From Magnetospirillum sp. SS-4 (GTDB lineage Bacteria > Pseudomonadota > Alphaproteobacteria > Rhodospirillales > Magnetospirillaceae), in NCBI RefSeq assembly GCF_902729425.1, contig NZ_CACVCH010000050.1, positions 1 through 64,000 on the forward strand: a DNA stretch of 64,000 bases, in the 5' to 3' direction. Position 1 is the stretch's first letter. Each line of letters starts with the position of its first letter. Positions 1 to 64,000 of this stretch are shown here, one piece after another. The position numbers and the translations under genes were made by a program. Under the pieces are notes generated by a model, which worked only from the letters and a program-made list of their open reading frames with translations, did not search any database and was not told the DNA's origin.

Positions 1-55
1 GCCGGAGCCTCTCCTCCCGGCCATCTGGCGGAACCGGGAGGAGAGGCGCTCCCCC

Positions 56-517
56 TCACTCTCCCGGCGCCCCCGTCAGCCCGGCCAGGGCCTTGGCCAA
101 CTGGTGGACGCGGCGCCTGATCTCGGGGTCGCAGATGCGGTAATAGGCGCGGACCAGTTCCAGGGTTTCGCGGCTGGTCATGATATCGGGCTGACCAACG
201 TCGGGCTCGACCACCGCGCGGGCCATATGGCGCGGGCTGGCGGCAACCACGTCCTCGCCCATGTCCTCGTAGAAGTAGTCCACCGCCACTCCCAGGGCGC
301 GGGCCAGATCGAACAGGCGCGAGGCGCCGATGCGGTTGGCGCCGCGCTCGTACTTCTGAACCTGCTGGAAGGTCAGGCCCAAAGCCGCCGCCAGGGCTTC
401 CTGACTCATCCCCAGCATCGAGCGGCGCATTCGCAGGCGAGCCCCGACATAAACGTCGATGGGATTGGGCTGCCCCGAAGGAGTGCGGCCGCGACTTGAC
501 TTGCGAGTAGCTGGCAT
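56..517 (-). CDS. XRE-family transcriptional regulator
   Basis: A 153-aa cytoplasmic DNA-binding regulator. A Cro/CI-type helix-turn-helix lies at about residues 20-75, with the typical run RMRRSMLGMSQEALAAALGL followed by a QVQKYERG recognition helix. The C-terminal half is the short acidic/helical tail seen in alphaproteobacterial single-domain XRE regulators. The ATG at 517 is preferred over the ATG at 550 because the HTH and its basic leader begin there and the extra 11 residues look unconserved. CGCAAGT-type repeats lie around the start, so autoregulation is plausible. The target genes cannot be read from the sequence. Confidence 0.85.
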   Translation of the reverse strand: MPATRKSSRGRTPSGQPNPIDVYVGARLRMRRSMLGMSQEALAAALGLTFQQVQKYERGANRIGASRLFDLARALGVAVDYFYEDMGEDVVAASPRHMARAVVEPDVGQPDIMTSRETLELVRAYYRICDPEIRRRVHQLAKALAGLTGAPGE

Positions 518-579
518 GGTGCATGTCCGCTCAAGTTGTAACTTATCCATTCTCGCAAGTCAGAATAATCCGCGCAAGT
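499..579. promoter_or_regulatory. Inverted CGCAAGT repeats at the XRE gene start
   Basis: ACTTGCGAG at 499-507 and CTCGCAAGT at 552-560 are exact inverted repeats. A third related copy, CGCGCAAGT, is at 571-579. They flank the start of the XRE gene in an AT-richer stretch, which is the expected position for an autoregulatory operator. Binding is inferred. Confidence 0.4.
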
Positions 580-670
580 AGTAATCATCGACAAACGGCA
601 ACTCTACTTAGCCGTGTCTCGATAAATTCATCTTTTAGAAGTAACTGACGATTATCAATAGACGAAACAA

Positions 671-701
671 AACACCCCCGGAGTCGGACTCCGGGGGTGT
701 T
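671..701 (-). terminator. Rho-independent terminator of ndk
   Basis: An inverted repeat with 14-bp arms, AACACCCCCGGAGT and its complement, encloses a 3-nt loop (CGG). On the minus strand it is followed by a T-rich run (TTGTTTC). It lies about 30 bp beyond the ndk stop codon. Confidence 0.85.
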
Positions 702-730
702 GATCGAAACCGAATGCGGAATGGTCGGGA

Positions 731-1153
731 TCAGCCGACGATTTCGCAGCCCGAGAAGAAGAAGGCCACTTCGATGGCGGCATTCTCAAGGGAATCGGAC
801 CCATGGACGGAATTGGCCTCCACCGACTCGGCGAAGTCGGCGCGGATGGTGCCCGGCGCGGCATTGGCCGGGTTGGTGGCGCCCATGATCTCGCGATTGC
901 GGGCGACGGCGCCCTCGCCTTCCAGGACCTGGACCACCACCGGGCCGGAGATCATGAAATCGACCAGTTCGCCGAAGAACGACCGCTCCTTGTGGACCGA
1001 ATAGAACTGCTCGGCCTGCTCCTTGGTGAGGCGAACGCGCTTCTGGGCGACGAAGCGCAGGCCGGCCTCCTCGAAACGGGCGTTGATCTTGCCGGTCAGG
1101 TTGCGGCGGGTGGCGTCGGGCTTGATGATCGACAGGGTACGTTCGATGGCCAT
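731..1153 (-). CDS. ndk: Nucleoside diphosphate kinase
   Basis: A 140-aa enzyme, the normal family length. It transfers the gamma phosphate from ATP to nucleoside diphosphates through a phosphohistidine. The N-terminus [14 protein letters not shown] is the family signature, and the active-site histidine is seen in NSVHGSD near residue 116. The ATG at 1153 is chosen over the upstream 1189 because the conserved MAIERT start lies there. It is a single gene ending in a strong terminator. It belongs to the chromosomal backbone, not to the mobile region. Confidence 0.97.
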
Positions 1154-1309
1154 TCGTGAAATTCCTTTCGGCGGTTGGTCGCGCCGCAACGCCCGGGCAG
1201 GCGAGCGGCCGCGTTCACCCCCGGCGGCCGGCGCTCGGAGGACGGCGGGTTATAACGCCATCGACGCAAGAGAGCAACCGGACAATGACCTGGAACGGGC
1301 CATCCCGCC

Positions 1310-1774
1310 TCATTCCCACCGTTTCGCCGCCGCCTCGTCGGATTCCCTGGCATCCACCCAGGCGTCGCCGTCTTGGGTGTGTTCCACCTTCCAGAACGGC
1401 GCCTTGGTCTTCAGCCAGTCGATAAGAAAGCGGCAGGCCTCGAAGGCGGCGTCGCGGTGGGCCGACGAGGCCGCCACCAGCACGATCCGCTCGCCCGGCT
1501 CCAGCCGGCCGTGGCGGTGGATGACCAGGGCGTCCTCCAGCGGCCAGCGCGCCCGCGCCTCCGCCTCGATGGCCTCCAGCTGGCGCTCGGTCATGCCGGG
1601 ATAGTGCTCCAGGGTCATGGCGTGAACCTCGGCCCCGGCCCGGGGATCGTGGCCCATGTAGTCGCGCACCAGCCCGACGAACAGGCAGATGCCGCCGACG
1701 CTGGTCTTGCCGGAGGAAAAGCCGGCAAGTTCGGCGCCGGGGTCGAAATCCTCGCGCTGGACCCGGACGGCCAT
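1310..1774 (-). CDS. moaE: Molybdopterin synthase catalytic subunit MoaE
   Basis: A 154-aa large subunit of molybdopterin synthase, which moves sulfur from the MoaD thiocarboxylate onto precursor Z (cPMP). Family features visible are GGICLFVGLVRD near the N-terminus, MTLEHYPGM, the HRHGRLEPGE segment, and the C-terminal WLKTKAPFWKVE block carrying the active-site lysines. It lies 29 bp downstream of moaD in the same direction and completes a molybdenum cofactor operon. Confidence 0.96.
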   Translation of the reverse strand: MAVRVQREDFDPGAELAGFSSGKTSVGGICLFVGLVRDYMGHDPRAGAEVHAMTLEHYPGMTERQLEAIEAEARARWPLEDALVIHRHGRLEPGERIVLVAASSAHRDAAFEACRFLIDWLKTKAPFWKVEHTQDGDAWVDARESDEAAAKRWE

Positions 1775-1803
1775 GTCAGCCTCCCACGATCAATAAAATC
1801 ACG

Positions 1804-2055
1804 TCACCCTCCGGTGACGGGGGGGAAGAACGCCACCTCGTCGCCCGGCCTCACCGGCGTGTCGAGGCCGGCGTAATCCTGGTTGACCGCGACGCGCACC
1901 ACCGACAGGGTCTCGAACGCCGCCGCGTGACCGGGCGAGCGGGTCTTGAGGAATTCGACCAGTCCCCCGACCGTATCGGTGCCGGGCGGCGGCTCCACCA
2001 TTTCCTCGCCGATTCCGGTTCTGGCCTTCAGCCACGCGAAATACAGCACCTTCAT
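1804..2055 (-). CDS. moaD: Molybdopterin synthase sulfur carrier subunit MoaD
   Basis: An 83-aa ubiquitin-fold sulfur carrier. It ends in the diagnostic Gly-Gly (PPVTGG), whose C-terminal carboxylate is adenylated and converted to a thiocarboxylate. MKVLYFAWL at the start and PGDEVAFFPPV near the end are typical. The start codon overlaps the moeA stop by four bases (ATGA), which indicates translational coupling. Confidence 0.95.
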   Translation of the reverse strand: MKVLYFAWLKARTGIGEEMVEPPPGTDTVGGLVEFLKTRSPGHAAAFETLSVVRVAVNQDYAGLDTPVRPGDEVAFFPPVTGG

Positions 2056-3287
2056 CGCATCAGCTCCGCATAGGAGACGAACTCGACCATCTCACCCGGC
2101 GCCACGTCGCCGCGAGTCTCCGGAATGTCCACCAGCCCCTGCGACCACACCATGGAGGTCAGCACGCCGGAACCCTCGGACGAAAACTTGGCGGCCAGCA
2201 GCCTGTCGCCGTCGCGGACAAGACGGGCGCGCAGGAACTCGCGGCGGCCCGGCTTGTGCCGGAAGGCGAAGCCGGCCTCCACCGGAAAGCGGATCAGACC
2301 GGCATCGCCGGCCCCCATCAGACGCAGCACCATCGGCCGCGCGATCAGCATGAAGGTGACCATCACCGCCACCGGGTTGCCGGGCAGCCCGATGAAGGGA
2401 ACCCCTTGGACTTCGCCCAGCGCCACCGGCCGCCCCGGCTTGATGGCGAGGCGCCAGAAATCCAGCGAGCCCAGGGCCAGCACCGCCGGCTTCACATGGT
2501 CCTCGTCGCCCACCGACACCCCGCCCGAGGTCAAGATCAGATCGTGACCGGCGGCGGCCTCGGCCAGGGCGGCCCGAATGACCTCCAGCCGGTCGGGCAG
2601 GATGCCGAGATCGGTCACCTCGGCGCCCAGGCCGCGCAGCAGCGCCCCGGCGGTGAAACGGTTGGTGTCGTAGATGCAGCCGGACGGCAATGGGGCGCCG
2701 GGCTCGCAAATCTCGTCGCCGGTGGAAAACACCGCCGCCCGCAGCGGCCGGCGAACCAGAAGCGCGGTACGGCCGGTCGCGGCGGCGATGCCCAGATCCT
2801 GCGGCCGCAGCCGGATGCCGGCGGGCAGCACCACCGTTCCCTCGGCCACGTCCTCGCCGGCCCGGCGGATGTTGTCGCCGTCGGCGAGGTGAGGGGGCAG
2901 GATGACGCATTCGCCGTCCTCCTTGCAGTCCTCCTGCATGGCGACGGCATCGGCCCCCGCCGGCATGGGGGCGCCGGTGAAGATGCGCACGGCCCCGCCC
3001 GGGGGCAACCCGCCGGAAAGGGGGTGGCCGGCGGCGACGCGGCCCACCACCGGCAGCCGCCGGTCGGCGGGCAGGTCGGCCCGACGGAAGGCCCAGCCGT
3101 CCATGGCGGAATTGTCGTGGGGCGGCACGTTGATCGGCGAGACCACGTCCTCGGCCAGGATGCAAGACAGGGCCCGGGCCAAGCCGACACTTTCCGTGCC
3201 GGTGGCCGGGCCAAGGCGGACCGAGAGCCGGGCCAGCGCCTCGTCGACGCTCATCAGTCCCGATCCGGCGGCGAAGCGGCCGGTCAT
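2052..3287 (-). CDS. moeA: Molybdopterin molybdenumtransferase MoeA
   Basis: A 411-aa enzyme that inserts molybdate into adenylated molybdopterin. Motifs include PPHDNSAMDGWA, the TSGGVSVGDEDHV loop of the MoaB/Mog-like domain, and GLPGNPVA. The start at 3287 is chosen because it overlaps the mobB stop by four bases. The open frame further upstream would run inside mobB. Length and domain order match MoeA. Confidence 0.96.
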   Translation of the reverse strand: MTGRFAAGSGLMSVDEALARLSVRLGPATGTESVGLARALSCILAEDVVSPINVPPHDNSAMDGWAFRRADLPADRRLPVVGRVAAGHPLSGGLPPGGAVRIFTGAPMPAGADAVAMQEDCKEDGECVILPPHLADGDNIRRAGEDVAEGTVVLPAGIRLRPQDLGIAAATGRTALLVRRPLRAAVFSTGDEICEPGAPLPSGCIYDTNRFTAGALLRGLGAEVTDLGILPDRLEVIRAALAEAAAGHDLILTSGGVSVGDEDHVKPAVLALGSLDFWRLAIKPGRPVALGEVQGVPFIGLPGNPVAVMVTFMLIARPMVLRLMGAGDAGLIRFPVEAGFAFRHKPGRREFLRARLVRDGDRLLAAKFSSEGSGVLTSMVWSQGLVDIPETRGDVAPGEMVEFVSYAELMR

Positions 3288-3778
3288 GCCCCGCTCCTCT
3301 CCAGGATCAGGCGGCCGACGGCGTCGATATCGGCGAGGTCGAGCAAGGGCAGCGGGCAATCGGGCACCGGACCGTCGCTGGCCACCGCCACCACCAACGG
3401 GTCCTCGGGGAAAAAGGGCGCCTTGCCCACCGAGTGCCGCCAGACTTCCAGCCGGGGATGCGGCCAGCGGCGGAATCCCTCCACCAGCACCAGATCCACC
3501 GGGCTCATGCGGGCCAGCAGCTCGTCCATGGTGAATTCCGCCTGATCGCGGTATTCGTGCATCAAGGCCCAGCGCCGGGCCGAGGCGATCATCACCTCGC
3601 GGGCGCCGGCCTCGCGATGCTGGTAGGAATCCTTGCCGGGCTTGTCCACGTCGAAGGCCTCCTGCGCCTGCTTGACGGTGGAGATGGTGAGCCCGCGCCC
3701 CTTCATCCAGGGGATCAGACGGCCGAGCAAGGAGGTCTTGCCGCTGCCGGACCGGCCGGCGATGCCGAAGATCTTCAT
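3284..3778 (-). CDS. mobB: Molybdopterin-guanine dinucleotide biosynthesis adaptor MobB
   Basis: A 164-aa P-loop GTP-binding protein that assists MobA in forming the guanine dinucleotide form of the cofactor. The Walker A motif GRSGSGKTSL lies at residues 8-17. DLVLVEGFRR is the conserved mid-protein motif. It is the first gene of the mobB-moeA-moaD run and starts just after pgsA. Confidence 0.93.
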   Translation of the reverse strand: MKIFGIAGRSGSGKTSLLGRLIPWMKGRGLTISTVKQAQEAFDVDKPGKDSYQHREAGAREVMIASARRWALMHEYRDQAEFTMDELLARMSPVDLVLVEGFRRWPHPRLEVWRHSVGKAPFFPEDPLVVAVASDGPVPDCPLPLLDLADIDAVGRLILERSGA

Positions 3779-3782
3779 CGGG

Positions 3783-4355
3783 CTACTCCTGCGGCGGCGT
3801 CGGATGGGCGCGGATGTGACACATGCCCGATTGCAGGTAATCCCAGCCGGTTACCAGGGTCAGGAGGGCGGCCAGCCACAACCCGACCTCGCCGATCTGG
3901 CGGGTCGGCATGAAGGTGGCCGCATCCCCCACCAGCAACACCGGAATCGCCACCATCTGAATGCCGGTCTTCCATTTGGCAAGACGGGAAACCGGCATGC
4001 CGACCCGAACCTCGGCCAGGAATTCGCGCAAGCCCGAAACCAGAATCTCGCGCAGCACGATTACCAGGGCCGGCAGGAACGATACGGGGCTGACCCGGTC
4101 GAACGCCACCAGCATGAACAGCACCGCCACCACCAGCAGCTTGTCGGCGATGGGGTCGAGGAAACGGCCGAAGGTGGACACGAGATTGAGCGAACGCGCC
4201 ACGTAGCCGTCGAACCAGTCGGTGATGGCGGCGGCGACGAACAGGGCGCACGCGGCCCAACGCGGCCACTCGCCATCGATATAGAACAGCCCGACCACCA
4301 GCGGAATCACCACGATTCGCGACAGGGTCAGGAGATTGGGAAGGCTGGTCACCAT
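3783..4355 (-). CDS. pgsA: CDP-diacylglycerol-glycerol-3-phosphate 3-phosphatidyltransferase
   Basis: A 190-aa inner-membrane enzyme making phosphatidylglycerol phosphate. The CDP-alcohol phosphotransferase signature (DG, AR, G, then D and D) is visible in ITDWFDGYVARSLN and GRFLDPIADKL. Several hydrophobic segments (SRIVVIPLVVGLFYI, LPALVIVLREILV, MVAIPVLLVGDAA) give the expected multi-span topology. It ends four bases before mobB begins and may be co-transcribed with it. Confidence 0.95.
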   Translation of the reverse strand: MVTSLPNLLTLSRIVVIPLVVGLFYIDGEWPRWAACALFVAAAITDWFDGYVARSLNLVSTFGRFLDPIADKLLVVAVLFMLVAFDRVSPVSFLPALVIVLREILVSGLREFLAEVRVGMPVSRLAKWKTGIQMVAIPVLLVGDAATFMPTRQIGEVGLWLAALLTLVTGWDYLQSGMCHIRAHPTPPQE

Positions 4356-4492
4356 GCTGCGGGTCCGTCAGGCGGAGCCGGGACGGCCCGCCGCGGCCCG
4401 GATACTAGACCGGAACGTCGCCCCTGTCACCTGTGGCAGGAATGCATTGCAGGGTGATCGGGGGGGGCATGGCCGTCGCAATCGGCGATGGC

Positions 4493-4520
4493 GCCGCACG
4501 CCGCACGCCGCACGCCGCAA
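4493..4520. repeat. Short tandem repeat, 7 bp x 4
   Basis: Four tandem copies of GCCGCAC, the last ending in A, lie in the non-coding gap between pgsA and the tRNA gene. It is a simple sequence repeat with no evident role. Confidence 0.7.
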
Positions 4521-4587
4521 GAAACAACACCTCCGGCACCGGATGACCATGCTGCCGTGCACCCGGAGAGGAAGCGGAAAGGAAGCG

Positions 4588-4616
4588 TTGACGGCCATGA
4601 GGGGTTTCCGTTAGAA
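4588..4616 (+). promoter_or_regulatory. Probable sigma-70 promoter of tRNA-Ser
   Basis: A -35-like TTGACG at 4588-4593 and a -10-like TTAGAA at 4611-4616 are separated by 17 bp. They lie about 40 bp upstream of the tRNA gene and in its direction. Confidence 0.5.
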
Positions 4617-4654
4617 ACATCGCTCCAGCCACGACGGTCAACGACCGTCTCTGC

Positions 4655-4746
4655 GGAGGGGTGGGTGAGTGGCTGAAACCAACGGTTTGCTAAATCGTCG
4701 TAGGGCTTAAACCCTACCGCGGGTTCGAATCCCGCCCCCTCCGCCA
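4655..4746 (+). tRNA. tRNA-Ser (anticodon GCU)
   Basis: The acceptor stem GGAGGGG (4655-4661) pairs with CCCCTCC (4736-4742), followed by discriminator G and an encoded CCA (4744-4746). The anticodon loop TTGCTAA carries GCT. A long variable arm (GTAGGGCTTAAACCCTAC) and the T-loop GTTCGAATC are present. The long variable arm fits a class II serine tRNA. It is the last backbone gene before the accessory DNA and a natural integration site. Confidence 0.96.
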
Positions 4747-5269
4747 CTACTTCCAAAGAATAGATTCTCTGACGCATAGAACCTTGGGCGAAGGCCCAAG
4801 GTTCTGCGCCGTTTGCGGCCAGTAGCTGTTGACCTTGGTTACTCGATGCGGGCCGAATTTCGGCATTTTTCTCTTCTCTCCAGCCCTTATTCTCTGCGAG
4901 CTGTTGACTGCCGCCAAACGGTACGGGTTTTAAAGTTGCAAGTAATTCAAAGAGTTGCGGTGCCAAAAGCTGTTGACCTTTTCGCTGTTTTTATTGGCGC
5001 GGGCGGGAGTCTGGGGACGGATCTGGCGGTCAACAGCCTCCCTGGTCAGGACCGATGCGGCAATCAAGGTCAGGGTGCCTCATGTGCCAGGAACGGACAT
5101 TTGAGCAAGCGTTTCGGTGCGACCGAATTGGGCCAATTCCCACCAGTCTGCTTCCGGTGAGGAGCGGAGTAAGCGGCCATCGCCGTCGGTCGGGAGCCAA
5201 CCCCTTAGTTGCAAACAAAAGGGCAAGCGAGCAATCTCCAATAATCGACACATTGGGGGGAGCGGTCAT
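4747..5269. other. Non-coding stretch with repeated GCTGTTGAC decamers
   Basis: No convincing gene is seen over 520 bp. Besides the hairpin at 4778-4805, the word GCTGTTGAC recurs at 4825, 4900 and 4969. An inverted copy, GGTCAACAGC, lies at 5028-5037. The spacing is 75 and then 69 bp. Because the stretch abuts a tRNA, these could be protein-binding sites from an integration event. That is inference. Confidence 0.4.
4778..4805. terminator. Strong hairpin after tRNA-Ser
   Basis: A perfect 12-bp inverted repeat, AGAACCTTGGGC (4778-4789) and GCCCAAGGTTCT (4794-4805), has a GAAG tetraloop. The T-run after it is weak, so it is either an imperfect terminator or a processing hairpin. Confidence 0.5.
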
Positions 5270-6424
5270 ATGTCACCCGAAGGAACGACAAGTTCTTCAA
5301 AGAGTCCGTTCATCGCGAAATCTCTGCGCGCCTTCGAAAAAGGCTACGATCCAACCCGTGAGGACATGGCGCTCCAGACCCGCGGGGCATTCCTCGATGC
5401 TTTTCCCATAGATGCACTCCGTAACCTAGCCGTCGATGATTACGTGATCGGTCTTCAACGGCCGACATTCTGCTACCACGTCGAGGTGCAAACCCGAGCC
5501 TGGGCAATCATTCAAGGTGCGACGGCCGCCAAATTCGGCATCTATTACGGCCGCACCAAGAGCGATCCGAAAAACATCTACCGGCCGACGCCGAGGTTCG
5601 GGAAAACGAAGGGCGAAGCGTTCAAGACGGTGAAATCCGCCCTGATTGACCTGGTCGCGCTGGGCGGACAAGACGATCTCGATTTTGAAGCCATTGACGC
5701 CAATTCTCTGTCGCAGATGTTTAAGGCGAAGATCCTTAGCCTCTATTTCCCCGATCGCTTCGTTAACGTTTGCAGCCACGAACACCTCGAAATGTTTGCG
5801 TCGGAACTCGGCTACCAGGGCGACGGGTATGTCAGCGAATACCAGCATTACCTAGTGTCCCAGAAACTGGCGGATCCCGTTGCGCGGACCTGGAGCAATC
5901 CGAAGTTCATGGCATTCCTTTATGCCACCTACTTGCCAGGGCACGGTGCTGCCGGTTCTCCAATTCGCAAACCGACGAAGAAGCGGCCGGGCACCGTTGA
6001 TTTCAAGGATCTTCAGGCTGCATGGGCCCGGATCGGGCGGCAAAGCGAGAAGTTTGCGCGGAAATGGGAGGAGGAGCGCCTTCGAGGCCGCGGCTGGCCG
6101 CATCTGGCCAAACAAATCGACGATCGGCGCAACCGCCCGGGCTATGGCTACGACTTTCTGTCCTTTTCGTCGCCCGACGTGCCCCGGTTCATCGAAGTCA
6201 AGACAGTGGGGAAGGTAAGAGGCGGCGGTTGCCGGTGTTTTGTGTCAGAAACCGAGTACAATGTTTCCAAATCCCCCGGCCATGCTACCGAGTATTATTT
6301 CTATCTGGTTTCGCTCGGCTCGAACGGGAAACCGGCCTCCCTAAAGCCTGTGCGCGCCGAGGATCAATACGAGAACTCAGAGCTTCTGCCGGTCAGTTAC
6401 GAAATGCGGTTCGATTTGGACTGA
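5270..6424 (+). CDS. DUF3883 (NOV-like C-terminal) domain protein, putative defence protein
   Basis: A 384-aa protein. The C-terminal third (GYDFLSFSSPDVPRFIEVKT, then FVSETEYNVSKSPGHATEYY) resembles the DUF3883 domain found at the end of many restriction-like and McrBC-associated proteins. The E-V-K triad suggests a PD-(D/E)XK nuclease-like fold. The N-terminal part (YYGRTKSDPKNIYRPTPRFG, then AKILSLYFPDRFVNVCS) resembles the DNA-recognition modules preceding AAA ATPases in McrB-like systems. I see no ATPase here. The ATG at 5270 is chosen because it follows a GGGGGGAG ribosome binding site, and residues encoded upstream look non-coding. Its neighbours are also defence-like. Confidence 0.7.
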   Translation: MSPEGTTSSSKSPFIAKSLRAFEKGYDPTREDMALQTRGAFLDAFPIDALRNLAVDDYVIGLQRPTFCYHVEVQTRAWAIIQGATAAKFGIYYGRTKSDPKNIYRPTPRFGKTKGEAFKTVKSALIDLVALGGQDDLDFEAIDANSLSQMFKAKILSLYFPDRFVNVCSHEHLEMFASELGYQGDGYVSEYQHYLVSQKLADPVARTWSNPKFMAFLYATYLPGHGAAGSPIRKPTKKRPGTVDFKDLQAAWARIGRQSEKFARKWEEERLRGRGWPHLAKQIDDRRNRPGYGYDFLSFSSPDVPRFIEVKTVGKVRGGGCRCFVSETEYNVSKSPGHATEYYFYLVSLGSNGKPASLKPVRAEDQYENSELLPVSYEMRFDLD

Positions 6425-6843
6425 GGAATGATCGGCGCGGTTGTCGATGGCGACCGCCCACTCGGCCGACAACAGAGCCGGTAGGCCGAAGGCCATGCGG
6501 ACTGCCCTGCCCAACGACGTCACCGAGTCGCCGGTGACGTATTCGGCGGCATCGTGCGGCAGGGTAGCGAGCACGCCAGCGCGGGCACCTGTCGCAAATG
6601 TCTGCTCTCGGGGGGAGCGGAATTGCAGATGAACGGCCGACATGGGCGCGAAGCCGCCGCTATGGGCCGAAAAGGGACCAACGGCTTTGGGAGACGGTGG
6701 CAGGAAAGCGGAATTAAAATTCGGTGGGATGGTGCCTCAATCCCCAACTTCAACGCAAGTTGCTATCGAGTGCAAAGCGCTCCCTTTACCGTATATTCGG
6801 TAAGCAAGATTGCGATCTGATGGCACACGTAGCTGGAGGGCAG
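6425..6843. other. Intergenic region without a recognisable gene
   Basis: Short open frames exist on both strands but none has a convincing start, ribosome binding site or family motif. The AT-richer right-hand part (about 6700-6830) presumably carries the promoter of the XRE-ImmA gene. Confidence 0.4.
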
Positions 6844-7998
6844 ATGGCCTTTACGATTCAAGAATTTGCCAGGAAACTTCGGGGGCTGCGGGAGCAATAC
6901 GGCAACACGCTGTGTGAGGTCGCCGAACGCACCGGCATTGGCACCCAGGCGCTTCAGGCGATGGAGGCTGGAAGCGCTACGCCGACCGGCGACGAAGTGC
7001 TGATCCTCGCCGACTTCTTCAGATGTGAATTCCCCTGGCTCATCGAGGACGACGCCACCAATCCCGATGAGAACGTCACCATGTTGCTGCGGTCGGAAGG
7101 CGGGCGACTGACCACCTCCGACAGGCATGCCATTGCCGAGTTCCTGCACCTGTGCAAGTCGCAGGCCGTGCTCGAAGAGATGAGCGGGTACAGGGCCATC
7201 GGAGAGGAATTCCAGTTTACCCCGCGCGGCACGTTCTTCAAAGGCCACGGCATCGATTGCGCGAAGGCGCTGCGGGCACATCACAACCTGAAGCCAAATG
7301 CGATAATCCCCGACATTTTCGATTGGCTTCGGAAATCGGGCCTTCGTGTATTCCGCCGATCGCTGCCCAATTCGACGATCTCCGGCCTGTTCGTTCGCCA
7401 CCCCGAAGCGGGGCGCTGCGTCCTCATCAACTACAACGACGACATCTACCGGCAACGCTTCAGCGCCGCCCATGAGGCGGGCCACGCCCTGATGGATGCG
7501 GACAAAGGCTACAACGTCTCCGACGTCAACGACGCCAACAGTGGGGAGTACATCGAACTGCGGGCGAGCACGTTTGCCTCGTGCTTCCTGATGCCTCCGG
7601 AGCTACTGAAGATGTTCGGTGACGCGGACCAGTGGCGGCGACCCGAGAAGGTTGCTGAGGTTGCCGGACGTCTCTTCGTCTCGATCCCGGCCCTTCTGTC
7701 CGCTCTGAAACGGGACAAGATTCTCGACGACGAGGCCGTTGCCATGATCAAGGAGGCCCGGCCTCGCCTTCCATCCAAACAGGAACCTGAATTGATGGGC
7801 GACTACACTGCCCGGCAATTGGAGCGGAAAACGGCGCTCCTCTCAAACGGGCTGCATGCGGCCTATGTGCAGCAGGTCTTCGACGGGCATCGTCAGGGCC
7901 ACATCTCGCTGGCCAAGGTTGCCGACATGCTGCTCGTCGAACCCAGGGAAGTCGGCGACATAGCCACGCTGTTCGGGGCGAGCCTCCACCATGGTTGA
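6844..7998 (+). CDS. XRE helix-turn-helix / ImmA-IrrE metallopeptidase
   Basis: A 384-aa protein with an N-terminal HTH (KLRGLREQYGNTLCEVAERTG) and a C-terminal ImmA/IrrE zinc peptidase domain. The zincin motif is HEAGH in RFSAAHEAGHALMDADKGY, and a distal ERASTFASCFLMP-like helix (ELRASTFASCFLMPPELL) is the usual third element. Members cleave phage or mobile-element repressors or act in stress control. The start at 6844 follows GGAGGG by a few bases. The downstream PIN-like gene overlaps by 8 bp. This pairing of an XRE-COG2856 protein with a PIN-like partner has been proposed as a toxin-antitoxin-like module. Confidence 0.85.
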   Translation: MAFTIQEFARKLRGLREQYGNTLCEVAERTGIGTQALQAMEAGSATPTGDEVLILADFFRCEFPWLIEDDATNPDENVTMLLRSEGGRLTTSDRHAIAEFLHLCKSQAVLEEMSGYRAIGEEFQFTPRGTFFKGHGIDCAKALRAHHNLKPNAIIPDIFDWLRKSGLRVFRRSLPNSTISGLFVRHPEAGRCVLINYNDDIYRQRFSAAHEAGHALMDADKGYNVSDVNDANSGEYIELRASTFASCFLMPPELLKMFGDADQWRRPEKVAEVAGRLFVSIPALLSALKRDKILDDEAVAMIKEARPRLPSKQEPELMGDYTARQLERKTALLSNGLHAAYVQQVFDGHRQGHISLAKVADMLLVEPREVGDIATLFGASLHHG

Positions 7999-8587
7999 TG
8001 CCCCTCGTGACGGGGCGGTGCAATCGTTCCCGCCCATCGCAGCCATCGACACCTGCGCCGTCTGGAACATCCTTTCCAGCCGGACCCTGACCACAGCCGC
8101 CAGGGGGCGCTGCCATTTCGTCCTGGCCGAATACGTCCGGTATGAGTGCTTGGTGAAACCCTGGAATTCCCCGGAAAGTGCCGCACTGCGCACGAGGCTC
8201 TCGGATGAATTGGCGTCGGGGAAACACTTCGCCGTGCATTCCCTGGCAATCGACGACCTGCGGGAATTGGTCGCAAATGTCGGCAAGCTCGGACGGTTTC
8301 ATCGCGGCGAACTTGCCGCATTGGCTCTGGCCCGGAAGCTTTACAGCGGATTCCTGACCGATGATCGGATTGCTCGCAAAGTGGGAGAGAACGCCCTCGG
8401 ACTGGATCGGGTTCGCACGACCCCGCACCTCGTTGGTTGGCTTGTGTATGGCGGTCACCTGACGGATGGGGACATTCCGACCATCATCACCGACAACGCT
8501 GCTCTGAATAAGCGATACGGGTCGTTGGGCGATTTCGTCCAGGTATGCTACCAGCACGCCATGGGGCTGAAGCTTAGGGTCCGTTAG
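7991..8587 (+). CDS. PIN-like domain protein, partner of the XRE-ImmA protein
   Basis: A 198-aa protein. It opens with AAIDTCAVWNIL, a beta strand ending in an acidic residue as in PIN nucleases. Further acidic residues follow at AEYVRYECL, GELAALALARK and FLTDDRIARK. This is consistent with a PIN-type metal-dependent RNase, although the family is only tentatively recognised. It overlaps the XRE-ImmA gene by 8 bp and is certainly co-translated with it. A toxin role controlled by its neighbour is inference. Confidence 0.65.
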   Translation: MVDAPRDGAVQSFPPIAAIDTCAVWNILSSRTLTTAARGRCHFVLAEYVRYECLVKPWNSPESAALRTRLSDELASGKHFAVHSLAIDDLRELVANVGKLGRFHRGELAALALARKLYSGFLTDDRIARKVGENALGLDRVRTTPHLVGWLVYGGHLTDGDIPTIITDNAALNKRYGSLGDFVQVCYQHAMGLKLRVR

Positions 8588-8680
8588 TGCCATTTGGCAT
8601 TTCGCCGCATCTCACCGATTCCGGTGCGATTCCGGCTAAGCAGAGGGGACGACGCTGATGAATCTGTCTGGAAGTTGTCG

Positions 8681-9481
8681 ATGATTACGGAAAAACGCCC
8701 CGGCAACTGGCGTGAGCTGCAGGATTGGACCGCCCAAATTCTTTGTGAATGCGGATGGACAGCGGATACGGAAGTTACGATCACGCTGGCACGGGGGAAA
8801 GCAAGCATCGACGTTTTAGCAACGGAGCATGTCCAGGGGCGTGATTACCTTACCCTCATAGAGTGTAAACACTGGGCAAATCCCGTTCCTCAGGCGGTCG
8901 CCCATAGCTTCCGAACCGTTGTGGCGGAAGCAGGCGCAAACGCTGGATATATCGTCTCGAAGGCGGGGTTCCAATCGGGCGCGTACGAAGCCGTCGATCA
9001 TTCGAATGTCAAGCTACTGACCTGGGAGGAGTTTCAGGCGACTTTTGAGGAACAGTGGTATTGGTCCCACTATGTAAAGATGGTCAAGGACGTGTTGGAC
9101 CCTCTCTGCTCGTACCTAGAACCGCTACCGGCTATGGCCGCATGGGATAAGTACCTCGACAAGGAACATGTGGACCGATTGGTAGCGATGTACAGGGAGA
9201 ATTTCCAGCTCGGGGCCCTCATCATGTCTATGCATCCGGTACAAGGAATGTTTCCGGGGCGCCGTGGCCGCGTAATCCTCCCGCTTGGTGACCGGACTAA
9301 AGATTATGGGAACTTGCCCGAGGGATTATATGCCCTGACAGGATATCGAGAGTTTTTTGACACGTTGGCCAACCATGCTCTTCCGCTCTTGGATGAATTT
9401 CAGAGTTATCGAGACATGGCTTTGGAAAGGAAAAAACAAGCCGAACCGAATGCTGCTAACCATAGGCTTGAGGGCGATTGA
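8681..9481 (+). CDS. Mrr-like restriction endonuclease fold protein
   Basis: A 266-aa protein. The N-terminal 130 residues match the Mrr/PD-(D/E)XK pattern: NWRELQDWTAQILCECGW (helix), then KASIDVLATE (catalytic D), LIECKHW (E-x-K) and AHSFRTVVAEAGANAGYIVS. The remaining half has no recognised domain and may bind DNA or a partner. The ATG at 8681 is preferred to 8594 because the nuclease domain begins right after it. It stands alone, 93 bp after the PIN-like gene, and looks like an orphan Mrr-type defence nuclease. Confidence 0.75.
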   Translation: MITEKRPGNWRELQDWTAQILCECGWTADTEVTITLARGKASIDVLATEHVQGRDYLTLIECKHWANPVPQAVAHSFRTVVAEAGANAGYIVSKAGFQSGAYEAVDHSNVKLLTWEEFQATFEEQWYWSHYVKMVKDVLDPLCSYLEPLPAMAAWDKYLDKEHVDRLVAMYRENFQLGALIMSMHPVQGMFPGRRGRVILPLGDRTKDYGNLPEGLYALTGYREFFDTLANHALPLLDEFQSYRDMALERKKQAEPNAANHRLEGD

Positions 9482-9761
9482 CCACCGCCAGCGATGCCGA
9501 GGCGACAACCAAGCGCTTCTGGATGGTCACGGGCTGAAAGATGTGGTGGACCATCGTCTGGGGCGCGGCGAATTTAGCTGGGTCGGCGTGTCCGCTTCCG
9601 GCCCTTTTCTAGACGACGCGACGAATCTGCGTAAGGTCAGCTATCTGGAATCGGCGTAAACCTCTGGAACGGCGATAATGGGCGCAAAGCGGTCAAGTCG
9701 CGTGCAACGCACCAAGGTCCGTAATGGGGCATGACCGGCTGATTGGGCGGCTGGGTGCCTG

Positions 9762-9986
9762 TCAGCGATCACCCTGCTCAAACAGGGCTTCTTCCGCCAC
9801 CCCTTCGGCCCGTTTGTAGACCCGGTGGGCATCGAGATTCCCGGCCGCCAGTGCATCCTGGGCGGCCAGTTCAGCACGCAACGGCGCTTCAAGGCCAAGC
9901 CTCTGGATCAGAAACCCGGCCACCCGCGCCACCTGCTGGTCTGCGGCATCGTCCGCCAGATCGTCCTCGGGGTCGTCATCAAACAT
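9762..9986 (-). CDS. Small phage protein of unknown function
   Basis: A 74-aa acidic N-terminus (MFDDDPEDDLADD) is followed by a helical segment (RVAGFLIQRLGLEAPLRAEL). It is the last gene of the leftward module, two bases after the zinc-finger gene. I do not recognise the family. Confidence 0.55.
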   Translation of the reverse strand: MFDDDPEDDLADDAADQQVARVAGFLIQRLGLEAPLRAELAAQDALAAGNLDAHRVYKRAEGVAEEALFEQGDR

Positions 9987-9988
9987 GG

Positions 9989-10228
9989 TCAGCCGCGACC
10001 ACCGAGCTTCCGGCGACGTTGATGCTCGGCATCCTCTTCGGCAGCACAGTCGCAGCAGGTGGGGGCCGAGGGATTGGCGCGAAGACGGGCACTTTCGATG
10101 CGATCACCGCAAGCGCGGCAGATCCCCGACGACGGGGCGCGCGATTGGCGGCTCAGGGCAACCTTGATCGCCATGCTGGTCAGGTGCTCGGCCCGTTCGT
10201 TGGCGGCATCGACTTCGTCCATTCTCAT
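9989..10228 (-). CDS. TraR/DksA-type zinc finger protein
   Basis: A 79-aa protein with a four-cysteine zinc finger, CRACGDRIESARLRANPSAP then CCDC, of the DksA/TraR type, preceded by a short helix. Small phage members of this family bind in the RNA polymerase secondary channel. Whether this one does is inference. It sits in the leftward lysogeny/integration module. Confidence 0.75.
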   Translation of the reverse strand: MRMDEVDAANERAEHLTSMAIKVALSRQSRAPSSGICRACGDRIESARLRANPSAPTCCDCAAEEDAEHQRRRKLGGRG

Positions 10229-10316
10229 CCCCTTTAGAAATGACGGCAGATATGGTGGCGCAGGGCCAGCCCAGATTCAAGATATTGATCCATGATGATT
10301 TGACGTCGACCGCAGC

Positions 10317-10562
10317 TCAGTTTTCAGCCTTCGGCACGGACCCCAGACGCTGCAGAAACTCGGGCTCGTCGTAATCGCCCATTTCAGGGTCGGCGGTCTG
10401 ACGGACAACGTCCACGCCGGCTACGCTGCCACCCTCCATCATGCGGCTGGCACGTTGCAGGGCCTGTGGCTCGGTCTTGTAGGAAATGGGTGGCTGAGGC
10501 TTCAGCCCCCCCCTTTTGCCGAGGATGTACGGCTGGCAGATGAACAAGGTTTCGAGGGCCAT
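10317..10562 (-). CDS. Small phage protein of unknown function
   Basis: An 81-aa protein. MALETLFICQPYILGKRGGL is chosen as the start because it follows the first plausible initiation context, while the ATG at 10607 adds a low-complexity lead. No family recognised. It is co-oriented with the recombinase module. Confidence 0.5.
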   Translation of the reverse strand: MALETLFICQPYILGKRGGLKPQPPISYKTEPQALQRASRMMEGGSVAGVDVVRQTADPEMGDYDEPEFLQRLGSVPKAEN

Positions 10563-10656
10563 GGCGGTATTCCTGCGGCAAGGGCGACCGCCGCAGGATG
10601 TTTTCATTTCGTTCTTTTGTCAATGCGCATGGTTCCGGCGGGATTCGTGCTCCCGG

Positions 10657-11061
10657 TCACCGCGTCGCCACTCCAAACATCTTCCGCTGCCTGTCCCATT
10701 CCACCGGCATGTCATCCATCAGATCGGCAAGTTGCATGGTGCGGGGCTGGCGGCCGTCAAGAATGGCCTCGACGATGTCCGGGGCCAGCAGGGTCAGGCG
10801 GTAGATGCGGGTCAGGTAGGACGGGGCGATCTTTTCGGCCTCGGCAAGTTCGGTGAGGGATCGCACCTGCCCGGATTCCAACATGCGCTTCCAGCGGTGG
10901 GCGCGGGCCAGCGCCTTCAGCAGGGTGTCGTCGGGGGTGGGTTTGGCGCGCACCGGAACGCCCTCGCCCTCGGGGACGATCACCAGCTTGCGGCCACCGT
11001 GGCGGCGGAGCGTCAACGGCACGCGGATGGTGAAAGTGTCGATGCTGACGTCAGTGGTCAT
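10657..11061 (-). CDS. Recombinase-associated HTH-like protein
   Basis: A 134-aa protein. The central segment SLTELAEAEKIAPSYLTRIYRLTLLAP has the look of a KorB/ParB-type helix-turn-helix. The start overlaps the serine recombinase stop by four bases. The tight coupling suggests an accessory or regulatory role for the recombinase, for example in directionality. That role is inference. Confidence 0.6.
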   Translation of the reverse strand: MTTDVSIDTFTIRVPLTLRRHGGRKLVIVPEGEGVPVRAKPTPDDTLLKALARAHRWKRMLESGQVRSLTELAEAEKIAPSYLTRIYRLTLLAPDIVEAILDGRQPRTMQLADLMDDMPVEWDRQRKMFGVATR

Positions 11062-12398
11062 GCCGCGCTCCTGTCACCAGTTTGGGCGGTGATGTCGGCG
11101 ATGACGCTGGTCAGTCCCTCGGCTCGCAGGCGGATTTCGGCACCGTCGGGGGCGATGGCCACTTTCTCGACCAGAAGCTGGAGGATGCGGGCCTGCTCGG
11201 CCGGGAACAACTCGTCCCAGAGTGCCTCGAAGCGATCGAGGGCGGCGTGCAGATCGGCGGGCGACATTGTTGGCGCCATCCGTTCGGCCCGCGCCCGTAT
11301 CTCGGGAGCGCGCAGCAGGGCGCGGACCTGCCCGATGACGGCGGCCTCGATCTCACCGGCGGCGATGCTGCGCACCGGGCAGGACTCATGGCCGGAATGG
11401 ATCGCCTTCATGCAGGTATAGTAGCGGTACAGGCGGCCCTTCTTGCGGGTCGAACTCGGCGTCATGGCCCGACCGCAATGGGCGCAGTGGATCAGCCCCT
11501 TCAGCGGCGCCGGGGTCGAGGACCGCACCGCATTGGCCCGCTTCCTGGGCGCATTGTCGGTCTTCACCGCCATCACCTTGTCCCAGGTGGCGCGGTCGAT
11601 GATGGCGGGATGCTCGCCTGCATGGGCTTCGCCCTTGTGGACGGCCTCGCCGAGATAGACTCGGTTGTCGAGCAGCTTGTAGAGGAAGTTCTTGGTGATG
11701 GGCACGCCGTCGCGGGTCTTACCGTCCTGGGTGGTCCAGGACTTGGTGTGGCGGCCGGCGGCGTTCAGTTCCTTCACCAACAAGGTGGCGGAACCGAGTT
11801 TGAGGAAGCGGTCGAAGATGTGGCGGACCAGATCTGCTTCCGTAGCGTTGACCACCAGCTTGCGGGCGACCACGTCATAGCCCAAGGGCGGCACCCCGCC
11901 CATCCACATGCCCTTGCGCCGGGAGGCGGCGAATTTGTCGCGGATGCGCTCGCCGATCACCTCCCGCTCGAACTGGGCGAAGCTAAGCAGGATGTTGAGC
12001 GTCAGCCTGCCCATGGAGGTGGTGGTGTTGAACGACTGGGTCACCGAGACGAAGGTGACGTCGTTGCGGTCGAACACCTCGACCAGCTTGGAGAAATCCA
12101 TCAGCGAGCGTGACAGGCGGTCGATCTTGTAGACCACCACCACGTCGATCAGCCCGGACTCGATGTCGGCCAGCAGGCGTTTCAAAGCGGGACGCTCCAG
12201 ATTGCCGCCGGAAAAGCCGCCATCGTCGTAACGGTCGGGCACCGGCACCCAGCCCTCGGCCTTCTGACTGGCGATGTAGGCTTCACAGGATTCCCGCTGG
12301 GCGTCGAGGCTGTTGAATTCCATCTCCAGGCCCTCCTCGGAGGACTTGCGGGTATAGATGGCGCAGCGGGTTTTCCGCAGGGGCTTGGGCGGCGTCAT
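11058..12398 (-). CDS. Serine recombinase (probable phage integrase)
   Basis: A 446-aa site-specific recombinase. The resolvase domain has the catalytic motif YTRKS with Ser19, and the arginines of YKIDRLSRS and REVIGERIRDK. A recombinase domain follows, then a zinc ribbon (CAHCGRAM, later a Cys pair in YTCMKAIHSGHESCP), as in large serine integrases. The start at 12398 overlaps the DUF2924 stop by four bases. No tyrosine integrase is present, so this is the best candidate for prophage integration and excision. Confidence 0.92.
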   Translation of the reverse strand: MTPPKPLRKTRCAIYTRKSSEEGLEMEFNSLDAQRESCEAYIASQKAEGWVPVPDRYDDGGFSGGNLERPALKRLLADIESGLIDVVVVYKIDRLSRSLMDFSKLVEVFDRNDVTFVSVTQSFNTTTSMGRLTLNILLSFAQFEREVIGERIRDKFAASRRKGMWMGGVPPLGYDVVARKLVVNATEADLVRHIFDRFLKLGSATLLVKELNAAGRHTKSWTTQDGKTRDGVPITKNFLYKLLDNRVYLGEAVHKGEAHAGEHPAIIDRATWDKVMAVKTDNAPRKRANAVRSSTPAPLKGLIHCAHCGRAMTPSSTRKKGRLYRYYTCMKAIHSGHESCPVRSIAAGEIEAAVIGQVRALLRAPEIRARAERMAPTMSPADLHAALDRFEALWDELFPAEQARILQLLVEKVAIAPDGAEIRLRAEGLTSVIADITAQTGDRSAA

Positions 12399-12844
12399 CG
12401 GCGGGCCTCCAACTTGCCATGCTTGCGCAGTCCAAAAAATAGCGGGCCATTCCACCGGGTGCCGGTGATAGCGCGGGCCACCGCCGACAGGCTCTGGTAG
12501 CGGCGGCCCTGCCATTCGAAGCCGTCAGCCAGGGCGGTTACCTCCTGCATCACTCCCTGCCATTCCCGGATCAGCTTGGTGCCGACGATGGGGGCGGTCA
12601 TGTCCTTGGGCTTCGGCTTCTTCTTGCCGTCCAGCTCATCGACCAGATCGTCGAGGCGGCGCTCGGCCTGGACCGACAATCCGCCGAAGGCCAGTTCCTG
12701 AATCCGGTAGGCCAGCCTTTTCACCAGGAAGGTGCGGTTATAGGGCGGCGGCTCGGTACCGGTCAGCTCCCGCCACATGGCCTTCAACTTGGGCGTCGGC
12801 AGGGTGGGCAATTCGGCCACCTGGGTGAGGATTGCGGTCGTCAT
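12395..12844 (-). CDS. DUF2924 family protein
   Basis: A 149-aa protein with the DUF2924 hallmarks: LKAMWRELTGTEPPPYNRTF, then LVKRLAYRIQELAFGGLS, and a C-terminal FEWQGRRYQSLSAVARAITG, the DNA-binding-like module also seen beside recombinases. It overlaps both neighbours by four bases, forming a tight three-gene unit with the recombinase. The family is a regular companion of serine recombinases in alphaproteobacterial prophages. Its function is unknown. Confidence 0.85.
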   Translation of the reverse strand: MTTAILTQVAELPTLPTPKLKAMWRELTGTEPPPYNRTFLVKRLAYRIQELAFGGLSVQAERRLDDLVDELDGKKKPKPKDMTAPIVGTKLIREWQGVMQEVTALADGFEWQGRRYQSLSAVARAITGTRWNGPLFFGLRKHGKLEARR

Positions 12845-13044
12845 TTGCGGGAGTTCCTTCGTTTGTTCTCCACGCCATACACGCTCCGGTTGGCGGTGAA
12901 GTCGACGGAACAGTCTCCACGCTCAGCAGATAAACGAGTGGACTTCCGCGCCATCAGGCGCATGGCACCGGTCGCCAGAATCTCGGCGATTTCGTCGAGG
13001 CGCCCCGCGGCGGTCATGTGGTCGGGATGAAGGGCAATGGACAT
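12841..13044 (-). CDS. Small protein of the recombinase module
   Basis: A 67-aa protein starting MSIALHPDHMTAAGRLDEIA. The stop overlaps the DUF2924 start by four bases. The helical segment LDEIAEILATGAMRLMARKS and the basic C-terminus suggest a small DNA-binding or partner protein. No family named. Confidence 0.6.
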   Translation of the reverse strand: MSIALHPDHMTAAGRLDEIAEILATGAMRLMARKSTRLSAERGDCSVDFTANRSVYGVENKRRNSRK

Positions 13045-13119
13045 GGACGCATCCGCAAGAGAACGTTTTCTGATTGTTCTCTTATGGCGCAGTCGCACGC
13101 ATTAGGTCTAATCCGAATT

Positions 13120-13785
13120 TCATGACAGATTCCGTGCAAACCAGACGATCCGGCCGATGATGCGGATCTCCTCGGCGCTGCGGTCGTAGGGGGAATAGCG
13201 GCTGTTGTCGGAAATGATGCGGACAGAGGGGATTTCGCCTCCGGCAAGGCGCTCCAGCCGCTTGGCAACCAGCCCGAACCCGTCGTGCAGAACGAAGATG
13301 CCGGTGGGGTTGGGGATGACCTGGGTGGTGTCGAGCATCACCACGTCACCGCCAAGCAGGGTCGGCTCCATGCTGTCGCCCCGCACACGGATGAGCTTCA
13401 ATCCCGCCGACCTGAGACGCAGGACGCCACGCAACCAGGACTTCGGAAAGTGCCAGGGAGCGCCGTCCTCCTCGCTTTCAGCCACGGCGCCGCCGCCCAT
13501 ATCGGCCTCGACGTTGACGAAAGGAACGGCGACGTAATCGCGCCTGGACGGGGTGGTGACGGCTGGAGCCTGTTTACCGTCCTCGCCATAGAGCAGGGCC
13601 TCGATCGGCATCTGAAGAACGGCGGCGACGCGGGTGAGCTTCTCGCTGGACGGGTCGGCGGAGCGTCCGCGCAGGATGTCGTAGACGAACGAGCGGCCGA
13701 CGCCGGCGGCTTCGGCCACATGCAGGGGGCGTAACTCCAGTTCCTTCATCCGCACACGCATGCGGTCGGCCAGGGTCGTGGTCAT
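13120..13785 (-). CDS. CI-like prophage repressor (XRE + S24 peptidase)
   Basis: A 221-aa repressor. An HTH lies at residues 5-60 (HVAEAAGVGRSFVYDILRGR). The LexA/S24 peptidase domain has the nucleophile Ser138 in RGDSMEP and the general base Lys175 in LVAKRLE. I do not see a clear Ala-Gly cleavage site between the domains. The ATG at 13785 is chosen because it follows GAGGAG by 6 bases; the longer open frame would run into the divergent gene. It faces the Cro-like gene across a 97-bp control region and should keep the prophage dormant. Confidence 0.92.
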   Translation of the reverse strand: MTTTLADRMRVRMKELELRPLHVAEAAGVGRSFVYDILRGRSADPSSEKLTRVAAVLQMPIEALLYGEDGKQAPAVTTPSRRDYVAVPFVNVEADMGGGAVAESEEDGAPWHFPKSWLRGVLRLRSAGLKLIRVRGDSMEPTLLGGDVVMLDTTQVIPNPTGIFVLHDGFGLVAKRLERLAGGEIPSVRIISDNSRYSPYDRSAEEIRIIGRIVWFARNLS

Positions 13786-13815
13786 GGAGTCTCCTCGGGT
13801 TTGTACGAGGCCATG

Positions 13816-13843
13816 AAATAGGATTCGTCCTAACTGTGTCAAG
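13816..13843 (-). promoter_or_regulatory. Repressor promoter with embedded operator
   Basis: On the minus strand, TTGACA (13843-13838) and TATTTC (13821-13816) form a -35/-10 pair with a 16-bp spacer. The palindrome TAGGATTCGTCCTA (13820-13833, arms TAGGA/TCCTA) lies within it, mostly in the spacer. A bound repressor there would block polymerase, consistent with autoregulation in the immunity region. Confidence 0.6.
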
Positions 13844-13882
13844 CTTGATAGGTTTCCCTCAATCGAAACAGAGGGGGATCGA

Positions 13883-14146
13883 ATGGACACCTGCAAAGCC
13901 GATATCGCCGACCACGTCAGCACCTTCATCGCCGATGTCCAGCGCGAGGTCGATGACTGGCTGGCGGAAACGGGGACCGCACCGACCATGTTCTGCAAGA
14001 AAGCGGTCAACGATCCCAACCTGCTGCGCCATATCGAGCAGGGCCGCCGCCGCCTGACCTTCGCCATGGCGGTTCGCCTGCGCGATTACCTTACCGAACA
14101 AAAGCACAACACCGAGGGTGACGGTTGCGGGAGGATTGCCCAATGA
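13883..14146 (+). CDS. Cro-like early regulator
   Basis: An 87-aa small DNA-binding protein. TMFCKKAVNDPNLLRHIEQG then RLTFAMAVRLRDYL reads as a compact HTH with an XRE-style recognition helix. The ATG follows GAGGGGG. It is the first rightward gene opposite the CI-like repressor and overlaps the next gene by four bases. Position and size argue for a Cro-type role. Confidence 0.7.
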   Translation: MDTCKADIADHVSTFIADVQREVDDWLAETGTAPTMFCKKAVNDPNLLRHIEQGRRRLTFAMAVRLRDYLTEQKHNTEGDGCGRIAQ

Positions 14147-14622
14147 CCATCCCCAACCGCCCCAGCCTTGGCGATCTGATCGGCATGCCGGTCGGTGATG
14201 TCGCCGCCCTGCCGGCCGAGATGCTGGCCATGCTCCAGGAGGAGGTCGACGAGTCCCTGCGTCGGGCCAAGGCCGTCAAGGACCGGCTCGATGGAGCGCT
14301 GGACAGGAAGTACGGCACCACCGCCGCCGAGTTGCGGAGCCGCGAGGGCAAGGATACCGGCACGGTGCGTTTCAACGATGGCGCCGTCACCGTGGCGGTT
14401 GATCTGCCCAAGAAGGTGGACTGGGATCAGGGCCATTTGGCGGCCACCGTCGAACGCATCCGCATCGCCGGGGACGATCCGACCGAATACGTCGATCTCG
14501 CCTTCAAGGTGCCCGAGCGCAAATACGCCGCTTGGCCTGCCCACATCCGTCTCGCCTTCGAGGCCGCCCGCACGGTCAAGACCGGCAAGCCGACCTTCAC
14601 GCTGAAGCCCATCGCCCCCTGA
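14143..14622 (+). CDS. Conserved-looking phage early protein
   Basis: A 159-aa protein. A coiled helical region (AEMLAMLQEEVDESLRRAKA) precedes a beta-rich part (TGTVRFNDGAVTVAVDLPKK). It lies directly upstream of the Sak4-like recombination ATPase and overlaps the Cro-like gene, so it probably belongs to the recombination module. The function is unknown to me. Confidence 0.6.
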   Translation: MTIPNRPSLGDLIGMPVGDVAALPAEMLAMLQEEVDESLRRAKAVKDRLDGALDRKYGTTAAELRSREGKDTGTVRFNDGAVTVAVDLPKKVDWDQGHLAATVERIRIAGDDPTEYVDLAFKVPERKYAAWPAHIRLAFEAARTVKTGKPTFTLKPIAP

Positions 14623-14721
14623 GACAACGACGGGGCAGCCCGACCCGCGAGGGCGGGCAGGTATCCCTTCGGCGCCCGGTCAACGCCCCGTCGTCCCCGC
14701 TCTGAATTGGAGAATCTCCCC

Positions 14722-15558
14722 ATGGCCGTTCGCATCATCACCGCCGACGAGCGCCTGTCGTCCGCCGGCAATAAAACCTCGGTGGCCATCTTCGGCCCAC
14801 CTGGAGTCGGCAAAACCTCGCTGCTGAAGACCCTGCCGCCCGCCCAGACCGTCTGCCTCGACTTGGAGGCGGGCATGAAGTCGGTCCAAGACTGGTCCGG
14901 CGCCAGCATCCCGGTGCGCAGCTTCGGCGACTTCCGCGATCTGGTGGTGCTGATCGGCGGCTCCGATCCGGCGGTCGATCCCAACGCTTTCTATAGCGCC
15001 CAGCACCACCAGCATGTGCGCTCGCTCTATGCCGGATCGGGGGTCGAGGAATTCCTCGCCTCCATGCCGGTGATCTTCGTTGATTCCATCACCGACCTTA
15101 CTCGCCAGGTCATGGCCTTCGCCAAACAGCAGCCGGAAGCCTTCTCCGATCGCACCGGCAAGCCCGATATCCGCGGCGCCTATGGCCTGCTGGGCCGGGA
15201 AGTGATCCAGGCGCTGAAGCACCTGCAGCATGCCCCCGGCAAGACGGTGATCTTCGTCGGCGTGCTGGAAAAGGTCACCGACGAGTTCAACGCCACCACC
15301 TGGCAGCCGCAGATGGAGGGATCGAAGGCAGGGCGCGAGCTGCCCGGCATCGTCGATCAGGTCATCTCCATGCATCTGTTCTCGGCCGATTCCGAGGGTA
15401 ACTGGCTGCTGGACGAGAAGGCCACCGAGCGCCGCCTGGTCTGCCTGTCCGGCAATCCCTATGGCCTGCCCGCCAAGGATCGCTCCGGCCGCCTAGAGGT
15501 GACCGAGGCCCCCGATCTCGGCGCCCTGCTGGCCAAAATCAACCGCATCCCCGCCTGA
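14722..15558 (+). CDS. Sak4-like phage recombination ATPase (AAA_24 family)
   Basis: A 278-aa RecA-fold NTPase. Walker A is GPPGVGKT at residues 25-32; Walker B is VIFVDSITD near residue 116. Short single-domain RecA-like proteins of this kind act with a phage SSB in single-strand annealing recombination. The next gene looks like that SSB partner, which supports the assignment. The start follows GGAGAA at a good distance. Confidence 0.8.
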   Translation: MAVRIITADERLSSAGNKTSVAIFGPPGVGKTSLLKTLPPAQTVCLDLEAGMKSVQDWSGASIPVRSFGDFRDLVVLIGGSDPAVDPNAFYSAQHHQHVRSLYAGSGVEEFLASMPVIFVDSITDLTRQVMAFAKQQPEAFSDRTGKPDIRGAYGLLGREVIQALKHLQHAPGKTVIFVGVLEKVTDEFNATTWQPQMEGSKAGRELPGIVDQVISMHLFSADSEGNWLLDEKATERRLVCLSGNPYGLPAKDRSGRLEVTEAPDLGALLAKINRIPA

Positions 15559-15577
15559 TTGAAAGGAACCCACCCCC

Positions 15578-16327
15578 ATGTCCTACGATCTCAACGATGC
15601 CCAGCCCCAGATGATGCCCACCGGCGAATTGATCCCCGACGGCACCTTCGCCAAGATCCGTCTGTCCATCCGCCCCGGCGGCGTCAATGGCTCGGTGCCC
15701 ATGGATGCCGGGCTGCTGAAGGCCGCCAGCGAGAGCGACGCCAGGATGCTCGACTGCGAATTCACCGTGGTCGAGGGGCCGTTCGTGCGCCGCAAATTCT
15801 GGCAGAACTTCACGGTGGCGGGCGGCAAGCTCGACGACAAGGGCCAGAGCAAGGGCTGGAACATCTCCAAGGCGTCGTTCCGCGCCATGGTCGACAGCGC
15901 GCTCGGGTTGAACCCCAAGGATATGAGCGAGGCGACCAAGGCCAAGCGACTGATCCAGGGATTGAAGCAGTTGGACGGCATCACCTTCGCCGCCCGCATC
16001 ATGGTGGAGCCGGCCAGCGATCCCAAGTACCGCGACCAGAACCGGCTGGCCAACGTGGTGCTGCCCGACGAGGCCCAATACCCGGCGGTCATGAAGGGCG
16101 AGGCGGTCGATCCCGATCCCATCAACGCCAAGCCGCGCAAGCCCGCCACTGCCGTTGCCGGTCAGAACGCCCCGGCCTGGGGCACTGATGCCGCCCCGGC
16201 GCAGGCACCGCAACAGGTCGGCAGCGTGCCGTGGAATCAGCAGGGGACGGCGCAGCCCCAGTCCCCAGCCCAGCAGTCCACTCCCCCGGCGGCATCAGCC
16301 ACTGGCCCGGCTTGGCTCAACACCTGA
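15578..16327 (+). CDS. Putative single-stranded DNA-binding protein
   Basis: A 249-aa protein. The N-terminal 165 residues are beta-rich (GTFAKIRLSIRPGG, MLDCEFTVVEGPFVRRKFWQ). The C-terminal 80 residues are a Gln/Pro/Ala-rich linker ending in WLNT, an architecture typical of phage OB-fold SSB-like proteins. It lies 19 bp after the Sak4-like gene. The identification rests on layout and context more than on a motif. Confidence 0.6.
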   Translation: MSYDLNDAQPQMMPTGELIPDGTFAKIRLSIRPGGVNGSVPMDAGLLKAASESDARMLDCEFTVVEGPFVRRKFWQNFTVAGGKLDDKGQSKGWNISKASFRAMVDSALGLNPKDMSEATKAKRLIQGLKQLDGITFAARIMVEPASDPKYRDQNRLANVVLPDEAQYPAVMKGEAVDPDPINAKPRKPATAVAGQNAPAWGTDAAPAQAPQQVGSVPWNQQGTAQPQSPAQQSTPPAASATGPAWLNT

Positions 16328-16344
16328 CGAAGGCGGCGCCTGCC

Positions 16345-16572
16345 ATGACGGATGACGAATGGCAGGCGCATGTGACGCGCCAGGCGGCAAAGGCGATCGG
16401 TGAATGGCTCGAAGCCCGCGGAAAACTGCACCAGCCCATAAGGGGGCTGGCCATGTGGGAACTGGAAGCTATGGCCCAGGCCGCCATCAGCAGCTTCGTG
16501 GTGCTGGGCTGTTCGCGGATCAAGGAGGAGCCCGGCGAGCACCCGGACCTGACCCGGCTCTTGCTGGGCTGA
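16345..16572 (+). CDS. Phage protein, 5' part of an apparently split DUF6511-like gene
   Basis: A 75-aa protein beginning MTDDEWQAHVTRQAAKAIGEW. It ends exactly where a second frame continues with a conserved cysteine-rich domain. The two parts together look like one DUF6511-type phage protein of about 195 residues. A -1 shift, or one missing base, near 16569 would join them. It could also be a true short gene translationally coupled to the next. Confidence 0.55.
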   Translation: MTDDEWQAHVTRQAAKAIGEWLEARGKLHQPIRGLAMWELEAMAQAAISSFVVLGCSRIKEEPGEHPDLTRLLLG

Positions 16573-16940
16573 GCCTTTGCGCCATCTGCGGTCGCGAGGC
16601 CAAGGGCTTCGGCTATGTCCATCGCCTGTGCCACGACCTTTACCCATTCCATCGTTTCTGCTCGATGCGCTGCCAGCAGGCTGGCGCCGAGATTGCCCGA
16701 CGGAGCCAAGGCATGATCGACAAGACCGCCCGAGAAATCCAGGCCATCAAGGATGCCCGGCCCCTCTTCGCCGAGGCGCTGACCGCGCTGGCCCTGATGG
16801 AGCCGTTCTACCACCGCACCGCAGAGGATATCGACCGCCTGATCGAAGCCGCTGTCACCGGCTACGTCGAGTCCATGCAGCGACAGGCTGGTGTGAAGGA
16901 ACGCTCAGGCACCCCGTTCGATGACGAAATCCCATTTTAG
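16569..16940 (+). CDS. Cysteine-rich phage protein, 3' part of the split DUF6511-like gene
   Basis: The frame reads SLCAICGREAKGFGYVHRLC, then HRFCSMRCQ, suggesting a small zinc-binding fold. A helical part follows (KTAREIQAIKDARPLFAEAL) and it ends in DDEIPF. There is no ATG, GTG or TTG near the start of the conserved part, and the upstream gene stops in an overlapping CTGA. It must therefore be read by frameshifting, by an unusual CTG start, or it is a broken gene. Confidence 0.5.
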   Translation: MSLCAICGREAKGFGYVHRLCHDLYPFHRFCSMRCQQAGAEIARRSQGMIDKTAREIQAIKDARPLFAEALTALALMEPFYHRTAEDIDRLIEAAVTGYVESMQRQAGVKERSGTPFDDEIPF

Positions 16941-16950
16941 GGGGCAGATC

Positions 16951-17748
16951 ATGCTCGACCTGAATCATGGATCCGGCTGCCAGTACCAAAAGCCCGACCG
17001 CGATCCCGGCATTACCGTGGCGGTCAACGCCGCCATCGATGCCGCCTTGGTGGTCCGCAACCGCTCTCAGGTTGCTCGTCAGTACGTCAGCACGTCCGGC
17101 ATCGGCCGCGAATGCCTGCGCCAGATCCAGTACGACTATCTCGCCGTGCCCAAGGATGAAGGCCGGGATTTCGAGCCAAAGACGCTCCGTATTTTCGAGG
17201 CCGGTCATCGGGGCGAGGACGTGGTGGCAGCCTGGCTGCGGGCCGCCGGGTTCGATCTGCGCACGGAACGTCGCGATGGGCGGCAGTTCGGGTTCTCGGC
17301 GTTGAATGGACGGTTCAAGGGCCATATCGACGGCTGCCTAGTCGGCGGGCCGGTGGCCATGGCCTATCCCGCCCTGTGGGAGAACAAGGCGCTGGGCGTG
17401 TCGTCGTGGAAGGACGTGGTCAAGCGCGGCGTTGTGCTGTCCAAGCCGGTCTATGCCGCCCAGCTTGCCCTCTATCAGGCCTATATGGATCTGCCGGCTC
17501 CGGCGCTGTTCACCGCGCTCAACCGCGACACCTGGGAAATCCACTGTGAACTGGTACCGTTTGACGCCGCCCTGGCCCAGACCATGAGCGACCGTGCCCT
17601 CCAGGTGGTCCAGGCCAGCGACGCCCAGGAACTGCTGCCCCGCGCGAGTGCCGAACGGACCTCGGTGGTTTGCCGCGGCGGTAAGACGGCCGGCGGCTGG
17701 CACGGGACCTGTTCCTGGCAGGACCGTTGCTGGGGGACGTACCGATGA
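16951..17748 (+). CDS. PD-(D/E)XK nuclease, Cas4/YqaJ-like
   Basis: A 265-aa putative phage exonuclease. The catalytic pattern is visible as GHIDGCLVGG (D), then ALWENKALG (E-x-K), followed by a helix rich in Gln/Tyr (YAAQLALYQAYMDL). C-terminal cysteines in VVCRGG and HGTCSWQDRCW could ligate an iron-sulfur cluster as in Cas4-type nucleases. It fits with the Sak4 and SSB genes as the end-processing partner of phage recombination. The start follows AGGGGGC. Confidence 0.75.
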   Translation: MLDLNHGSGCQYQKPDRDPGITVAVNAAIDAALVVRNRSQVARQYVSTSGIGRECLRQIQYDYLAVPKDEGRDFEPKTLRIFEAGHRGEDVVAAWLRAAGFDLRTERRDGRQFGFSALNGRFKGHIDGCLVGGPVAMAYPALWENKALGVSSWKDVVKRGVVLSKPVYAAQLALYQAYMDLPAPALFTALNRDTWEIHCELVPFDAALAQTMSDRALQVVQASDAQELLPRASAERTSVVCRGGKTAGGWHGTCSWQDRCWGTYR

Positions 17749-18341
17749 CCGGTAAACGCCGCGCCCTCAGCTACGACGTTCTTCAGGTTCGCGACATCAC
17801 CGGCCCACGCACCATTGCCCGCCTGTGGTGCGCCCAATGCGGTGACACGCTGGATATCACCTTGAACAGTGCCCATCACGCCGATGGTGTCGAGCGCATG
17901 GCGCGGGCCAAGGGATGGGACTGTGACAAGAATCGTCCGCGCCGCACCATCTGCCCCGACTGCAAGGCCCGTCCGAGCCCGCCGATCAAACCGGCTGCGC
18001 CGAACCCCATCAAACCCAACATCAGGAAGGAAATGCCGATGACCACGCCCACCGTCCGCCCCGCCACCCCCGACGAGCGCATGCGCATCCGCCACAAACT
18101 GGACGAGGTGTTCGACGATTCCAAGGGCATGTACCTGGACGGATTCAGTGACCAGCGTGTCGCCGAGGATCTGAAGCTGCCGCGCAAGATGATCGAGCAG
18201 ATCCGCGAAGCCGCCTACGGCCCCATCCGTACCGATCCCGAGATCGACCAGTTGCGCACCGACATCGCCGCCCTGATCGCCCAGGCTTCCTCCCTGGCCA
18301 ACCGGCTGGCCGAGGTCGAAAAACGCTATCAGCCCCGGTGA
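17745..18341 (+). CDS. Zinc-ribbon phage protein of unknown function
   Basis: A 198-aa protein. An N-terminal treble-clef or zinc-ribbon-like half has WCAQCGD and ICPDCKARP cysteine pairs. A Pro-rich linker follows, then an HTH-like region (DGFSDQRVAEDLKLPRKMIE) and a C-terminal coiled coil (IDQLRTDIAALIAQASSLAN). It overlaps the nuclease stop by four bases. The combination suggests nucleic-acid binding. Confidence 0.6.
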   Translation: MTGKRRALSYDVLQVRDITGPRTIARLWCAQCGDTLDITLNSAHHADGVERMARAKGWDCDKNRPRRTICPDCKARPSPPIKPAAPNPIKPNIRKEMPMTTPTVRPATPDERMRIRHKLDEVFDDSKGMYLDGFSDQRVAEDLKLPRKMIEQIREAAYGPIRTDPEIDQLRTDIAALIAQASSLANRLAEVEKRYQPR

Positions 18342-18361
18342 CCATGATGGGCGAAATCACC

Positions 18362-18643
18362 CTACGCGGAAATGGTCAGCTTCAGCCCCAGCGCATCGAT
18401 CACCGAGCGGATGGTTTCGTATCGGGGATGGGCACCGGGGGCGACGGCCTTGTACAGGCTTTCCCGTCCCAGCTTGGCCTTCTCGGCCACTTGGCTCATG
18501 CCGCGCGCCTTGGCGACGTGGCCCAGCGCCGCCAGGAAGATCGACGGATCGGGGTCTTCCAGGGCTGCCGTCAGGTATTCGGCCATCACTTCGCCATTGT
18601 CGAGATAGGTGGAGACGTCAAAGGCTGCGACCGGTTCCGTCAT
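18362..18643 (-). CDS. HigA-like antitoxin (COG3636 type)
   Basis: A 93-aa XRE-type antitoxin with the family pattern YLTAALEDPDPSIFLAALGH, then ARGMSQVAEKAKLGRESLYK. It is encoded just after the RelE/ParE-like toxin, three bases apart. The toxin-first order is typical of HigBA-like modules. It should neutralise the toxin and repress the shared promoter. Confidence 0.85.
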   Translation of the reverse strand: MTEPVAAFDVSTYLDNGEVMAEYLTAALEDPDPSIFLAALGHVAKARGMSQVAEKAKLGRESLYKAVAPGAHPRYETIRSVIDALGLKLTISA

Positions 18644-18646
18644 GGC

Positions 18647-18946
18647 TCAAACCTCCTTGATCATGCTGGCCAGTTCCTTGGCCCGCTTGATGTCCCGCGC
18701 CTGGGTCGACTTGTCGACGCCCAGGAGCAGCAGATAGACCACCTTGCCGCGCCGGGTGAAATACACCCGGTATCCCGGCCCGAAATGGATGCGCATCTCG
18801 CTCACCCCTTCGCCGACCGCCTCGCAATCACCAAAGTTCCCGAACTCGGCGGCGGTGAGACGGGCCAGGACGCGGGCCTTCCCTTTGTTATCGGCCAATG
18901 CCGAAAGCCACGCATCGAAACTGGCCGTGCGCTGCATCGTGTTCAT
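18647..18946 (-). CDS. RelE/ParE-family toxin (HigB-like, COG3657 type)
   Basis: A 99-aa toxin of the RelE/ParE fold, likely an mRNA interferase. Family features are SFDAWLSALADNKGKARVLARL, GDCEAVGEGVSEMRIHFGPG and YRVYFTRRGKVVYLLLLGVDK. It lies in a rightward early phage operon but on the opposite strand, as an independent unit with its own palindromic operator just upstream. Confidence 0.88.
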   Translation of the reverse strand: MNTMQRTASFDAWLSALADNKGKARVLARLTAAEFGNFGDCEAVGEGVSEMRIHFGPGYRVYFTRRGKVVYLLLLGVDKSTQARDIKRAKELASMIKEV

Positions 18947-18953
18947 GCGCCAA

Positions 18954-18973
18954 CCGTATCCAAGTGGATACGG
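18954..18973 (-). promoter_or_regulatory. Palindromic operator of the HigBA-like module
   Basis: CCGTATCC (18954-18961) and GGATACGG (18966-18973) are a perfect 8-bp inverted repeat around AAGT, 8 bp upstream of the toxin start codon. This is the expected position of an HigA-type autoregulatory operator. Confidence 0.65.
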
Positions 18974-19077
18974 ATGTGCAAGCTTTCAAGGGGGATGCCG
19001 AATGATCCATACGCCCTGTCCCAAACGGCACCGCCGAATCCGGATTGCATCAAGCGACGAGCTTGTTTAGCCTCACT

Positions 19078-19116
19078 CTCGACCAAAGCCGAAGGCCCAC
19101 AGCCATGTGAGCCTTC
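19078..19116 (+). repeat. 39-bp leader repeat, copy 1, with hairpin against the start codon
   Basis: This copy shares nearly all of its 39 bp with 23623-23661. Its 3' part (19091-19116) folds as GAAGGC/GCCTTC plus CACA/TGTG with a GCCA loop. The next gene's ATG is the base immediately after the hairpin, with no ordinary ribosome binding site in between. Confidence 0.65.
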
Positions 19117-19857
19117 ATGATGACAACCCTTCCACTCTTCCCTGGGCAGCGCGTCCATCGCTGGACGGTGGTGCGATCGGGTGAATGCGCCTTTTCTCGA
19201 CAAGGTCGGAAGCGGGCGCGTTGGCTTTGCCGCTGCGATTGCGGCACAGAAAAATTGGTGCTGGATCAGAGCCTGCGGCTCGCATTGTCATCGGAAACGG
19301 GGGGCAGCCGAAGCTGCGGCTGTTGGGCTGCCGAGAAAATCATTCGGCATGGGCACAACCGGTTCGGCCACCCGTCATCGGAATACGGCGCTTGGATTGC
19401 GGCCAAGAAGCGTTGCCACAATCCGCGCAACGCCTCGTTCGACCGATATGGCGGACGCGGAATTCAAATGTGCCCACGCTGGAAGGATGATTTCAGTGCC
19501 TTCCTGCAGGATATGGGGGCCAAGCCCGACCCTGGTTTCAGCCTGGATCGCATCAATCCTGATGGGGATTATGAACCGGGGAACTGCCGATGGGCTCCTG
19601 TGGACGTGCAGGCCCGGAATCGCGCCGGTGTCCGGTGGTACGAGTTTGACGGGCAGCCTGCGTTATTGGGTGACATCGCCAATTTTTTCGGTATCAGCCG
19701 AGAAATGGCGCGGAGTTGGGAGCGCCAGGGTGTTCTTCCTGCCAAACCGCTCACGACACCAGTCGAGGTGCCGGATCGCATTCCCGCTCTCGTTCTCAAC
19801 CTCAATCTGACCGAGCCCCGTAAGGGGTGGCAAGACTTATCCGAGGGCGGTCAATGA
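19117..19857 (+). CDS. HNH-type phage endonuclease-like protein
   Basis: A 246-aa protein. The N-terminal zinc ribbon has CRCDCG and SCGCW cysteines. The HNH-like region reads YGAWIAAKKRCHNPRNASFD, then CPRWKDDFSAFLQDMG and SLDRINPDGDYEPGNCRWA, the D-R-x-x-P-x-G-x-Y-x-x-x-N-C-R-W pattern of betabetaalpha-metal endonucleases found as free-standing phage HNH genes. A C-terminal part (DIANFFGISREMARSWERQG) adds an HTH. Repeat copy 1 lies directly before the start, and the stop overlaps the primase start. Confidence 0.8.
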   Translation: MMTTLPLFPGQRVHRWTVVRSGECAFSRQGRKRARWLCRCDCGTEKLVLDQSLRLALSSETGGSRSCGCWAAEKIIRHGHNRFGHPSSEYGAWIAAKKRCHNPRNASFDRYGGRGIQMCPRWKDDFSAFLQDMGAKPDPGFSLDRINPDGDYEPGNCRWAPVDVQARNRAGVRWYEFDGQPALLGDIANFFGISREMARSWERQGVLPAKPLTTPVEVPDRIPALVLNLNLTEPRKGWQDLSEGGQ

Positions 19858-22800
19858 TCGACCTCAACGACACCTGGCTGCCGGCGGCCCGGCATGACCT
19901 GGACGAGATCCGCGACCGCCTCGCCGCCACGGCACCGGACTGGCTGCCGGGGCTGTTTCCTCAAGGTCGGCTGTCCCCGGATCGCCGGACGCTGCGCTGT
20001 GCCGATTTGTCGGGGCGTTCGCCGCGCAAGGACGGCTCGTGCATCATCCACCTTGCCGGCCACCACGCCGGTTGGGGCTTCGACCATGCCACCGGCGAGA
20101 GCGCCGGTCCCATCGATCTAATCCACCACGCCACCGGTCTCGCCGACCGCGATCTGTTCGAGGAAGCCGCCCGGTTGGCGCGGATGGATCTGCCCGCCCC
20201 GCAACGAGCCATGACGCCCAAGCCGACGCATGACCTGGAAATCGCCCGCATCCTCGGCGGTGTCCAACCGCTGGTCGGCACCATCGGTGAGACCTATCTC
20301 CGTCACCGTGGTGTCGGCGATCCGCGGTCGCCCGATCTGCTGTACCACGACGACCTTCCCGACTTCGATGGACGGCGCGGCTGGCCGGGGCTGGTGGGGA
20401 TCGTCCGTGACGGTGCCGGCAACCCCGTCGGCGGCATCCACCGCACCTTCCTGCTCGACGACGGCAGCGGCAAGGCGCCACCGGGCAAGAAGATGTTGGG
20501 GGCAATCGACAGCGGCAGCGTGCGCCTCGCCCCCATACCCGCCGATGGCCACCTCGGAATCGCCGAGGGCATCGAAACCGCCCTGTCGGCCTGGGCCATC
20601 TTCGGCATCCCCACCTGGGCGGCGCTGTCGGCGGGAGGTATGCGTCAGTGGCAGTGGCCCGAGGGTCTCCGCCGCGTCACCATTTTTGCCGATGCCGGCG
20701 ACGCCGGTCAGCAGGCCGCCACCACCCTGGCCGACCGCCTCAATCTGGCCGATATCCCGTCCACCATCGTCTCGCCCCTGCACGGGGACGACTTCAACGA
20801 CGATCTGCGCAAGGGCGCGGCGGTTTCGCATTATAATGTGCAGCCCGCTGTCGAGGAGGCCCCGCCCACCTTCGAGAGTCTGATGGCGCAGGTGGAATGC
20901 CTGCAAGACGGCGATGCCATCGCCCTGGGCCGCCTCTATGCCCAGATCGCCAGCGGCAACCTGGAGATTTTCCAGCAGGACAAGCTGTTCGCCGCCATCA
21001 GAAAGCAGGCCGGCATCGGTATCCCCACCTCGCGGCGACAGGTGGTTGCCCTGCGGAAGACGCTCGATGCTGCGGCGGCGGATCACGAGGCCGACGATGT
21101 CAGCTTCGACGACGAAGTACGGCAGATGGCCACCCTCTATCCACTGCCCCGAACCGAGGGTGTCGATCTGCGTCTGTGCCGCGCGTCCCGTTCCGGCGAG
21201 ATCATGGTTCATCGCAACATGGGCAGCGGCAAGGATGGCCGAACCGTGTGGCAGCCGGTTGCCAGCCCGTTCGGCATTCCCTCCCGGCTGCGCTATCTCG
21301 ACCAGGACGACGCCTACGGTTTGCGGATGGTCATCCGCGATATGCATGGAACTTCTCGGGTGGTGGACTTTCCCCGTTCGGCCATCGCCCAGCAAGGGGC
21401 GCAGGAAATCCGCTCCGCCCTTTATGCCGCCGGTCTGCGCACCTGTGCCGACGGCGATCAGGTCGCCGTCATGCTGCTGAAGGCCGTCAACCCCCAGGCA
21501 GAGACCCTGGTGGTCAGCCGTCCTGGCTGGCATCGGCTGGAAGGCCACGATCATCCGGTGTTTGTCACTCCGGCAGGAAAGGCCATCGGCGATGCCTCGG
21601 CATTGGAATTGGCAGCCAATGCCCGCACCGAATCCGTCCGCGGCAGCCTCGACGGCTGGAAGGCGGCGGTGGCGGCAGCTGCTTTAGTCCAGGGCTGTCC
21701 GCATTTCCTGCTCGGCGTCTTGGCTGGGTTCTCGGGCGTGGTGCAGTCGCTGGCCGGTCTGGACAGTTGCGGTCTCAATCTCAGCGGCCTGTCGTCCAGC
21801 GGCAAGACGACGGCGCAGAAGTTGGCGGTCTCCGCCTGGACCTCCACCGGAATCGGTGCCGGGCTGCTGCAATCCATGCGCTCGACCGAGAATGCCGTGG
21901 AAGTCATCGCGCAAGGAGCCAGCGGTACCGTCCTCGCTCTGGACGAACTGGCCCATGTCGATGGCCGCACCATCGCCAAGCTGATCTATGCCATTGCCGG
22001 CGGCCAGGGTAAGGCGCGCATGACGGCGGGCGCCATGCTCAAGCAACGCTATGCCTGGTCGACCTATGCCCTGCTGTCCAGCGAATGCTCCCTGGAGGAA
22101 AAGGTGCGGGCCGATGGCGGTGCCTGGATCGCCGGCATGGCGGTGCGCATTGTCGACGTGGACGTCACTGACGTGGATCGCGCCGTTCCAGCCACCACGC
22201 TGCGAGCAATTGCCGGGATCGACGAAAACCATGGCCACGCGGGACCGGCTTTCGTCGAGCGGCTCATCGCCACCGGTCTGCACCAGTCCCCCGACACGCT
22301 GCGGGACCGCATTCTGGCCGAGGCCCGCAAGTTGGCGGGCGACACCACCGATTCCGCCCGCATCCGTGCCGCCACCTGTCTGGCCCTGCCACTGGTCGCG
22401 GGTCAACTGGCCCAGGAATTCGAGTTGCTGCCGACCTTCATCGACATCGAAACCCCTGTGCGCTGGGCATGGAGCCGCTTCCAGAAATCCTCGGATGCCG
22501 AGGCGCTGGAGCCTGGGGAACAGGTCGTCTCAATGCTGCGGGCCTGGATCGCCGAACGCTGGGACGTCACCATCAAGGCGGTCGATGCGGGCGAACTCAG
22601 CTTCGACCGCAAGGCCAATAACCGCGAAGCCGTGGCATGGTATGACCGCGACGCCATTTACATTCCCGCCCACCGTCTGCGTGAGGCAGCGGGCGAGACT
22701 CTCAAAGCGGTGCAGATCAGTAAAATCCTGGCCGACCGCGACATGCTGTCGCGCCGCCACAACGATAAGCGGGCCATCGTCCGCTTCGTGCCGGGCATCG

Positions 22801-22880
22801 GTCGCCTCGACGCCTATGCGCTGAAACGTTCCGAACTCGGTCGCAGCCCTCGTTGGGTTGGCGAAGACGACGACCTATAA
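19854..22880 (+). CDS. Phage primase-helicase (Toprim + DUF927)
   Basis: A 1008-aa replication protein. The N-terminal part has a DUF7146/zinc-less primase-like region and a Toprim fold (HLGIAEGIETALSAWAIFG near residue 235, then FADAGDAGQQAA). The C-terminal half is a DUF927 helicase-like ATPase with Walker A LSSSGKTTAQ near residue 645 and Walker B LALDELAHVDG near residue 694. It should unwind and prime phage DNA. The ATG at 19854 overlaps the HNH gene stop by four bases. The dyad cluster immediately downstream makes this the likely origin-proximal initiator or helicase. Confidence 0.88.
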   Translation: MIDLNDTWLPAARHDLDEIRDRLAATAPDWLPGLFPQGRLSPDRRTLRCADLSGRSPRKDGSCIIHLAGHHAGWGFDHATGESAGPIDLIHHATGLADRDLFEEAARLARMDLPAPQRAMTPKPTHDLEIARILGGVQPLVGTIGETYLRHRGVGDPRSPDLLYHDDLPDFDGRRGWPGLVGIVRDGAGNPVGGIHRTFLLDDGSGKAPPGKKMLGAIDSGSVRLAPIPADGHLGIAEGIETALSAWAIFGIPTWAALSAGGMRQWQWPEGLRRVTIFADAGDAGQQAATTLADRLNLADIPSTIVSPLHGDDFNDDLRKGAAVSHYNVQPAVEEAPPTFESLMAQVECLQDGDAIALGRLYAQIASGNLEIFQQDKLFAAIRKQAGIGIPTSRRQVVALRKTLDAAAADHEADDVSFDDEVRQMATLYPLPRTEGVDLRLCRASRSGEIMVHRNMGSGKDGRTVWQPVASPFGIPSRLRYLDQDDAYGLRMVIRDMHGTSRVVDFPRSAIAQQGAQEIRSALYAAGLRTCADGDQVAVMLLKAVNPQAETLVVSRPGWHRLEGHDHPVFVTPAGKAIGDASALELAANARTESVRGSLDGWKAAVAAAALVQGCPHFLLGVLAGFSGVVQSLAGLDSCGLNLSGLSSSGKTTAQKLAVSAWTSTGIGAGLLQSMRSTENAVEVIAQGASGTVLALDELAHVDGRTIAKLIYAIAGGQGKARMTAGAMLKQRYAWSTYALLSSECSLEEKVRADGGAWIAGMAVRIVDVDVTDVDRAVPATTLRAIAGIDENHGHAGPAFVERLIATGLHQSPDTLRDRILAEARKLAGDTTDSARIRAATCLALPLVAGQLAQEFELLPTFIDIETPVRWAWSRFQKSSDAEALEPGEQVVSMLRAWIAERWDVTIKAVDAGELSFDRKANNREAVAWYDRDAIYIPAHRLREAAGETLKAVQISKILADRDMLSRRHNDKRAIVRFVPGIGRLDAYALKRSELGRSPRWVGEDDDL

Positions 22881-22883
22881 GGC

Positions 22884-23105
22884 TCAGGCCCCTGCCTGCC
22901 GCCGCAGGGCGGCAAGATATCCCTGCCAGACGATCCGCGCCGCAGCGACGGCCTCCTCGCAGGCACCCCTCCTCGCCAGATAGAGTTTCAGGCCCGGCCA
23001 CGACTGCACGTCGGGGAAATTCCGGTCGCGCCGAGCATCTCCGATGAAATCGCCCTGCGGATTATCCCCGCAGCGTCTTTGCGCGATGTATTCCCGGAAC
23101 GTCAT
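22884..23105 (-). CDS. YozE-like small protein
   Basis: A 73-aa protein starting MTFREYIAQRRCGDNPQGDF and continuing with FIGDARRDRNFPD, resembling the YozE/SAM-like small helical family. It is convergent with the primase gene. Its start codon abuts the first copy of the GTGGGCCAC array, so its expression may depend on whatever binds there. Confidence 0.6.
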   Translation of the reverse strand: MTFREYIAQRRCGDNPQGDFIGDARRDRNFPDVQSWPGLKLYLARRGACEEAVAAARIVWQGYLAALRRQAGA

Positions 23106-23541
23106 GGGCCACCTCTGCATGATCGGGTGGCCCACGATAATCGTGTCCAATACCGCGATCAATCCTATCGTTCCCTAAAAGTTCCGCATCGCCTGGGCCG
23201 CCGGCACCGCCATTGGGCCACCAGTGGCCACCTTTACCGATCAGTGGGCCACCTGAAAAGCGCCAGGTGGCCCACTGATTTCCCCTGGAAAATCAACAAG
23301 ATGACCTGGTTGTGGGCCACTATGGGCCACTTGGGCCACCTGTTCGGCACGATGTAGAGGGATCGGGATAAAAAAATTCAGCGACACGATGGCTCAGAAA
23401 AAATTTCCGAAGTCGCGTGGCGAGCTTATGTTTTTGGAGAAAAGGTGGCCCACAGTGGCCCACTCTCTTTCAATCTATTGTTTTTAAATAACAAAACTGT
23501 GGGCCACCTTGGAAAATGGGTGGCCCACTGGGTGGCCCACT
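23104..23541. repeat. Iteron-like array of GTGG(G/C)CCAC dyads, candidate phage origin
   Basis: About 14 copies of a 9-bp dyad lie at 23104, 23127, 23213, 23224 (one G short), 23244, 23267, 23312, 23322, 23331, 23445, 23455, 23499, 23520 and 23532 (approximate starts), in both orientations. Neighbouring copies are often 9-12 bp apart, about one helical turn. AT-rich tracts (about 23368-23440 and 23466-23498) lie between clusters. No gene covers the array, and the primase-helicase gene is next to it. This is the layout of an iteron origin; the function is inferred. Confidence 0.65.
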
Positions 23542-23622
23542 CGCAATGAGCGCAATCGTCTCGCTTTCATAATCCGACAGCGATTTCGATTGCACCTGAG
23601 AATCGCCCCCCTTAGACTCCCC

Positions 23623-23661
23623 CTCGACCAAAGCCGAAGGCCCACAGACTTGTGAGCCTTC
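23623..23661 (+). repeat. 39-bp leader repeat, copy 2
   Basis: A near-identical copy of 19078-19116. The hairpin arms (23636-23661) are the same, while the tetraloop differs (GACT in place of GCCA). It ends three bases before the ATG of the RuvC-like gene. Confidence 0.65.
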
Positions 23662-23664
23662 ACC

Positions 23665-24132
23665 ATGACCACCATTCTTGCCCTTGATCTGGGCTCCACC
23701 ACCGGCTGGGCCATGCGCCTTGCCGACGGTATCATTGTCTCCGGCACCATGGAGTTCAAACCCGGACGATACGAAGGCGGCGGAATGCGTTTCCTGCGCT
23801 TCCGATCCTGGCTCGACCATCTCGAAGCTGGCGCCAAGGGCATCGGCACGGTCTACGTCGAAGAAGTACGCCGCCACGCCGGCACCGACGCCGCACACAT
23901 CTATGGCGGATTCCTCGCCCATCTCACCGCTTGGTGCGAACTCAAGCACATCCCCTATCAGGGCGTTCCGGTCGGCACCATCAAGCGCCACGCCACCAGC
24001 AAGGGCAATGCCGGGAAGGATGCCGTGATCTCCGCCATGCAGGCGCGCGGCTTCAATCCCGAAGACGACAACGAGGCCGACGCCCTGGCCATTCTGACCT
24101 GGGCCATCGACACCGAAGGAGGTGTGCGATGA
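23665..24132 (+). CDS. RuvC-like Holliday junction resolvase
   Basis: A 155-aa RNase H-fold nuclease. Acidic catalytic residues are seen in ILALDLGSTTGWA, TVYVEEVRRH and EDDNEADALAI, matching the RuvC/YqgF-type pattern. It probably resolves branched phage DNA before packaging. It starts right after the 39-bp leader repeat and overlaps the next small gene by four bases. Confidence 0.85.
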   Translation: MTTILALDLGSTTGWAMRLADGIIVSGTMEFKPGRYEGGGMRFLRFRSWLDHLEAGAKGIGTVYVEEVRRHAGTDAAHIYGGFLAHLTAWCELKHIPYQGVPVGTIKRHATSKGNAGKDAVISAMQARGFNPEDDNEADALAILTWAIDTEGGVR

Positions 24133-24320
24133 ACTGGCATCCTCCCGGCTTCGGTGGCACCCGCCGTGATCCTGAGCAGGTCAAGCGGGATGGCTGGCAA
24201 GAGCGTGGCGTCCTGGTCATTGCCGAAGACGACCAGCGCCTGACCTGGCCCGAGCGTGAACTGATCCGCCAGTTGGGTGCCAAGCTGTATGGTCCGCGCC
24301 CGGAGGTGTCCCATGGCTGA
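24129..24320 (+). CDS. Small phage protein of unknown function
   Basis: A 63-aa protein, MNWHPPGFGGTRRDPEQVKR, with a middle WPERELIRQLGAKLYGPRP. It overlaps the resolvase stop by four bases and the DUF6362 start by eight, so it is a genuine coupled gene. No function can be named. Confidence 0.6.
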   Translation: MNWHPPGFGGTRRDPEQVKRDGWQERGVLVIAEDDQRLTWPERELIRQLGAKLYGPRPEVSHG

Positions 24321-24801
24321 ATTCCGCTGGACGCCATCCCTGGTCGAAGAACGCATCGCCGAAGCCGCCGATACTCTGCGCCGCCTGCCCGACACCAGGG
24401 TGCAGGGGCACGCCAGCACTTGGCCGCCCTATGTGCATGAGTGTTTGGAACCCACCGAGGTGAAACTGCGCCGTCCGCCACCCTCCGCCGCCGCCATCAC
24501 CCGCATGGACGAAGCCTTGCCGTGGCTGCGCCACCTCGATCCCACCGACGCCAAGATCATCTGGCTGCGGGCCACCAACGCGCCATGGAAAGTGATCTGC
24601 TGGCAGGTCGGCATGACGCGGGCGACCGCTCACCGGCATTGGCTGTTCGCGCTGTGCGTCATTGCCTGGACGCTGAACGGGCGGCGCATCCCCCGTCACA
24701 TCTCCAAGGTCGATCTGATCGCCCGGACCAAGGCGGCGGAGGAAAGCGAAAGGTGTATCGATACATTGCAGGGCGCGACAGTGATGGCCAGTTTGGGGTA
24801 G
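24313..24801 (+). CDS. DUF6362 family phage protein with HTH
   Basis: A 162-aa protein with MDEALPWLRHLDPTDAKIIW, APWKVICWQVGMTRATAHRH and WLFALCVIAWTLNGRRIP, the DUF6362 pattern, which contains a sigma-region-4-like helix-turn-helix. It ends the early operon and may act as a late-gene regulator. The regulatory role is inference. Confidence 0.8.
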   Translation: MAEFRWTPSLVEERIAEAADTLRRLPDTRVQGHASTWPPYVHECLEPTEVKLRRPPPSAAAITRMDEALPWLRHLDPTDAKIIWLRATNAPWKVICWQVGMTRATAHRHWLFALCVIAWTLNGRRIPRHISKVDLIARTKAAEESERCIDTLQGATVMASLG

Positions 24802-24974
24802 ATGTAAGTCCAGGCTCGCGGAACGGGCGGCGACGATCACTAAATGATCCGCCGCCCAAAGCGGGCGAAAGAATAGAACACCGTACCGTGGAGAATTGGT
24901 TCCTCCCCGGCACCTTTCGCTATGCGGGGGGCATCAGCGCCCGATTTCGCTAGCGACAGCCGAAAAATCTAGGC

Positions 24975-25138
24975 TACCACCCCGTACCAGTTACCACCCC
25001 GGAAGGCGTGCAAGTCCAAGGACAGCGCGCCTTTCGCGCTTTCGGGCCGGGTGGTACGGGGGCGGTAGCCAGCCCGGTAGCCGCCTTCCGGCTACTGCCC
25101 CTGTACCACCCGTACCACCCCGTACCACGGCTACCACC
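24975..25138. repeat. Cluster of TACCACCCC repeats before the methyltransferase gene
   Basis: TACCACC(CC) occurs at 24975, 24992, 25104, 25113, 25124 and 25132, and inverted (GGGTGGTA) at 25049. GGTAGCC words lie between. The 408-bp stretch from 24802 to 25209 carries no gene I can support. The last four copies are 8-11 bp apart. It could be a control region for the ParB-methyltransferase gene. Confidence 0.5.
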
Positions 25139-25209
25139 ATGCACCTCGCTCTCACCGAGCCGGTATCCCCGGCGCTCGGCTCCATGCCGCACGCCCAGGC
25201 GGCAGGAAA

Positions 25210-26484
25210 ATGACCATGACCCATCCGCTTCCCGACACGGTCGAGGCTTGGCCCATCGACCGGTTGATTCCCTATGGCCGCAATGCGCGGACTCATTCGG
25301 ACAGCCAGGTTGCCCAGATCGCCGCCAGCATGGTCGAGTTTGGCTGGACCAATCCGGTGCTGGCCGACAGCCTGGGCAATGTCATTGCCGGGCATGGCCG
25401 ACTGGCCGCCGCCAAGTCCCTGGGGCTGACCACGGTGCCGGTGGTGATCCTCGACCATCTGACCGAAGCCCAGCGCCGCGCCTATATCCTGGCCGACAAC
25501 AAGCTGGCCCTGAATGCCGGATGGGATGACGAGACCCTGGCGGCGGAGCTGCACGCCCTCAACGCCGAGGGTTACGACCTCGACCTGATCGGCTTTTCGG
25601 AAGAGGAACTGGACGCCCTGATGGCCCCCCTCGACGACGAGGGCGACGGCCAGGGAGAAGGTGACGAAGACGAGATCCCCGAACCGCCCATCGACCCGGT
25701 AACGCGGCCGGGCGATTTGTGGATCTTGGGCCGCCACCGCCTTCTGTGCGGCGACAGCACCGTCGCCACCGATGTGGAGCGTCTGCTGGCCGGAGCCACG
25801 CCGCACCTGATGGTGACCGACCCGCCTTACGGGGTGGAATACGATCCCACTTGGCGGAACGAAGCCGGGGTGTCGTCCTCGGCCCGCACCGGCAAGGTCG
25901 CCAATGATGACCGCGCCGATTGGCGGGAAGCCTGGGCGCTATTCCCCGGCGAGGTGGCCTATGTCTGGCATGCGGCGATCTTCGCCAAGATTGTAGCCGA
26001 CAGCCTGGAAGCCAACGACTTCAAGATCCGCGCCCAGATCATCTGGTCGAAGAACCGCTTCGTCCTGGGCCGCGGTGACTACCACTGGCAGCACGAACCC
26101 TGCTGGTACGCCGTGCGCAAGATCGGCACCGGCCATTGGCAGGGGGCGCGGGATCAGGCCACCATCTGGACCATCGGCAACAACGGCGACGAGGACGAGG
26201 CCACCGTTCACGGCACCCAGAAGCCGGTGGAATGCATGCGCCGTCCGATCCTCAACAACAGCGCCGAGGGCGATTCGGTCTACGAGCCGTTCGCGGGCAG
26301 CGGCACCACGGTGATCGCCGCCGAAGCCACGGGCCGTATCTGCTTCGCCATGGAATTGAACCCCGCCTATGCCGACGTGATCGTCGGGCGATGGCAGAAG
26401 CTGACCGGGCAGAAGGCCATCCTGGATGGCGATGGCCGGAGCTTTGAGGAAATCGCCGCCGGGAAGGCGGTCAGCGCCGGGTGA
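25210..26484 (+). CDS. ParB-like nuclease domain / DNA methyltransferase fusion
   Basis: A 424-aa protein. The N-terminal ParB/Srx-like domain reads WPIDRLIPYGRNARTHSDSQ, then GNVIAGHGRLAAAKSLGL. An acidic linker (DDEGDGQGEGDEDEIPEPP) leads to an amino-methyltransferase with DPPY near residue 203 and the SAM-binding FAGSGTT motif near residue 360. The motif order matches the beta class of N6-A/N4-C enzymes. Phages use such enzymes to protect their DNA or to control expression. The specificity cannot be read. Confidence 0.9.
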   Translation: MTMTHPLPDTVEAWPIDRLIPYGRNARTHSDSQVAQIAASMVEFGWTNPVLADSLGNVIAGHGRLAAAKSLGLTTVPVVILDHLTEAQRRAYILADNKLALNAGWDDETLAAELHALNAEGYDLDLIGFSEEELDALMAPLDDEGDGQGEGDEDEIPEPPIDPVTRPGDLWILGRHRLLCGDSTVATDVERLLAGATPHLMVTDPPYGVEYDPTWRNEAGVSSSARTGKVANDDRADWREAWALFPGEVAYVWHAAIFAKIVADSLEANDFKIRAQIIWSKNRFVLGRGDYHWQHEPCWYAVRKIGTGHWQGARDQATIWTIGNNGDEDEATVHGTQKPVECMRRPILNNSAEGDSVYEPFAGSGTTVIAAEATGRICFAMELNPAYADVIVGRWQKLTGQKAILDGDGRSFEEIAAGKAVSAG

Positions 26485-26680
26485 TCCGGCGCAGGGAATG
26501 CTGGTACTTGGCGTCGGTGGGCTTCCAGTTCAGCGGCTGGCAGCCGAGGCGCAGGTCGCGCTCCCAGAATTCGAGGATCTGCTTGTTGGAATAGCCCTTG
26601 CCCCGGAAGTATTCGAAGTCGCTCTGCGCCCACATGGGGTGGGCCTTCAGGGCGGCGGTGGGGCGGACGGTCAGGGCCAT
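26471..26680 (-). CDS. Small phage protein of unknown function
   Basis: A 69-aa protein, MALTVRPTAALKAHPMWAQS, then SNKQILEFWERDLRLGCQPL. The stop overlaps the 3' end of the methyltransferase gene by 14 bp on the opposite strand. It starts two bases from the stop of the DUF6900-like gene, so the two form a unit. Confidence 0.55.
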   Translation of the reverse strand: MALTVRPTAALKAHPMWAQSDFEYFRGKGYSNKQILEFWERDLRLGCQPLNWKPTDAKYQHSLRRITRR

Positions 26681-26681
26681 G

Positions 26682-26873
26682 TTACTTGGCCTCCCGCTGT
26701 TCGTTCTGTTGGGTGCCTGCGCACCCGGCGGCGTAGGCCGCTCCCAGGGCTTTCTTGATCTGCCAAACCGCCAGTTCGTGGAAGTCCAGGCGGTCGCTGT
26801 TGCGGGTCTCCAGGGTTTCCAAGTCCAGGATGGTGGCGGCGATGTTCGCCAGGGCTTCGTCGCGGGTTTGCAT
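26682..26873 (-). CDS. DUF6900-like phage protein
   Basis: A 63-aa helical protein, MQTRDEALANIAATILDLET, then RLDFHELAVWQIKKALGAAY. It resembles the DUF6900 family common beside phage accessory genes. The start at 26873 is chosen because the upstream extension lies in the promoter region. Function unknown. Confidence 0.6.
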   Translation of the reverse strand: MQTRDEALANIAATILDLETLETRNSDRLDFHELAVWQIKKALGAAYAAGCAGTQQNEQREAK

Positions 26874-26965
26874 CGTGGTGTTCCTCCGTTTTGTTGGACC
26901 CACTAACGCTCTCCCGCGCAGGCTTATCAAGTCGATTAATCGATTACTTCCAACGGATTAGTCTG

Positions 26966-27175
26966 ATGCGCCAATCCCGCCATATGTCCCTGGCCGAGGC
27001 TGCCGCCAACGTGGTGATCGGCTACGGCATCGCGGTTGCCACCCAGGTGGTGGTGTTCCCGGTCTTCGGCATTCACATCACCCTGGCCGCTGATCTGGCC
27101 ATCGGCGGGATTTTTGCCATGATCTCCCTGCTGCGCGGTTTCGTGCTGCGGCGAATCTTCGAGCGGCTGCGGTGA
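26966..27175 (+). CDS. DUF7220-like small membrane protein
   Basis: A 69-aa protein with two hydrophobic helices (AAANVVIGYGIAVATQVVVF and LAADLAIGGIFAMISLLRGF) and a basic tail. The SLAEAAANVVIGYGIAV opening is characteristic of a family of small phage and plasmid inner-membrane proteins (DUF7220). Role unknown. Confidence 0.7.
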   Translation: MRQSRHMSLAEAAANVVIGYGIAVATQVVVFPVFGIHITLAADLAIGGIFAMISLLRGFVLRRIFERLR

Positions 27176-27242
27176 GACTTGGATTTGGAGCGATCCGAAT
27201 CTACTGTTCCCGATCACGATGCCAGCAAAAGAGAAGAATGCC

Positions 27243-27512
27243 ATGTCCAAATCGGCCCTTTCCAAGTCCATCCGTGCGGTGACCGGTTGCTCTGTTGCCC
27301 AGGCGGATGCCACTGTTGAAGCTGTCCTGGCCACCATCGTCGATGGTGTGAAGACCGACGGCAGCTTCCGTCTGATAGGCTTCGGCACCTTTGCCAAGGC
27401 CGAGCGTCCCGCGCGCCGGGGCCGCAATCCGAAGACCGGCGAGGCCATAGACATTGCCGCTTCGACCTCGATCAAGTTCAGCACGGCGGCGGCGCTGAAG
27501 AAGTCGCTGTAA
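27243..27512 (+). CDS. HU-family DNA-binding protein
   Basis: An 89-aa protein. SKSALSKSIRAVTGCS, then the RLIGFGTFAKAERPARRGRN strand and the DNA-binding arm NPKTGEAIDIAASTSIKF are the HU/IHF signature. A phage-borne architectural protein may shape recombination or packaging complexes. The ATG at 27243 follows AGAAGA. Confidence 0.9.
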   Translation: MSKSALSKSIRAVTGCSVAQADATVEAVLATIVDGVKTDGSFRLIGFGTFAKAERPARRGRNPKTGEAIDIAASTSIKFSTAAALKKSL

Positions 27513-27515
27513 GTC

Positions 27516-27713
27516 ATGGCCGTCAATCCCGAGCATGTGGCCCGTGCCGCCAATGATCTGCTGGATCACTATGGTCAGGCCGCTCTCGATGTGGCCAAGA
27601 CGCAGGTTGAACGCGCGTCAAGGGCAAGTGACCATCTTGCCCTTGACCACGCCCTGATGGTCCTGAGTGAAATCGAGCGCCATCAGGGCAGTTCGTCCAC
27701 ACCGGTGACGTAG
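27516..27713 (+). CDS. Small helical protein, paralogue of 58042-58248
   Basis: A 65-aa protein, MAVNPEHVARAANDLLDHYG, then LALDHALMVLSEIERH. It shares a recognisable pattern (V-x-RAA, YG, M-x-VL-x-x-x-ER) with the product at 58042-58248. It follows the HU gene by three bases. Function unknown. Confidence 0.55.
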   Translation: MAVNPEHVARAANDLLDHYGQAALDVAKTQVERASRASDHLALDHALMVLSEIERHQGSSSTPVT

Positions 27714-27880
27714 GCGTCGGCCTTGTTCCAGGACCCTTCGTCAAGTTCCCACTCGGTGTCGGCGCTCTCGTGCAGTTTCTCGAAGGCCGCCGTCTCGGCC
27801 TGCTCGGGCGTTTCGGTCTCGACCTGGACGATGGTACTTTCGGTGACGTCGCGGGTGATGATGACGCTGTAGCGGGGCAT
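27683..27880 (-). CDS. Small phage protein of unknown function
   Basis: A 65-aa protein, MPRYSVIITRDVTESTIVQV, a beta-hairpin-like start followed by an acidic, Trp-containing C-terminus (DTEWELDEGSWNKADAYV). It is convergent with and overlaps the previous gene by 31 bp. No family named. Confidence 0.55.
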   Translation of the reverse strand: MPRYSVIITRDVTESTIVQVETETPEQAETAAFEKLHESADTEWELDEGSWNKADAYVTGVDELP

Positions 27881-27889
27881 GGGCGGCTC

Positions 27890-28454
27890 CTATTCGGCGA
27901 TTCTGTAGGTGCGGCCCCGACCAGAGAGCTTCTCGCTGGTGATCGTCAGGCCCAGCTTCTTCTTCAAGGCCCCGGCAATGGCCCCGCGAATCGTATGATT
28001 CGCCCAGCCAAATTCTGCAGCAATCTCGTCAATGCTGGCCCCTTCAGGCCGCTTCAGCATGGTGATCAGGGCTTCCTGCTTCGTCCCCTGGCGGGTCTTG
28101 CGCGGCGTATTCGCGCCGTCGGCCTCCGTGGGCGCGGTTTCCGGCTGGTCGGCCATGTCCGTCGCCGGTTCTTCTTCCGGGGCGGTGTCCGCGCCCGTGT
28201 CGGCCATCATGCCCAACACCTCGTAGGCGGCGGGCGTGGCCCGCAAGGTGAACGGGATCCCGTCCTCGTCCTCGCGCCAGACCGGCATACCGGGTTCGGC
28301 GGGAATCTCCTCGGCCAGTTCCTTCTTGATCAGGCTGGTCAGTACCATCTTCACCGCGCCCCCCCTTCAAGGCGGCGGTGATGGGCAGCAGGAAACCGCC
28401 TTTGCGAGCGCAGGCAGTAGACAGGATGACGGCTTGGGTATCGGACAACGACAT
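27890..28454 (-). pseudogene. DUF3489 family gene, frameshifted at a G7 tract
   Basis: The start MSLSDTQAVILSTACARKGG (ATG at 28454, GGAGGG upstream) and the rest of the DUF3489 protein, from AVKMVLTSLIKKELAEEIPA to its C-terminal winged-helix-like RPEGASIDEIAAEFGWANHT, lie in different frames. The frames meet at seven Cs on the plus strand (28357-28363). Six instead of seven would restore one frame of about 187 residues. It may be a real mutation, a slippage-prone tract or an assembly error. Confidence 0.7.
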
Positions 28455-28577
28455 GGTGGTTCCCTCCGGGATGCGACGCGGGCCAGTCCCGCGCCTGTAC
28501 CACTCCAAGCCCCGCCAGCCAGAAGCCGGTCGGAGCCTGTCCCCATGAAGGTGGGGGGCGGAGGGAAAAGCGGCTGA

Positions 28578-28799
28578 TCAGGCGGCGAACTCGCCCTCCT
28601 GGAAGGCGCTGTCGGTAATGCGCTTCAGCATCTCGGCGTAGTGGGCCATGGTTCCGGCGTGGCCCCAGTTGATCTCGTCCGGTGACCAGTTGAAGTGGTC
28701 GGCGCTCAAGGCCTGGAGCCGGGCCAGCATGGCGTCGAATTTGGTCTTCTTGGCAATAAAGGCGTCGATGGCCTGGGTGTTGTCGCTGCGCTTCGTCAT
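28578..28799 (-). CDS. Small phage protein of unknown function
   Basis: A 73-aa helical protein, MTKRSDNTQAIDAFIAKKTK, then SPDEINWGHAGTMAHYAEML. A GGAGGGAACC leader like that of the DUF3489 gene precedes the ATG. Family not recognised. Confidence 0.6.
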   Translation of the reverse strand: MTKRSDNTQAIDAFIAKKTKFDAMLARLQALSADHFNWSPDEINWGHAGTMAHYAEMLKRITDSAFQEGEFAA

Positions 28800-28898
28800 G
28801 GTTCCCTCCGGTGTTCGTGGGACCATCCATCGCTCTGCCGGGCGATGACATCAACTCGATAAGTGTATTCGTTTATTGCTTTCTGCGGGGGCTCGCTC

Positions 28899-29447
28899 AT
28901 GGGGCTGTCGATACGCGCCTATGCGCGGCATCGCGGGGTCAGTCACGTCTCGGTGCTGCGGGCCGCCAAGGCTGGACGCATTCCCCAGGAGCCGGACGGC
29001 ACCATCGACCCGGCCAAGGCCGATGCCGCCTGGGATGCCCAGACCGATCCGGCCCGCAAGGCTCCGCCCCCTGCGCCGGAGAAGGCCACACTGATTCCGC
29101 CTGCGATCCAGGCATCCCCGTCACTACCGCCCCAGCGCGATTCTCTGCCCTCGACAGGCGCCAACTTCACCCAGGCCCGCACCGCCCACGAGGTCGCCAA
29201 GGCGCAGAAGGCCCGCATCCAGGTGCAGCGGCTGAAGGACGAGGTCATCGATCGCGCCAATGCCCTGGCCCTGGTGTTCAAGCTGGCCCGCCAGGAACGC
29301 GATGCCTGGGTCGGTTGGCCCGCCCGTGTCGCCGGATTGATGGCGGCGGAGATCGGCATCGACCCGCATGTGATGCAGGTTTTGCTGGAAACCCACGTCA
29401 GGGCGCATCTGAATGAGCTTGCAGACATCAAGCCGGACTTCCGCTGA
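28899..29447 (+). CDS. Terminase small subunit-like protein
   Basis: A 182-aa protein. The N-terminal winged HTH reads MGLSIRAYARHRGVSHVSVL, then AAKAGRIPQEPDGTIDPAKA, as in Nu1-like small terminases. A coiled-coil middle (AHEVAKAQKARIQVQRLKDE) and a C-terminal oligomerisation part follow. It overlaps the large terminase start by 35 bp, as expected for packaging genes. It should recognise the phage cos or pac site. Confidence 0.82.
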   Translation: MGLSIRAYARHRGVSHVSVLRAAKAGRIPQEPDGTIDPAKADAAWDAQTDPARKAPPPAPEKATLIPPAIQASPSLPPQRDSLPSTGANFTQARTAHEVAKAQKARIQVQRLKDEVIDRANALALVFKLARQERDAWVGWPARVAGLMAAEIGIDPHVMQVLLETHVRAHLNELADIKPDFR

Positions 29448-31365
29448 GTTTGACGGCGCGGAGTTGATCCTGTCGGCCTGGAGCGACGGAATGCAGCCCG
29501 ACCCGCTGCTGACCGTGTCGGAATGGGCCGACCAGCACCGGGTCCTGTCGTCGCGCGCTTCCGCCGAACCGGGCCGCTACCGCACCGCCCGCACGCCGTA
29601 TTTGCGCGAGATCATGGATTGCCTGTCGCCGTCGCATCCCTGCCGGCGGGTGGTGTTCATGAAGGGCGCCCAGGTCGGTGCGACCGAGGCGGGCAACAAC
29701 TTCCTGGGCTTCATCATCCACCATGCCCCCGGCCCGGTGCTGGCGGTGCAGCCCACCGTCGAGATGGCCAAGCGCAACTCGCGCCAGCGCATCGACACCC
29801 TGATCGACGAAAGCCCCATCCTGCGGGAACGGGTGAAACCGGCCCGCTCGCGCGACGCCGGCAACACCATGCTGTCGAAGGATTTCCCCGGCGGCACCCT
29901 GGTGATGACCGGAGCCAACAGCGCGGTGGGCCTGCGCTCGATGCCGGCCCGCTATCTGTTCCTCGACGAGGTGGACGCCTATCCCGCATCGGCCGACGAG
30001 GAAGGCGATCCGGTGGCGCTGGCCTGCGCCCGCATGGCCACCTTCGCCCATCGGGCCAAGGCGTTCCTGGTCTCGACGCCCACCATTCGCGGGCTGTCCC
30101 GGATCGAGCGGGAATACGAGGCATCCGACCAGCGCCGCTTCTTCGTGCCGTGCCCCCATTGCGGGACCATGCAGTGGCTGAAATTCGAGCGGCTGCGCTG
30201 GGACAAGGGCCAGCCGGGCAGCGTCCGTTATGTCTGCGAATCCTGCGACCAGCCGATCACCGAATCGGCCAAGGCCACCATGCTGGCGGCAGGTATTTGG
30301 CGGGCCACAGCGGTGGCCGAGGATCCCGGCACCGTCGGCTTCCACATCTCGGCGCTCTACTCGCCGCCGGGCTGGCAATCCTGGGAGAGCATCGCCCGCA
30401 TGTGGGAAGCAGCTCAAGGCAATGACGACGCGCTCAGGGTATTTCGCAACACCGTGCTGGGGGAAACCTGGGTAGAATCCGGTGAAGCACCCGACTGGCA
30501 GCGCCTCTACGACCGCCGTGAGACCTGGACCAACGGCACCGTGCTGGAGGGTGGACTGTTCCTCACCGCCGGGGCCGACGTCCAGAAGGACCGGGTCGAG
30601 ATCGATGTCTGGGCCTGGGGCCGCAACCTCGAAAGCTGGCTGGTCGACCATGTCGTCATCGACGGCGGGCCGGAACATGCCGAAACCTGGGCGGCGCTGG
30701 AGCGGGTACTGGGCCAGACCTGGACCCATGCCAGTGGCGCCGCCCTGAAGATCGCCCGCCTCGCCATCGACTCCGGCTACGAGTCGTCAGCGGTTTACAC
30801 CTGGGGCCGCAGGATGGGCGTCGGCCAGGTCTCGCCCATCAAGGGCGTCGAGGGCTTCAACCGCTCCAGCCCGGTGTCCGGCCCCACCCTGGTCGATGCC
30901 ACCGAGGGCGGCAAGAAGGTCCGCCGCGGTGCCCGCCTCTGGACGGTGGCGGTGTCCACCTTCAAAACCGAAACCTACCGATTCCTGCGCCTTGAGCGTC
31001 CCACAGACGAAGAATTGGCCGAGGGCGTCCGTTTCCCGGCCGGAACGGTGCATCTGCCATCGTGGGCGGACTCCGAGTGGTGCAAGCAGTTCGTCGCCGA
31101 GCAGCTGGTGACGGTCAAGAACCGGCGCGGCTTCACCAAGCTAGAATGGCAGAAGCTGCGCGAGCGCAACGAGGCGTTGGATTGCCGGGTCTATGCCCGC
31201 GCCGCCGCCTGGATCGTCGGCGCCGACCGCTGGTCGGAGGCCAAGTGGCGGGATCTGGAAAAGCAGGTGGCGGCCACGGACCACGCCAGCGACCCCGAAG
31301 CCGGGCAGGTGCGCCGGATCGCCCGCCGTCCCCGGCGGATCATCAAGTTCAGCGGGATGCAGTGA
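29413..31365 (+). CDS. Terminase large subunit (GpA family)
   Basis: A 650-aa packaging motor and nuclease. The ATPase signature is MKGAQVGATEAGNN (Walker A-like, near residue 83) and YLFLDEVDAYP (Walker B). A zinc-binding pair pattern CPHCG and CESCDQP and the C-terminal nuclease block starting around FLTAGADVQKDRVEIDVW (metal-binding D) are typical of lambda gpA. It cuts concatemers and pumps DNA into the prohead. Confidence 0.95.
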   Translation: MSLQTSSRTSAEFDGAELILSAWSDGMQPDPLLTVSEWADQHRVLSSRASAEPGRYRTARTPYLREIMDCLSPSHPCRRVVFMKGAQVGATEAGNNFLGFIIHHAPGPVLAVQPTVEMAKRNSRQRIDTLIDESPILRERVKPARSRDAGNTMLSKDFPGGTLVMTGANSAVGLRSMPARYLFLDEVDAYPASADEEGDPVALACARMATFAHRAKAFLVSTPTIRGLSRIEREYEASDQRRFFVPCPHCGTMQWLKFERLRWDKGQPGSVRYVCESCDQPITESAKATMLAAGIWRATAVAEDPGTVGFHISALYSPPGWQSWESIARMWEAAQGNDDALRVFRNTVLGETWVESGEAPDWQRLYDRRETWTNGTVLEGGLFLTAGADVQKDRVEIDVWAWGRNLESWLVDHVVIDGGPEHAETWAALERVLGQTWTHASGAALKIARLAIDSGYESSAVYTWGRRMGVGQVSPIKGVEGFNRSSPVSGPTLVDATEGGKKVRRGARLWTVAVSTFKTETYRFLRLERPTDEELAEGVRFPAGTVHLPSWADSEWCKQFVAEQLVTVKNRRGFTKLEWQKLRERNEALDCRVYARAAAWIVGADRWSEAKWRDLEKQVAATDHASDPEAGQVRRIARRPRRIIKFSGMQ

Positions 31366-31366
31366 C

Positions 31367-31576
31367 ATGACCCTCGACGACATGAAGGCGGAGCGGGAAC
31401 GGGTGCTGGCGCGGCGCAACTCCCTGGTCGCCCGCGTTACGGTGGGCGACCGCACCGTCCAATACGACCTCACCCAGGCCAACCATGTCCTGGCCGATCT
31501 CGACCGCCGCATCGCCGTGCTGGAGGGCAAGAAGCCCCGTCGGCGCATCCTCGCCGTCGCCACCAAGGGGCTGTGA
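31367..31576 (+). CDS. gpW-like head-tail joining protein
   Basis: A 69-aa protein, MTLDDMKAERERVLARRNSL, then RTVQYDLTQANHVLADLDRR, matching the short gpW pattern. It starts two bases after the terminase stop and lies before the portal gene, the lambda position. Confidence 0.85.
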   Translation: MTLDDMKAERERVLARRNSLVARVTVGDRTVQYDLTQANHVLADLDRRIAVLEGKKPRRRILAVATKGL

Positions 31577-31578
31577 CC

Positions 31579-33372
31579 ATGCTGGGGAGTTTCCGCCGTC
31601 GCCTCGGCGCCCTGATCGGTGGCTTCGAGGCCGCCCAGGGCAGCCGCCGGCTCAAGGGCTTCCAGCCCAGCCGCGCCCACGTCAACACCCTGATCGCCGC
31701 CGCCGGTTCCGACATCACGGCGCGAGCCCGCTATCTGGTGCGCAACAACGGCTATGCCCTCAATGCCGCCGAAAGCTGGACCGGCAATGCTGTCGGCACC
31801 GGCATCAAGCCGTCGTCGCTGATCGCCGACAAGGATCTGAAGACCCGGGTGCAGCAGTTGTGGCTGGCCTGGACCGACGAGTCCGATGCCGAGGGCCTGA
31901 CCGATTTCTACGGCCAGCAGCGTCGCGCCGCCCGCGAGGTGTTCATCGCCGGGGAGGTGTTCTTCCGCCTGCGCCCGCGCCGCCCCGAGGACGGCCTGAC
32001 GGTGCCGTTGCAGCTTCAGATGCTGCCATCGGAAATGCTGCCGCTGACCCGAACCGAGATCCTTCCCGGCGGCAACGTCATCCGCCAGGGCATCGAGTTC
32101 GACCGCATCGGGCGGCGGGCGGCGTACTGGTTCCTGCGCCGCCATCCCGGTGATCTCACCGACCCCGGTCTGGCCGGCGAGACGGTGCGGGTGCCGGCAG
32201 CCGAGATCATCCACATCATCGACCCGGTGGAATCCGGGCAGTTGCGCGGGGTGTCGCGGCTGGCCCCGGCGGTGGTGAAGCTGTTCCTGCTCGACCAGTA
32301 CGACGACGCCGAACTGGAGCGCAAGAAGATCGCTGCCATGTACGCCATGTTCGTGACCTCTCCGGCTCCCGCCGACGTGATCGACTTGGTTCCCGCCGAT
32401 GACGGTTCCGGCGACCGCATTGTCGAGGTCCAGCCCGGCCAGGTGGTGCCGCTGGAACCAGGAGAGCAGATCCAGACATCCGCCCCCGCCGATGTGGGCG
32501 GTTCCTACGAGCCGTTCGAGTACCGCACCCTGCTGCAGATATCCGCCGCCACCGGGGTGCCCTACGCCTATCTGTCCAACGACATGCTGAAGGCCAATTA
32601 CTCCAACTCGCGCATGGCGCTGCTGGAGTTTCGCCGCCGGGTCGAGGCATGGCAGCACTCGGTGATGGTGCATCAGATGTGCCGGGTGGTCTGGCAACGC
32701 TGGATGGACGTGGCGGTGCTGTCGGGGGCGCTCGAGATTCCCGGCTATGAGCGCAACCGCGCAGCCTTTATCGCCTGCTCCTGGCTGCCGCCGAAATGGG
32801 ACTGGGTCGATCCGCTGAAGGACGCCAAGGCCGAAATTGAGCAGATCGACGCCGGTCTCAAAAGCCGCACCCAGGCTCTGGCCGAGCGTGGCTTCGACGC
32901 CGAGCAGGTGGATGCCGAGATCGCCGCCGATAAGGCCCGCGAACAGCGGCTGGGGTTGTCGTTTGGGGCCACGCCGCCGGCAGCCCCCACCCATGACACC
33001 AGCCCCATCAGCAAGAGGATGGACATGAGCGAACGCGTCTTCAGTATCGACACCGTCAGTGAGGTGACGGGGATTTCACGAGCGAACCTTCACCAGATGA
33101 TTTGCCGCAGGCATTTCGTGCCCATCCACAGCACTCGAAATGGCGTTGCCCGCGACTTCACGCTGAGGGACATGGTGCATCTCGCCGTCGTTTCCGATCT
33201 GCGCTCCATCGGAATCGATCTCCGGCGGGCGGTGAATATGGTCGGCTCCTCGGCCGACGGCACAGCAGGGCGGGATATTGTCACCTGCCGCAGCGGCGAG
33301 ATCGAAATCACCGTCGATGTCGCCCGCATCGCCGACCGTGTCCGCGACCGGATGGCAGGGGAGCGGTCATGA
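31579..33372 (+). CDS. Portal protein with C-terminal MerR-like extension
   Basis: A 597-aa protein. Residues 1-480 match lambda gpB-type portals (RARYLVRNNGYALNAAESWT; AGEVFFRLRPR; YDDAELERKKIAAMYAMF; LSNDMLKANYSNSRMALLEF). The frame then continues without a stop into SERVFSIDTVSEVTGISRAN then FTLRDMVHLAVVSDLRSIGI, a MerR-like winged helix. Portals of this family normally end near residue 480. An AGAGG-preceded ATG at 33025 could start this part separately. Confidence 0.88.
   Translation: MLGSFRRRLGALIGGFEAAQGSRRLKGFQPSRAHVNTLIAAAGSDITARARYLVRNNGYALNAAESWTGNAVGTGIKPSSLIADKDLKTRVQQLWLAWTDESDAEGLTDFYGQQRRAAREVFIAGEVFFRLRPRRPEDGLTVPLQLQMLPSEMLPLTRTEILPGGNVIRQGIEFDRIGRRAAYWFLRRHPGDLTDPGLAGETVRVPAAEIIHIIDPVESGQLRGVSRLAPAVVKLFLLDQYDDAELERKKIAAMYAMFVTSPAPADVIDLVPADDGSGDRIVEVQPGQVVPLEPGEQIQTSAPADVGGSYEPFEYRTLLQISAATGVPYAYLSNDMLKANYSNSRMALLEFRRRVEAWQHSVMVHQMCRVVWQRWMDVAVLSGALEIPGYERNRAAFIACSWLPPKWDWVDPLKDAKAEIEQIDAGLKSRTQALAERGFDAEQVDAEIAADKAREQRLGLSFGATPPAAPTHDTSPISKRMDMSERVFSIDTVSEVTGISRANLHQMICRRHFVPIHSTRNGVARDFTLRDMVHLAVVSDLRSIGIDLRRAVNMVGSSADGTAGRDIVTCRSGEIEITVDVARIADRVRDRMAGERS
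33025..33372 (+). CDS. Possible in-frame nested MerR-like protein
   Basis: A 115-aa product if translation starts at the ATG at 33025, with AGAGG six bases upstream. It begins MSERVFSIDTVSEVTGISRA, a typical MerR-family HTH opening, followed by a DMVHLAVVSDLRSIGIDLRR helix. The same residues are also the C-terminus of the portal frame. Whether it is made alone, fused, or both cannot be decided from sequence. Confidence 0.5.
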   Translation: MSERVFSIDTVSEVTGISRANLHQMICRRHFVPIHSTRNGVARDFTLRDMVHLAVVSDLRSIGIDLRRAVNMVGSSADGTAGRDIVTCRSGEIEITVDVARIADRVRDRMAGERS

Positions 33373-34577
33373 CGGACCTCCCGCATCTCGCGGCTCGCCT
33401 GTATGGGACGCCGCTGCTGGTCGCCCGCAGTAAGCTGGATGTGATCCTGGGCGCCCTCGGACCCCGGCTGGCCGGGCAGGCCGTCTCTTTCGACGGCGAT
33501 GCGGCTCCGTCCGCCGATGTGGCGGTGACGTCCGACGGCATCGCCATCATCCAGGTGGTCGGCACCCTGGTGGCCCGCTCCGGCTATCTCGGCGCCGCCA
33601 GCGGGCTGACCGCTTATTCCGACATCGCCGAAGCCATCGAGGCGGCGGCCACCGATCCCGGCATCCGGGCCATCCTGCTGGATGTGGATTCCTCCGGTGG
33701 CGAGGTGGGCGGCCTGTTCGATTTGGTTGACCACATCCAGGCCATCCGCGCCCAATGTGGCAAGCCCATCTGGGCGGTAGCCGATGAGGCGGCACTGTCG
33801 GCGGCCTATGCCATCGCCTGCACCGCCGACCGCCTCTACGTCACCCAGACCGGCGAAATCGGCTCCATCGGCGTGGTGGCGGTCCACCGCGACGAATCCG
33901 GAGCCGATGCTCAGGCTGGGCTGGCGTGGAGCTTCGTCCATGCCGGGGCCAGCAAGGTCGATGGCAACCCGCATCAGCCGCTGTCTGACTCTGCCCGCGC
34001 CACGCTCCAGGCCGATGTTGACGCCTTGTATGGAAAATTCACCACCCTGGTGGCCGAGCGGCGGCGGCTGTCTCCCGACGCCGTGCGGGCCACCGAGGCT
34101 GCGGTCTATCGCGGCGACCAGGCGGTGGCCGCCGGGCTGGCCGACAAGGTCGGCACCCTGCGTGTCGCCCTGGCCGATCTCGGGGCTGTGCTGGCCCGAC
34201 CCACCATTTCCCGCCCCATCGCCGCCCGAAAGGAAGCCCCGATGTCCGAATCCCAAGGGGATGTCCCCGCTCTGGCTGCCGTGCCGCAGCCGCCCGCCCA
34301 GGCCAACGCGGATCTGGAACAGCGCCTGCGCGCCGAATATTCCGAGATCAGCGCCATCGCCGCCCAGGCCGCCCGCCTCGGCGTCACCATCGACCCCGCC
34401 GAGGCCATGGCCAAGGGCATCCGCCCCGAGGCGCTGCGCCGCTCGGTGCTGGAGCAACTGGCCGCCCGTTCCGATGCCACCGACGTGGTGGCCGCCGCTC
34501 CGGCGGGTGCCGCTCCCAAGACCGAAACCGAAAGCCCCATCGTCCGGCGTGCCCGCGAAGCCGCCGCCCGGAAATAA
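33369..34577 (+). CDS. S49-family prohead protease with C-terminal scaffold part
   Basis: A 402-aa protein. The SppA/gpC-like peptidase domain has the nucleophile Ser144 in DEAALSAAYA and the lysine base Lys196 in GASKVDGNPH. From about residue 292 the sequence becomes a helical scaffold (ADLEQRLRAEYSEISAIAAQ). It overlaps the portal stop by four bases. It matures and shapes the prohead, and a scaffold can be produced from the internal start at 34242. Confidence 0.9.
   Translation: MTDLPHLAARLYGTPLLVARSKLDVILGALGPRLAGQAVSFDGDAAPSADVAVTSDGIAIIQVVGTLVARSGYLGAASGLTAYSDIAEAIEAAATDPGIRAILLDVDSSGGEVGGLFDLVDHIQAIRAQCGKPIWAVADEAALSAAYAIACTADRLYVTQTGEIGSIGVVAVHRDESGADAQAGLAWSFVHAGASKVDGNPHQPLSDSARATLQADVDALYGKFTTLVAERRRLSPDAVRATEAAVYRGDQAVAAGLADKVGTLRVALADLGAVLARPTISRPIAARKEAPMSESQGDVPALAAVPQPPAQANADLEQRLRAEYSEISAIAAQAARLGVTIDPAEAMAKGIRPEALRRSVLEQLAARSDATDVVAAAPAGAAPKTETESPIVRRAREAAARK
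34242..34577 (+). CDS. Nested scaffold protein (Nu3-like)
   Basis: A 111-aa product starting in frame at an ATG preceded by a strong AAGGAAG site (34230-34236). Its sequence is the helical C-terminal part of the protease frame. This copies the lambda C/Nu3 arrangement, in which the scaffold is an independent translation product of the protease gene 3' end. Confidence 0.65.
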   Translation: MSESQGDVPALAAVPQPPAQANADLEQRLRAEYSEISAIAAQAARLGVTIDPAEAMAKGIRPEALRRSVLEQLAARSDATDVVAAAPAGAAPKTETESPIVRRAREAAARK

Positions 34578-34589
34578 GGACACGCTGCC

Positions 34590-34979
34590 ATGCCTGTGCT
34601 GACCGCTTCGCCCTCCCTGGGCGATCTGCTGAAGTTTGAACTGAACGCCAGCTACTCCCGCGAAACCGTGACGCTGAAAGCGGGCACGTCCTATCCCCTC
34701 GGCTCCGTGCTGGGCCGCATCACCGCCAGCGGCGAATACCGCCTGTCCCCCGCCGCCGAGGTGGTGGGCGATGAAGGCGCGGAAACCGCCATCGCCGTGC
34801 TGTTGGAAACGGCGGATGCCACCGATGGCGCCATCACCGGCCTGATCGCCGCCCGTGGCCCGGTCATCCTGGCCGATGGCGCCCTGGCGTTCGATGCCTC
34901 GGTCGACGATGCGGCGAAACGTGCTTCCAAGATCACCCAGCTTTCTGCCCAGGGCCTCGTCGCCCGCGCCACCGTCTGA
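34590..34979 (+). CDS. Head decoration protein (gpD family)
   Basis: A 129-aa protein with the gpD-like pattern SYSRETVTLKAGTSYPLGSV, then ETAIAVLLETADATDGAI. It binds the expanded capsid lattice as trimers. It lies between scaffold and capsid, the lambda order. Confidence 0.88.
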   Translation: MPVLTASPSLGDLLKFELNASYSRETVTLKAGTSYPLGSVLGRITASGEYRLSPAAEVVGDEGAETAIAVLLETADATDGAITGLIAARGPVILADGALAFDASVDDAAKRASKITQLSAQGLVARATV

Positions 34980-34994
34980 TCGGAGTCCCTCTTC

Positions 34995-36017
34995 ATGGTC
35001 GAGATTCTCAATCCCTTCGACGCGGGCGGCTATTCGCTTGCCGAGATGACCCAGGCCATCAACATCCTGCCCAACCTGTACACCCGGCTCGGCCAGATGG
35101 GGCTGTTCCGCTTCGAGGGCGTCACCCAGCGCAGCGTCATCATCGAGCAGGCCGAGGGAATCCTCAACCTGCTGCCCACCGTACCGCTGGGCGGCCCGGC
35201 CACCGTCGCCAACCGCGATGCCCGGAGCATGCGCTCCTTCACCGTACCGTGGATTCCCCACGATGATTCCATCACCCCCCAGGACGTCCAGGGCGTGCGC
35301 GGTTTCGGCGTCGCCGATGCCGCCGATCCGCTGGCCACCGTCATGGAACGCAAGCTGACCCGCATGCGCAGCAAGCACGCGCAGACGCGGGAATTCATGG
35401 AGGTCAACGCGCTGAAGGGCATCGTCCGCGATGGCTCCGGCAGCACCCTCTACGACTATTTCGTCGAGTTCGACCTGTCCCGCCAGCAGGTGGATTTCGC
35501 CCTGGGCACCGCCACCACCAACGTCCAGGCCAAGATCCGCGAGGTGCTGCGCAAGGTCGAGACCGAGTTGAAGGGCGAGACCATGACCAGCGTGCTGGCC
35601 CTGGTCAGCCCGGAATTCTTCGACAAGCTGATCAGCCATGCCAAGGTCGAGCAGGCGTACCAGTACTATTCCTCGACCGGCGCCCAGCCGCTCAGGGAAG
35701 ACGTCCGCCGCCGTTTCCCCTTTGCCGGCATGGTATTCGAGGAATACAGCGCCACCGTCACCCTTTCCACCGGCCAGACCGAAACCCTGATCCCGGCGGG
35801 CGAGGGCATCGCCTTCCCGCTGGGCACCATGGACACCTTCGTCACCTATGGCGCTCCGGCCAATCTGATCGAGACGGTCAACACCCTGGGCGTGCCCATG
35901 TACGCCCGCCAGCTTGCTCGCCAGGACGGCAGCGCCATCGACGTCAAGACCGAGGCCTCCATCCTGCCGGTCAACAAACGCCCGCGTCTGGCGGTGCGCC
36001 TATTCTCGGGCAATTGA
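34995..36017 (+). CDS. Major capsid protein (gpE family)
   Basis: A 340-aa HK97-fold capsid subunit of the lambda gpE type. EILNPFDAGGYSLAEMTQAI at the start, VPWIPHDDSITPQDVQGVRG in the N-arm and EGIAFPLGTMDTFVTYGAPA near the C-terminus are typical. It is the main shell protein. Confidence 0.95.
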   Translation: MVEILNPFDAGGYSLAEMTQAINILPNLYTRLGQMGLFRFEGVTQRSVIIEQAEGILNLLPTVPLGGPATVANRDARSMRSFTVPWIPHDDSITPQDVQGVRGFGVADAADPLATVMERKLTRMRSKHAQTREFMEVNALKGIVRDGSGSTLYDYFVEFDLSRQQVDFALGTATTNVQAKIREVLRKVETELKGETMTSVLALVSPEFFDKLISHAKVEQAYQYYSSTGAQPLREDVRRRFPFAGMVFEEYSATVTLSTGQTETLIPAGEGIAFPLGTMDTFVTYGAPANLIETVNTLGVPMYARQLARQDGSAIDVKTEASILPVNKRPRLAVRLFSGN

Positions 36018-36019
36018 GC

Positions 36020-36316
36020 ATGACCGCCTTTGCCGAGGCCATCGACGACCTGTTCGCCGATCCGAACATGGCGGTCACGGTGACGTATCAGGGCCGCCCC
36101 GTGCGTGCCCTGGTACGGCGGCCCGACCGCGATATCGAGTTCTCCGACATCACCGTCCACACGGGGACGGCGGTGTTCGAGATTCGGCGGAGGGAGGTTC
36201 CGGCTCCCCAGGCGGGGGACATCATCCACCATGACGGCGACAACTTCGTCGTCCAGGGCGAACCCCGCCTGGATGCCGAGCAGCTGATCTGGACCTTGGA
36301 CACGAGACCGGCATGA
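36020..36316 (+). CDS. gpFII-like head-tail attachment protein
   Basis: A 98-aa protein, MTAFAEAIDDLFADPNMAVT, then AGDIIHHDGDNFVVQGEPRL, the small head-tail connector pattern. The ATG at 36020 lies three bases after the capsid stop. It overlaps the next gene by four bases. Confidence 0.8.
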   Translation: MTAFAEAIDDLFADPNMAVTVTYQGRPVRALVRRPDRDIEFSDITVHTGTAVFEIRRREVPAPQAGDIIHHDGDNFVVQGEPRLDAEQLIWTLDTRPA

Positions 36317-36972
36317 AACTGGGGGCGGCTATTTCCGGCGATCTGCGCAAGATCATGGCCGAGGAAATCAAGGCTGCCGAGGACGCCGTCACCGCCGCCA
36401 TGCGCCAAGCCGCCGACGGATTGAAGGCCGATCTTCGCCGCCAGGTCACCGAGGCGGGCATGGGCCAGCGCCTCGCCAATACCTGGCGGGCCGAGCTTTA
36501 TCCCAAGGGCCAAAAGAGCATCAAGGCGGCGGGCTTCGTCTTCACCAGGGCCCCCACCATCATCCGCGCCTTCGACCAGGGCGCGGTGATCAAGTCCAAG
36601 CACGGTTTCTGGTTGGCCATCCCCACACCCGCCGCCGGCACCGGCGCCCGAGGCAAGCGCATGACGCCGGGTCTGTGGGAACAGATGCACGGCAGCCGCC
36701 TGCGATTCATCTATCGCCGGGGCGCGCCCTCACTGCTGGTGGCCGAGAACATGCGGGCCCGCATCCCCCGATCAAGTCGGGGGACCGCACGGGGCGGTTT
36801 CGCCCAGGGCAGCGCCTCGGCGCTCCGCTCCGGGCGTGGGATGACCAGTGTGGTGATGTTCATCCTGGTGCCGCAGGTCTCGTTGCGAAAGCGACTGGAC
36901 GTCAACGCCGCCGCCGAGCGGTGGGCTTCGGCGCTGCCGGAGCTGATCGTCAGGAATTGGCGGGATAGTTAA
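36313..36972 (+). CDS. DUF6441-like tail-connector protein with inserted palindrome
   Basis: A 219-aa protein, MKLGAAISGDLRKIMAEEIK, then KSIKAAGFVFTRAPTIIRAF and KHGFWLAIPTPAAGTGARGK, resembling the DUF6441 family that occupies the gpZ-like tail-connector position. Residues about 152-176 (RSSRGTARGGFAQGSASALR) are low-complexity and come from a palindromic insert at 36764-36784. The gene remains open. Its end overlaps the acetyltransferase toxin gene. Confidence 0.75.
   Translation: MKLGAAISGDLRKIMAEEIKAAEDAVTAAMRQAADGLKADLRRQVTEAGMGQRLANTWRAELYPKGQKSIKAAGFVFTRAPTIIRAFDQGAVIKSKHGFWLAIPTPAAGTGARGKRMTPGLWEQMHGSRLRFIYRRGAPSLLVAENMRARIPRSSRGTARGGFAQGSASALRSGRGMTSVVMFILVPQVSLRKRLDVNAAAERWASALPELIVRNWRDS
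36764..36784. repeat. Palindromic insert inside the DUF6441-like gene
   Basis: TCCCCCGA (36764-36771) and TCGGGGGA (36777-36784) flank TCAAG. The palindrome and the following GC-rich 60 bp encode residues out of character with the rest of the protein, so it resembles a mobile palindromic repeat kept in frame. Confidence 0.5.
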
Positions 36973-37478
36973 CAACGTACCTTGAGTCTGGCGAGCGGCA
37001 GGAATAATCGGCGGGGCTGTCCAGAAAAGGTGACGAAGCCATACTTTGCATAAAACGCTGCTGCCTTGTCGTCCTTAGCCTCGACGACCATGGCATGAAT
37101 GGCGATGGCATCGCTGGCCCGCATTACCCGCTCGAACGCGTTGAGCAGCAGGAACTTTCCGTACTGCTGTCCATGAAAGCCGCGATCAACCGCCAGACGT
37201 CCGATCAAGGCGGCCGGAATTGGATAGCGGGGCAGTTTACGGGCCAATTCCTCGGGCAAGTCGTCCCGACTGAAACTCGCAGCGCTTAACGTGTAGTAGC
37301 CGATGATCTGTCCGCCAAGGTCATCGACGGCGACAAAAACGCTGGTCAGGTTGCGACGGATATCCTGGCCGGCGTGGCTGCGAATGTACTGATCAAGCGC
37401 TTCTTCGCCGCAGCAGAAGATGGATCGATCATGATGAATGTCCAGCGGTTCGACGCGGGGAAGGCGAAACCCCGTCAT
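36969..37478 (-). CDS. GNAT acetyltransferase toxin (TacT-like)
   Basis: A 169-aa acetyltransferase. RLAVDRGFHGQQYGKFLLLN carries the acetyl-CoA-binding Q/R-x-x-G-x-G/A-like loop. The KAAAFYAKYGFVTFSGQPRR C-terminus is the hallmark of TacT/AtaT-type toxins, which acetylate aminoacyl-tRNAs. The start at 37478 overlaps the antitoxin stop by four bases. The pair sits on the minus strand between two structural genes and overlaps the DUF6441 gene end by four bases. Confidence 0.9.
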   Translation of the reverse strand: MTGFRLPRVEPLDIHHDRSIFCCGEEALDQYIRSHAGQDIRRNLTSVFVAVDDLGGQIIGYYTLSAASFSRDDLPEELARKLPRYPIPAALIGRLAVDRGFHGQQYGKFLLLNAFERVMRASDAIAIHAMVVEAKDDKAAAFYAKYGFVTFSGQPRRLFLPLARLKVRC

Positions 37479-37756
37479 CCGCCGGTCACCCGCCCGTACC
37501 ACGCGAAGGCTTCCTTCAGCTTCTCGTTCGGCTCGGGCGGATTGAGCAGCAACTCCTGAAACCGCTCCCATTCCTCGGCATTCAGGGTGATGACCTCATG
37601 TTCGCGCACCACGGTGTCCGCCTTCTGCAAGGCGACATCGACCATGAAATCGGTGAGCGTCTTGTCAGAATAGGCGGCAGCCCGTTCCAGCTTCCGCTTC
37701 GATTGCGGGCTGAGACGGATGCTGATGCGTTCCTGGCGCTGGGCGATTCTGGACAT
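37475..37756 (-). CDS. DUF1778 antitoxin (TacA-like)
   Basis: A 93-aa ribbon-helix-helix antitoxin. QERISIRLSPQSKRKLERAA then SDKTLTDFMVDVALQKADTV is the DUF1778 pattern, and the C-terminal half wraps the GNAT toxin. The start at 37756 is supported by a promoter just upstream. It probably represses its own operon together with the toxin. Confidence 0.9.
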   Translation of the reverse strand: MSRIAQRQERISIRLSPQSKRKLERAAAYSDKTLTDFMVDVALQKADTVVREHEVITLNAEEWERFQELLLNPPEPNEKLKEAFAWYGRVTGG

Positions 37757-37784
37757 AGAGCGGCTCCGGTATCTGGCTCTCATT

Positions 37785-37813
37785 AATGTACGTCCATCTG
37801 ACGCACGTTTCAA
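37785..37813 (-). promoter_or_regulatory. Sigma-70 promoter of the TacAT-like module
   Basis: On the minus strand, TTGAAA (37813-37808), a 17-bp spacer, then TACATT (37790-37785), 28 bp before the antitoxin ATG. It gives the module its own expression, independent of the late operon it interrupts. Confidence 0.65.
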
Positions 37814-37822
37814 GGATTTCCC

Positions 37823-38251
37823 ATGCCCAGCATCCGCGAACAGATCCTAGCCGCCCTGCTGGCGCGGCTGCAAACCATCCCCGGCGCTACGGTCAAACGG
37901 GAAACGCCGTTGCCGGAAACGGTCCCCTCCGGTGGATTGATCATCCTGCGCGACGGCGATCCCGGCGATCCCGAGGTGGTGCTGTCGCCCATCACCTATC
38001 TCTGGGAACACCAGACCGAGATCGAGGTGATCCTCCAGCGCGGCCAGGACGACGACAGCGCCGCATTGGACGCACTGCTGATGGCGGTGGGGAATGCCCT
38101 GGCCACTGACCGTTCCCTCGGTGGTCTGGCCGAATGGCTGGATTGGGACGCACCCAAGACCTCCGGCCTCGCCATCGACGGTGCTGCCGCCCTGCGCGGC
38201 GCCACCGTCCCAGTCACCATCCATTACGGCTCCAGCGACCCGCTGGGCTGA
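37823..38251 (+). CDS. Minor tail protein U-like
   Basis: A 142-aa protein, MPSIREQILAALLARLQTIP, then LSPITYLWEHQTEIEVILQR, matching the tail-terminator (gpU) position and pattern. It resumes the rightward tail operon after the inserted toxin-antitoxin pair. Confidence 0.75.
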   Translation: MPSIREQILAALLARLQTIPGATVKRETPLPETVPSGGLIILRDGDPGDPEVVLSPITYLWEHQTEIEVILQRGQDDDSAALDALLMAVGNALATDRSLGGLAEWLDWDAPKTSGLAIDGAAALRGATVPVTIHYGSSDPLG

Positions 38252-38278
38252 GCCACACCTTATATATGGGAGTCCCCC

Positions 38279-39238
38279 ATGGCAAAGACTCGGGCCTATG
38301 GCGCCGATTGCATCCTGCTGGCCGCCTCCGAGGCGAGCTACGGCGTGCTTCCGGCCGACGGCTATGTACGGCTGTCGTTCAAGGAATCCAGCCTGGGCGC
38401 CGAGCGTCCCCTCGGCTACGACCCGCTGCTGGGCCAGGGCCGTGATGCCCAGGATCCCTATTACGAGGCGATCAAAGACGAGGGGGATGTCGGCGTGCCG
38501 CTGGATGTGCGAGCTTTGGGCTTCTGGCTGAAGGGCTTGTTCGGCGCGCCCGCTACCGTCGATAACGGTGACGGAACCTTCGACCATGTCTTCACCTCGG
38601 GCGGCGCGCTGCCCAGCCTCGCCATCGAGATCGGTCATGCCCAACTGGCGGTGCCGAAGTTCTTCCGCCATGGCGGGGCCAAGCTCGACAAGCTGTCCTT
38701 CGACATGGCCCGCTCCGGCGCCGCCAATGCCAGCATCGGTGTCATCGCCCAGGGCGAGACCGAAGCGGCCACCACCATTGACGTCACCCCGGCGGCCTTC
38801 GCCCTGAAGCGGTTCAGCCAGGGCAGCGGTACCATCCGGGTCGGCGGCGGCCAACTGGCCAACGTGGTGGGCGGCAAGTTGTCCTTCTCCAACAACCTGG
38901 AGCGGGTGGAAACCATCCGCGCCGACGGCCTGATCGACGGTGTGGACGAGACCGAGGCCACCGCCGAAGGCTCGGTGGACATCCGCTTCGGCACCGATAC
39001 CACGCTGACCGCCGCTATCGCCACCGAAAGCCCGGTGGAGATGGAATACGGCTTCACCATTCCCGGCTCGGCCTTTGCTCTGACCTTCCATCTGCCCCGT
39101 GTCTTTTGCCCCAAGAAGAAGCAGGAGATCAAAGGCCCCGGCGGCATCCAGGCCAGCTACGACTGGCGGGCTGCCCGCGATCCGGTGGCGGGGTATCTGC
39201 TCCGCGTCACCCTGGTCAACGACGTGGCGGGGTATTGA
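38279..39238 (+). CDS. Tail tube protein (gpV-like)
   Basis: A 319-aa protein with SFKESSLGAERPLGYDPLLG, then GALPSLAIEIGHAQLAVPKF and SFSNNLERVETIRADGLIDG, as in phage tail tube proteins of the TTP type. It polymerises into the tail tube. The ATG follows GGGAG. Confidence 0.85.
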   Translation: MAKTRAYGADCILLAASEASYGVLPADGYVRLSFKESSLGAERPLGYDPLLGQGRDAQDPYYEAIKDEGDVGVPLDVRALGFWLKGLFGAPATVDNGDGTFDHVFTSGGALPSLAIEIGHAQLAVPKFFRHGGAKLDKLSFDMARSGAANASIGVIAQGETEAATTIDVTPAAFALKRFSQGSGTIRVGGGQLANVVGGKLSFSNNLERVETIRADGLIDGVDETEATAEGSVDIRFGTDTTLTAAIATESPVEMEYGFTIPGSAFALTFHLPRVFCPKKKQEIKGPGGIQASYDWRAARDPVAGYLLRVTLVNDVAGY

Positions 39239-39240
39239 TC

Positions 39241-39756
39241 ATGATCCGACTTTCTCTGCCGAAGGAGCCGTACTGGCTCGATCTGCCCCATGGCGTGCGG
39301 GTGTTCGTCCGTCCCCTGACCACGGCGGTGTACGAGGCCGCCCGGTCGCGCGGCTGGCGCATGGCGCGAGCCATTGCTGCCGAACATGCCGATCTGAAGG
39401 CCGCCGGGGCCGACATCACCGGCTTGCCCGATCTGTCCGACGAGGATGCCCTGGCCGGGCTGTCACAGATGTTGTTCGCCCAAGGTCTGGCCCGCTCCGC
39501 CATCACCAAATGGGAGGGCGTGTTGGATGCCGATGATCAGCCCGCCGAAAGCACCGATTCCGCCATCGCCGAACTGATGCAGCTTCCCCGCATGGCCGAG
39601 TCGTTCGTCGTCCAATACACCGAAACCCATGAAGCGGTCATCGCCGAGGGAAACGTCTCCAGGCCCGCGCCGAATGGCACTTCAGCGGCGGGCCTGACTA
39701 CTGCCGAGGCTGCTTTGGGCCCTGCGACTGCCCCTATGACCGCAACGCCCCCCTGA
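39241..39756 (+). CDS. Tail assembly chaperone G-like
   Basis: A 171-aa protein, MIRLSLPKEPYWLDLPHGVR, then SDEDALAGLSQMLFAQGLAR. It lies between tube and tape measure genes, the position of lambda gpG. The last 33 residues, after Asn138, appear to be a by-pass frame: a slippery heptamer at 39648-39654 offers an alternative, conserved C-terminal domain in the -1 frame. Confidence 0.82.
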   Translation: MIRLSLPKEPYWLDLPHGVRVFVRPLTTAVYEAARSRGWRMARAIAAEHADLKAAGADITGLPDLSDEDALAGLSQMLFAQGLARSAITKWEGVLDADDQPAESTDSAIAELMQLPRMAESFVVQYTETHEAVIAEGNVSRPAPNGTSAAGLTTAEAALGPATAPMTATPP

Positions 39757-39968
39757 CCGAATCCGGTTGGCAAGCTTGGGAATTGCTGACCGGTTCCATC
39801 GGCGCCATCCGCATCGGCCCCCGTGGCGGCATCACCGGTCTCGACCTTCCGGCCCTGCTGATCCAGGCCCAGGCGCTGGGTTACGACCGGCCTCTGCTGG
39901 CGCGGCTGCTGCCCTTCGCCGAGCGGGGAATGGTGGCCGGTTCCGCCAAGGTTCAAACAGAGACCTGA
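39241..39968 (+). CDS. Frameshift product GT-like tail assembly chaperone
   Basis: A predicted 242-aa fusion of the first 138 codons of the G-like frame and 104 codons read in the -1 frame from 39654 to the stop at 39966. The added domain reads AEWHFSGGPDYCRGCFGPCD, then GWQAWELLTGSIGAIRIGPR and GLDLPALLIQAQALGYDRPL. It has cysteine-rich and helical parts and no start of its own. The fused form should bridge tape measure and tail tube subunits. Confidence 0.75.
39648..39693 (+). promoter_or_regulatory. Programmed -1 frameshift signal (GGGAAAC + hairpin)
   Basis: The heptamer GGGAAAC (39648-39654) is in the correct phase (G GGA AAC). Eight bases later a hairpin starts: GCCCGCGCCG (39663-39672) pairs with CGGCGGGC (39686-39693), with a 2-nt bulge. 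Heptamer, phase, spacer and hairpin together fit the standard -1 frameshift site of siphophage G/GT genes. Confidence 0.8.
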
Positions 39969-39971
39969 TCC

Positions 39972-42947
39972 ATGGCCACCAAATCCGTCTCCATCCGCCT
40001 GTCGTTGCAGGACGGCGAAACCGTGCGCCGTGCCCTGCTGCAATTGGGCGAGGACGGGCAGAAGGCCCTGCTGCGGATCGAGACGGCTGCACAACCGGCG
40101 TCGAAGTCGCTGCTGGCCATGAATGCCGCCAGCCAGGACATCCAGGGCGGCATGGCGGGCTTCGCCTCGCGGCTTGGCCCCATCGGTTCGGTGATGATGG
40201 CGCTGGGACCGGCCGGGCTGGCGGCGGGCGCGGCCATCGGGTTCTTCGGCAAGGCCATGGTCGAATCCACCATCAAGGTGGAAAGCCTGGAGGCCCGCCT
40301 CAAGGGTCTGGTCGGCGCCGCAGCGCTCACCGAAACCACCAGCTATCTCTATGCCCAGGCCCAGAAGACCGGCACCGCCCTGGAGACGGTGGTCGGGGCC
40401 TATTCCCGGCTGGCGGCGCTGCAGAAGGCCGGGATCATCACTACCGGCGAAAGCCGTGCCTTGCTGGAAGGGTTTCAGTCCACCGCCATCGCCCTGGGTG
40501 CCTCGTCCGAGCAGTTGGAGCAATCCCTGTTCGGGCTGGCCCAGGGGCTGTCGTCGGGCACTCTGCGCGCCGAGGAACTCAACCAGATCGTCGAGCCCAT
40601 GCCGGGCTTGCTCCAGGCTCTCGACCGGGCCGCCGCTCTGCCCTCGGGTGGCTTCCGCCAGATGGTCACCCAGGGCAAGGTCACGGCGGATTTCTTCCGC
40701 GACACCTTGATCAAGGCGCTGCGGGGCTTCGACGAGGCCGCCAAGGAAAGCGCCGATACCGCCGAGCGGTCGTTCCAGCGCCTGTCCAATGCATGGCAGG
40801 GCTTTACCAACGCGCCATGGCTGCGCAAGGTTCTGTCGGGCGGCGCCAATGCCGGGGCGGCGACGCTGGAATCGCTGACGCCGAGCGAATCCACGGTCAA
40901 ATCGCGGCTGGCCGATCTGGATCGCCGCATCGCTGCCCTGGGGGGCGAACAGGCCCTCGACAAGCCGCTGCCTGCCGGTACCCATTCCGTGGTGGTCCAG
41001 GCGGTCAGGGAGGAAAACGAGGAACTGCGCCGCCTGCTGGCCGAGCGCTTTGGATTAGCCGCCGATCTCGACGAGATCACCCGCAAGCGGGCGGGCATGG
41101 AAGCCCAGGCCAAGATGGAACGCGACCGGGTCCGGGCCGAGCAGCGCGAGCCCAGCTATCTCGAAAAGCTGACCGACATCAAATTCGAGGTGGAATGGCA
41201 GGAGAAGCTGAATGCGGCCCGCGCCGCCGGCAATGCCGAGTTCTCCCGCACCAAGGCCCAATACGAGGCGGCCAAGGGCTTCCGCCAAATTGAGAAGGAG
41301 CTGTTCCAGCAAGGCGGCGTCTATCGCACCCAGCCCAAGGAACAGGAGATCAAGGATCTGCTGGCCCGCGAGGCCGAGGCCAAGGGGGCGGGAGAGATGT
41401 CCGCCCAGGCCCAGGCCGAGGTACTGGGGCTGAACCTCCAGGCTCGTGGCCAGGAGCGTCTGGCCGAAGCCGCCCGCACCGGGGGACAGGCCCAGATCGA
41501 CGCAGCCCGCGATGCCAAGGTGCTGGAGTTCGCCTTCAAGAATAACGGCGCGGCGGTGGCCGAGTATGATCGGGCGCTGCGCCGCATCGATGCCGCCAAG
41601 CTGCTGGAGCAGAAAAACGGCCTGATCCGCACCATGGGGCAGGAAGCCGCCGCCAATGACCGGCTGGCCGATGCCGCCAAGGGATCGGTGGCCGACACCA
41701 TCCTGGCGGAGCGCACCAACTGGCTGGCCGAACAGGCCTCCAAGGGGCTGGCCGATGCCAATGGCGAACTGGCGGCCTCCTACGCCCAGGTGCAGAAATC
41801 CCGCGCCAACAGCGAGGCCGCCCGCACCGTCGCCGATCTGGAGCGCGAGATCGATGCCCAGGTTCGGTTGGCCGAGGCGGTGCGCAGCAGTGATCGCAAC
41901 CGCGTTCGCACCGTCACCATCGACAATGACGTCGCCAAATTCGCCCGCGGCCACAAGCTGGCCGAGGACGATCCCAAACTCGATGAGTACCGGGCGGCCC
42001 GCTCGCGGCAATATGCCGAGGCGGTCAAGGACGAGGCCCGCCAGACCACTCTGGCCTATGACGCCACGCAGCGTTTCGCCGAGGAACTGGCCAAGCTCAA
42101 CGAGCAGCGGGCCAGCGGCACCTTGTCGGAAGAGGCTTACACACGCCGCTATCGGGAATTGGAGCAGGACAAGCTGGCCGCCAGCCGCGACTGGCAGGAC
42201 GGCGCCATCCGGGCGGTGCGGGCCTATGCCGACGAAGCCAGCAATGCCGCAGCCAGTGCCGAACGTGCCATGTCGGGGGCCTTGCGGGCCAGCGAGGATG
42301 CCTTCGTCAAATGGGCCATGACCGGCAAGCTGGCCGGGCAGGATCTGTTCAATAGCCTGGCCGAGGAGGCTCTGCGGGCTGCCTGGCGCATGTCGGTGGT
42401 GGCGCCCATCTTCGGGGGAGCCGGTGGCGGACTCTTCGGCAGCCTGATCAGTGGCCTCGGCGGCTGGTTCTCCGGTGGTAGTTCCGGCGGCGCGGCGCCG
42501 GTGGCCGATACCGGCGCTTTCGCCATCGCCCATACCGGCGGCCTGATCGGCCTCGACCGCCTGGAAACCCGGTCGTTCGATCCGGCGGTGTTCATCGGCG
42601 CGCCTCGCTTCCATCGGGGCGGCTTGGTTCCCGGCGAGGTGCCGATCATCGCCCAGCAGGGTGAAGAGGTGCTGACGCGGGGCGATCCCCGCCACCGCTT
42701 CAATCTGCGCTCCCGCGATGATGCCCCGGTGACGGTCAGTGTGCCGGTCTCTGTCAATATCCAGACGCCCCAGGGCACCCAGGCCCGCACGGCACAGCGC
42801 CGCGATTCCGGTGGCGGCCTGACGATCGACATCATCGTCGAGCAGATCACCGACGCCATCTCCGGCGACATCGTCCGCGGCCAGGGCATCGCCCCGGTGC
42901 TGGAGCGCCAATACGGGCTCAACCGTGCCAACGGGGCCTATCGATGA
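39972..42947 (+). CDS. Tape measure protein
   Basis: A 991-aa protein. An N-terminal tape-measure domain (GFASRLGPIGSVMMALGPAG hydrophobic segment; LEQSLFGLAQGLSSGTLRAE) is followed by a long helical, alanine- and glutamate-rich ruler. A C-terminal part (MTGKLAGQDLFNSLAEEALR) matches lambda gpH C-termini. Its length sets tail length, about 150 nm by the usual 0.15 nm per residue rule. Confidence 0.93.
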   Translation: MATKSVSIRLSLQDGETVRRALLQLGEDGQKALLRIETAAQPASKSLLAMNAASQDIQGGMAGFASRLGPIGSVMMALGPAGLAAGAAIGFFGKAMVESTIKVESLEARLKGLVGAAALTETTSYLYAQAQKTGTALETVVGAYSRLAALQKAGIITTGESRALLEGFQSTAIALGASSEQLEQSLFGLAQGLSSGTLRAEELNQIVEPMPGLLQALDRAAALPSGGFRQMVTQGKVTADFFRDTLIKALRGFDEAAKESADTAERSFQRLSNAWQGFTNAPWLRKVLSGGANAGAATLESLTPSESTVKSRLADLDRRIAALGGEQALDKPLPAGTHSVVVQAVREENEELRRLLAERFGLAADLDEITRKRAGMEAQAKMERDRVRAEQREPSYLEKLTDIKFEVEWQEKLNAARAAGNAEFSRTKAQYEAAKGFRQIEKELFQQGGVYRTQPKEQEIKDLLAREAEAKGAGEMSAQAQAEVLGLNLQARGQERLAEAARTGGQAQIDAARDAKVLEFAFKNNGAAVAEYDRALRRIDAAKLLEQKNGLIRTMGQEAAANDRLADAAKGSVADTILAERTNWLAEQASKGLADANGELAASYAQVQKSRANSEAARTVADLEREIDAQVRLAEAVRSSDRNRVRTVTIDNDVAKFARGHKLAEDDPKLDEYRAARSRQYAEAVKDEARQTTLAYDATQRFAEELAKLNEQRASGTLSEEAYTRRYRELEQDKLAASRDWQDGAIRAVRAYADEASNAAASAERAMSGALRASEDAFVKWAMTGKLAGQDLFNSLAEEALRAAWRMSVVAPIFGGAGGGLFGSLISGLGGWFSGGSSGGAAPVADTGAFAIAHTGGLIGLDRLETRSFDPAVFIGAPRFHRGGLVPGEVPIIAQQGEEVLTRGDPRHRFNLRSRDDAPVTVSVPVSVNIQTPQGTQARTAQRRDSGGGLTIDIIVEQITDAISGDIVRGQGIAPVLERQYGLNRANGAYR

Positions 42948-43423
42948 TGATCCGCTTTCCCGCCACCCTGCCCATGCCGCTGGCGGAGCCCTATGCGGTC
43001 AAGCCCGCCGACGGGGTGGTCCGCACCGACATGGAGCAGGGACCGGCCCGCCAGCGCCGCGAGTTCACTCAAGTTCCCACCAAGATCCCGGTGAAGTGGC
43101 GCTTTACCGACGCCCAATACGCGGTATTCGACGCCTGGTATCAGTGGAAGGGCAAGGCCGGGGCGGAGTGGTTCGTGATTCCGCTCAGGAGCGGCCTCGG
43201 CGTGATCGACCACGTCGCTCGCTTCACCAAACAATACGAGGCGCCGTTGTCCTCGGGCGGCTTCTGGCTGGTGACGGTGGAACTGGAGGTCCGCGACCGC
43301 CCGGTTCTGTCCGAGGCCGAGTTGGACATCCTGCTGGATTCTTCCTGGGTCGACCTGTCCGGGGCGGTCACCGGCCTCGATACCCTTGCCAATACCACCC
43401 TGCCCGACCAGATCGGAGCCTGA
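42944..43423 (+). CDS. gpM-like minor tail protein
   Basis: A 159-aa protein, MMIRFPATLPMPLAEPYAVK, then KIPVKWRFTDAQYAVFDAWY. It overlaps the tape measure stop by four bases and takes the lambda gpM position at the tail tip. The fold cannot be assigned by eye. Confidence 0.65.
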   Translation: MMIRFPATLPMPLAEPYAVKPADGVVRTDMEQGPARQRREFTQVPTKIPVKWRFTDAQYAVFDAWYQWKGKAGAEWFVIPLRSGLGVIDHVARFTKQYEAPLSSGGFWLVTVELEVRDRPVLSEAELDILLDSSWVDLSGAVTGLDTLANTTLPDQIGA

Positions 43424-43426
43424 TCC

Positions 43427-44470
43427 ATGACCATCAAGGACGATCTTCTCGCCGCCACCGCCAAGGCCGGCGGGGCGGCGCAGATTCTGCACGACGTGGC
43501 GAATGGCCCCGCCACGGGAGCGGCCAGCACCGTGGTGACCGAGGCTGGCCCGGTCAAGACGGCAGCCAAAGTGGTGGCGGACATCGAGGCCGATATCACT
43601 GCCAGGATCGGCTCCATCGATCAGGCGGTCGCCGACACCGCCGCCGATGCCGAGGCCGCCGCCTTGTCCGCCGCCAATGCCCAGGCCAGCGAAGTCGCCG
43701 CCGCCGCATCGGCCAATGCCGCCCAGGTGGCCAAGGTCACCTGGAAAGGGCCATGGTCGGCCGCCACCGCCTATGCCGTCCACGACGCAGTCTCCTTAAG
43801 CGGTTCCTCCTATGTCGCCATCGCGCCGAACACCAACCAGCCGCCGCCCGATGCGGCCCATTGGCAGGTGCTGGCCGCCAAGGGTCTTGATGGCATCGGG
43901 GCGGGCGACATGCTGGCCGCCCAGAATCTCGCCGATTTGCCCGACAAGGCGGCGGCCCGGAGCAATCTCGGCCTGGTGATCGGCGCCCAGGTCCAGGCCC
44001 ATGATGCCGAGCTGGACGCCCTGGCCGGTCTGGTCAGCGCCGCCGATAAACTGCCCTATTTCACCGGATCGGGTACTGCCGCCCTGACCGACCTGACCGC
44101 CGCCGGCCGCGCCCTGCTCGACGATGCCGACACGGCGGCCCAGCGCGCCACGCTGGGGCTGTCCGACGCAGCCACCACCACGGTGGCCGCGATCCGGGCC
44201 GGGGTGGACGTCTCCAGCCGGGTGGCCAAGACCGGCGACACCATGACCGGGGCGTTGACGGCACCGGGCTTCACCACATCGGGAAGCTCCACCGTATCCA
44301 CCGGCTTCAAGATCGCCAGCGGCACCGATCTCGCCAATATCTTCGCCCGCCAGCTGTCGCTGGGCGGAAGCCTCAGCGGCAACCTGACCAACGGTGTTCT
44401 GACGCTGTCGGGCGGGTACTGCTCCTACTGCTCGTACTGCACCTGCGCGTGCAGCGATTGTTCCTGCTGA
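43427..44470 (+). CDS. Tail-fibre-like protein with Cys-rich C-terminal tail
   Basis: A 347-aa protein. Alanine-rich coiled coil ([20 protein letters not shown]) leads to a carbohydrate-binding-like module ([20 protein letters not shown], then [17 protein letters not shown]), then fibre motifs ([31 protein letters not shown]). The last 17 residues, [17 protein letters not shown], hold seven cysteines in a 17-residue core with SYC repeats. This ending is unlike ordinary fibres and resembles a RiPP core peptide. Two radical SAM/SPASM genes follow. The protein presumably projects from the tail tip. Confidence 0.85.
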
Positions 44471-44484
44471 ACAGGGGAAACGCC

Positions 44485-45273
44485 ATGTCCATCAGCTACA
44501 CGGTCACCGGAACACTCGGGGCGGGCTTCGTGATCGAGGTCTCCGCCACCGGCTTCGGGGTGAAGGTCTATTCGGAAGATCCGCTGCGATTCCCCGAGGG
44601 GATGGCTCCCGTCGATGGCTCGGCCCTTTCCCCGGCTCTGGCGGGAAAGGCCATCCATATCGGTGACGAGACCCGGTTCGACTGGCTTGATTTCCAGGCC
44701 AAAAACGAGGTCCAGGACTATTCCTGCGTGGTGTTCCCCCTGCATTTCGAGGGCATCCAGGCACCCTATAACCGCTTCATCGACACCTATCTGTCGAAGC
44801 GGTCGGGCCAGGATGAGTTTCAGCGCACCAGGGTGCATACCGCGTTTCACCTGTACGTGCCGGAGAAGGGATGCGCCTTCACCGATTGCGCCCTGCATGC
44901 CTTCATCGGGTCGGACTATCCGCTGATTGCCAATTTGGATGCGATGGCCAAGGGTGTGGACGCGGTCAGGGCCTCGGTGATGCCGGGGCTGAAGCTGTCC
45001 GGCCCCGCCGGGATCACGCCCGAGGGCTATGCCCTTATCCAGGTGGTGGCCACCAATGCGGATGGCAGCATTCGGGACTCCGTGTCCAGCACGGTGTTCC
45101 TGGAGGAGATCAACGGCTATCTGCCCAAGCGCCGGGTCAATCTGGTCAACGGCATGGCCCAGTTCAGGGTCGGTGCCCTCGGCCTGGGCGCGGGTGACAC
45201 CGTGCGGGTCAAGGCCGGGTTCCGATTCTACACCGGCCTGGGCGACATCACCCTTCCGGTCGGGGAGGTGTGA
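44485..45273 (+). CDS. Cassette protein of unknown function
   Basis: A 262-aa protein, MSISYTVTGTLGAGFVIEVS, then KNEVQDYSCVVFPLHFEGIQ and AFHLYVPEKGCAFTDCALHA. The C-terminal third (RRVNLVNGMAQFRVGALGLG) resembles an Ig-like domain. It is 14 bp after the Cys-rich fibre gene, has a good AGGGGAA site, and overlaps the first radical SAM start by one base. It could be a second structural partner or an adaptor for maturation. I do not recognise the family. Confidence 0.7.
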   Translation: MSISYTVTGTLGAGFVIEVSATGFGVKVYSEDPLRFPEGMAPVDGSALSPALAGKAIHIGDETRFDWLDFQAKNEVQDYSCVVFPLHFEGIQAPYNRFIDTYLSKRSGQDEFQRTRVHTAFHLYVPEKGCAFTDCALHAFIGSDYPLIANLDAMAKGVDAVRASVMPGLKLSGPAGITPEGYALIQVVATNADGSIRDSVSSTVFLEEINGYLPKRRVNLVNGMAQFRVGALGLGAGDTVRVKAGFRFYTGLGDITLPVGEV

Positions 45274-46568
45274 TGTTCACGCTGATCATGCGCCGATCGG
45301 ACGGCTCCGCCTTCCGCCTCGTCCTGGACACCTCCACCAGCCGTCTCACCGACGAGGCCGGGCGGCTGATCGACATCTCGCCCCTGGGCGTGGTCTACGA
45401 CAATGAAGGGAAGACGCTGCGCGACGCCCCCGTCACCACCAGGGACCGGGCCGAGCCGAAATCCAGGTCCGTCAAGGTGCTGCGCATCCAGCTTGGGCTG
45501 GCCTGCAACTTCTCCTGCGCCTATTGCGTCCAGGATCGGGCGCGGCCAGGGCATGACGAGAAGTCCTCCGACGTCGCGGCGTTCCTCAACGGGCTGGATG
45601 AGTGGATCTCTGGTGCGCCCGTCGTGGTCGAGCTGTGGGGCGGGGAACCGCTGCTCTACTGGCACAAGCTTAAAACCCTGGTGGAGGGGCTGCGCTGCCG
45701 GTGGCCGGAGGTCAAGCTGCGGCTGACCACCAACGGCTCACTGCTGGACATGGAGAAGGTGGATTGGCTGGCCGGTCTCAGAAACATCTCGGTGACCGTC
45801 TCGCACGACGGCCCCGGACAGCATCTGCGGGGGAAAGACCCGCTGGATGATCCGGAGACGCTGGCCGCCATCCGCTCCCTGTTCGCCCGGCTCGGCACCT
45901 TTGCCAAGTTCCATGCGGTGATGTCGCTGCCCCACCACAGCCCCATCGCCCTGTTGCACTACTTTTTCGACCGGCTGGGCACGACCGATATCCAGGTCTC
46001 CAGCAGCGGGTTGAAATACCCGCCCACGAAGGATTCCCGGCTGCATCTGGTTCCCGGCAATCCTAAGGAATACACGACGATGCGCCACAATCTGGCCAGG
46101 GAGTTCCGCACCCCTTACGTCTTCGCCAATGCCATCGTGGCAGCGCCGCTCCGCCATCTGCTCTACCAGTTCGCCAAATCGGTGCCCGCCCGCGCCCGTG
46201 GTCAGGGCTGCAACATGGACAACCCCGAGCATCTGGCAGTGACGCTCAGCGGCGATGTCATCGTCTGCCACAACACCAGCCCGGCCACCCACAGGATCGG
46301 CAGCGTCCATGACTTCGCCGCCATCCGGCTGACCCACAGCATCTCGTGGCACAACCGGCCGGAATGCAACTCCTGCCCGGCGCTGCTCAGCTGCGGCGGG
46401 GCCTGCATGATGATGGAGGGCCGGGAGCGCTCCTTCTCCTGCGACAACAACTTCTCCCACGGCCTGGTCTATCTGGCGACGCTGCTCTACGCGCTGACCG
46501 GGGCAGACCTGCTGCGGATCGAGGGCCGACGCATCCGCCATCTGGGCGTCACTAGCTTCGATTTCTGA
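45273..46568 (+). CDS. Radical SAM/SPASM maturase 1
   Basis: A 431-aa enzyme. The 4Fe-4S/SAM motif is CNFSCAYC (C78, C82, C85), followed by ELWGGEPLLYW and LTTNGSLLDM. A C-terminal SPASM-type set of cysteines (near 312, 332, 365, 368, 374, 378 and 390) can bind auxiliary clusters, as in sactipeptide or ranthipeptide enzymes. A 65-residue beta-rich N-terminal domain is shared with the next enzyme. It starts in TGATG overlap with the preceding gene. It would install a radical-based modification, presumably on the Cys-rich fibre tail. Confidence 0.9.
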   Translation: MFTLIMRRSDGSAFRLVLDTSTSRLTDEAGRLIDISPLGVVYDNEGKTLRDAPVTTRDRAEPKSRSVKVLRIQLGLACNFSCAYCVQDRARPGHDEKSSDVAAFLNGLDEWISGAPVVVELWGGEPLLYWHKLKTLVEGLRCRWPEVKLRLTTNGSLLDMEKVDWLAGLRNISVTVSHDGPGQHLRGKDPLDDPETLAAIRSLFARLGTFAKFHAVMSLPHHSPIALLHYFFDRLGTTDIQVSSSGLKYPPTKDSRLHLVPGNPKEYTTMRHNLAREFRTPYVFANAIVAAPLRHLLYQFAKSVPARARGQGCNMDNPEHLAVTLSGDVIVCHNTSPATHRIGSVHDFAAIRLTHSISWHNRPECNSCPALLSCGGACMMMEGRERSFSCDNNFSHGLVYLATLLYALTGADLLRIEGRRIRHLGVTSFDF

Positions 46569-46599
46569 TCCCACGCGGGGCTCCCGCCCCGGTCCCCGG

Positions 46600-46617
46600 T
46601 TGGAGGCGAGCCTCCAA
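46600..46617. repeat. Hairpin between the two radical SAM genes
   Basis: TTGGAGGC and GCCTCCAA form a perfect 8-bp stem with a two-base centre (GA), 32 bp after the first enzyme's stop. The weak T-rich run further on could make it an attenuator that sets a different level for the second enzyme. Confidence 0.45.
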
Positions 46618-46649
46618 GCCTCCCTTGTTTCTATTACCGAGAGGCCGCC

Positions 46650-47885
46650 ATGCTTTTCCGCCTGCATCTGATGGGGCCGGACGGCGCGTCGAAGACGGCC
46701 ATCTACGACACCGCGACGTCGGGCCTCACCATTGATGGCCAGCCCTTCGCCGAGGTCGAGACGGATTGTGCCGTACCTCCGTCCGTTCTGGTCTCTCCGG
46801 CCACGCCCGGGTACAAGGCTGGTCCGTTCAAGCGCCTCAAGATCCAGATGGGCTTGGCCTGCAACATGGCCTGCTCCTATTGCCTCCAGGTGACGCACCG
46901 GGAGGAGAAGACCAGCACAATCGACGCCGAGGCGTTCCTGGCCGGGCTTGACACCTGGTGGCGGCCGGACAGGGATGAAAACCTGCGCATCGAGATCTGG
47001 GGCGGCGAGCCGTTGCTGCACTGGGGCAAGCTGCGGGCGCTGGTGACCGGGCTGCGGGCCCGCCACCCCAAGGCCAACATGCTGGTCATCACCAACGGCA
47101 CCTTGCTGACCCTGGAGATCGCCCGCTGGGCGCGGCAGATGGGGCTGCATCTGGCCATCTCCCATGATGGACCGGGGCAGAAGGTTGTGCGCGGCCGCGA
47201 TCCGCTGGAAATACCGACGGCGCTGGAAGCCATCCGCTGGCTGGTGGCCGAGCATCCCCAGCACGTCAATTTCAACTGCGTCCTGACGCCGGGGAATCAC
47301 CGCCTGGGGGGCATCCGCCGTCACCTGGAAGAGGCCCTGGGCGTGGAGGAGATTGCCCTCTCGACCGAGGGACTGGTGCAGGTCGATGGTGGCCAGACCT
47401 CTCCCTTGACGGATTTGGACCACGAGGCCATCCGCCTGTCGCTGCTGGACGAGATGATCAGCGGCGAAGCTTTGCGCAACATCACCATCGCCCAGAAGGT
47501 CCGGGATTTCCGCCTGTCGCTGGCCAGTCGGCGACCGTTGTCCTCGGTGGGCCAAAGGTGCGGCATGGACCGGCATCATCAGATCGCGGTGGATTTGAAG
47601 GGTAACGTGCTGACCTGCCAGAACACCCCGGAGCCGGAAATGCGGATCGGCCACGTCTCCGCCATGGACAATGTTCGTCTCGACACCGCCACGCATTTCA
47701 GCCACCGGCCCGGATGCATGGAATGCCCGGTGGTCCACCTGTGCCAGGGGGCCTGCATGTATGCCGAGGGTGACGATTGGGACGCCACCTGCCGCAACAG
47801 CTTTACCTTCCACGCGGCGATCCTGTCGGGCGCCATGGCCCATCTGACCGGCATGGCCATCACCGACATCGAGCCTCTCCGGTAA
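46650..47885 (+). CDS. Radical SAM/SPASM maturase 2
   Basis: A 411-aa paralogue of the preceding enzyme: CNMACSYC (C71, C75, C78), EIWGGEPLLHW, ITNGTLLTL and SHDGPGQKVVRGRDPL align block for block. C-terminal SPASM cysteines are in GQRCGMD, LTCQNT, GCMECPVVHLCQGACM and DATCRNS. Sequence divergence between the two suggests different sites or reaction types on one substrate. The upstream hairpin and 81-bp gap separate its translation from the first. Confidence 0.9.
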   Translation: MLFRLHLMGPDGASKTAIYDTATSGLTIDGQPFAEVETDCAVPPSVLVSPATPGYKAGPFKRLKIQMGLACNMACSYCLQVTHREEKTSTIDAEAFLAGLDTWWRPDRDENLRIEIWGGEPLLHWGKLRALVTGLRARHPKANMLVITNGTLLTLEIARWARQMGLHLAISHDGPGQKVVRGRDPLEIPTALEAIRWLVAEHPQHVNFNCVLTPGNHRLGGIRRHLEEALGVEEIALSTEGLVQVDGGQTSPLTDLDHEAIRLSLLDEMISGEALRNITIAQKVRDFRLSLASRRPLSSVGQRCGMDRHHQIAVDLKGNVLTCQNTPEPEMRIGHVSAMDNVRLDTATHFSHRPGCMECPVVHLCQGACMYAEGDDWDATCRNSFTFHAAILSGAMAHLTGMAITDIEPLR

Positions 47886-47887
47886 TC

Positions 47888-48514
47888 ATGCCCGATCCCG
47901 CTCTCGAAGAGGCGATCCGCGAGGCCTATGCCTCGTGCCCCTCCAACGCCATTCCGCTCCACACCATGGAACTGCGCCATCCCGCCTTCATGGATGACCA
48001 CGGCAATCCGACCGCCGTCCGGGTGGTGCGCAACTACGAGGATGAGGTCACCTGGCGCGAACGCGGCGGAGCCGAGGTGGCGGCCGTGCTGGATTCCATG
48101 ACGGAGGAGGCTCGCAGCCGGGTCGGGCTGGTGGCCCGCCTTGAATCCGATGCCCCGGTCAATGCCGGCCAGATGGTGGCCTTCATTGCGCTGGCCTTCG
48201 ATTTCCAACTGCCCGAGGTCAGTTCCGCCCCGGTGCCCGAACTCACCGTCACCATGGACAATGTCGGCCGCGAACTGATGGAGCCGCTGGAGGCCGCCGC
48301 CACCTCCCTGGTCCGCATCGAGGTCACCTACCGTCCCTATCTCGACATCGATCTCGACGGTCCCCAGATGGACCCGCCCCTGACCATGACCCTGGTCCAC
48401 GTCAACTGCACCGCCACCCAGATCACCGCCCGCGCCCAGATGTCCCAGATCGGCAACAAGGCCTTCCCCTGGCGCACCTATACCCAGCGCTGCTTTCCGG
48501 GGCTGGGCGGTTAG
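47888..48514 (+). CDS. DUF1833 tail protein (gpL-like position)
   Basis: A 208-aa protein, MPDPALEEAIREAYASCPSN, then AAVLDSMTEEARSRVGLVAR and GNKAFPWRTYTQRCFPGLGG, matching the DUF1833 tail-tip family. It takes the lambda gpL position and shows that the cassette before it is an insertion in the standard tail order. Its stop overlaps the toxin gene end on the other strand. Confidence 0.85.
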   Translation: MPDPALEEAIREAYASCPSNAIPLHTMELRHPAFMDDHGNPTAVRVVRNYEDEVTWRERGGAEVAAVLDSMTEEARSRVGLVARLESDAPVNAGQMVAFIALAFDFQLPEVSSAPVPELTVTMDNVGRELMEPLEAAATSLVRIEVTYRPYLDIDLDGPQMDPPLTMTLVHVNCTATQITARAQMSQIGNKAFPWRTYTQRCFPGLGG

Positions 48515-48849
48515 CCGGTCGCCAGACAGTCGGACAGGGCCGCCCCTACCGCAGCCCGGTCCTTGTCGGCCAAGGTTCCCGTCCTTCTCAGAATCAGATC
48601 CCGATCCAGGGTGAACAGCTTGAACCGCACTAGGCAGGGCGCGGTCAGGCCGGCCTTGTCCCAATCATGGATGTGAACATCGCTCGGCCAGTCGCTTTGC
48701 TTGGCGGTGGTGATCATGGCAAGCACGACCTGATCATGCCGGTCGTTGAAGGCTGAGGTCGAAACCACCAGGGCGGGACGCCGCTTGGCTCCAACCTTGT
48801 CGGTGAAGGGAAACGGCACCACCACCACGTCGAACGGCTCAAAGCCCAC
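48511..48849 (-). CDS. MazF/PemK-family toxin
   Basis: A 112-aa mRNA interferase-like toxin. FEPFDVVVVPFPFTDKVGAK then RRPALVVSTSAFNDRHDQVV and LTAPCLVRFKLFTLDRDLIL are family blocks. A GTG start at 48849 is chosen because it gives the expected N-terminus and an 11-bp overlap with the antitoxin. The longer frame adds a proline/arginine lead with no homology by eye. Confidence 0.88.
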   Translation of the reverse strand: MGFEPFDVVVVPFPFTDKVGAKRRPALVVSTSAFNDRHDQVVLAMITTAKQSDWPSDVHIHDWDKAGLTAPCLVRFKLFTLDRDLILRRTGTLADKDRAAVGAALSDCLATG

Positions 48850-49063
48850 GCCAGGCCTCCTCGTCCTCGGGGCTGTTCCACTCGCCGAGCGTGCCCTGGA
48901 TGGCGCGGAGGTACTCATCGCCGCCCGGCGCGACCTTGCGGATCAGAACCTGATCATCATCGACCACGAAGGTGACCGTGTCCCCGGCTGCCAGATGAGC
49001 GGCTTCGCGCACCCGCTTGGGGATCGTCATTTGCCCCTTCGACGTAATCCTCGCCAGTTCCAT
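48839..49063 (-). CDS. AbrB/SpoVT-type antitoxin (MazE-like)
   Basis: A 74-aa protein, MELARITSKGQMTIPKRVRE, then AGDTVTFVVDDDQVLIRKVA, the AbrB swapped-hairpin DNA-binding fold. It lies upstream of the MazF-like toxin and overlaps it, on the minus strand between two tail genes. A DNA-binding antitoxin here would also control the pair's transcription. Confidence 0.88.
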   Translation of the reverse strand: MELARITSKGQMTIPKRVREAAHLAAGDTVTFVVDDDQVLIRKVAPGGDEYLRAIQGTLGEWNSPEDEEAWRGL

Positions 49064-49115
49064 CGGGAATGACCTTTCCAAATTCCTTACCAGTAAGAAT
49101 ATCGGAGTTCTCACC

Positions 49116-49550
49116 GTGGTAAGCAAGCCATTCCAGGCGATTTCCGCCCACTGGGCCACGCCCTATATCGGCCAGCCGTGGTCGAAGCACGGCCAGGGGC
49201 CGGATGCCTGGAACTGCTGGAGCTTCTTCCGCCACGTCCAGAAGATCCATTTCGGGGTCGAGACCCCAATGGTGCCCTATGCCGACGACCTGCTGGTGCT
49301 GGCGCGGCTGTTCCGCGATCACGGCGAGCGATCTCACTGGCAGCCGGTGACCGCCTATCGGGAGGGCGACGGGGTGATGATGCGCACCGCCCGCTATCCC
49401 ATCCATGTCGGGGTATGGCTGGAGGTGGATGGCGGCAGGGTCCTGCACTGTGCCGCCGGATCGGGGGTGGTGTGCCAGTCCCGGCGCGATCTGGCGGCCA
49501 ATGGCTGGCGGATCGACGGAATCTACCGTCACCGGGGGACCGCATCATGA
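49116..49550 (+). CDS. NlpC/P60-like tail assembly protein (gpK-like)
   Basis: A 144-aa protein. WATPYIGQPW then DAWNCWSFFRHVQKIHFG carries the candidate catalytic cysteine, and HVGVWLEVDGGRVLHCAAGS the histidine, the papain-like NlpC/P60 layout. The GTG at 49116 follows GGAG by eight bases and is the first good start beyond the inserted toxin-antitoxin pair. It probably cuts peptidoglycan during tail assembly or DNA entry. Confidence 0.8.
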   Translation: MVSKPFQAISAHWATPYIGQPWSKHGQGPDAWNCWSFFRHVQKIHFGVETPMVPYADDLLVLARLFRDHGERSHWQPVTAYREGDGVMMRTARYPIHVGVWLEVDGGRVLHCAAGSGVVCQSRRDLAANGWRIDGIYRHRGTAS

Positions 49551-51907
49551 GGGCGCGCGTCACCCTGGTGGCGGATGCCTTCAATCCGCTGCGCTCCATG
49601 CAGGTGGTGGAGGTGGAGCGGCCCGTTACCGTCCGCGCCTTCCTGGATGGCCGCAGCATCGACGAATTCCCGGTCCCCACCATCTGCCTGAGGAATGGCC
49701 GCCCGCTGCTGAGGCGCCATTGGGCCGGGACCGTCATCGACCATGACGACATCGTCGCCTTCGTCGCTCAGCCGCTGGGCGGTGGTGGGGGCGGCGGTGG
49801 CAAAAACCCGCTGACCACCGTGCTGATGGTGGCGGTGATGGTCGTGGCCATGGTGCTGGGCCAGTACTATGTCGGGCCGATGCTGGCCTCCTCCCTGGGC
49901 GTCACCAGCGCCGCCGGCATCGCCACGGTGGGCGCCATCTCGACGGCGGCCATCGCCTCGGTGGGCATGATGGCGGTGGGCGCCCTGGTCTCGGCCCCCA
50001 GTCCCGCCACGCCGTCCCTCAACTGGGGCGGCGGTGGCGGGGTGGCGCCGTCCCCCACCTACAGCCTGACCGCCTCGGGTAATCAGGCCCGCCTGGGCCA
50101 GCCGATCCCCGAGATCTTCGGGCGTCACAAGGTGGTGTTCGATCTCGCCGCCACGCCCTATCAGGAATACGTGGCCGGGGAGCAATACCTGTTCCAGCTC
50201 CACTGCATCGGAGTGGGGCAATACCGGCTCGATGCGCTGATGATCGACGACACCCCGCTGGCCTCGTTCGAGGAGGTCCAATATCAGGTCATTCCCCCCG
50301 GTGCCGCCGTCACCCTGATGGATGCCTGGGTGGTCACCGCGGTGGAAGTCGCGGGCCAGGAACTGAAAGGCCCCAACCAGTTGACCAATGGCGAGACCGG
50401 CTGGGTCGGCCCCTTCGTCGCCAATCCCGCCGCCACCACCGCCCATCACATCGGCATCGACGTGGTGTTCACCAACGGCCTCTACTACGCCAACAATTCC
50501 GGCACCCTCGACCCTAAGACGGTGACCTGGGAGGTATGGGGGCGGCGGATCGACGATCTCGGCGGGGCGCTGGGGGACTTCACCTTACTGGCGACCGAAA
50601 CCTACACCGCCGCCACCAACACCCAGATCAGGCTGTCCTATAAATACCCGCTGGTCTCGGCCCGCTGGGAGGTCAGGCTTCGCCGCACCAATGACCGCGA
50701 CCAGGATGGCCGCACCGCCCATGAGATTCGTTGGGGCGAGATGCGGTCCTATCTCGACGGTTCCCCCGATTACGGCGACGTTACCCTGCTGGCCATCAAG
50801 ATGCGGGCGACCGACAATCTGTCGCAGCGATCAAGCCGCCTGATCAACGGCATCGTCACCCGCAAGCTGCCGCTCTGGTCGCCGGAGACCGGCTGGTCCG
50901 AGCCGGTTCCCACCCAGGCCATCGCCCCGGTGGCGGCCTATGTCATGCGGGCGACCAACGGCGCCCAACTGGCCGATACCCGCCAGGATCTGGACATGCT
51001 GTGGCGACTGCACCTTGTCTGGGAAGCCCGTGGCGACCGCTTCAGCGGGGTGTTCGACACCACCACCACCGCCTGGGAGGCCTTGGTCAAGGTGCTGCGG
51101 ACAGGGCGGGCGGCCCCCTATCAGCAGGGCGGCATCGTCCGCTATATCCGCGACGAACCCCGCACCTTGCCGGCAGCCCTGTTCAACGGCCGCAACATCG
51201 TCAAGGGCAGTTTCGCCATCGAATACGTCATGCCCGGCGAGGACACCGCCGATTCGGTGACGGTGGAGTTCTTCGATGAAATCACCTGGAAGATCGCCGA
51301 AATCACCGCCGCCCAGCGGGGTGGCGCCATCCGGGTGCTGACCCCATCCGAGATGGTCAACGCCCCGCCGGAAAAGCCGGGCCGTGTCCAAATGTTCGGG
51401 ATCACCAACCGCGACCACGCCGGACGCGAGGCCTGCTTCCTGGTGGCCTGCAACATCTATCGCCGCCGTCTGCCCACCTGGAAGACCGAGTTGGACGGCA
51501 TGATCCTGTCCTATGGCGAATTGGTGGCCGTCTCTCACCCCATGCCGGCCTGGGGCCTGGGCGGCGAGGTGGTGGACTGGGACGAGGTCGCCGGACTCCT
51601 CACCCTGTCGGAGCCGGTGCGCTGGAGCGAGGGAGCCGCCCACTTCATGGCGCTGCGCCGTCGCGACGGGCGGCTCGATGATCCGGTGGAGATCGAACCT
51701 TCCCCCGGCGGCGATCCCTTCCAGGTCCGGGCCCTCGATCCGCTGCCCTTCGCCCCCGACACCGGCGGCGATCGCGAGCGCACCTATTACGCCCTCGGCC
51801 CCGGCACCACCTGGGCCCAGCGCGTCCTGGTCCGCTCGCTGCGGCCCCGCTCGCGTCAGGTCGAGATCTCGGGAATCTGTGAAGACGACCGCGTCCACGT
51901 CAATTGA
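49547..51907 (+). CDS. Host specificity protein J-like (tail tip)
   Basis: A 786-aa protein. A gpI-like N-terminal part with hydrophobic spans (LMVAVMVVAMVLGQYYVGPM) and a glycine-rich linker is fused to a TipJ/gpJ-type body (GRHKVVFDLAATPYQEYVAG; GIVRYIRDEPRTLPAALFNG; EYVMPGEDTADSVTVEFFDE). It forms the tail-tip hub that contacts the host. It overlaps the preceding gene by four bases. Confidence 0.88.
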   Translation: MRARVTLVADAFNPLRSMQVVEVERPVTVRAFLDGRSIDEFPVPTICLRNGRPLLRRHWAGTVIDHDDIVAFVAQPLGGGGGGGGKNPLTTVLMVAVMVVAMVLGQYYVGPMLASSLGVTSAAGIATVGAISTAAIASVGMMAVGALVSAPSPATPSLNWGGGGGVAPSPTYSLTASGNQARLGQPIPEIFGRHKVVFDLAATPYQEYVAGEQYLFQLHCIGVGQYRLDALMIDDTPLASFEEVQYQVIPPGAAVTLMDAWVVTAVEVAGQELKGPNQLTNGETGWVGPFVANPAATTAHHIGIDVVFTNGLYYANNSGTLDPKTVTWEVWGRRIDDLGGALGDFTLLATETYTAATNTQIRLSYKYPLVSARWEVRLRRTNDRDQDGRTAHEIRWGEMRSYLDGSPDYGDVTLLAIKMRATDNLSQRSSRLINGIVTRKLPLWSPETGWSEPVPTQAIAPVAAYVMRATNGAQLADTRQDLDMLWRLHLVWEARGDRFSGVFDTTTTAWEALVKVLRTGRAAPYQQGGIVRYIRDEPRTLPAALFNGRNIVKGSFAIEYVMPGEDTADSVTVEFFDEITWKIAEITAAQRGGAIRVLTPSEMVNAPPEKPGRVQMFGITNRDHAGREACFLVACNIYRRRLPTWKTELDGMILSYGELVAVSHPMPAWGLGGEVVDWDEVAGLLTLSEPVRWSEGAAHFMALRRRDGRLDDPVEIEPSPGGDPFQVRALDPLPFAPDTGGDRERTYYALGPGTTWAQRVLVRSLRPRSRQVEISGICEDDRVHVN

Positions 51908-51933
51908 GCCACGCTACTGATAAGGATTCCGCC

Positions 51934-52260
51934 ATGCTCGAGCAGCAGCCTTCACCCGAGGTCAAGACCCTGGTCTCGGGTCTGGCCGGGCTGATTCCCA
52001 CCGCCATGCTCGCCCGCTTCCTGTGGCACCACCGGCTGGTGCGCCTGGGTCAGCGCCGGTTCTGGTCACGCGACCTGCTGTGGGAATGCCCGACCGCCGC
52101 CTTTTCGGCGGTGCTGGGCGGCGGAGTCGCCGCTCATTTCACCCTCGGCCTGATGGAGACCCATGCGGTGGTCGGCATCTGCGCCTGGCTGGGGCCGCGC
52201 GGCCTCGAAGTGGCGTTGAGCAGGTTCGTTGCCCGCTGCACTCCCCCCGATAAGGACTGA
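51934..52260 (+). CDS. Putative holin
   Basis: A 108-aa protein with hydrophobic helices around VSGLAGLIPTAMLARFLW, PTAAFSAVLGGGVAAHFTLG and HAVVGICAWLGPRGL, and a basic loop (RLVRLGQRRFW). Size, membrane pattern and position directly before the endolysin fit a phage holin. The exact class is not assigned. Confidence 0.65.
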   Translation: MLEQQPSPEVKTLVSGLAGLIPTAMLARFLWHHRLVRLGQRRFWSRDLLWECPTAAFSAVLGGGVAAHFTLGLMETHAVVGICAWLGPRGLEVALSRFVARCTPPDKD

Positions 52261-52264
52261 TCCC

Positions 52265-52894
52265 ATGCTGACCACAGACGTCTTGCGTGCCACCTTCACC
52301 GGGGCGCGGTCCACCGATCTTGACCGTTTCGCGGCACCGCTGGCCGCTGCCTGCGCCGAATGGGGCATCGACACGCCGCTACGACTGGCCGCCTTCCTGG
52401 CCCAGATCGCCCACGAGAGCGGCCAGTTCCGCGCCCTGGCCGAGAACCTGAATTACTCCGCCGAAGCCCTGCTGCGAGTCTTCCCCCGCCATTTTGATGC
52501 AGAAGGGGCCGAGGCTTATGCCCGCCAGCCGGAGCGCATCGCCGCGCGGGTTTACGCCAACCGCATGGGCAATGGCGACGAGGACTCCGGCGACGGCTGG
52601 CGCTATCGCGGGCGCGGCCTGATCCAGCTCACCGGCCGCGCCAATTATGCCGCTTGCGGCGAGGCGCTCAGGCTCGGGCTGGTCCATGCCCCGGAGATGC
52701 TGGAGCAGCCCGGCCTCGCCGCCCGCTCCGCCGGCTGGTTCTGGCAACGAAACGGCCTCAACCGGCCAGCCGATGCCGGCAACATCGAAACCATCACCCG
52801 GCGCATCAACGGCGGTCTCTCCGGACTCAAAGACCGCAAGGCCCACTACGCCCGCGCCTGTACCGCCCTGGAGGTGTCCCATGAATCTGCTTGA
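52265..52894 (+). CDS. GH19-family endolysin
   Basis: A 209-aa lysozyme-like glycosidase of the chitinase class I fold. AAFLAQIAHESGQFRALAEN carries the catalytic glutamate, and WRYRGRGLIQLTGRANYAAC then AARSAGWFWQRNGLNRPAD are family blocks. It cleaves peptidoglycan for lysis. It lies four bases after the holin gene and overlaps the next by 14 bp. Confidence 0.92.
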   Translation: MLTTDVLRATFTGARSTDLDRFAAPLAAACAEWGIDTPLRLAAFLAQIAHESGQFRALAENLNYSAEALLRVFPRHFDAEGAEAYARQPERIAARVYANRMGNGDEDSGDGWRYRGRGLIQLTGRANYAACGEALRLGLVHAPEMLEQPGLAARSAGWFWQRNGLNRPADAGNIETITRRINGGLSGLKDRKAHYARACTALEVSHESA

Positions 52895-53480
52895 TCTGCT
52901 CGGCGATGCCGCCGCCATCGCCGCCAATCCGGTAGCCGGTCTCGCCAAGGTGGCGTTGGATGTCGCTCCCGACATCGCCAGCCTGTTCGGTGACGATGCC
53001 GAGAAGGCCGTCGGCAAGCTGGCCGACACCGTCCGCGCCATCACCGGTACCGACAACCCCGACAAGGCTCGCGAGATGCTGGCCGATCCCAATCTGGTGT
53101 TCCAGCTTCGCGCCCAGGCGCAAGGATTCGCCCATGCCGAACGTATGCAGCAGATGACCGGGGCCATCACCACGCTGACCGCCACCCTGGCCGACCGCCA
53201 GAACGCCCGTGCCAGGGACAGCGACTTCATCAAGGCCGGGCGCGGCAACACCCGCGCCAACGTCCTGCTGGTCACCGCCGGACTCGGCATCGTCGGCGGC
53301 ATCGGCTTCATGGTGTTCGGCAACGTCGATGGCAACACCGCCGTCGGTGGCTGCATCATTTCCGTCGTCACCTTGCTGGCGGGAAAATTCGCCACCGCCT
53401 TCGATTTCGAGTTCGGCGGATCGGCCGATTCCGAACAAACCCGCACCCTGCTGGCCCAGGCACCGCCCATCGGTAGATAG
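52881..53480 (+). CDS. 3TM-type phage holin
   Basis: A 199-aa protein. An amphipathic N-terminal half (AVGKLADTVRAITGTDNPDK) is followed by two clear hydrophobic spans, VLLVTAGLGIVGGIGFMVFG and GGCIISVVTLLAGKFATAFD, and an acidic tail. It resembles the 3TM holin family that follows endolysin genes in alphaproteobacterial phages. It could act as holin or antiholin with the earlier membrane protein. Confidence 0.75.
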   Translation: MNLLDLLGDAAAIAANPVAGLAKVALDVAPDIASLFGDDAEKAVGKLADTVRAITGTDNPDKAREMLADPNLVFQLRAQAQGFAHAERMQQMTGAITTLTATLADRQNARARDSDFIKAGRGNTRANVLLVTAGLGIVGGIGFMVFGNVDGNTAVGGCIISVVTLLAGKFATAFDFEFGGSADSEQTRTLLAQAPPIGR

Positions 53481-53504
53481 CCGCCAACCATATTTATCTG
53501 ATTC

Positions 53505-53542
53505 AGCCGACCGAGGGAGCAATCCCCCCGGTCGGCTTTTTT
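53505..53542 (+). terminator. Rho-independent terminator of the late operon
   Basis: AGCCGACCG (53505-53513) and CGGTCGGCT (53529-53537) form a 9-bp stem followed by six Ts. It ends the structural and lysis operon and probably marks the near-right edge of the prophage. Confidence 0.9.
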
Positions 53543-53690
53543 CGTGTTTGTGGCCTGCGATAAGGCAGGCCAGTGGTAGGCTCAGGTCAGGGTCGCTGCC
53601 GTCCCCACCCCACGATTGATCCGTCCCTCGCGACGGCGTCTCCCTGTGGTCCCCGCGCTTGAAGGGTCCGGGTCCCCTGATCAACTTGCT

Positions 53691-54593
53691 TTATCGATCC
53701 AGCATCCGGGCGTCACCGCCGACGGCTTCGATGATGCTGCGCATCTCGAATGCCAGTTCGGGGTGGTGACGATCCAGGAAATCAGAAATCGCCTCGTTGC
53801 GAAACAACTTCGAGACATACCCCCTGGTTACAACCAAAGCCAACATGGTGTCGCCCAGGCTCCCTTCAACCGCCCGGTAATCCCGGCTCAGCCTCTCCAT
53901 CTCCCGTTCCATCCGTGCGATGTCTTCCGCTGATACCCCCTCCAGCTTCTTGGGCTTGTCCGAATCCACCAGATACTCCGGTCTTGTCGCCGCCAGTAGC
54001 ACCTTGGCGTAGGACACCGTGAACCGGTTGGCCAGGATCATCATCTCTGTCGCCTCGATCTGGCGCATCGGCTTCATTTTACGCAGAAGCGGAAATATCG
54101 CCGGTGTGACCATGCAATCCTTCAGCATCTCCGCCACCTCCGGTGCGATGCGGTCCAGCATGTGCTGGCGCTCCTGGATTCTCTTGACGTCCATCGCCAT
54201 ACCCTCGGCAATCTCCTCGGCCGGGACTCCCCTCTGGATGGCACGGAGGATCATTCGGTGCTCCTGGACCGCCGTCATTCTGGCGACCCGCCGATTGTAG
54301 GTGAACCCCTCGTCGTCGGTGGACACCAGGCAGATTGTTGACGTGGCCCCAATCTCCTTCAGGGCGTGGAGACGGAGATGTCCGTCCAACAGAATATAAT
54401 GGGGAGAACCGTCGCTCCCCTTCTCGGGAAAGACCGCCAGCGGCTCGATAACGCCGACCTTGCGTACCGAGGCCAGGATGCTGCGGTACTTGGATGTTTT
54501 GAGGACAGTCTTGGCGACGATTCGGGTGGGCAGAATCCACTCCAGAGGCAACGTGACCGTTGTGGTCTCAAAACCGAGATGGATGGAGGTCAT
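53691..54593 (-). CDS. ParB/RepB-like partition-type protein
   Basis: A 300-aa protein. The N-terminal ParB-like domain reads ILASVRKVGVIEPLAVFPEK then YILLDGHLRLHALKEIGATS. The C-terminal part (MTPAIFPLLRKMKP-like, VTPAIFPLLRKMKPMRQIEA) resembles the RepB plasmid-partition C-terminal domain. There is no ParA beside it, so it is more likely a regulator carried by mobile elements than a partition system. It overlaps the upstream gene by four bases. Confidence 0.78.
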   Translation of the reverse strand: MTSIHLGFETTTVTLPLEWILPTRIVAKTVLKTSKYRSILASVRKVGVIEPLAVFPEKGSDGSPHYILLDGHLRLHALKEIGATSTICLVSTDDEGFTYNRRVARMTAVQEHRMILRAIQRGVPAEEIAEGMAMDVKRIQERQHMLDRIAPEVAEMLKDCMVTPAIFPLLRKMKPMRQIEATEMMILANRFTVSYAKVLLAATRPEYLVDSDKPKKLEGVSAEDIARMEREMERLSRDYRAVEGSLGDTMLALVVTRGYVSKLFRNEAISDFLDRHHPELAFEMRSIIEAVGGDARMLDR

Positions 54594-54853
54594 GGGCTAG
54601 GCCTAATCTGATTGGCCAGAACCTTGGGCAGATCGTCCAATCCCTCCGCCCGGAGCAGGGTGCGAAAATGCTCGTCCGCGAGCAATTGGCGCAGCGCGGT
54701 CGTCAGCAACAAAAGCCGTTGCTCGCCGATCTCGGTCTTTCGGATCAGCACTTCCTGGCGCCTCACCTCCTCCTGATAGGCACGCACCAGCGAACGGGTC
54801 GATGTGGTCGGCAGGTCCTTGCTTGCCAGGGAACGGCCATAGCCAGTCCCCAT
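54590..54853 (-). CDS. Small partner of the ParB/RepB-like protein
   Basis: An 87-aa helical protein, STRSLVRAYQEEVRRQEVLI, then QRLLLLTTALRQLLADEHFR. Its stop overlaps the ParB-like start by four bases, so it is co-translated. Function unknown. Confidence 0.6.
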   Translation of the reverse strand: MGTGYGRSLASKDLPTTSTRSLVRAYQEEVRRQEVLIRKTEIGEQRLLLLTTALRQLLADEHFRTLLRAEGLDDLPKVLANQIRPSP

Positions 54854-55707
54854 TAAGCGACGCGGATCACTGCATTCGGCTGGAGGCAGAGCGCATCAGC
54901 ATACCATCCCGGCGCGGGATCAGTAGGCGGCGCCATGGGGGCATCACGGTTAGATCCCCGAGCCAGTCGTGCATACGCGGCCTTAAACCCCTTGCGATGG
55001 CGGGAGAAATCATGGAGCGGGTGGAACTGTGCATGGACATCGCCTTACACCGCGTGCGGTCGTATCAGCCGCACGGCCGTCTCATAGCAACCAGAATGCC
55101 AAGGTGAGGCTGGCTGGACAACAAATTCAGCAGCAGCAATACGGTGTTGCTCTGATTACATGATCGCGTTTTGCGGGAATAACGCGACCAAGCGGTCTCT
55201 CTGTGCCAACGTGATTGCGATACGTATATCTTCTAGGGTGACCGTATCTGTCATGCTCGATTGCCAGTATCTGCTGGAAGCCATGGGCGAGAATAGATTC
55301 ATTGCGGCGGATTCCCGTGTGGCCTTGATCACGATGATGCCCAACGAGAAGAAGGAAAGCCTCATCGCCTCGGTTCAGCAATTAATGTGTACGACAACCT
55401 GATTGCGGGCTGGCGAGTGAGATCAGGCCAATCAATGCGGATAGCTTTTTGACATGATTTTCCCAATTCGAGCGTAATGGGGACCGCTGAGAATTCATGA
55501 AACGGCCTTTGACGGGTATCCATCAGGGATCCGTCCTTGAACCACATGATCAACCCTTGGAAATCCCAGATCGAGAAGCTGTATGCCCCATTACCCTGGA
55601 TATTGAACAATACGCCAAGGGCGCGTAGTTTGTTTGAACAGTGACGCCTGTCGAGCGAACTTAAGCGCAGCTCGGGAAATTGCCCCGGCACACTGAGGAG
55701 GGAATTA
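54854..55707. other. Low-information stretch between accessory genes
   Basis: No gene can be called with confidence. Small open frames overlap on both strands at 55127-55402, and a 120-aa minus-strand frame (55362-55724) lacks a clear start context. An inverted repeat CGTGCGG/CCGCACG lies at 55053-55075. Confidence 0.4.
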
Positions 55708-56172
55708 ATGAGATTTTTCTTCAATCGAAGCCTTTCCTTCAGCGGATTGTCCGTCGGTCAGGAGGGCGTTAAAGCCCTTGGCGGTCTGATTGTTGTCGTG
55801 TTTGTTGCCGCCGGAATAGCATTCGACGCTGTTATGGTCGAGATATCGAGGTCTGTAGCGAAGATGAATGCCGGGGTTTCACTCAATTTTCCGATGGATT
55901 ACCTCAATATTTATTATAGCTATTTTATAAAGTCACTTAGCGTGACGATCAACTTTCCTTACATCGTCGGAAAACGCGTCTATATAGGCCTCGGAAATCT
56001 CTCCGACGGTTTTCGTGGTATCCTAGCGCTTGCCTCGGGCGGATTCCTGTACACCCTACTAATATACACCTTGTTTCTTGCACGTAAGATTCTTTGGGTG
56101 ATCCTTCTATTCACCTTCATCCTCGTCGCCGTCTCCATCCTCGCCCTCGTTGGAGAGTGGATTTTTGCATGA
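55708..56172 (+). CDS. Membrane protein of unknown function
   Basis: A 154-aa protein with hydrophobic spans at ALGGLIVVVFVAAGIAFDAV, FRGILALASGGFLYTLLIYT and ILWVILLFTFILVAVSILAL. A strong GAGGAGGGA site precedes the ATG. The coding sequence is AT-richer than the backbone, which suggests recent transfer. Family not recognised. Confidence 0.65.
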   Translation: MRFFFNRSLSFSGLSVGQEGVKALGGLIVVVFVAAGIAFDAVMVEISRSVAKMNAGVSLNFPMDYLNIYYSYFIKSLSVTINFPYIVGKRVYIGLGNLSDGFRGILALASGGFLYTLLIYTLFLARKILWVILLFTFILVAVSILALVGEWIFA

Positions 56173-56335
56173 ACCATAAATCGCAGGCTGATGAAGTTGG
56201 TGTGATCGCGGTTGATTCAGCCGCGGAAGCTATTATCATAATATACGGTGGGGTTGTTTTTTGAATTTGCCGCCTAGATAACAACATCTCATTGACCTCG
56301 TCATAAAGTAGTTGGAATCCTTAAGAGTGGCAATA

Positions 56336-56986
56336 ATGAAGAAATACGAGATTACATTCAAAGCAAAAGAGCGTGGCGGCTGGTTGTTAGACAAAAATGG
56401 CGCTCGGGCACACAACGCTATATCGGGACTGTTCGGCACTAACACTCGAATCGTTGAGGCCAATTCGTCCAAAGAGGCCAGAGAGAAATTTGGAACCTTC
56501 TTTGGCGCGTTCACCATTGTGAGTGTGAAACTTGTAAAGGGCCAAGCCTCGTCTGGAGATCGGAAACCACGGCCCACCCCCCATACCGCGAAGGGCCGGA
56601 TTTCTGTGGCTCCAAGCACTCCCATTCAGGCCGCCGAGTCGTCTGCATCAATTCCGCAATCCAAAGCCCATATGAATGGAGATGTCACTCCCTCCCAAGT
56701 AGATATGGCCGTGCAAAAGGTAACTCTAAAGGAGGCGTTTAGCCCTTTAAAGTGGCTGACGGCGCTGGCAGGGCTTCATGTGGCGTTAATACTTTGCGCG
56801 AAGATCCTTGAAACAGAACCACTGTCACTTCCCCGTAACTTGCTGGGTATATTATTTTTAGCAAGTACATTTTATTTGATATGGGCAGTTTCAGGAGGAA
56901 AGGAAGGATCATCTGCAGTAAAGTCGTTTACCGGAATGATTTATATTATTACATCGTTATTTAGCATTCTGCTCATTCATAGTTAG
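56336..56986 (+). CDS. Membrane protein of unknown function
   Basis: A 216-aa protein. The cytoplasmic N-terminal part starts MKKYEITFKAKERGGWLLDK, a Ser/Pro-rich linker follows, then hydrophobic spans (ALAGLHVALILCAKIL; LLGILFLASTFYLIWAVSGG; MIYIITSLFSILLI). It is AT-rich and uses codons unlike the prophage. It probably belongs to the same foreign segment as 55708-56172. No function can be named. Confidence 0.6.
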   Translation: MKKYEITFKAKERGGWLLDKNGARAHNAISGLFGTNTRIVEANSSKEAREKFGTFFGAFTIVSVKLVKGQASSGDRKPRPTPHTAKGRISVAPSTPIQAAESSASIPQSKAHMNGDVTPSQVDMAVQKVTLKEAFSPLKWLTALAGLHVALILCAKILETEPLSLPRNLLGILFLASTFYLIWAVSGGKEGSSAVKSFTGMIYIITSLFSILLIHS

Positions 56987-57258
56987 ATGATTGTTGCTGC
57001 TGGGTAGGGTGGAAAAATAGGGATTGTGATGGTACATCTTCGGTTCTTCGCCGCCCCACTCAGGGATCTCTTCAAATCCATTTGAGGCGTCGAAGAACCA
57101 GAAATTTGTGAGATCGGGATCGGGGCAATCACCACCGCAGCCGGTGGTAGCAATGAACCTGTCCCGCACGCCTATGCGCGCCGCTGCAAAAGTAGGCCAC
57201 GGATCGGCGCCAATTTTTCTCCGGCGTTGACACGGTATTCTTTGAACGGCTCCATCAT
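56957..57258 (-). pseudogene. Small gene frameshifted in an A5 tract
   Basis: A start MMEPFKEYRVNAGEK (ATG at 57258, GGGGAGG upstream, TGATG overlap with the HD gene stop) stops after 28 codons. In the neighbouring frame the sequence continues IGADPWPTFAAARIGVRDRF, then CGGDCPDPDLTNFWFFDASN, to a stop at 56957. One extra A in the A5 run would give a 100-aa protein. It is broken, slippage-regulated, or a sequencing artefact. Confidence 0.5.
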
Positions 57259-57905
57259 CACCTCCCCGAAGCTGACCTGCGGGTTGAACGCCACCGCTTG
57301 TGACACTGATGACCACCTGCCCTCAGGTCATGGAAAACCGACAGAAACTTGTCCCGTGCTATGGCTGACGACCAGGCCACCAGTTCAATATCAGGAATGG
57401 CCTTTCGCCATCCAAATAGCCGGCGCGCATCCAGCTCATCGAAACCGGCCACGTGGATCGCCTCAAGGAAAGCAGCAAGACGATCGGCGCGATCGACAGC
57501 ATCACTCCATTCATGGGGTATCGTGGCCGGCAGGCCGAACGCTGAGTGGATGGCTGCCGCCATCCGTGATTCAAGCTCGACATACCCTTGCCCTATAGCC
57601 CTCTTAAATGGGGTTACGAGATCAGAGGTCACGAACTCGGGGCCGTCATGAAGCAAGGCAGCAAGCAGGCAATGGGGTGGCGCAGTTGGCAGATCCGTGG
57701 CGACGAGTTCCGTCACCAAGATGGAATGCTGGGCCACTGAATACCCGTGCTCCCCATGGGTCTGACCATTCCAACGGGCCAGCCGTGACAATCCCAGCGC
57801 GATGTCCTCGATCTCAATGTCCAGGGGGCTTGGATACAAGATATCGAGGCGACGCCCCGATAACATTCTCTGCCAAGCTCGACCGCCACCCTGTTCCACG
57901 ATCAC
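57258..57905 (-). CDS. HD-domain phosphohydrolase (YfbR-like)
   Basis: A 215-aa protein. Metal-binding residues appear in GEHGYSVAQHSILVTELVAT (H), CLLAALLHDGPEFVTSDLVT (HD) and WSDAVDRADRLAAFLEAIHV (D), the layout of YfbR-type 5'-nucleotidases. Island-borne members can act on deoxynucleotides, a theme in phage defence; that role here is inference. It overlaps the upstream small gene by four bases in a three-gene operon. Confidence 0.8.
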   Translation of the reverse strand: MIVEQGGGRAWQRMLSGRRLDILYPSPLDIEIEDIALGLSRLARWNGQTHGEHGYSVAQHSILVTELVATDLPTAPPHCLLAALLHDGPEFVTSDLVTPFKRAIGQGYVELESRMAAAIHSAFGLPATIPHEWSDAVDRADRLAAFLEAIHVAGFDELDARRLFGWRKAIPDIELVAWSSAIARDKFLSVFHDLRAGGHQCHKRWRSTRRSASGR

Positions 57906-58045
57906 AGTCCTTGGAAAATGGCGACTTGGAGGGAAGCAGAAACGACCGGCTTACCCTGCTCTGCAAGAAAGTCGTGGATGTCGTCCATCAGCACGGGCGT
58001 CATAGCAATGAGCGCGAACAATCCGATCCGGGTCAAAATGTTCAT
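57902..58045 (-). CDS. Small hydrophobic protein
   Basis: A 47-aa peptide, MNILTRIGLFALIAMTPVLM, then DDIHDFLAEQGKPVVSASLQ. Its N-terminus looks like a signal or membrane anchor. It overlaps both neighbours by four bases, which supports it as a real gene despite its size. Confidence 0.5.
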   Translation of the reverse strand: MNILTRIGLFALIAMTPVLMDDIHDFLAEQGKPVVSASLQVAIFQGL

Positions 58046-58248
58046 TTGGCACACTCCGCAAGACGCTCGACCGCCGTCAGAACCCGCATCGCTGCAGTAT
58101 GCTCTGGCCATCGACCATCTGGAGCAAACGCTTCGGCCCGGCGGGAAGCATCTTCAATAGCGACCTGAAGGCCATACCGCCCGATTAGCTCTTCGGCTGC
58201 GCGGTGCACGTCATCATCGGTCGGATGCTGTGTGGTCGAGGTGTTCAT
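58042..58248 (-). CDS. Small helical protein, paralogue of 27516-27713
   Basis: A 68-aa protein, MNTSTTQHPTDDDVHRAAEE, then HTAAMRVLTAVERLAECAK. It shares the pattern of the prophage product at 27516-27713. It is the first gene of the small operon ending with the HD hydrolase. Confidence 0.55.
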   Translation of the reverse strand: MNTSTTQHPTDDDVHRAAEELIGRYGLQVAIEDASRRAEAFAPDGRWPEHTAAMRVLTAVERLAECAK

Positions 58249-58290
58249 CACCAGGGTAGACTGCAAGATAATGGTGACAATTTCGGTCAC

Positions 58291-59304
58291 TTATGGCGTC
58301 GTGCCCCAGGACATTCTTTGGCCGTGAACGATCTCCGCCAAGCCTTTGGGTTCGAGCACCTCCACCTTGTCGCCCCAAGCATAGAGGTGCCATGCCATTT
58401 CCAAGTCCGAAGCCGCATGAAGGGTCACCAGCAGGGACCCGTCCGGTTGGCGTTCAATCTGCTGGGATGGGTGGAAGATGAACTCCTCAGCATCATCGGC
58501 AGCTTCAGGAGCAAACTTCCAAACTGTCTTGAATGATTCGCCTTGGAAGAGGCCAAACGATCGGGCTGCAAACTGGTCGAGGGAAAAATCAGGCTGGCGA
58601 GTGAACGGCTCATCAGTCACTTCCAAGCTTTCGATATGCGGCAGAGCGAACAAGACCACGAAGTTGGCTTTTGGATTTTCATGGAACGCGACGAGATAGT
58701 TCCGGTGCCCGTGGAGGAATCCGTAGGGATGAACCAACCGCTCGTTGACCTTCTTGGTCTTGCGGTTTCGGTACTGAAGTTTGACCTTCACACACGCTTT
58801 GATGGCTTGCCGTAAATCTCCCACCACGCTAATTTCGATGCGTGGGCGCGGGCCGGGCCGCATCGCGAGCCCTTCTGCCTCGAGCAAAGCTTCAAGGTCA
58901 GGCTCAACTTTTCGAGCCACATCCGGTTTGAGCAAGGCCCGCAATTTGGCTCCAAGGGTCGTCAGTTCGGCGGCTTCGTCCTCGCGGTTGTCCCGTTCGA
59001 ATAAGTTGATTGCGCCCTCAATGGCAGCCAGTTCCTCGGCGGTGAAAGCAACCAGGCGATCCAGGGTTCCTGATGGAAGCCGCCACCGCTTCGTCCGCTC
59101 GCCCGTATCCACTTCCTCCATTTGAGGAAAGTTTCTCATCGCGGCATCGCGCATGCGCATGGCTGTCCGCCGGCCAACTCCGAACTTTTCCTCAATGTCA
59201 GCCAAGGAAAGGCCACTCCGGGCCGCCTGAAGTTCCAGAGCCAACTGCAGGAGATTGTCTGCCTTCTCGTATCGCATTCCCAGCCCCACGACCAAATTGG
59301 TCAT
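58291..59304 (-). CDS. WYL-domain transcriptional regulator
   Basis: A 337-aa protein. An N-terminal winged HTH (LSLADIEEKFGVGRRTAMRM) is followed by the WYL ligand-binding domain (KLQYRNRKTKKVNERLVHPY then GFLHGHRNYLVAFHENPKA) and a WCX C-terminal part. Such regulators often control defence islands. The ATG at 59277 (RYEKADNLLQLALEL) is an equally good start. It is divergent from the gene at 59382. Confidence 0.88.
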   Translation of the reverse strand: MTNLVVGLGMRYEKADNLLQLALELQAARSGLSLADIEEKFGVGRRTAMRMRDAAMRNFPQMEEVDTGERTKRWRLPSGTLDRLVAFTAEELAAIEGAINLFERDNREDEAAELTTLGAKLRALLKPDVARKVEPDLEALLEAEGLAMRPGPRPRIEISVVGDLRQAIKACVKVKLQYRNRKTKKVNERLVHPYGFLHGHRNYLVAFHENPKANFVVLFALPHIESLEVTDEPFTRQPDFSLDQFAARSFGLFQGESFKTVWKFAPEAADDAEEFIFHPSQQIERQPDGSLLVTLHAASDLEMAWHLYAWGDKVEVLEPKGLAEIVHGQRMSWGTTP

Positions 59305-59381
59305 GCATTTTCACCCGGTCATTGCAAACAAGCAACATCAATGAGAACGGAAGGTGACCGATTTTGACTCCCTAAGACGAT

Positions 59382-59750
59382 ATGGTCATGCTCATGGATA
59401 AGAGCACCAACCCAACGACACATTGCTTTCCCGCCGATTGGCGGTATGTGGATGGCTACCTAATCGAAGCCCGCCATGATGGTGAGGTTCGAATATGGGG
59501 GCCTTGGGATGGGGAATTTGGCTGCCGGACCGCAGAGGGTGCTGAGGTCATTCCCGAGTGGCCGCCATTGGGTCGTCTGGGAGTTTGGTTTGAACCAATC
59601 GGCCCAAAGGACGATGCCTGGTTCGCATCGCGGGCTGCGCTGGCCGCGTACTGGTCATCAATCCCAGTTCACGTGCGAATGAAAACCGCCCTGGCCAACT
59701 ACAGTCAGTGGCAGGCTTGTTTACGGGCGCATCGAAATTCTGCCAAATAG
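59382..59750 (+). CDS. Hypothetical protein divergent from the WYL regulator
   Basis: A 122-aa Trp-rich protein, CFPADWRYVDGYLIEARHDG, then EVRIWGPWDGEFGCRTAEGA. The ATG at 59394 is an alternative start. CGGTCA/TGACCG words in the 77-bp gap to the WYL gene could be its operator. No family recognised. Confidence 0.55.
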   Translation: MVMLMDKSTNPTTHCFPADWRYVDGYLIEARHDGEVRIWGPWDGEFGCRTAEGAEVIPEWPPLGRLGVWFEPIGPKDDAWFASRAALAAYWSSIPVHVRMKTALANYSQWQACLRAHRNSAK

Positions 59751-59946
59751 CAATTACAAAGGGCGGCCGATCAGGTTTGGATTCCTGATCGGTCGGTCTA
59801 GCTTGACCTAGGCTAGTATCATCATCGATGAAATTATTCTTTGGACATCTGAACGTAACTTTATCTTCCCTTGGTCAGCTTCCATTCAAGCCCCTCTTCA
59901 ATAGCAATTCTTACAGCTTGAATATACTCCCTATCCTCTTCACTTA

Positions 59947-60800
59947 GGCCGTAGACTCATTACGCGGCACACCAAATGCGCAGGGCGACCAGCTTGACGG
60001 CGGCGAGGAAGTTTCGCGGGTCTTTGTCGTAACGGGTGGCAATCCCCCGGAACTGTTTGATCTTGTTGAAGAACCGTTCGACCAGATTGCGCTGGCGATA
60101 GACCCAGGCGGAAAAGGCGAAGGTGCCCTTGCGGTTCGACCTGACCGGGATGTTGGCCCAGGTTTTGTTCGTCTCGGCCAAGGCGCGAATGGCGTTGCTG
60201 TCATAGCCCTTGTCGGCCAGCAGGGTCGTGCCGTCGCCCAAGGCTCCATCCAGCAAGGCTTCGGCCTCGACGCTGTCGTGGACCTGCCCGGCGGTCAGAC
60301 GCAGGGTGACGGGACGGCCTTCCGCATCGACGAGCGCGTGGATTTTGCTGGTGAGGCCCCCACGGGAACGTCCCATGCCGCCATCATCGAGAGCCCCTTT
60401 TTTCCCGTGGCCCCGTGCTGGTGAACGCGGACACAGGTCGAGTCGATCATGATGATGTCGCCATCGTAAGCCTTGGAGATTTCCTCCAGGAGCCGATCCC
60501 AGACGCCCGCCTTGCGCCAACGGACGAACCGGTTGTAGCAGGTAGTCGGCGGGCCGTAGCGCTCGGGGACTTCCGCCCAGGGCGAACCCGTGCGGAAGCG
60601 CCACAGGATGCCGTTCAGGACCCGACGGTCATCGACACGGGGAACGCCACGGGGCTTGTTCGGGAGCAAGGGCTCGATGATCGACCATTCGTGATCCGTC
60701 AACTCGTACCGCCGCCGCGCCATCAATCGCCTCCATGCCTGAGGGAATCGTTGAATCACGACACGGCACGAGAGGGAAGCCTGTTTATGAGTTTACGGCC
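59947..60800. mobile_element. IS5-family (IS427-group) insertion sequence
   Basis: An 854-bp element. Terminal repeats GGCCGTAGACTCAT (59947-59960) and GGCCGTAAACTCAT (complement of 60787-60800) match at 13 of 14 positions. A TA duplication flanks it (59945-59946 and 60801-60802). Two overlapping transposase frames are joined by frameshifting at A6G. Confidence 0.92.
59960..60759 (-). CDS. IS5-family transposase, two frames joined by frameshift
   Basis: The first frame (60759-60295, probably from MARRRYELTDHEWSIIEPLL) and the second (ending at 59960) overlap. The slippery tract is six Ts at 60398-60403 on the plus strand, read as AAAAAAG. DDE residues are spread over both: DSTCVRVHQHG (first D), then LLADKGYDSN (second D) and NLVERFFNKIKQ (E). 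This is the usual IS427-group organisation. Both parts look intact, so the element may be active. Confidence 0.88.
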
Positions 60801-61065
60801 TAGCACCCCCCAAAACTTAGCGACACTTGATATTTTTTCATTGATGCCATCTCTTTGATTAGATTCGATCATGGACTGAATTTCATCCATCCGCTCTTTG
60901 ATTGTTTCTCTAAGTCCCATTCTCCACCTCTCCTGACATCTAACCCCGCCAAGCTTCTTGCATGAGGAGCAGTATCCGCGTCGCAATGATCATCATTGCA
61001 ATCATATATTGCGGTCATCAGCTTCGATTTAACCCTACATCCGTGGCAAAATTGGTCACACTTTC

Positions 61066-61350
61066 ATGAGATGGAGGTGGAGGCACACGAAGGAAATGCC
61101 GACATCAATGCGGTTGGCGAGCCGCAGGCCGACGAACTCGCCCGAGGTGAACTGGCTGCCCTGGTGGGTGTTGAAGATCTCCGGCTTGCCGTGCCGGGCC
61201 AGCGCCACTTCCACCGCTTCCAGACAGAAATCGTCGCTCATGGTGATGGACAGCCGCCAGGCCAGCCCCCGGCGGCTGTACCAATCGACTACGGCGACGA
61301 GGTAGATGAAGCCCCCTGGCCATCGGGATGTCGATGTCCATCGCCTACAC
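61066..61350 (-). pseudogene. IS3-family transposase remnant
   Basis: The integrase-core part IYLVAVVDWYSRRGLAWRLS, then EALARHGKPEIFNTHQ-like AVEVALARHGKPEIFNTHQG and SQFTSGEF is recognisable as IS3 OrfB. It is interrupted by a stop in place of a tryptophan (NQV*AMD), a frameshift in a G5 run, and truncation after GEF. It is not functional. Confidence 0.75.
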
Positions 61351-61568
61351 TTGGTTTGGCCGCTCGGGCCTTGAACATCACCACCGAATCCTAAGGCTTG
61401 CGCCCAGCATCGACTTCCGCGCCTCCGGCGGCTTCTGTCAAAACCTTCTTCCAGCAGGGGCCGGAAAATCTCCCAGGAAACTATCCCGTTGATCTGCGCC
61501 AAGGGATTGTTCTCGGCGGTTCAACCAGCGTACCGTAACTCGATATTGAAGAAACCCATCTGGGCCAT
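61351..61568 (-). pseudogene. IS5-family transposase N-terminal remnant
   Basis: MAQMGFFNIELRYAG, a TGA stop, then NPLAQINGIVSWEIFRPLLE and, in another frame, VLTEAAGGAEVDAGRKP. The order is that of the ISL2-like IS5 transposase N-terminus. It carries stops and a frameshift and joins the IS3 remnant directly, showing nested decay. Confidence 0.7.
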
Positions 61569-61745
61569 AGTCGCTATCCTGGCCCATTGAATTTGCTCGG
61601 ATTCTACCCCATCATCGCCGGAGAACGGGATTTTTCGAGGCGCCCCTAATGCCGGTGTTCAGGGCCGCCCATTTCCTCTGTGTGTCCAATTCTGTCCCAT
61701 TGCTGAGGTAGTATCCCGTCAAGGAAACTGCTTGGGACCAACGGG

Positions 61746-62165
61746 ATGCGTGGCAGCTTCACAGCATACAGCGAAGAATTTTGGATAGATAGCATTCGCT
61801 ATATTTTTGAAGTAAGCATGGAAAGTGGCGTTGCATTTTATTTATGCGATTACAATGAAAATGTAAATCTTCTTAATGAAGATGAAATTGGATGGAACTA
61901 CGGCGAGCCTGACATAGTCATTTCAGTGGGAGCAACAGGAATTTGCAGGAGCCCTAATCGTCTATTCCGAACAGTCACGGATATCGCTTTAAAGTGGCTA
62001 AAGCGCACTAGGGCACCATATTTTTTCTTTAAAACTGATAACATTAAAAAGCAGCGCATTTACTTGCATGTTATAGAACGCCTAGCACATCTGAATTCCT
62101 ATTCGCATCAGGTCATATGTGATGGCGACGTGTTTTGGGTTTATATCGATGGCTTATCGCGATGA
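61746..62165 (+). pseudogene. AT-rich gene whose 3' end is replaced by an IS1595 insertion
   Basis: A 139-aa product, MRGSFTAYSEEFWIDSIRYI, then DEIGWNYGEPDIVISVGATG. The IS1595 element enters at the last codons. Removing it and one direct repeat changes the ending from YIDGLSR to YIEPRQQFCR with a stop at 63307. The protein may still be functional. Family not recognised; low GC marks it as foreign. Confidence 0.7.
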
Positions 62166-63274
62166 GGCAGGTACCGCTTGAAATGGCTGCGTCGGGGCGG
62201 TAGCGTTCGCCTCTATGGTGAGGCAATTGTCGTTCCTTGAGTTTCAGGCATGGTTCCCGGACGAGGACGCCTGCATCCGGCTGCTGCTGGACCGGCGCTG
62301 GCCGGATGGTTTTTCCTGCCCGAAATGCGGTGGTCGTAGCGGCGATCTTCTGAAGAGTCGCGCCTACACCTATGAGTGTAGAAGCTGTGGGCGCCAAACG
62401 TCGGCCACCGCTGGCACGATCATGCACCGGACCAAACTGCCGCTGCGGGTCTGGTTCTGGGCTGCGCACTTGATGGCCACGCATTCGAACGGAATGTCGG
62501 CGCGGCAACTGGCCGGGCAAATGGGCATCGCCTACAGTTCGGCTTGGCTGCTGGAGCAAAAGCTGCGGCGCGCGATGGTCAATCCCAATCGCGATCTGCG
62601 GGAAGGTGTGGTTGAGGTCGATCAGACCGAGATGCCGTTCCGTGCCAATGACGATCCCGACACCCCGCTCAAAACCGGCAAGATCATAGTGATCGGTGCT
62701 GTCGAAGTGCGTGACCGAACCACAGGAAAAGCGCAGGAACCAAAGGCATTTGGCGCAAAATACCTCGACACCCTGTCGGGGCGCTGCCGCCTCGCGGTTA
62801 TTTCGAGCAACGAGGCCGTCCACATCCACAGCTTCATCCGGGCCAACATCGCCCCCGGTTCGACCCTGGTGACAGACGGCCACGCCTCCTATCCGGGGGT
62901 GGATGGTTACCGCCACGATCCCCGTGTCGTCGGCAACATGGCGGCCCATATTCCGCTCAAGTGGATTCATCGGGTGTTCGCCCTTCTGAAGCGCTGGGGC
63001 CTCGGCACCTATCATGGGTTCCGGCCCGAGCACATCGACACATACCTCAACGAGTTCGCCTTCCGCTACAACCGACACTTTTATCGCCATGTCTCCTTCG
63101 AGGCCGTCCTTGGCATCGCCACCGACCACGCTCCGCTGTCCTACTGGGACATCACCGGAAGGGACAACCCCCGAAAGGGCCGCGCCGTGATCCGTCGAAA
63201 CCCACAAAAGCGCAGGACGGTGGACAAAGCTGGCGATGGCTAATTCAGGCAACCTGCCTCATCGCGATAAGCCA
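62150..63274. mobile_element. IS1595-family insertion sequence
   Basis: A 1125-bp element. Perfect 23-bp terminal inverted repeats (62150-62172 and 63252-63274, starting TGGCTTATCGCG) are present. A flanking direct repeat, TTTATATCGA, lies at 62140-62149 and 63275-63284; the family usually makes 8 bp, so two bases may be chance. Confidence 0.92.
62215..63243 (+). CDS. IS1595 (ISXO2-like) transposase
   Basis: A 342-aa transposase. The N-terminal zinc ribbon is CPKCGG then YECRSCGRQTSATAGT. The catalytic core has VEVDQTEMP (D), TLVTDGHASYPG (D) and IHRVFALLKRWGLGTYHGF (third position). The usual Asn-x-Val-Glu near the last block is not seen, which deserves attention. It fills the element between the inverted repeats. 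Confidence 0.9.
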   Translation: MVRQLSFLEFQAWFPDEDACIRLLLDRRWPDGFSCPKCGGRSGDLLKSRAYTYECRSCGRQTSATAGTIMHRTKLPLRVWFWAAHLMATHSNGMSARQLAGQMGIAYSSAWLLEQKLRRAMVNPNRDLREGVVEVDQTEMPFRANDDPDTPLKTGKIIVIGAVEVRDRTTGKAQEPKAFGAKYLDTLSGRCRLAVISSNEAVHIHSFIRANIAPGSTLVTDGHASYPGVDGYRHDPRVVGNMAAHIPLKWIHRVFALLKRWGLGTYHGFRPEHIDTYLNEFAFRYNRHFYRHVSFEAVLGIATDHAPLSYWDITGRDNPRKGRAVIRRNPQKRRTVDKAGDG

Positions 63275-63341
63275 TTTATATCGAGCCGCGACAACAGTTT
63301 TGCCGTTGATGTATGCACGCTGCATTTTTTGGAGGATAATA

Positions 63342-63752
63342 ATGTATGACATAATTGGTGATGTTCATGGCCATGCTGCTGAGCTTGAGCTAATGCTTGA
63401 GAAATTGGGATATATTAAATGTGGGATGGGATATCGACACGACAGTCGAAAAGTTATTTTCCTAGGGGATTTGATTGATAGAGGTCCGGACCAAAGGAGG
63501 GTCTTGGAAATTGTACGATCTATGGTCAGCTCCGACGCTGCTCTGGCCGTAATGGGCACCCGACACCCAGGCTATGCCGCGTCCATCCGTATCCGCAAGC
63601 GCATCGAAGAAGCCTTCGGCTGGATCAAGACGGTGGCCGGGATGCGCAAGACCAAGCTGCGCGGTCTGGACAAGGTGGACTGGGCCTTCGCCTTTACCGC
63701 TGCCGCCTACAATCTGGTGCGGCTGCCCAAGCTGCTCGTGGTGTCGCCATGA
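63342..63752 (+). pseudogene. Metallophosphatase N-terminus joined to an IS5 transposase C-terminus
   Basis: The start MYDIIGDVHGHAAELELMLE, then KVIFLGDLIDRGPDQRRVLE is a PrpE-like calcineurin phosphoesterase (GDVHG, GDLIDRG). After AVMG, where GNHE should follow, the frame continues HPGYAASIRIRKRIEEAFGW, then FTAAAYNLVRLPKLLVVSP, the end of an IS5 transposase. It is an in-frame chimera of 136 aa lacking the phosphatase C-terminal half and the catalytic transposase core. Confidence 0.78.
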
Positions 63753-63982
63753 CCATGCAGCCCGAGCTTCGCTCCGAGATCACCTGCCCGCACTGCGGCC
63801 ATCGCAAGGTCGAGGAAATGCCGACCGACGCCTGCCAATTCTTCTACGAGTGCGAGGGGTGTCACACCCTGCTGCGCCCGAAACCCGGCGACTGCTGCGT
63901 GTTTTGTTCATACGGGTCCGTCCCGTGCCCTCCAATCCAGTTGGAACGCCAGGGCGGCAGCGACGGGTGCTGCTGTCGCTGA
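63749..63982 (+). CDS. GDCCVFCSYG-motif zinc-binding protein
   Basis: A 77-aa protein. CPHCGHRKVEEMPTDACQFF then YECEGCHTLLRPKPGDCCVF and CSYGSVPCPP form several cysteine pairs of a small zinc-ribbon family marked by GDCCVFCSYG. It overlaps the previous frame by four bases. Found often near mobile elements; role unknown. Confidence 0.8.
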   Translation: MTMQPELRSEITCPHCGHRKVEEMPTDACQFFYECEGCHTLLRPKPGDCCVFCSYGSVPCPPIQLERQGGSDGCCCR

Positions 63983-64000
63983 ACGACTTCTTCAACAGCC

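Follow-up and report, generated by a model that had tools for sequence, protein, structure and literature searches.

Radical SAM/SPASM enzymes paired with Cys-rich tail fibre tips: a putative phage-encoded maturation cassette

The maturation of virion proteins is usually ascribed to folding, to cleavage, or to isopeptide or metal bonds. Among radical SAM enzymes, the closest described counterparts of those considered here are the ranthipeptide maturases CteB/SCIFF and PapB, and the natural spacing of PapB is given as CX3D (PMC9413430). In the NxxC ranthipeptides, exemplified by NxxcA, Cys acts as the donor and an Asn three residues upstream as the acceptor (Cys23–Asn20), and the same source describes QhpD as a radical SAM enzyme which forms Cys–Asp/Glu thioethers in an enzyme rather than in a RiPP (PMC8326336). 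Fibres and spikes of a different kind are represented by T4 gp37, P2 gpV and the R-pyocin, trimeric proteins with an HxH motif whose six trimer His bind one iron; no dedicated enzyme is mentioned for them (PMC6116203).

Phage radical SAM proteins have also been recorded. The family phrog_1802, placed in the category 'other' in PHROGs, and proteins of Achromobacter phages JWF and 2-1 belong to the same enzyme family as the enzymes described below. JWF is a temperate siphovirus induced by UV (PMC3899368), and consecutive entries in its record are a Hint protein, a hypothetical protein and a radical SAM protein. The JWF and 2-1 records name these genes singly; in the fields inspected, neither the Cys run that separates the fibre from Hint nor the unit as a whole is named. 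For one phage cluster a radical SAM protein is mentioned with no link to fibres (PMC10783043). Among the titles and abstract openings listed from the open-access literature there was no paper joining radical SAM enzymes to phage fibres, which given the open-access scope is weak evidence.

Anatomy of the cassette and its enzymes

The window, by which we mean the whole 64,000-nucleotide stretch of DNA analysed, is part of a 4.53 Mb genome (G000, contig C52). It carries a siphovirus-type prophage, in which terminase, portal, head protease, major head protein, tape measure and J-type proteins were matched. Among the tail genes lie the four open, plus-strand reading frames of the cassette (Table 1), the first of which is a caudovirus tail fibre by both homology and position. 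A sequence-only reading had proposed that the enzymes modify the Cys-rich end of this fibre. The arrangement on which it was built was confirmed: all seven fibre cysteines fall within the last 16 of 347 residues (332–347), and two paralogous radical SAM proteins with SPASM cysteines (34% identical to each other) follow in the same direction, with one protein without a family match between. Its description of the flanking genes as gpM-like and gpL-like holds by position only, because their matches are to the virion structural protein family phrog_384 and to the minor tail protein family phrog_396/DUF1833.

Table 1. Features of the cassette and its flanks, in window coordinates
Feature	Position	Strand	Basis
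Tail tape measure protein, upstream flank	39972..42947	+	phrog_3336 1.6e-139
Minor virion protein, left neighbour of fibre	42944..43423	+	phrog_384 1.8e-46
Tail fibre, 347 aa, proposed substrate	43427..44470	+	tail-fibre PHROGs, best 2.1e-12
Cys-rich C-terminal tip, fibre residues 332–347	44420..44467	+	sequence; identical in SO-1 across synonymous changes
Block differing as a unit from the C29 prophage: fibre tip, helper and enzymes	44336..47886	+	blastn
Helper protein ('PART'), 262 aa, N-terminal domain and C-terminal Ig-like domain	44485..45273	+	AlphaFold2 pLDDT 95.8; Ig-like matches over 163–262
Radical SAM/SPASM enzyme 1	45270..46568	+	phrog_1802 1.1e-62; TIGR04085 31.6 bits
Radical SAM/SPASM enzyme 2	46650..47885	+	phrog_1802 1.5e-70; TIGR04085 35.7 bits
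DUF1833 minor tail protein, right neighbour	47888..48514	+	PF08875 4.7e-33, phrog_396 3.7e-43; start is first ATG
Central tail fibre J homologue	49547..51907	+	phrog_31 2.8e-101

The last 19 residues of the fibre are identical in Paramagnetospirillum caucaseum SO-1 (locus L021) across synonymous changes. The dN/dS ratio is 0.16 for the fibre, 0.27 for the helper, and 0.21 and 0.125 for the two enzymes. Since the end has been kept through synonymous changes and dN/dS is low, the Cys-rich end is more than a product of chance, and on these sequence comparisons the cassette genes are under purifying selection.

Both enzymes belong to the radical SAM superfamily (PF04055, 1e-9 and 2.6e-8, above cut-off) and both exceed the 27-bit cut-off of the SPASM model TIGR04085. 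The SPASM domain is a seven-Cys C-terminal domain with the spacing CX9-15GX4C...CX2CX5CX3C...C. The CX3CX2C motif and all seven SPASM cysteines are invariant in an alignment of eight sequences including both window enzymes; among the matches listed, CX3CX2C is found in 110 of 111 relatives and the SPASM spacing in 108 of 111. No plasmid gave an enzyme match at 1e-15.

Comparison with the described maturases gives both likenesses and differences. CteB is the top match, yet enzymes 1 and 2 remain far below the NCBIfam equivalog cut-offs for PapB (55.7 and 80.4 of 340 bits) and SCIFF (51.7 and 34.5 of 425 bits). Unlike the substrates of these maturases, the substrate proposed here is a large structural protein with a C-terminal core of alternating CxC; the Cys-rich neighbour is a 347-residue tail fibre, and not a short precursor peptide with leader and core as in ranthipeptides and sactipeptides. 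No leader peptide or clear RRE was seen in the cassette. In the enzyme model residues 1–58 form three strands and no helix, and the CteB alignment begins at residue 1. The QhpD model TIGR03906 matches enzyme 2 at 3.6e-15, although the equivalog scores (45.6 and 55.6 of 453 bits) are again below cut-off, and QhpD serves bacterial metabolism rather than a virus.

The window locus has two enzymes, whereas its sister prophages on contigs C29 and C60 have one each. In the two-enzyme cassettes of L005, L006, L022, L023 and L108 the first enzyme ORF is short (338–362 aa), whilst both window paralogues are full-length; in L005 and L006 the short ORF starts just ahead of the radical SAM motif. For the helper, neither Pfam nor NCBIfam yielded a match above cut-off and PHROGs yielded none up to E 0.1; its PDB matches are confined to the Ig-like half. 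It sits between fibre and enzyme in many loci and went undetected in 79 of 205, a number which includes cut loci and loci outside the family. The helper of L017 had no match among 50,697 phage records, among which a divergent Achromobacter helper was found by profile.

Co-occurrence of enzyme and Cys run

The genome and viral collections were scanned with the eight-enzyme alignment, yielding 112 strong loci among the matches listed. One of them, L002, had no enzyme ORF at E 1e-40 and was removed; the remaining 111 formed 61 clusters at 80% identity. Homologous fibre–radical SAM neighbourhoods proved to be a recurrent module in phages: among the matches listed, a protein encoded upstream bears a CxCxC run in 47 of the 61 enzyme clusters, either at the C-terminus or just before a Hint domain. 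For clusters with enough upstream DNA the count, again among the matches listed, is 47 of 53; positives with short upstream DNA were kept in this figure, a small bias, and therefore the count over all 61 is also given. The eight clusters excluded from the 53 (L024, L102, L103, L106, L111, L140, L148, L149) have upstream DNA of about 2 kb at most; L024 was not scored as positive, its match being a 53-aa minus-strand ORF. In 39 positive clusters the CxCxC run starts no more than 22 residues from the ORF end, and in eight there is only a CxC run followed by Hint. In the example locus of each cluster, the nearest run-bearing ORF either overlaps the enzyme ORF slightly or ends at most 2.9 kb upstream of it.

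By comparison, control loci with weaker radical SAM relatives have a CxCxC end in 6 of 67 cases (Fisher p about 6e-20, to be read loosely because the groups were not randomly drawn). Three of these six (L043, L044, L047) look like genuine tails beside distant enzymes, and the control L046 probably belongs to the family but is cut.

The sequence-only reading held that enzymes without any Cys-rich tail protein would speak against it. Such neighbourhoods make up at most 6 of the 53 evaluable clusters, and five of the six are accounted for. Two are chromosomal and adjoin a YcaO protein or an ABC transporter (L035, L036). L040 is a deletion remnant, in which the phrog_290 tail gene region (window 37817–39048) is joined directly to the end of the helper (window 45118 on), and in L177 and L142 a CxC run lies elsewhere in a neighbouring ORF. 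L137 is the sole evaluable run-less cluster without an explanation.

The reverse search, blind to the enzyme, was for DNA encoding NCNC(N/D)CNC in viral contigs, some of which recur from the enzyme-based viral scan. Among the matches listed, 119 loci were analysed, and in 87 of these the run ends an ORF. C-terminal runs followed by 2.5 kb or more of DNA were accompanied by a radical SAM match (E ≤ 1e-8, from 3.5 kb upstream to 3.6 kb downstream) in 61 of 63 cases among the matches listed, 57 of the 61 having the enzyme downstream at E < 1e-20. Other cuts for downstream DNA gave 56 of 57 (3.5 kb) and 70 of 76 (1.5 kb), and grouping the C-terminal runs at 70% identity gave an enzyme in 30 of 31 clusters, all among the matches listed. 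L274 has a run but no enzyme within the 9.9 kb examined (2.7 kb of it downstream), and in L299 the enzyme is 5.3 kb from the run, outside the search range. Co-occurrence in both search directions rules out a chance Cys-rich ORF, and, judged from sequence, the pairing of enzyme and tip is real and general.

The remaining 32 matches include 14 without an in-frame start codon; an enzyme was found in 6 of the 23 with enough DNA, among the matches listed, and these six include runs that precede a different C-terminal domain (L197, L218, L254). At L197, L204, L218 and L254 the CxC run is followed by a C-terminal stretch of 100–177 aa which on visual inspection is not Hint, and a family enzyme lies close by.

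Exchange of the cassette at the tail slot

The genome of the window holds three cassette prophages: that of the window and those of C29 and C60, each of which has a tape measure gene, a fibre ending in a Cys run, a helper and an enzyme. Aligned by blastn, the window and C29 are 89% identical over 39349–44335, that is up to fibre residue 303, and 93% identical from 47887, with 91% over 49147–51910. Between these, in the block 44336–47886, only short patches of 72–74% identity remain, in order. The proteins follow the same pattern: outside the block, the tape measure (95%), fibre residues 1–282 (88%), DUF1833 protein (97%) and J (95%) are closely similar, and inside it the helper is 33% and the enzyme 53% identical (to enzyme 1). 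Because a divergent block lies within DNA that is otherwise about 90% identical, the tip, helper and enzyme(s) have been replaced together.

The slot occupied by the cassette was surveyed at 40 DUF1833 places in 55 family genomes. Sixteen that were cut or missing a border gene were left out, including L351 with an enzyme fragment and no tail, so that the 24 with both border genes were counted. Cys run and enzyme occur together in 7 of the 24 and are both absent from 17; in none is there only one of them. The seven are the window, C29, C60, SO-1 (L390, on the same contig as L021), L354, L360 and L355, the last with its run before Hint in the ORF after the fibre and an enzyme whose end looks altered. 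The other 17 have no run, helper or enzyme, and all 17 begin with a fibre-type N-terminus. It had been suggested that the cassette is a unit added where lambda-type tails have no genes, but insertion into an empty slot is ruled out, as related prophages carry other fibre genes there. Since other fibre-type genes fill the slot, the cassette is better described as an exchangeable fibre-tip allele than as a simple insertion. Its distribution is patchy, with 6 of 55 family, 2 of 385 class and 1 of 398 phylum genomes positive (threshold 1e-60, own genome included).

Some further features of this region were noted. One more slot in the window's own genome (L371, G000 C29:102500-112500) has the border genes and lacks Cys run, helper and enzyme alike. 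In L357, L358 and L362 the slot occupant is a large protein ending ...MDGTVF(A/S)WGPS..., adjoining the fibre N-terminus. Antisense within the tail operon of the window, between the DUF1833 and NlpC/P60 genes (48511–49159, minus strand), lie genes for a MazF-like toxin (PF02452, 6.7e-15) and a MazE-like antitoxin (PF04014, 8.6e-13); ORFs sharing the ends of this pair are present in L352, the genome copy of L040.

Composition of the run and the proposed maturation

The PHROGs families matched by most of the 46 run-bearing proteins are largely tail fibres; collagen matches two of the 46. Among the matches listed, the 287 residues between cysteines comprise 157 Asn, 53 Ala and 46 Asp, and Asn precedes 62 of 72 distinct runs (counted singly, not by cluster). 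The codons of the runs, also among the matches listed, are mixed (Cys, TGC 268 and TGT 91; Asn, AAC 107 and AAT 50), and therefore it is the protein sequence that has been kept and not a DNA repeat. In the window a short period-9 array (44417–44444) covers the YCS repeats, but a repeat artefact was rejected on the identity of the end across synonymous changes and the mixed codons elsewhere. The window tip is atypical because it has no Asn and begins with the spacing YCSYCSYC. The run of L022 has the same type of start and then becomes N-rich; both are two-enzyme loci.

In a number of loci the run leads into a Hint domain (L001, which is Achromobacter phage 2-1, JWF, L030, L045, L112, L128, L161, L162, L170, L171, L172 and L355). 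The Hint Cys directly follows the run in most of these, and comes a few residues later in L170, L172 and L355. The features of autoprocessing, a Cys1 start and the block-B His, align in 10 of 10 proteins. Hom_end_hint matches 9 of the 46 run-bearing proteins at E ≤ 0.01, and one of eight scanned exceeds Pfam's cut-off. After Hint cleavage the fibre would, on this sequence evidence, end in the run.

The two-way co-occurrence, the comparison within one slot and the replacement of tip and enzymes as a block give strong support to the proposal that the Cys-rich fibre tail is what the enzymes act on, and the fibre tip is very probably their substrate. The helper, lying between fibre and enzyme in so many loci, might itself be the target, or something else might be, with the Cys tail linked only through a shared fibre locus. 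This is very improbable, as runs and enzymes occur without a detected helper (for example L030, L033, L045, L105, L112, L134), and other occupants of the slot lack run, helper and enzyme together. The run could alternatively form a metal site, in which three CxC strands supply six thiolates while the part of the radical SAM protein is a secondary one, such as protection or activation. CxC repeats would align sulfurs much as the HxH motif aligns its six iron-binding His. We consider this improbable: run and enzyme are almost always found together, and a dedicated SPASM enzyme is not required for a metal site. The window tip is not itself an HxH metal-binding fibre, having CxC and no HxH.

If the tip is the substrate, its putative modification is thioether crosslinking, which we favour with some reserve. 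The PapB register, CX3D, is impossible inside a strictly alternating run. The NCNC runs do hold N-x-x-C repeatedly, as in NxxcA, an argument from spacing only; NxxcA differs in being a short bacterial peptide with one bridge, and the window tip is without Asn. Another reaction on the tip, such as epimerisation, Cys oxidation of the formylglycine type or C–C bond formation, seems unlikely given that CteB is the top match and that dense cysteines alternating with N, D or A offer many donors and acceptors. The CxPxR motif of anSME-type enzymes is absent from the run sequences inspected.

In the mechanism we propose, one or more radical SAM/SPASM enzymes would act on the alternating-Cys run at the C-terminal, distal end of the fibre or just before Hint, most likely joining the Cys sulfurs to carbons of the intervening residues or of a neighbouring chain. 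The outcome would be a rigid, stable, receptor-facing tip; that tip stabilisation is the benefit is a guess, and may well be wrong. Where present, the Ig-like helper probably serves to hold or cap the tip, or else to present it to the enzyme, and in the Hint forms the finished tip would be set free by self-cleavage at Cys1. Tip, helper and enzymes would travel between phages as one fibre-tip module. Overall, the unit is probably a RiPP-like cassette, encoded by the phage, through which a virion protein is matured, and its chemistry we infer. It is possible, if short of probable, that tailed phages of several hosts use their own radical enzymes to turn tip cysteines into a crosslinked ladder, perhaps joining three chains, that some cut or ligate the tip through a built-in Hint domain, and that tip and chemistry are swapped as one host-recognition module, seemingly an undescribed class. 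If true, radical chemistry encoded by the phage, acting on the receptor-facing tip and exchanged with it, would connect RiPP enzymology with virus assembly, give meaning to phrog_1802, and provide natural substrates perhaps holding several crosslinks in a row.

Relatives of the cassette were also seen in other settings. In L045 (7010–8173, a Halomonas genome) a family enzyme downstream of a CxC and Hint protein is split into two short ORFs, a broken copy. Small ORFs at L198, L248, L264 and L282 end in NCNCNCNC(T/S)RGIL or, in L282, NCNCNCNCNCTRGSL, with weaker radical SAM matches nearby (three to four at L198 and L248, one at L282); these are perhaps a related peptide system. The chromosomal family member of L035 (4354–8320) adjoins a YcaO protein (1.5e-40) as well as an ORF of 118 aa that contains GDCGC, and this locus is likely to be a RiPP cluster employing the same enzyme family.
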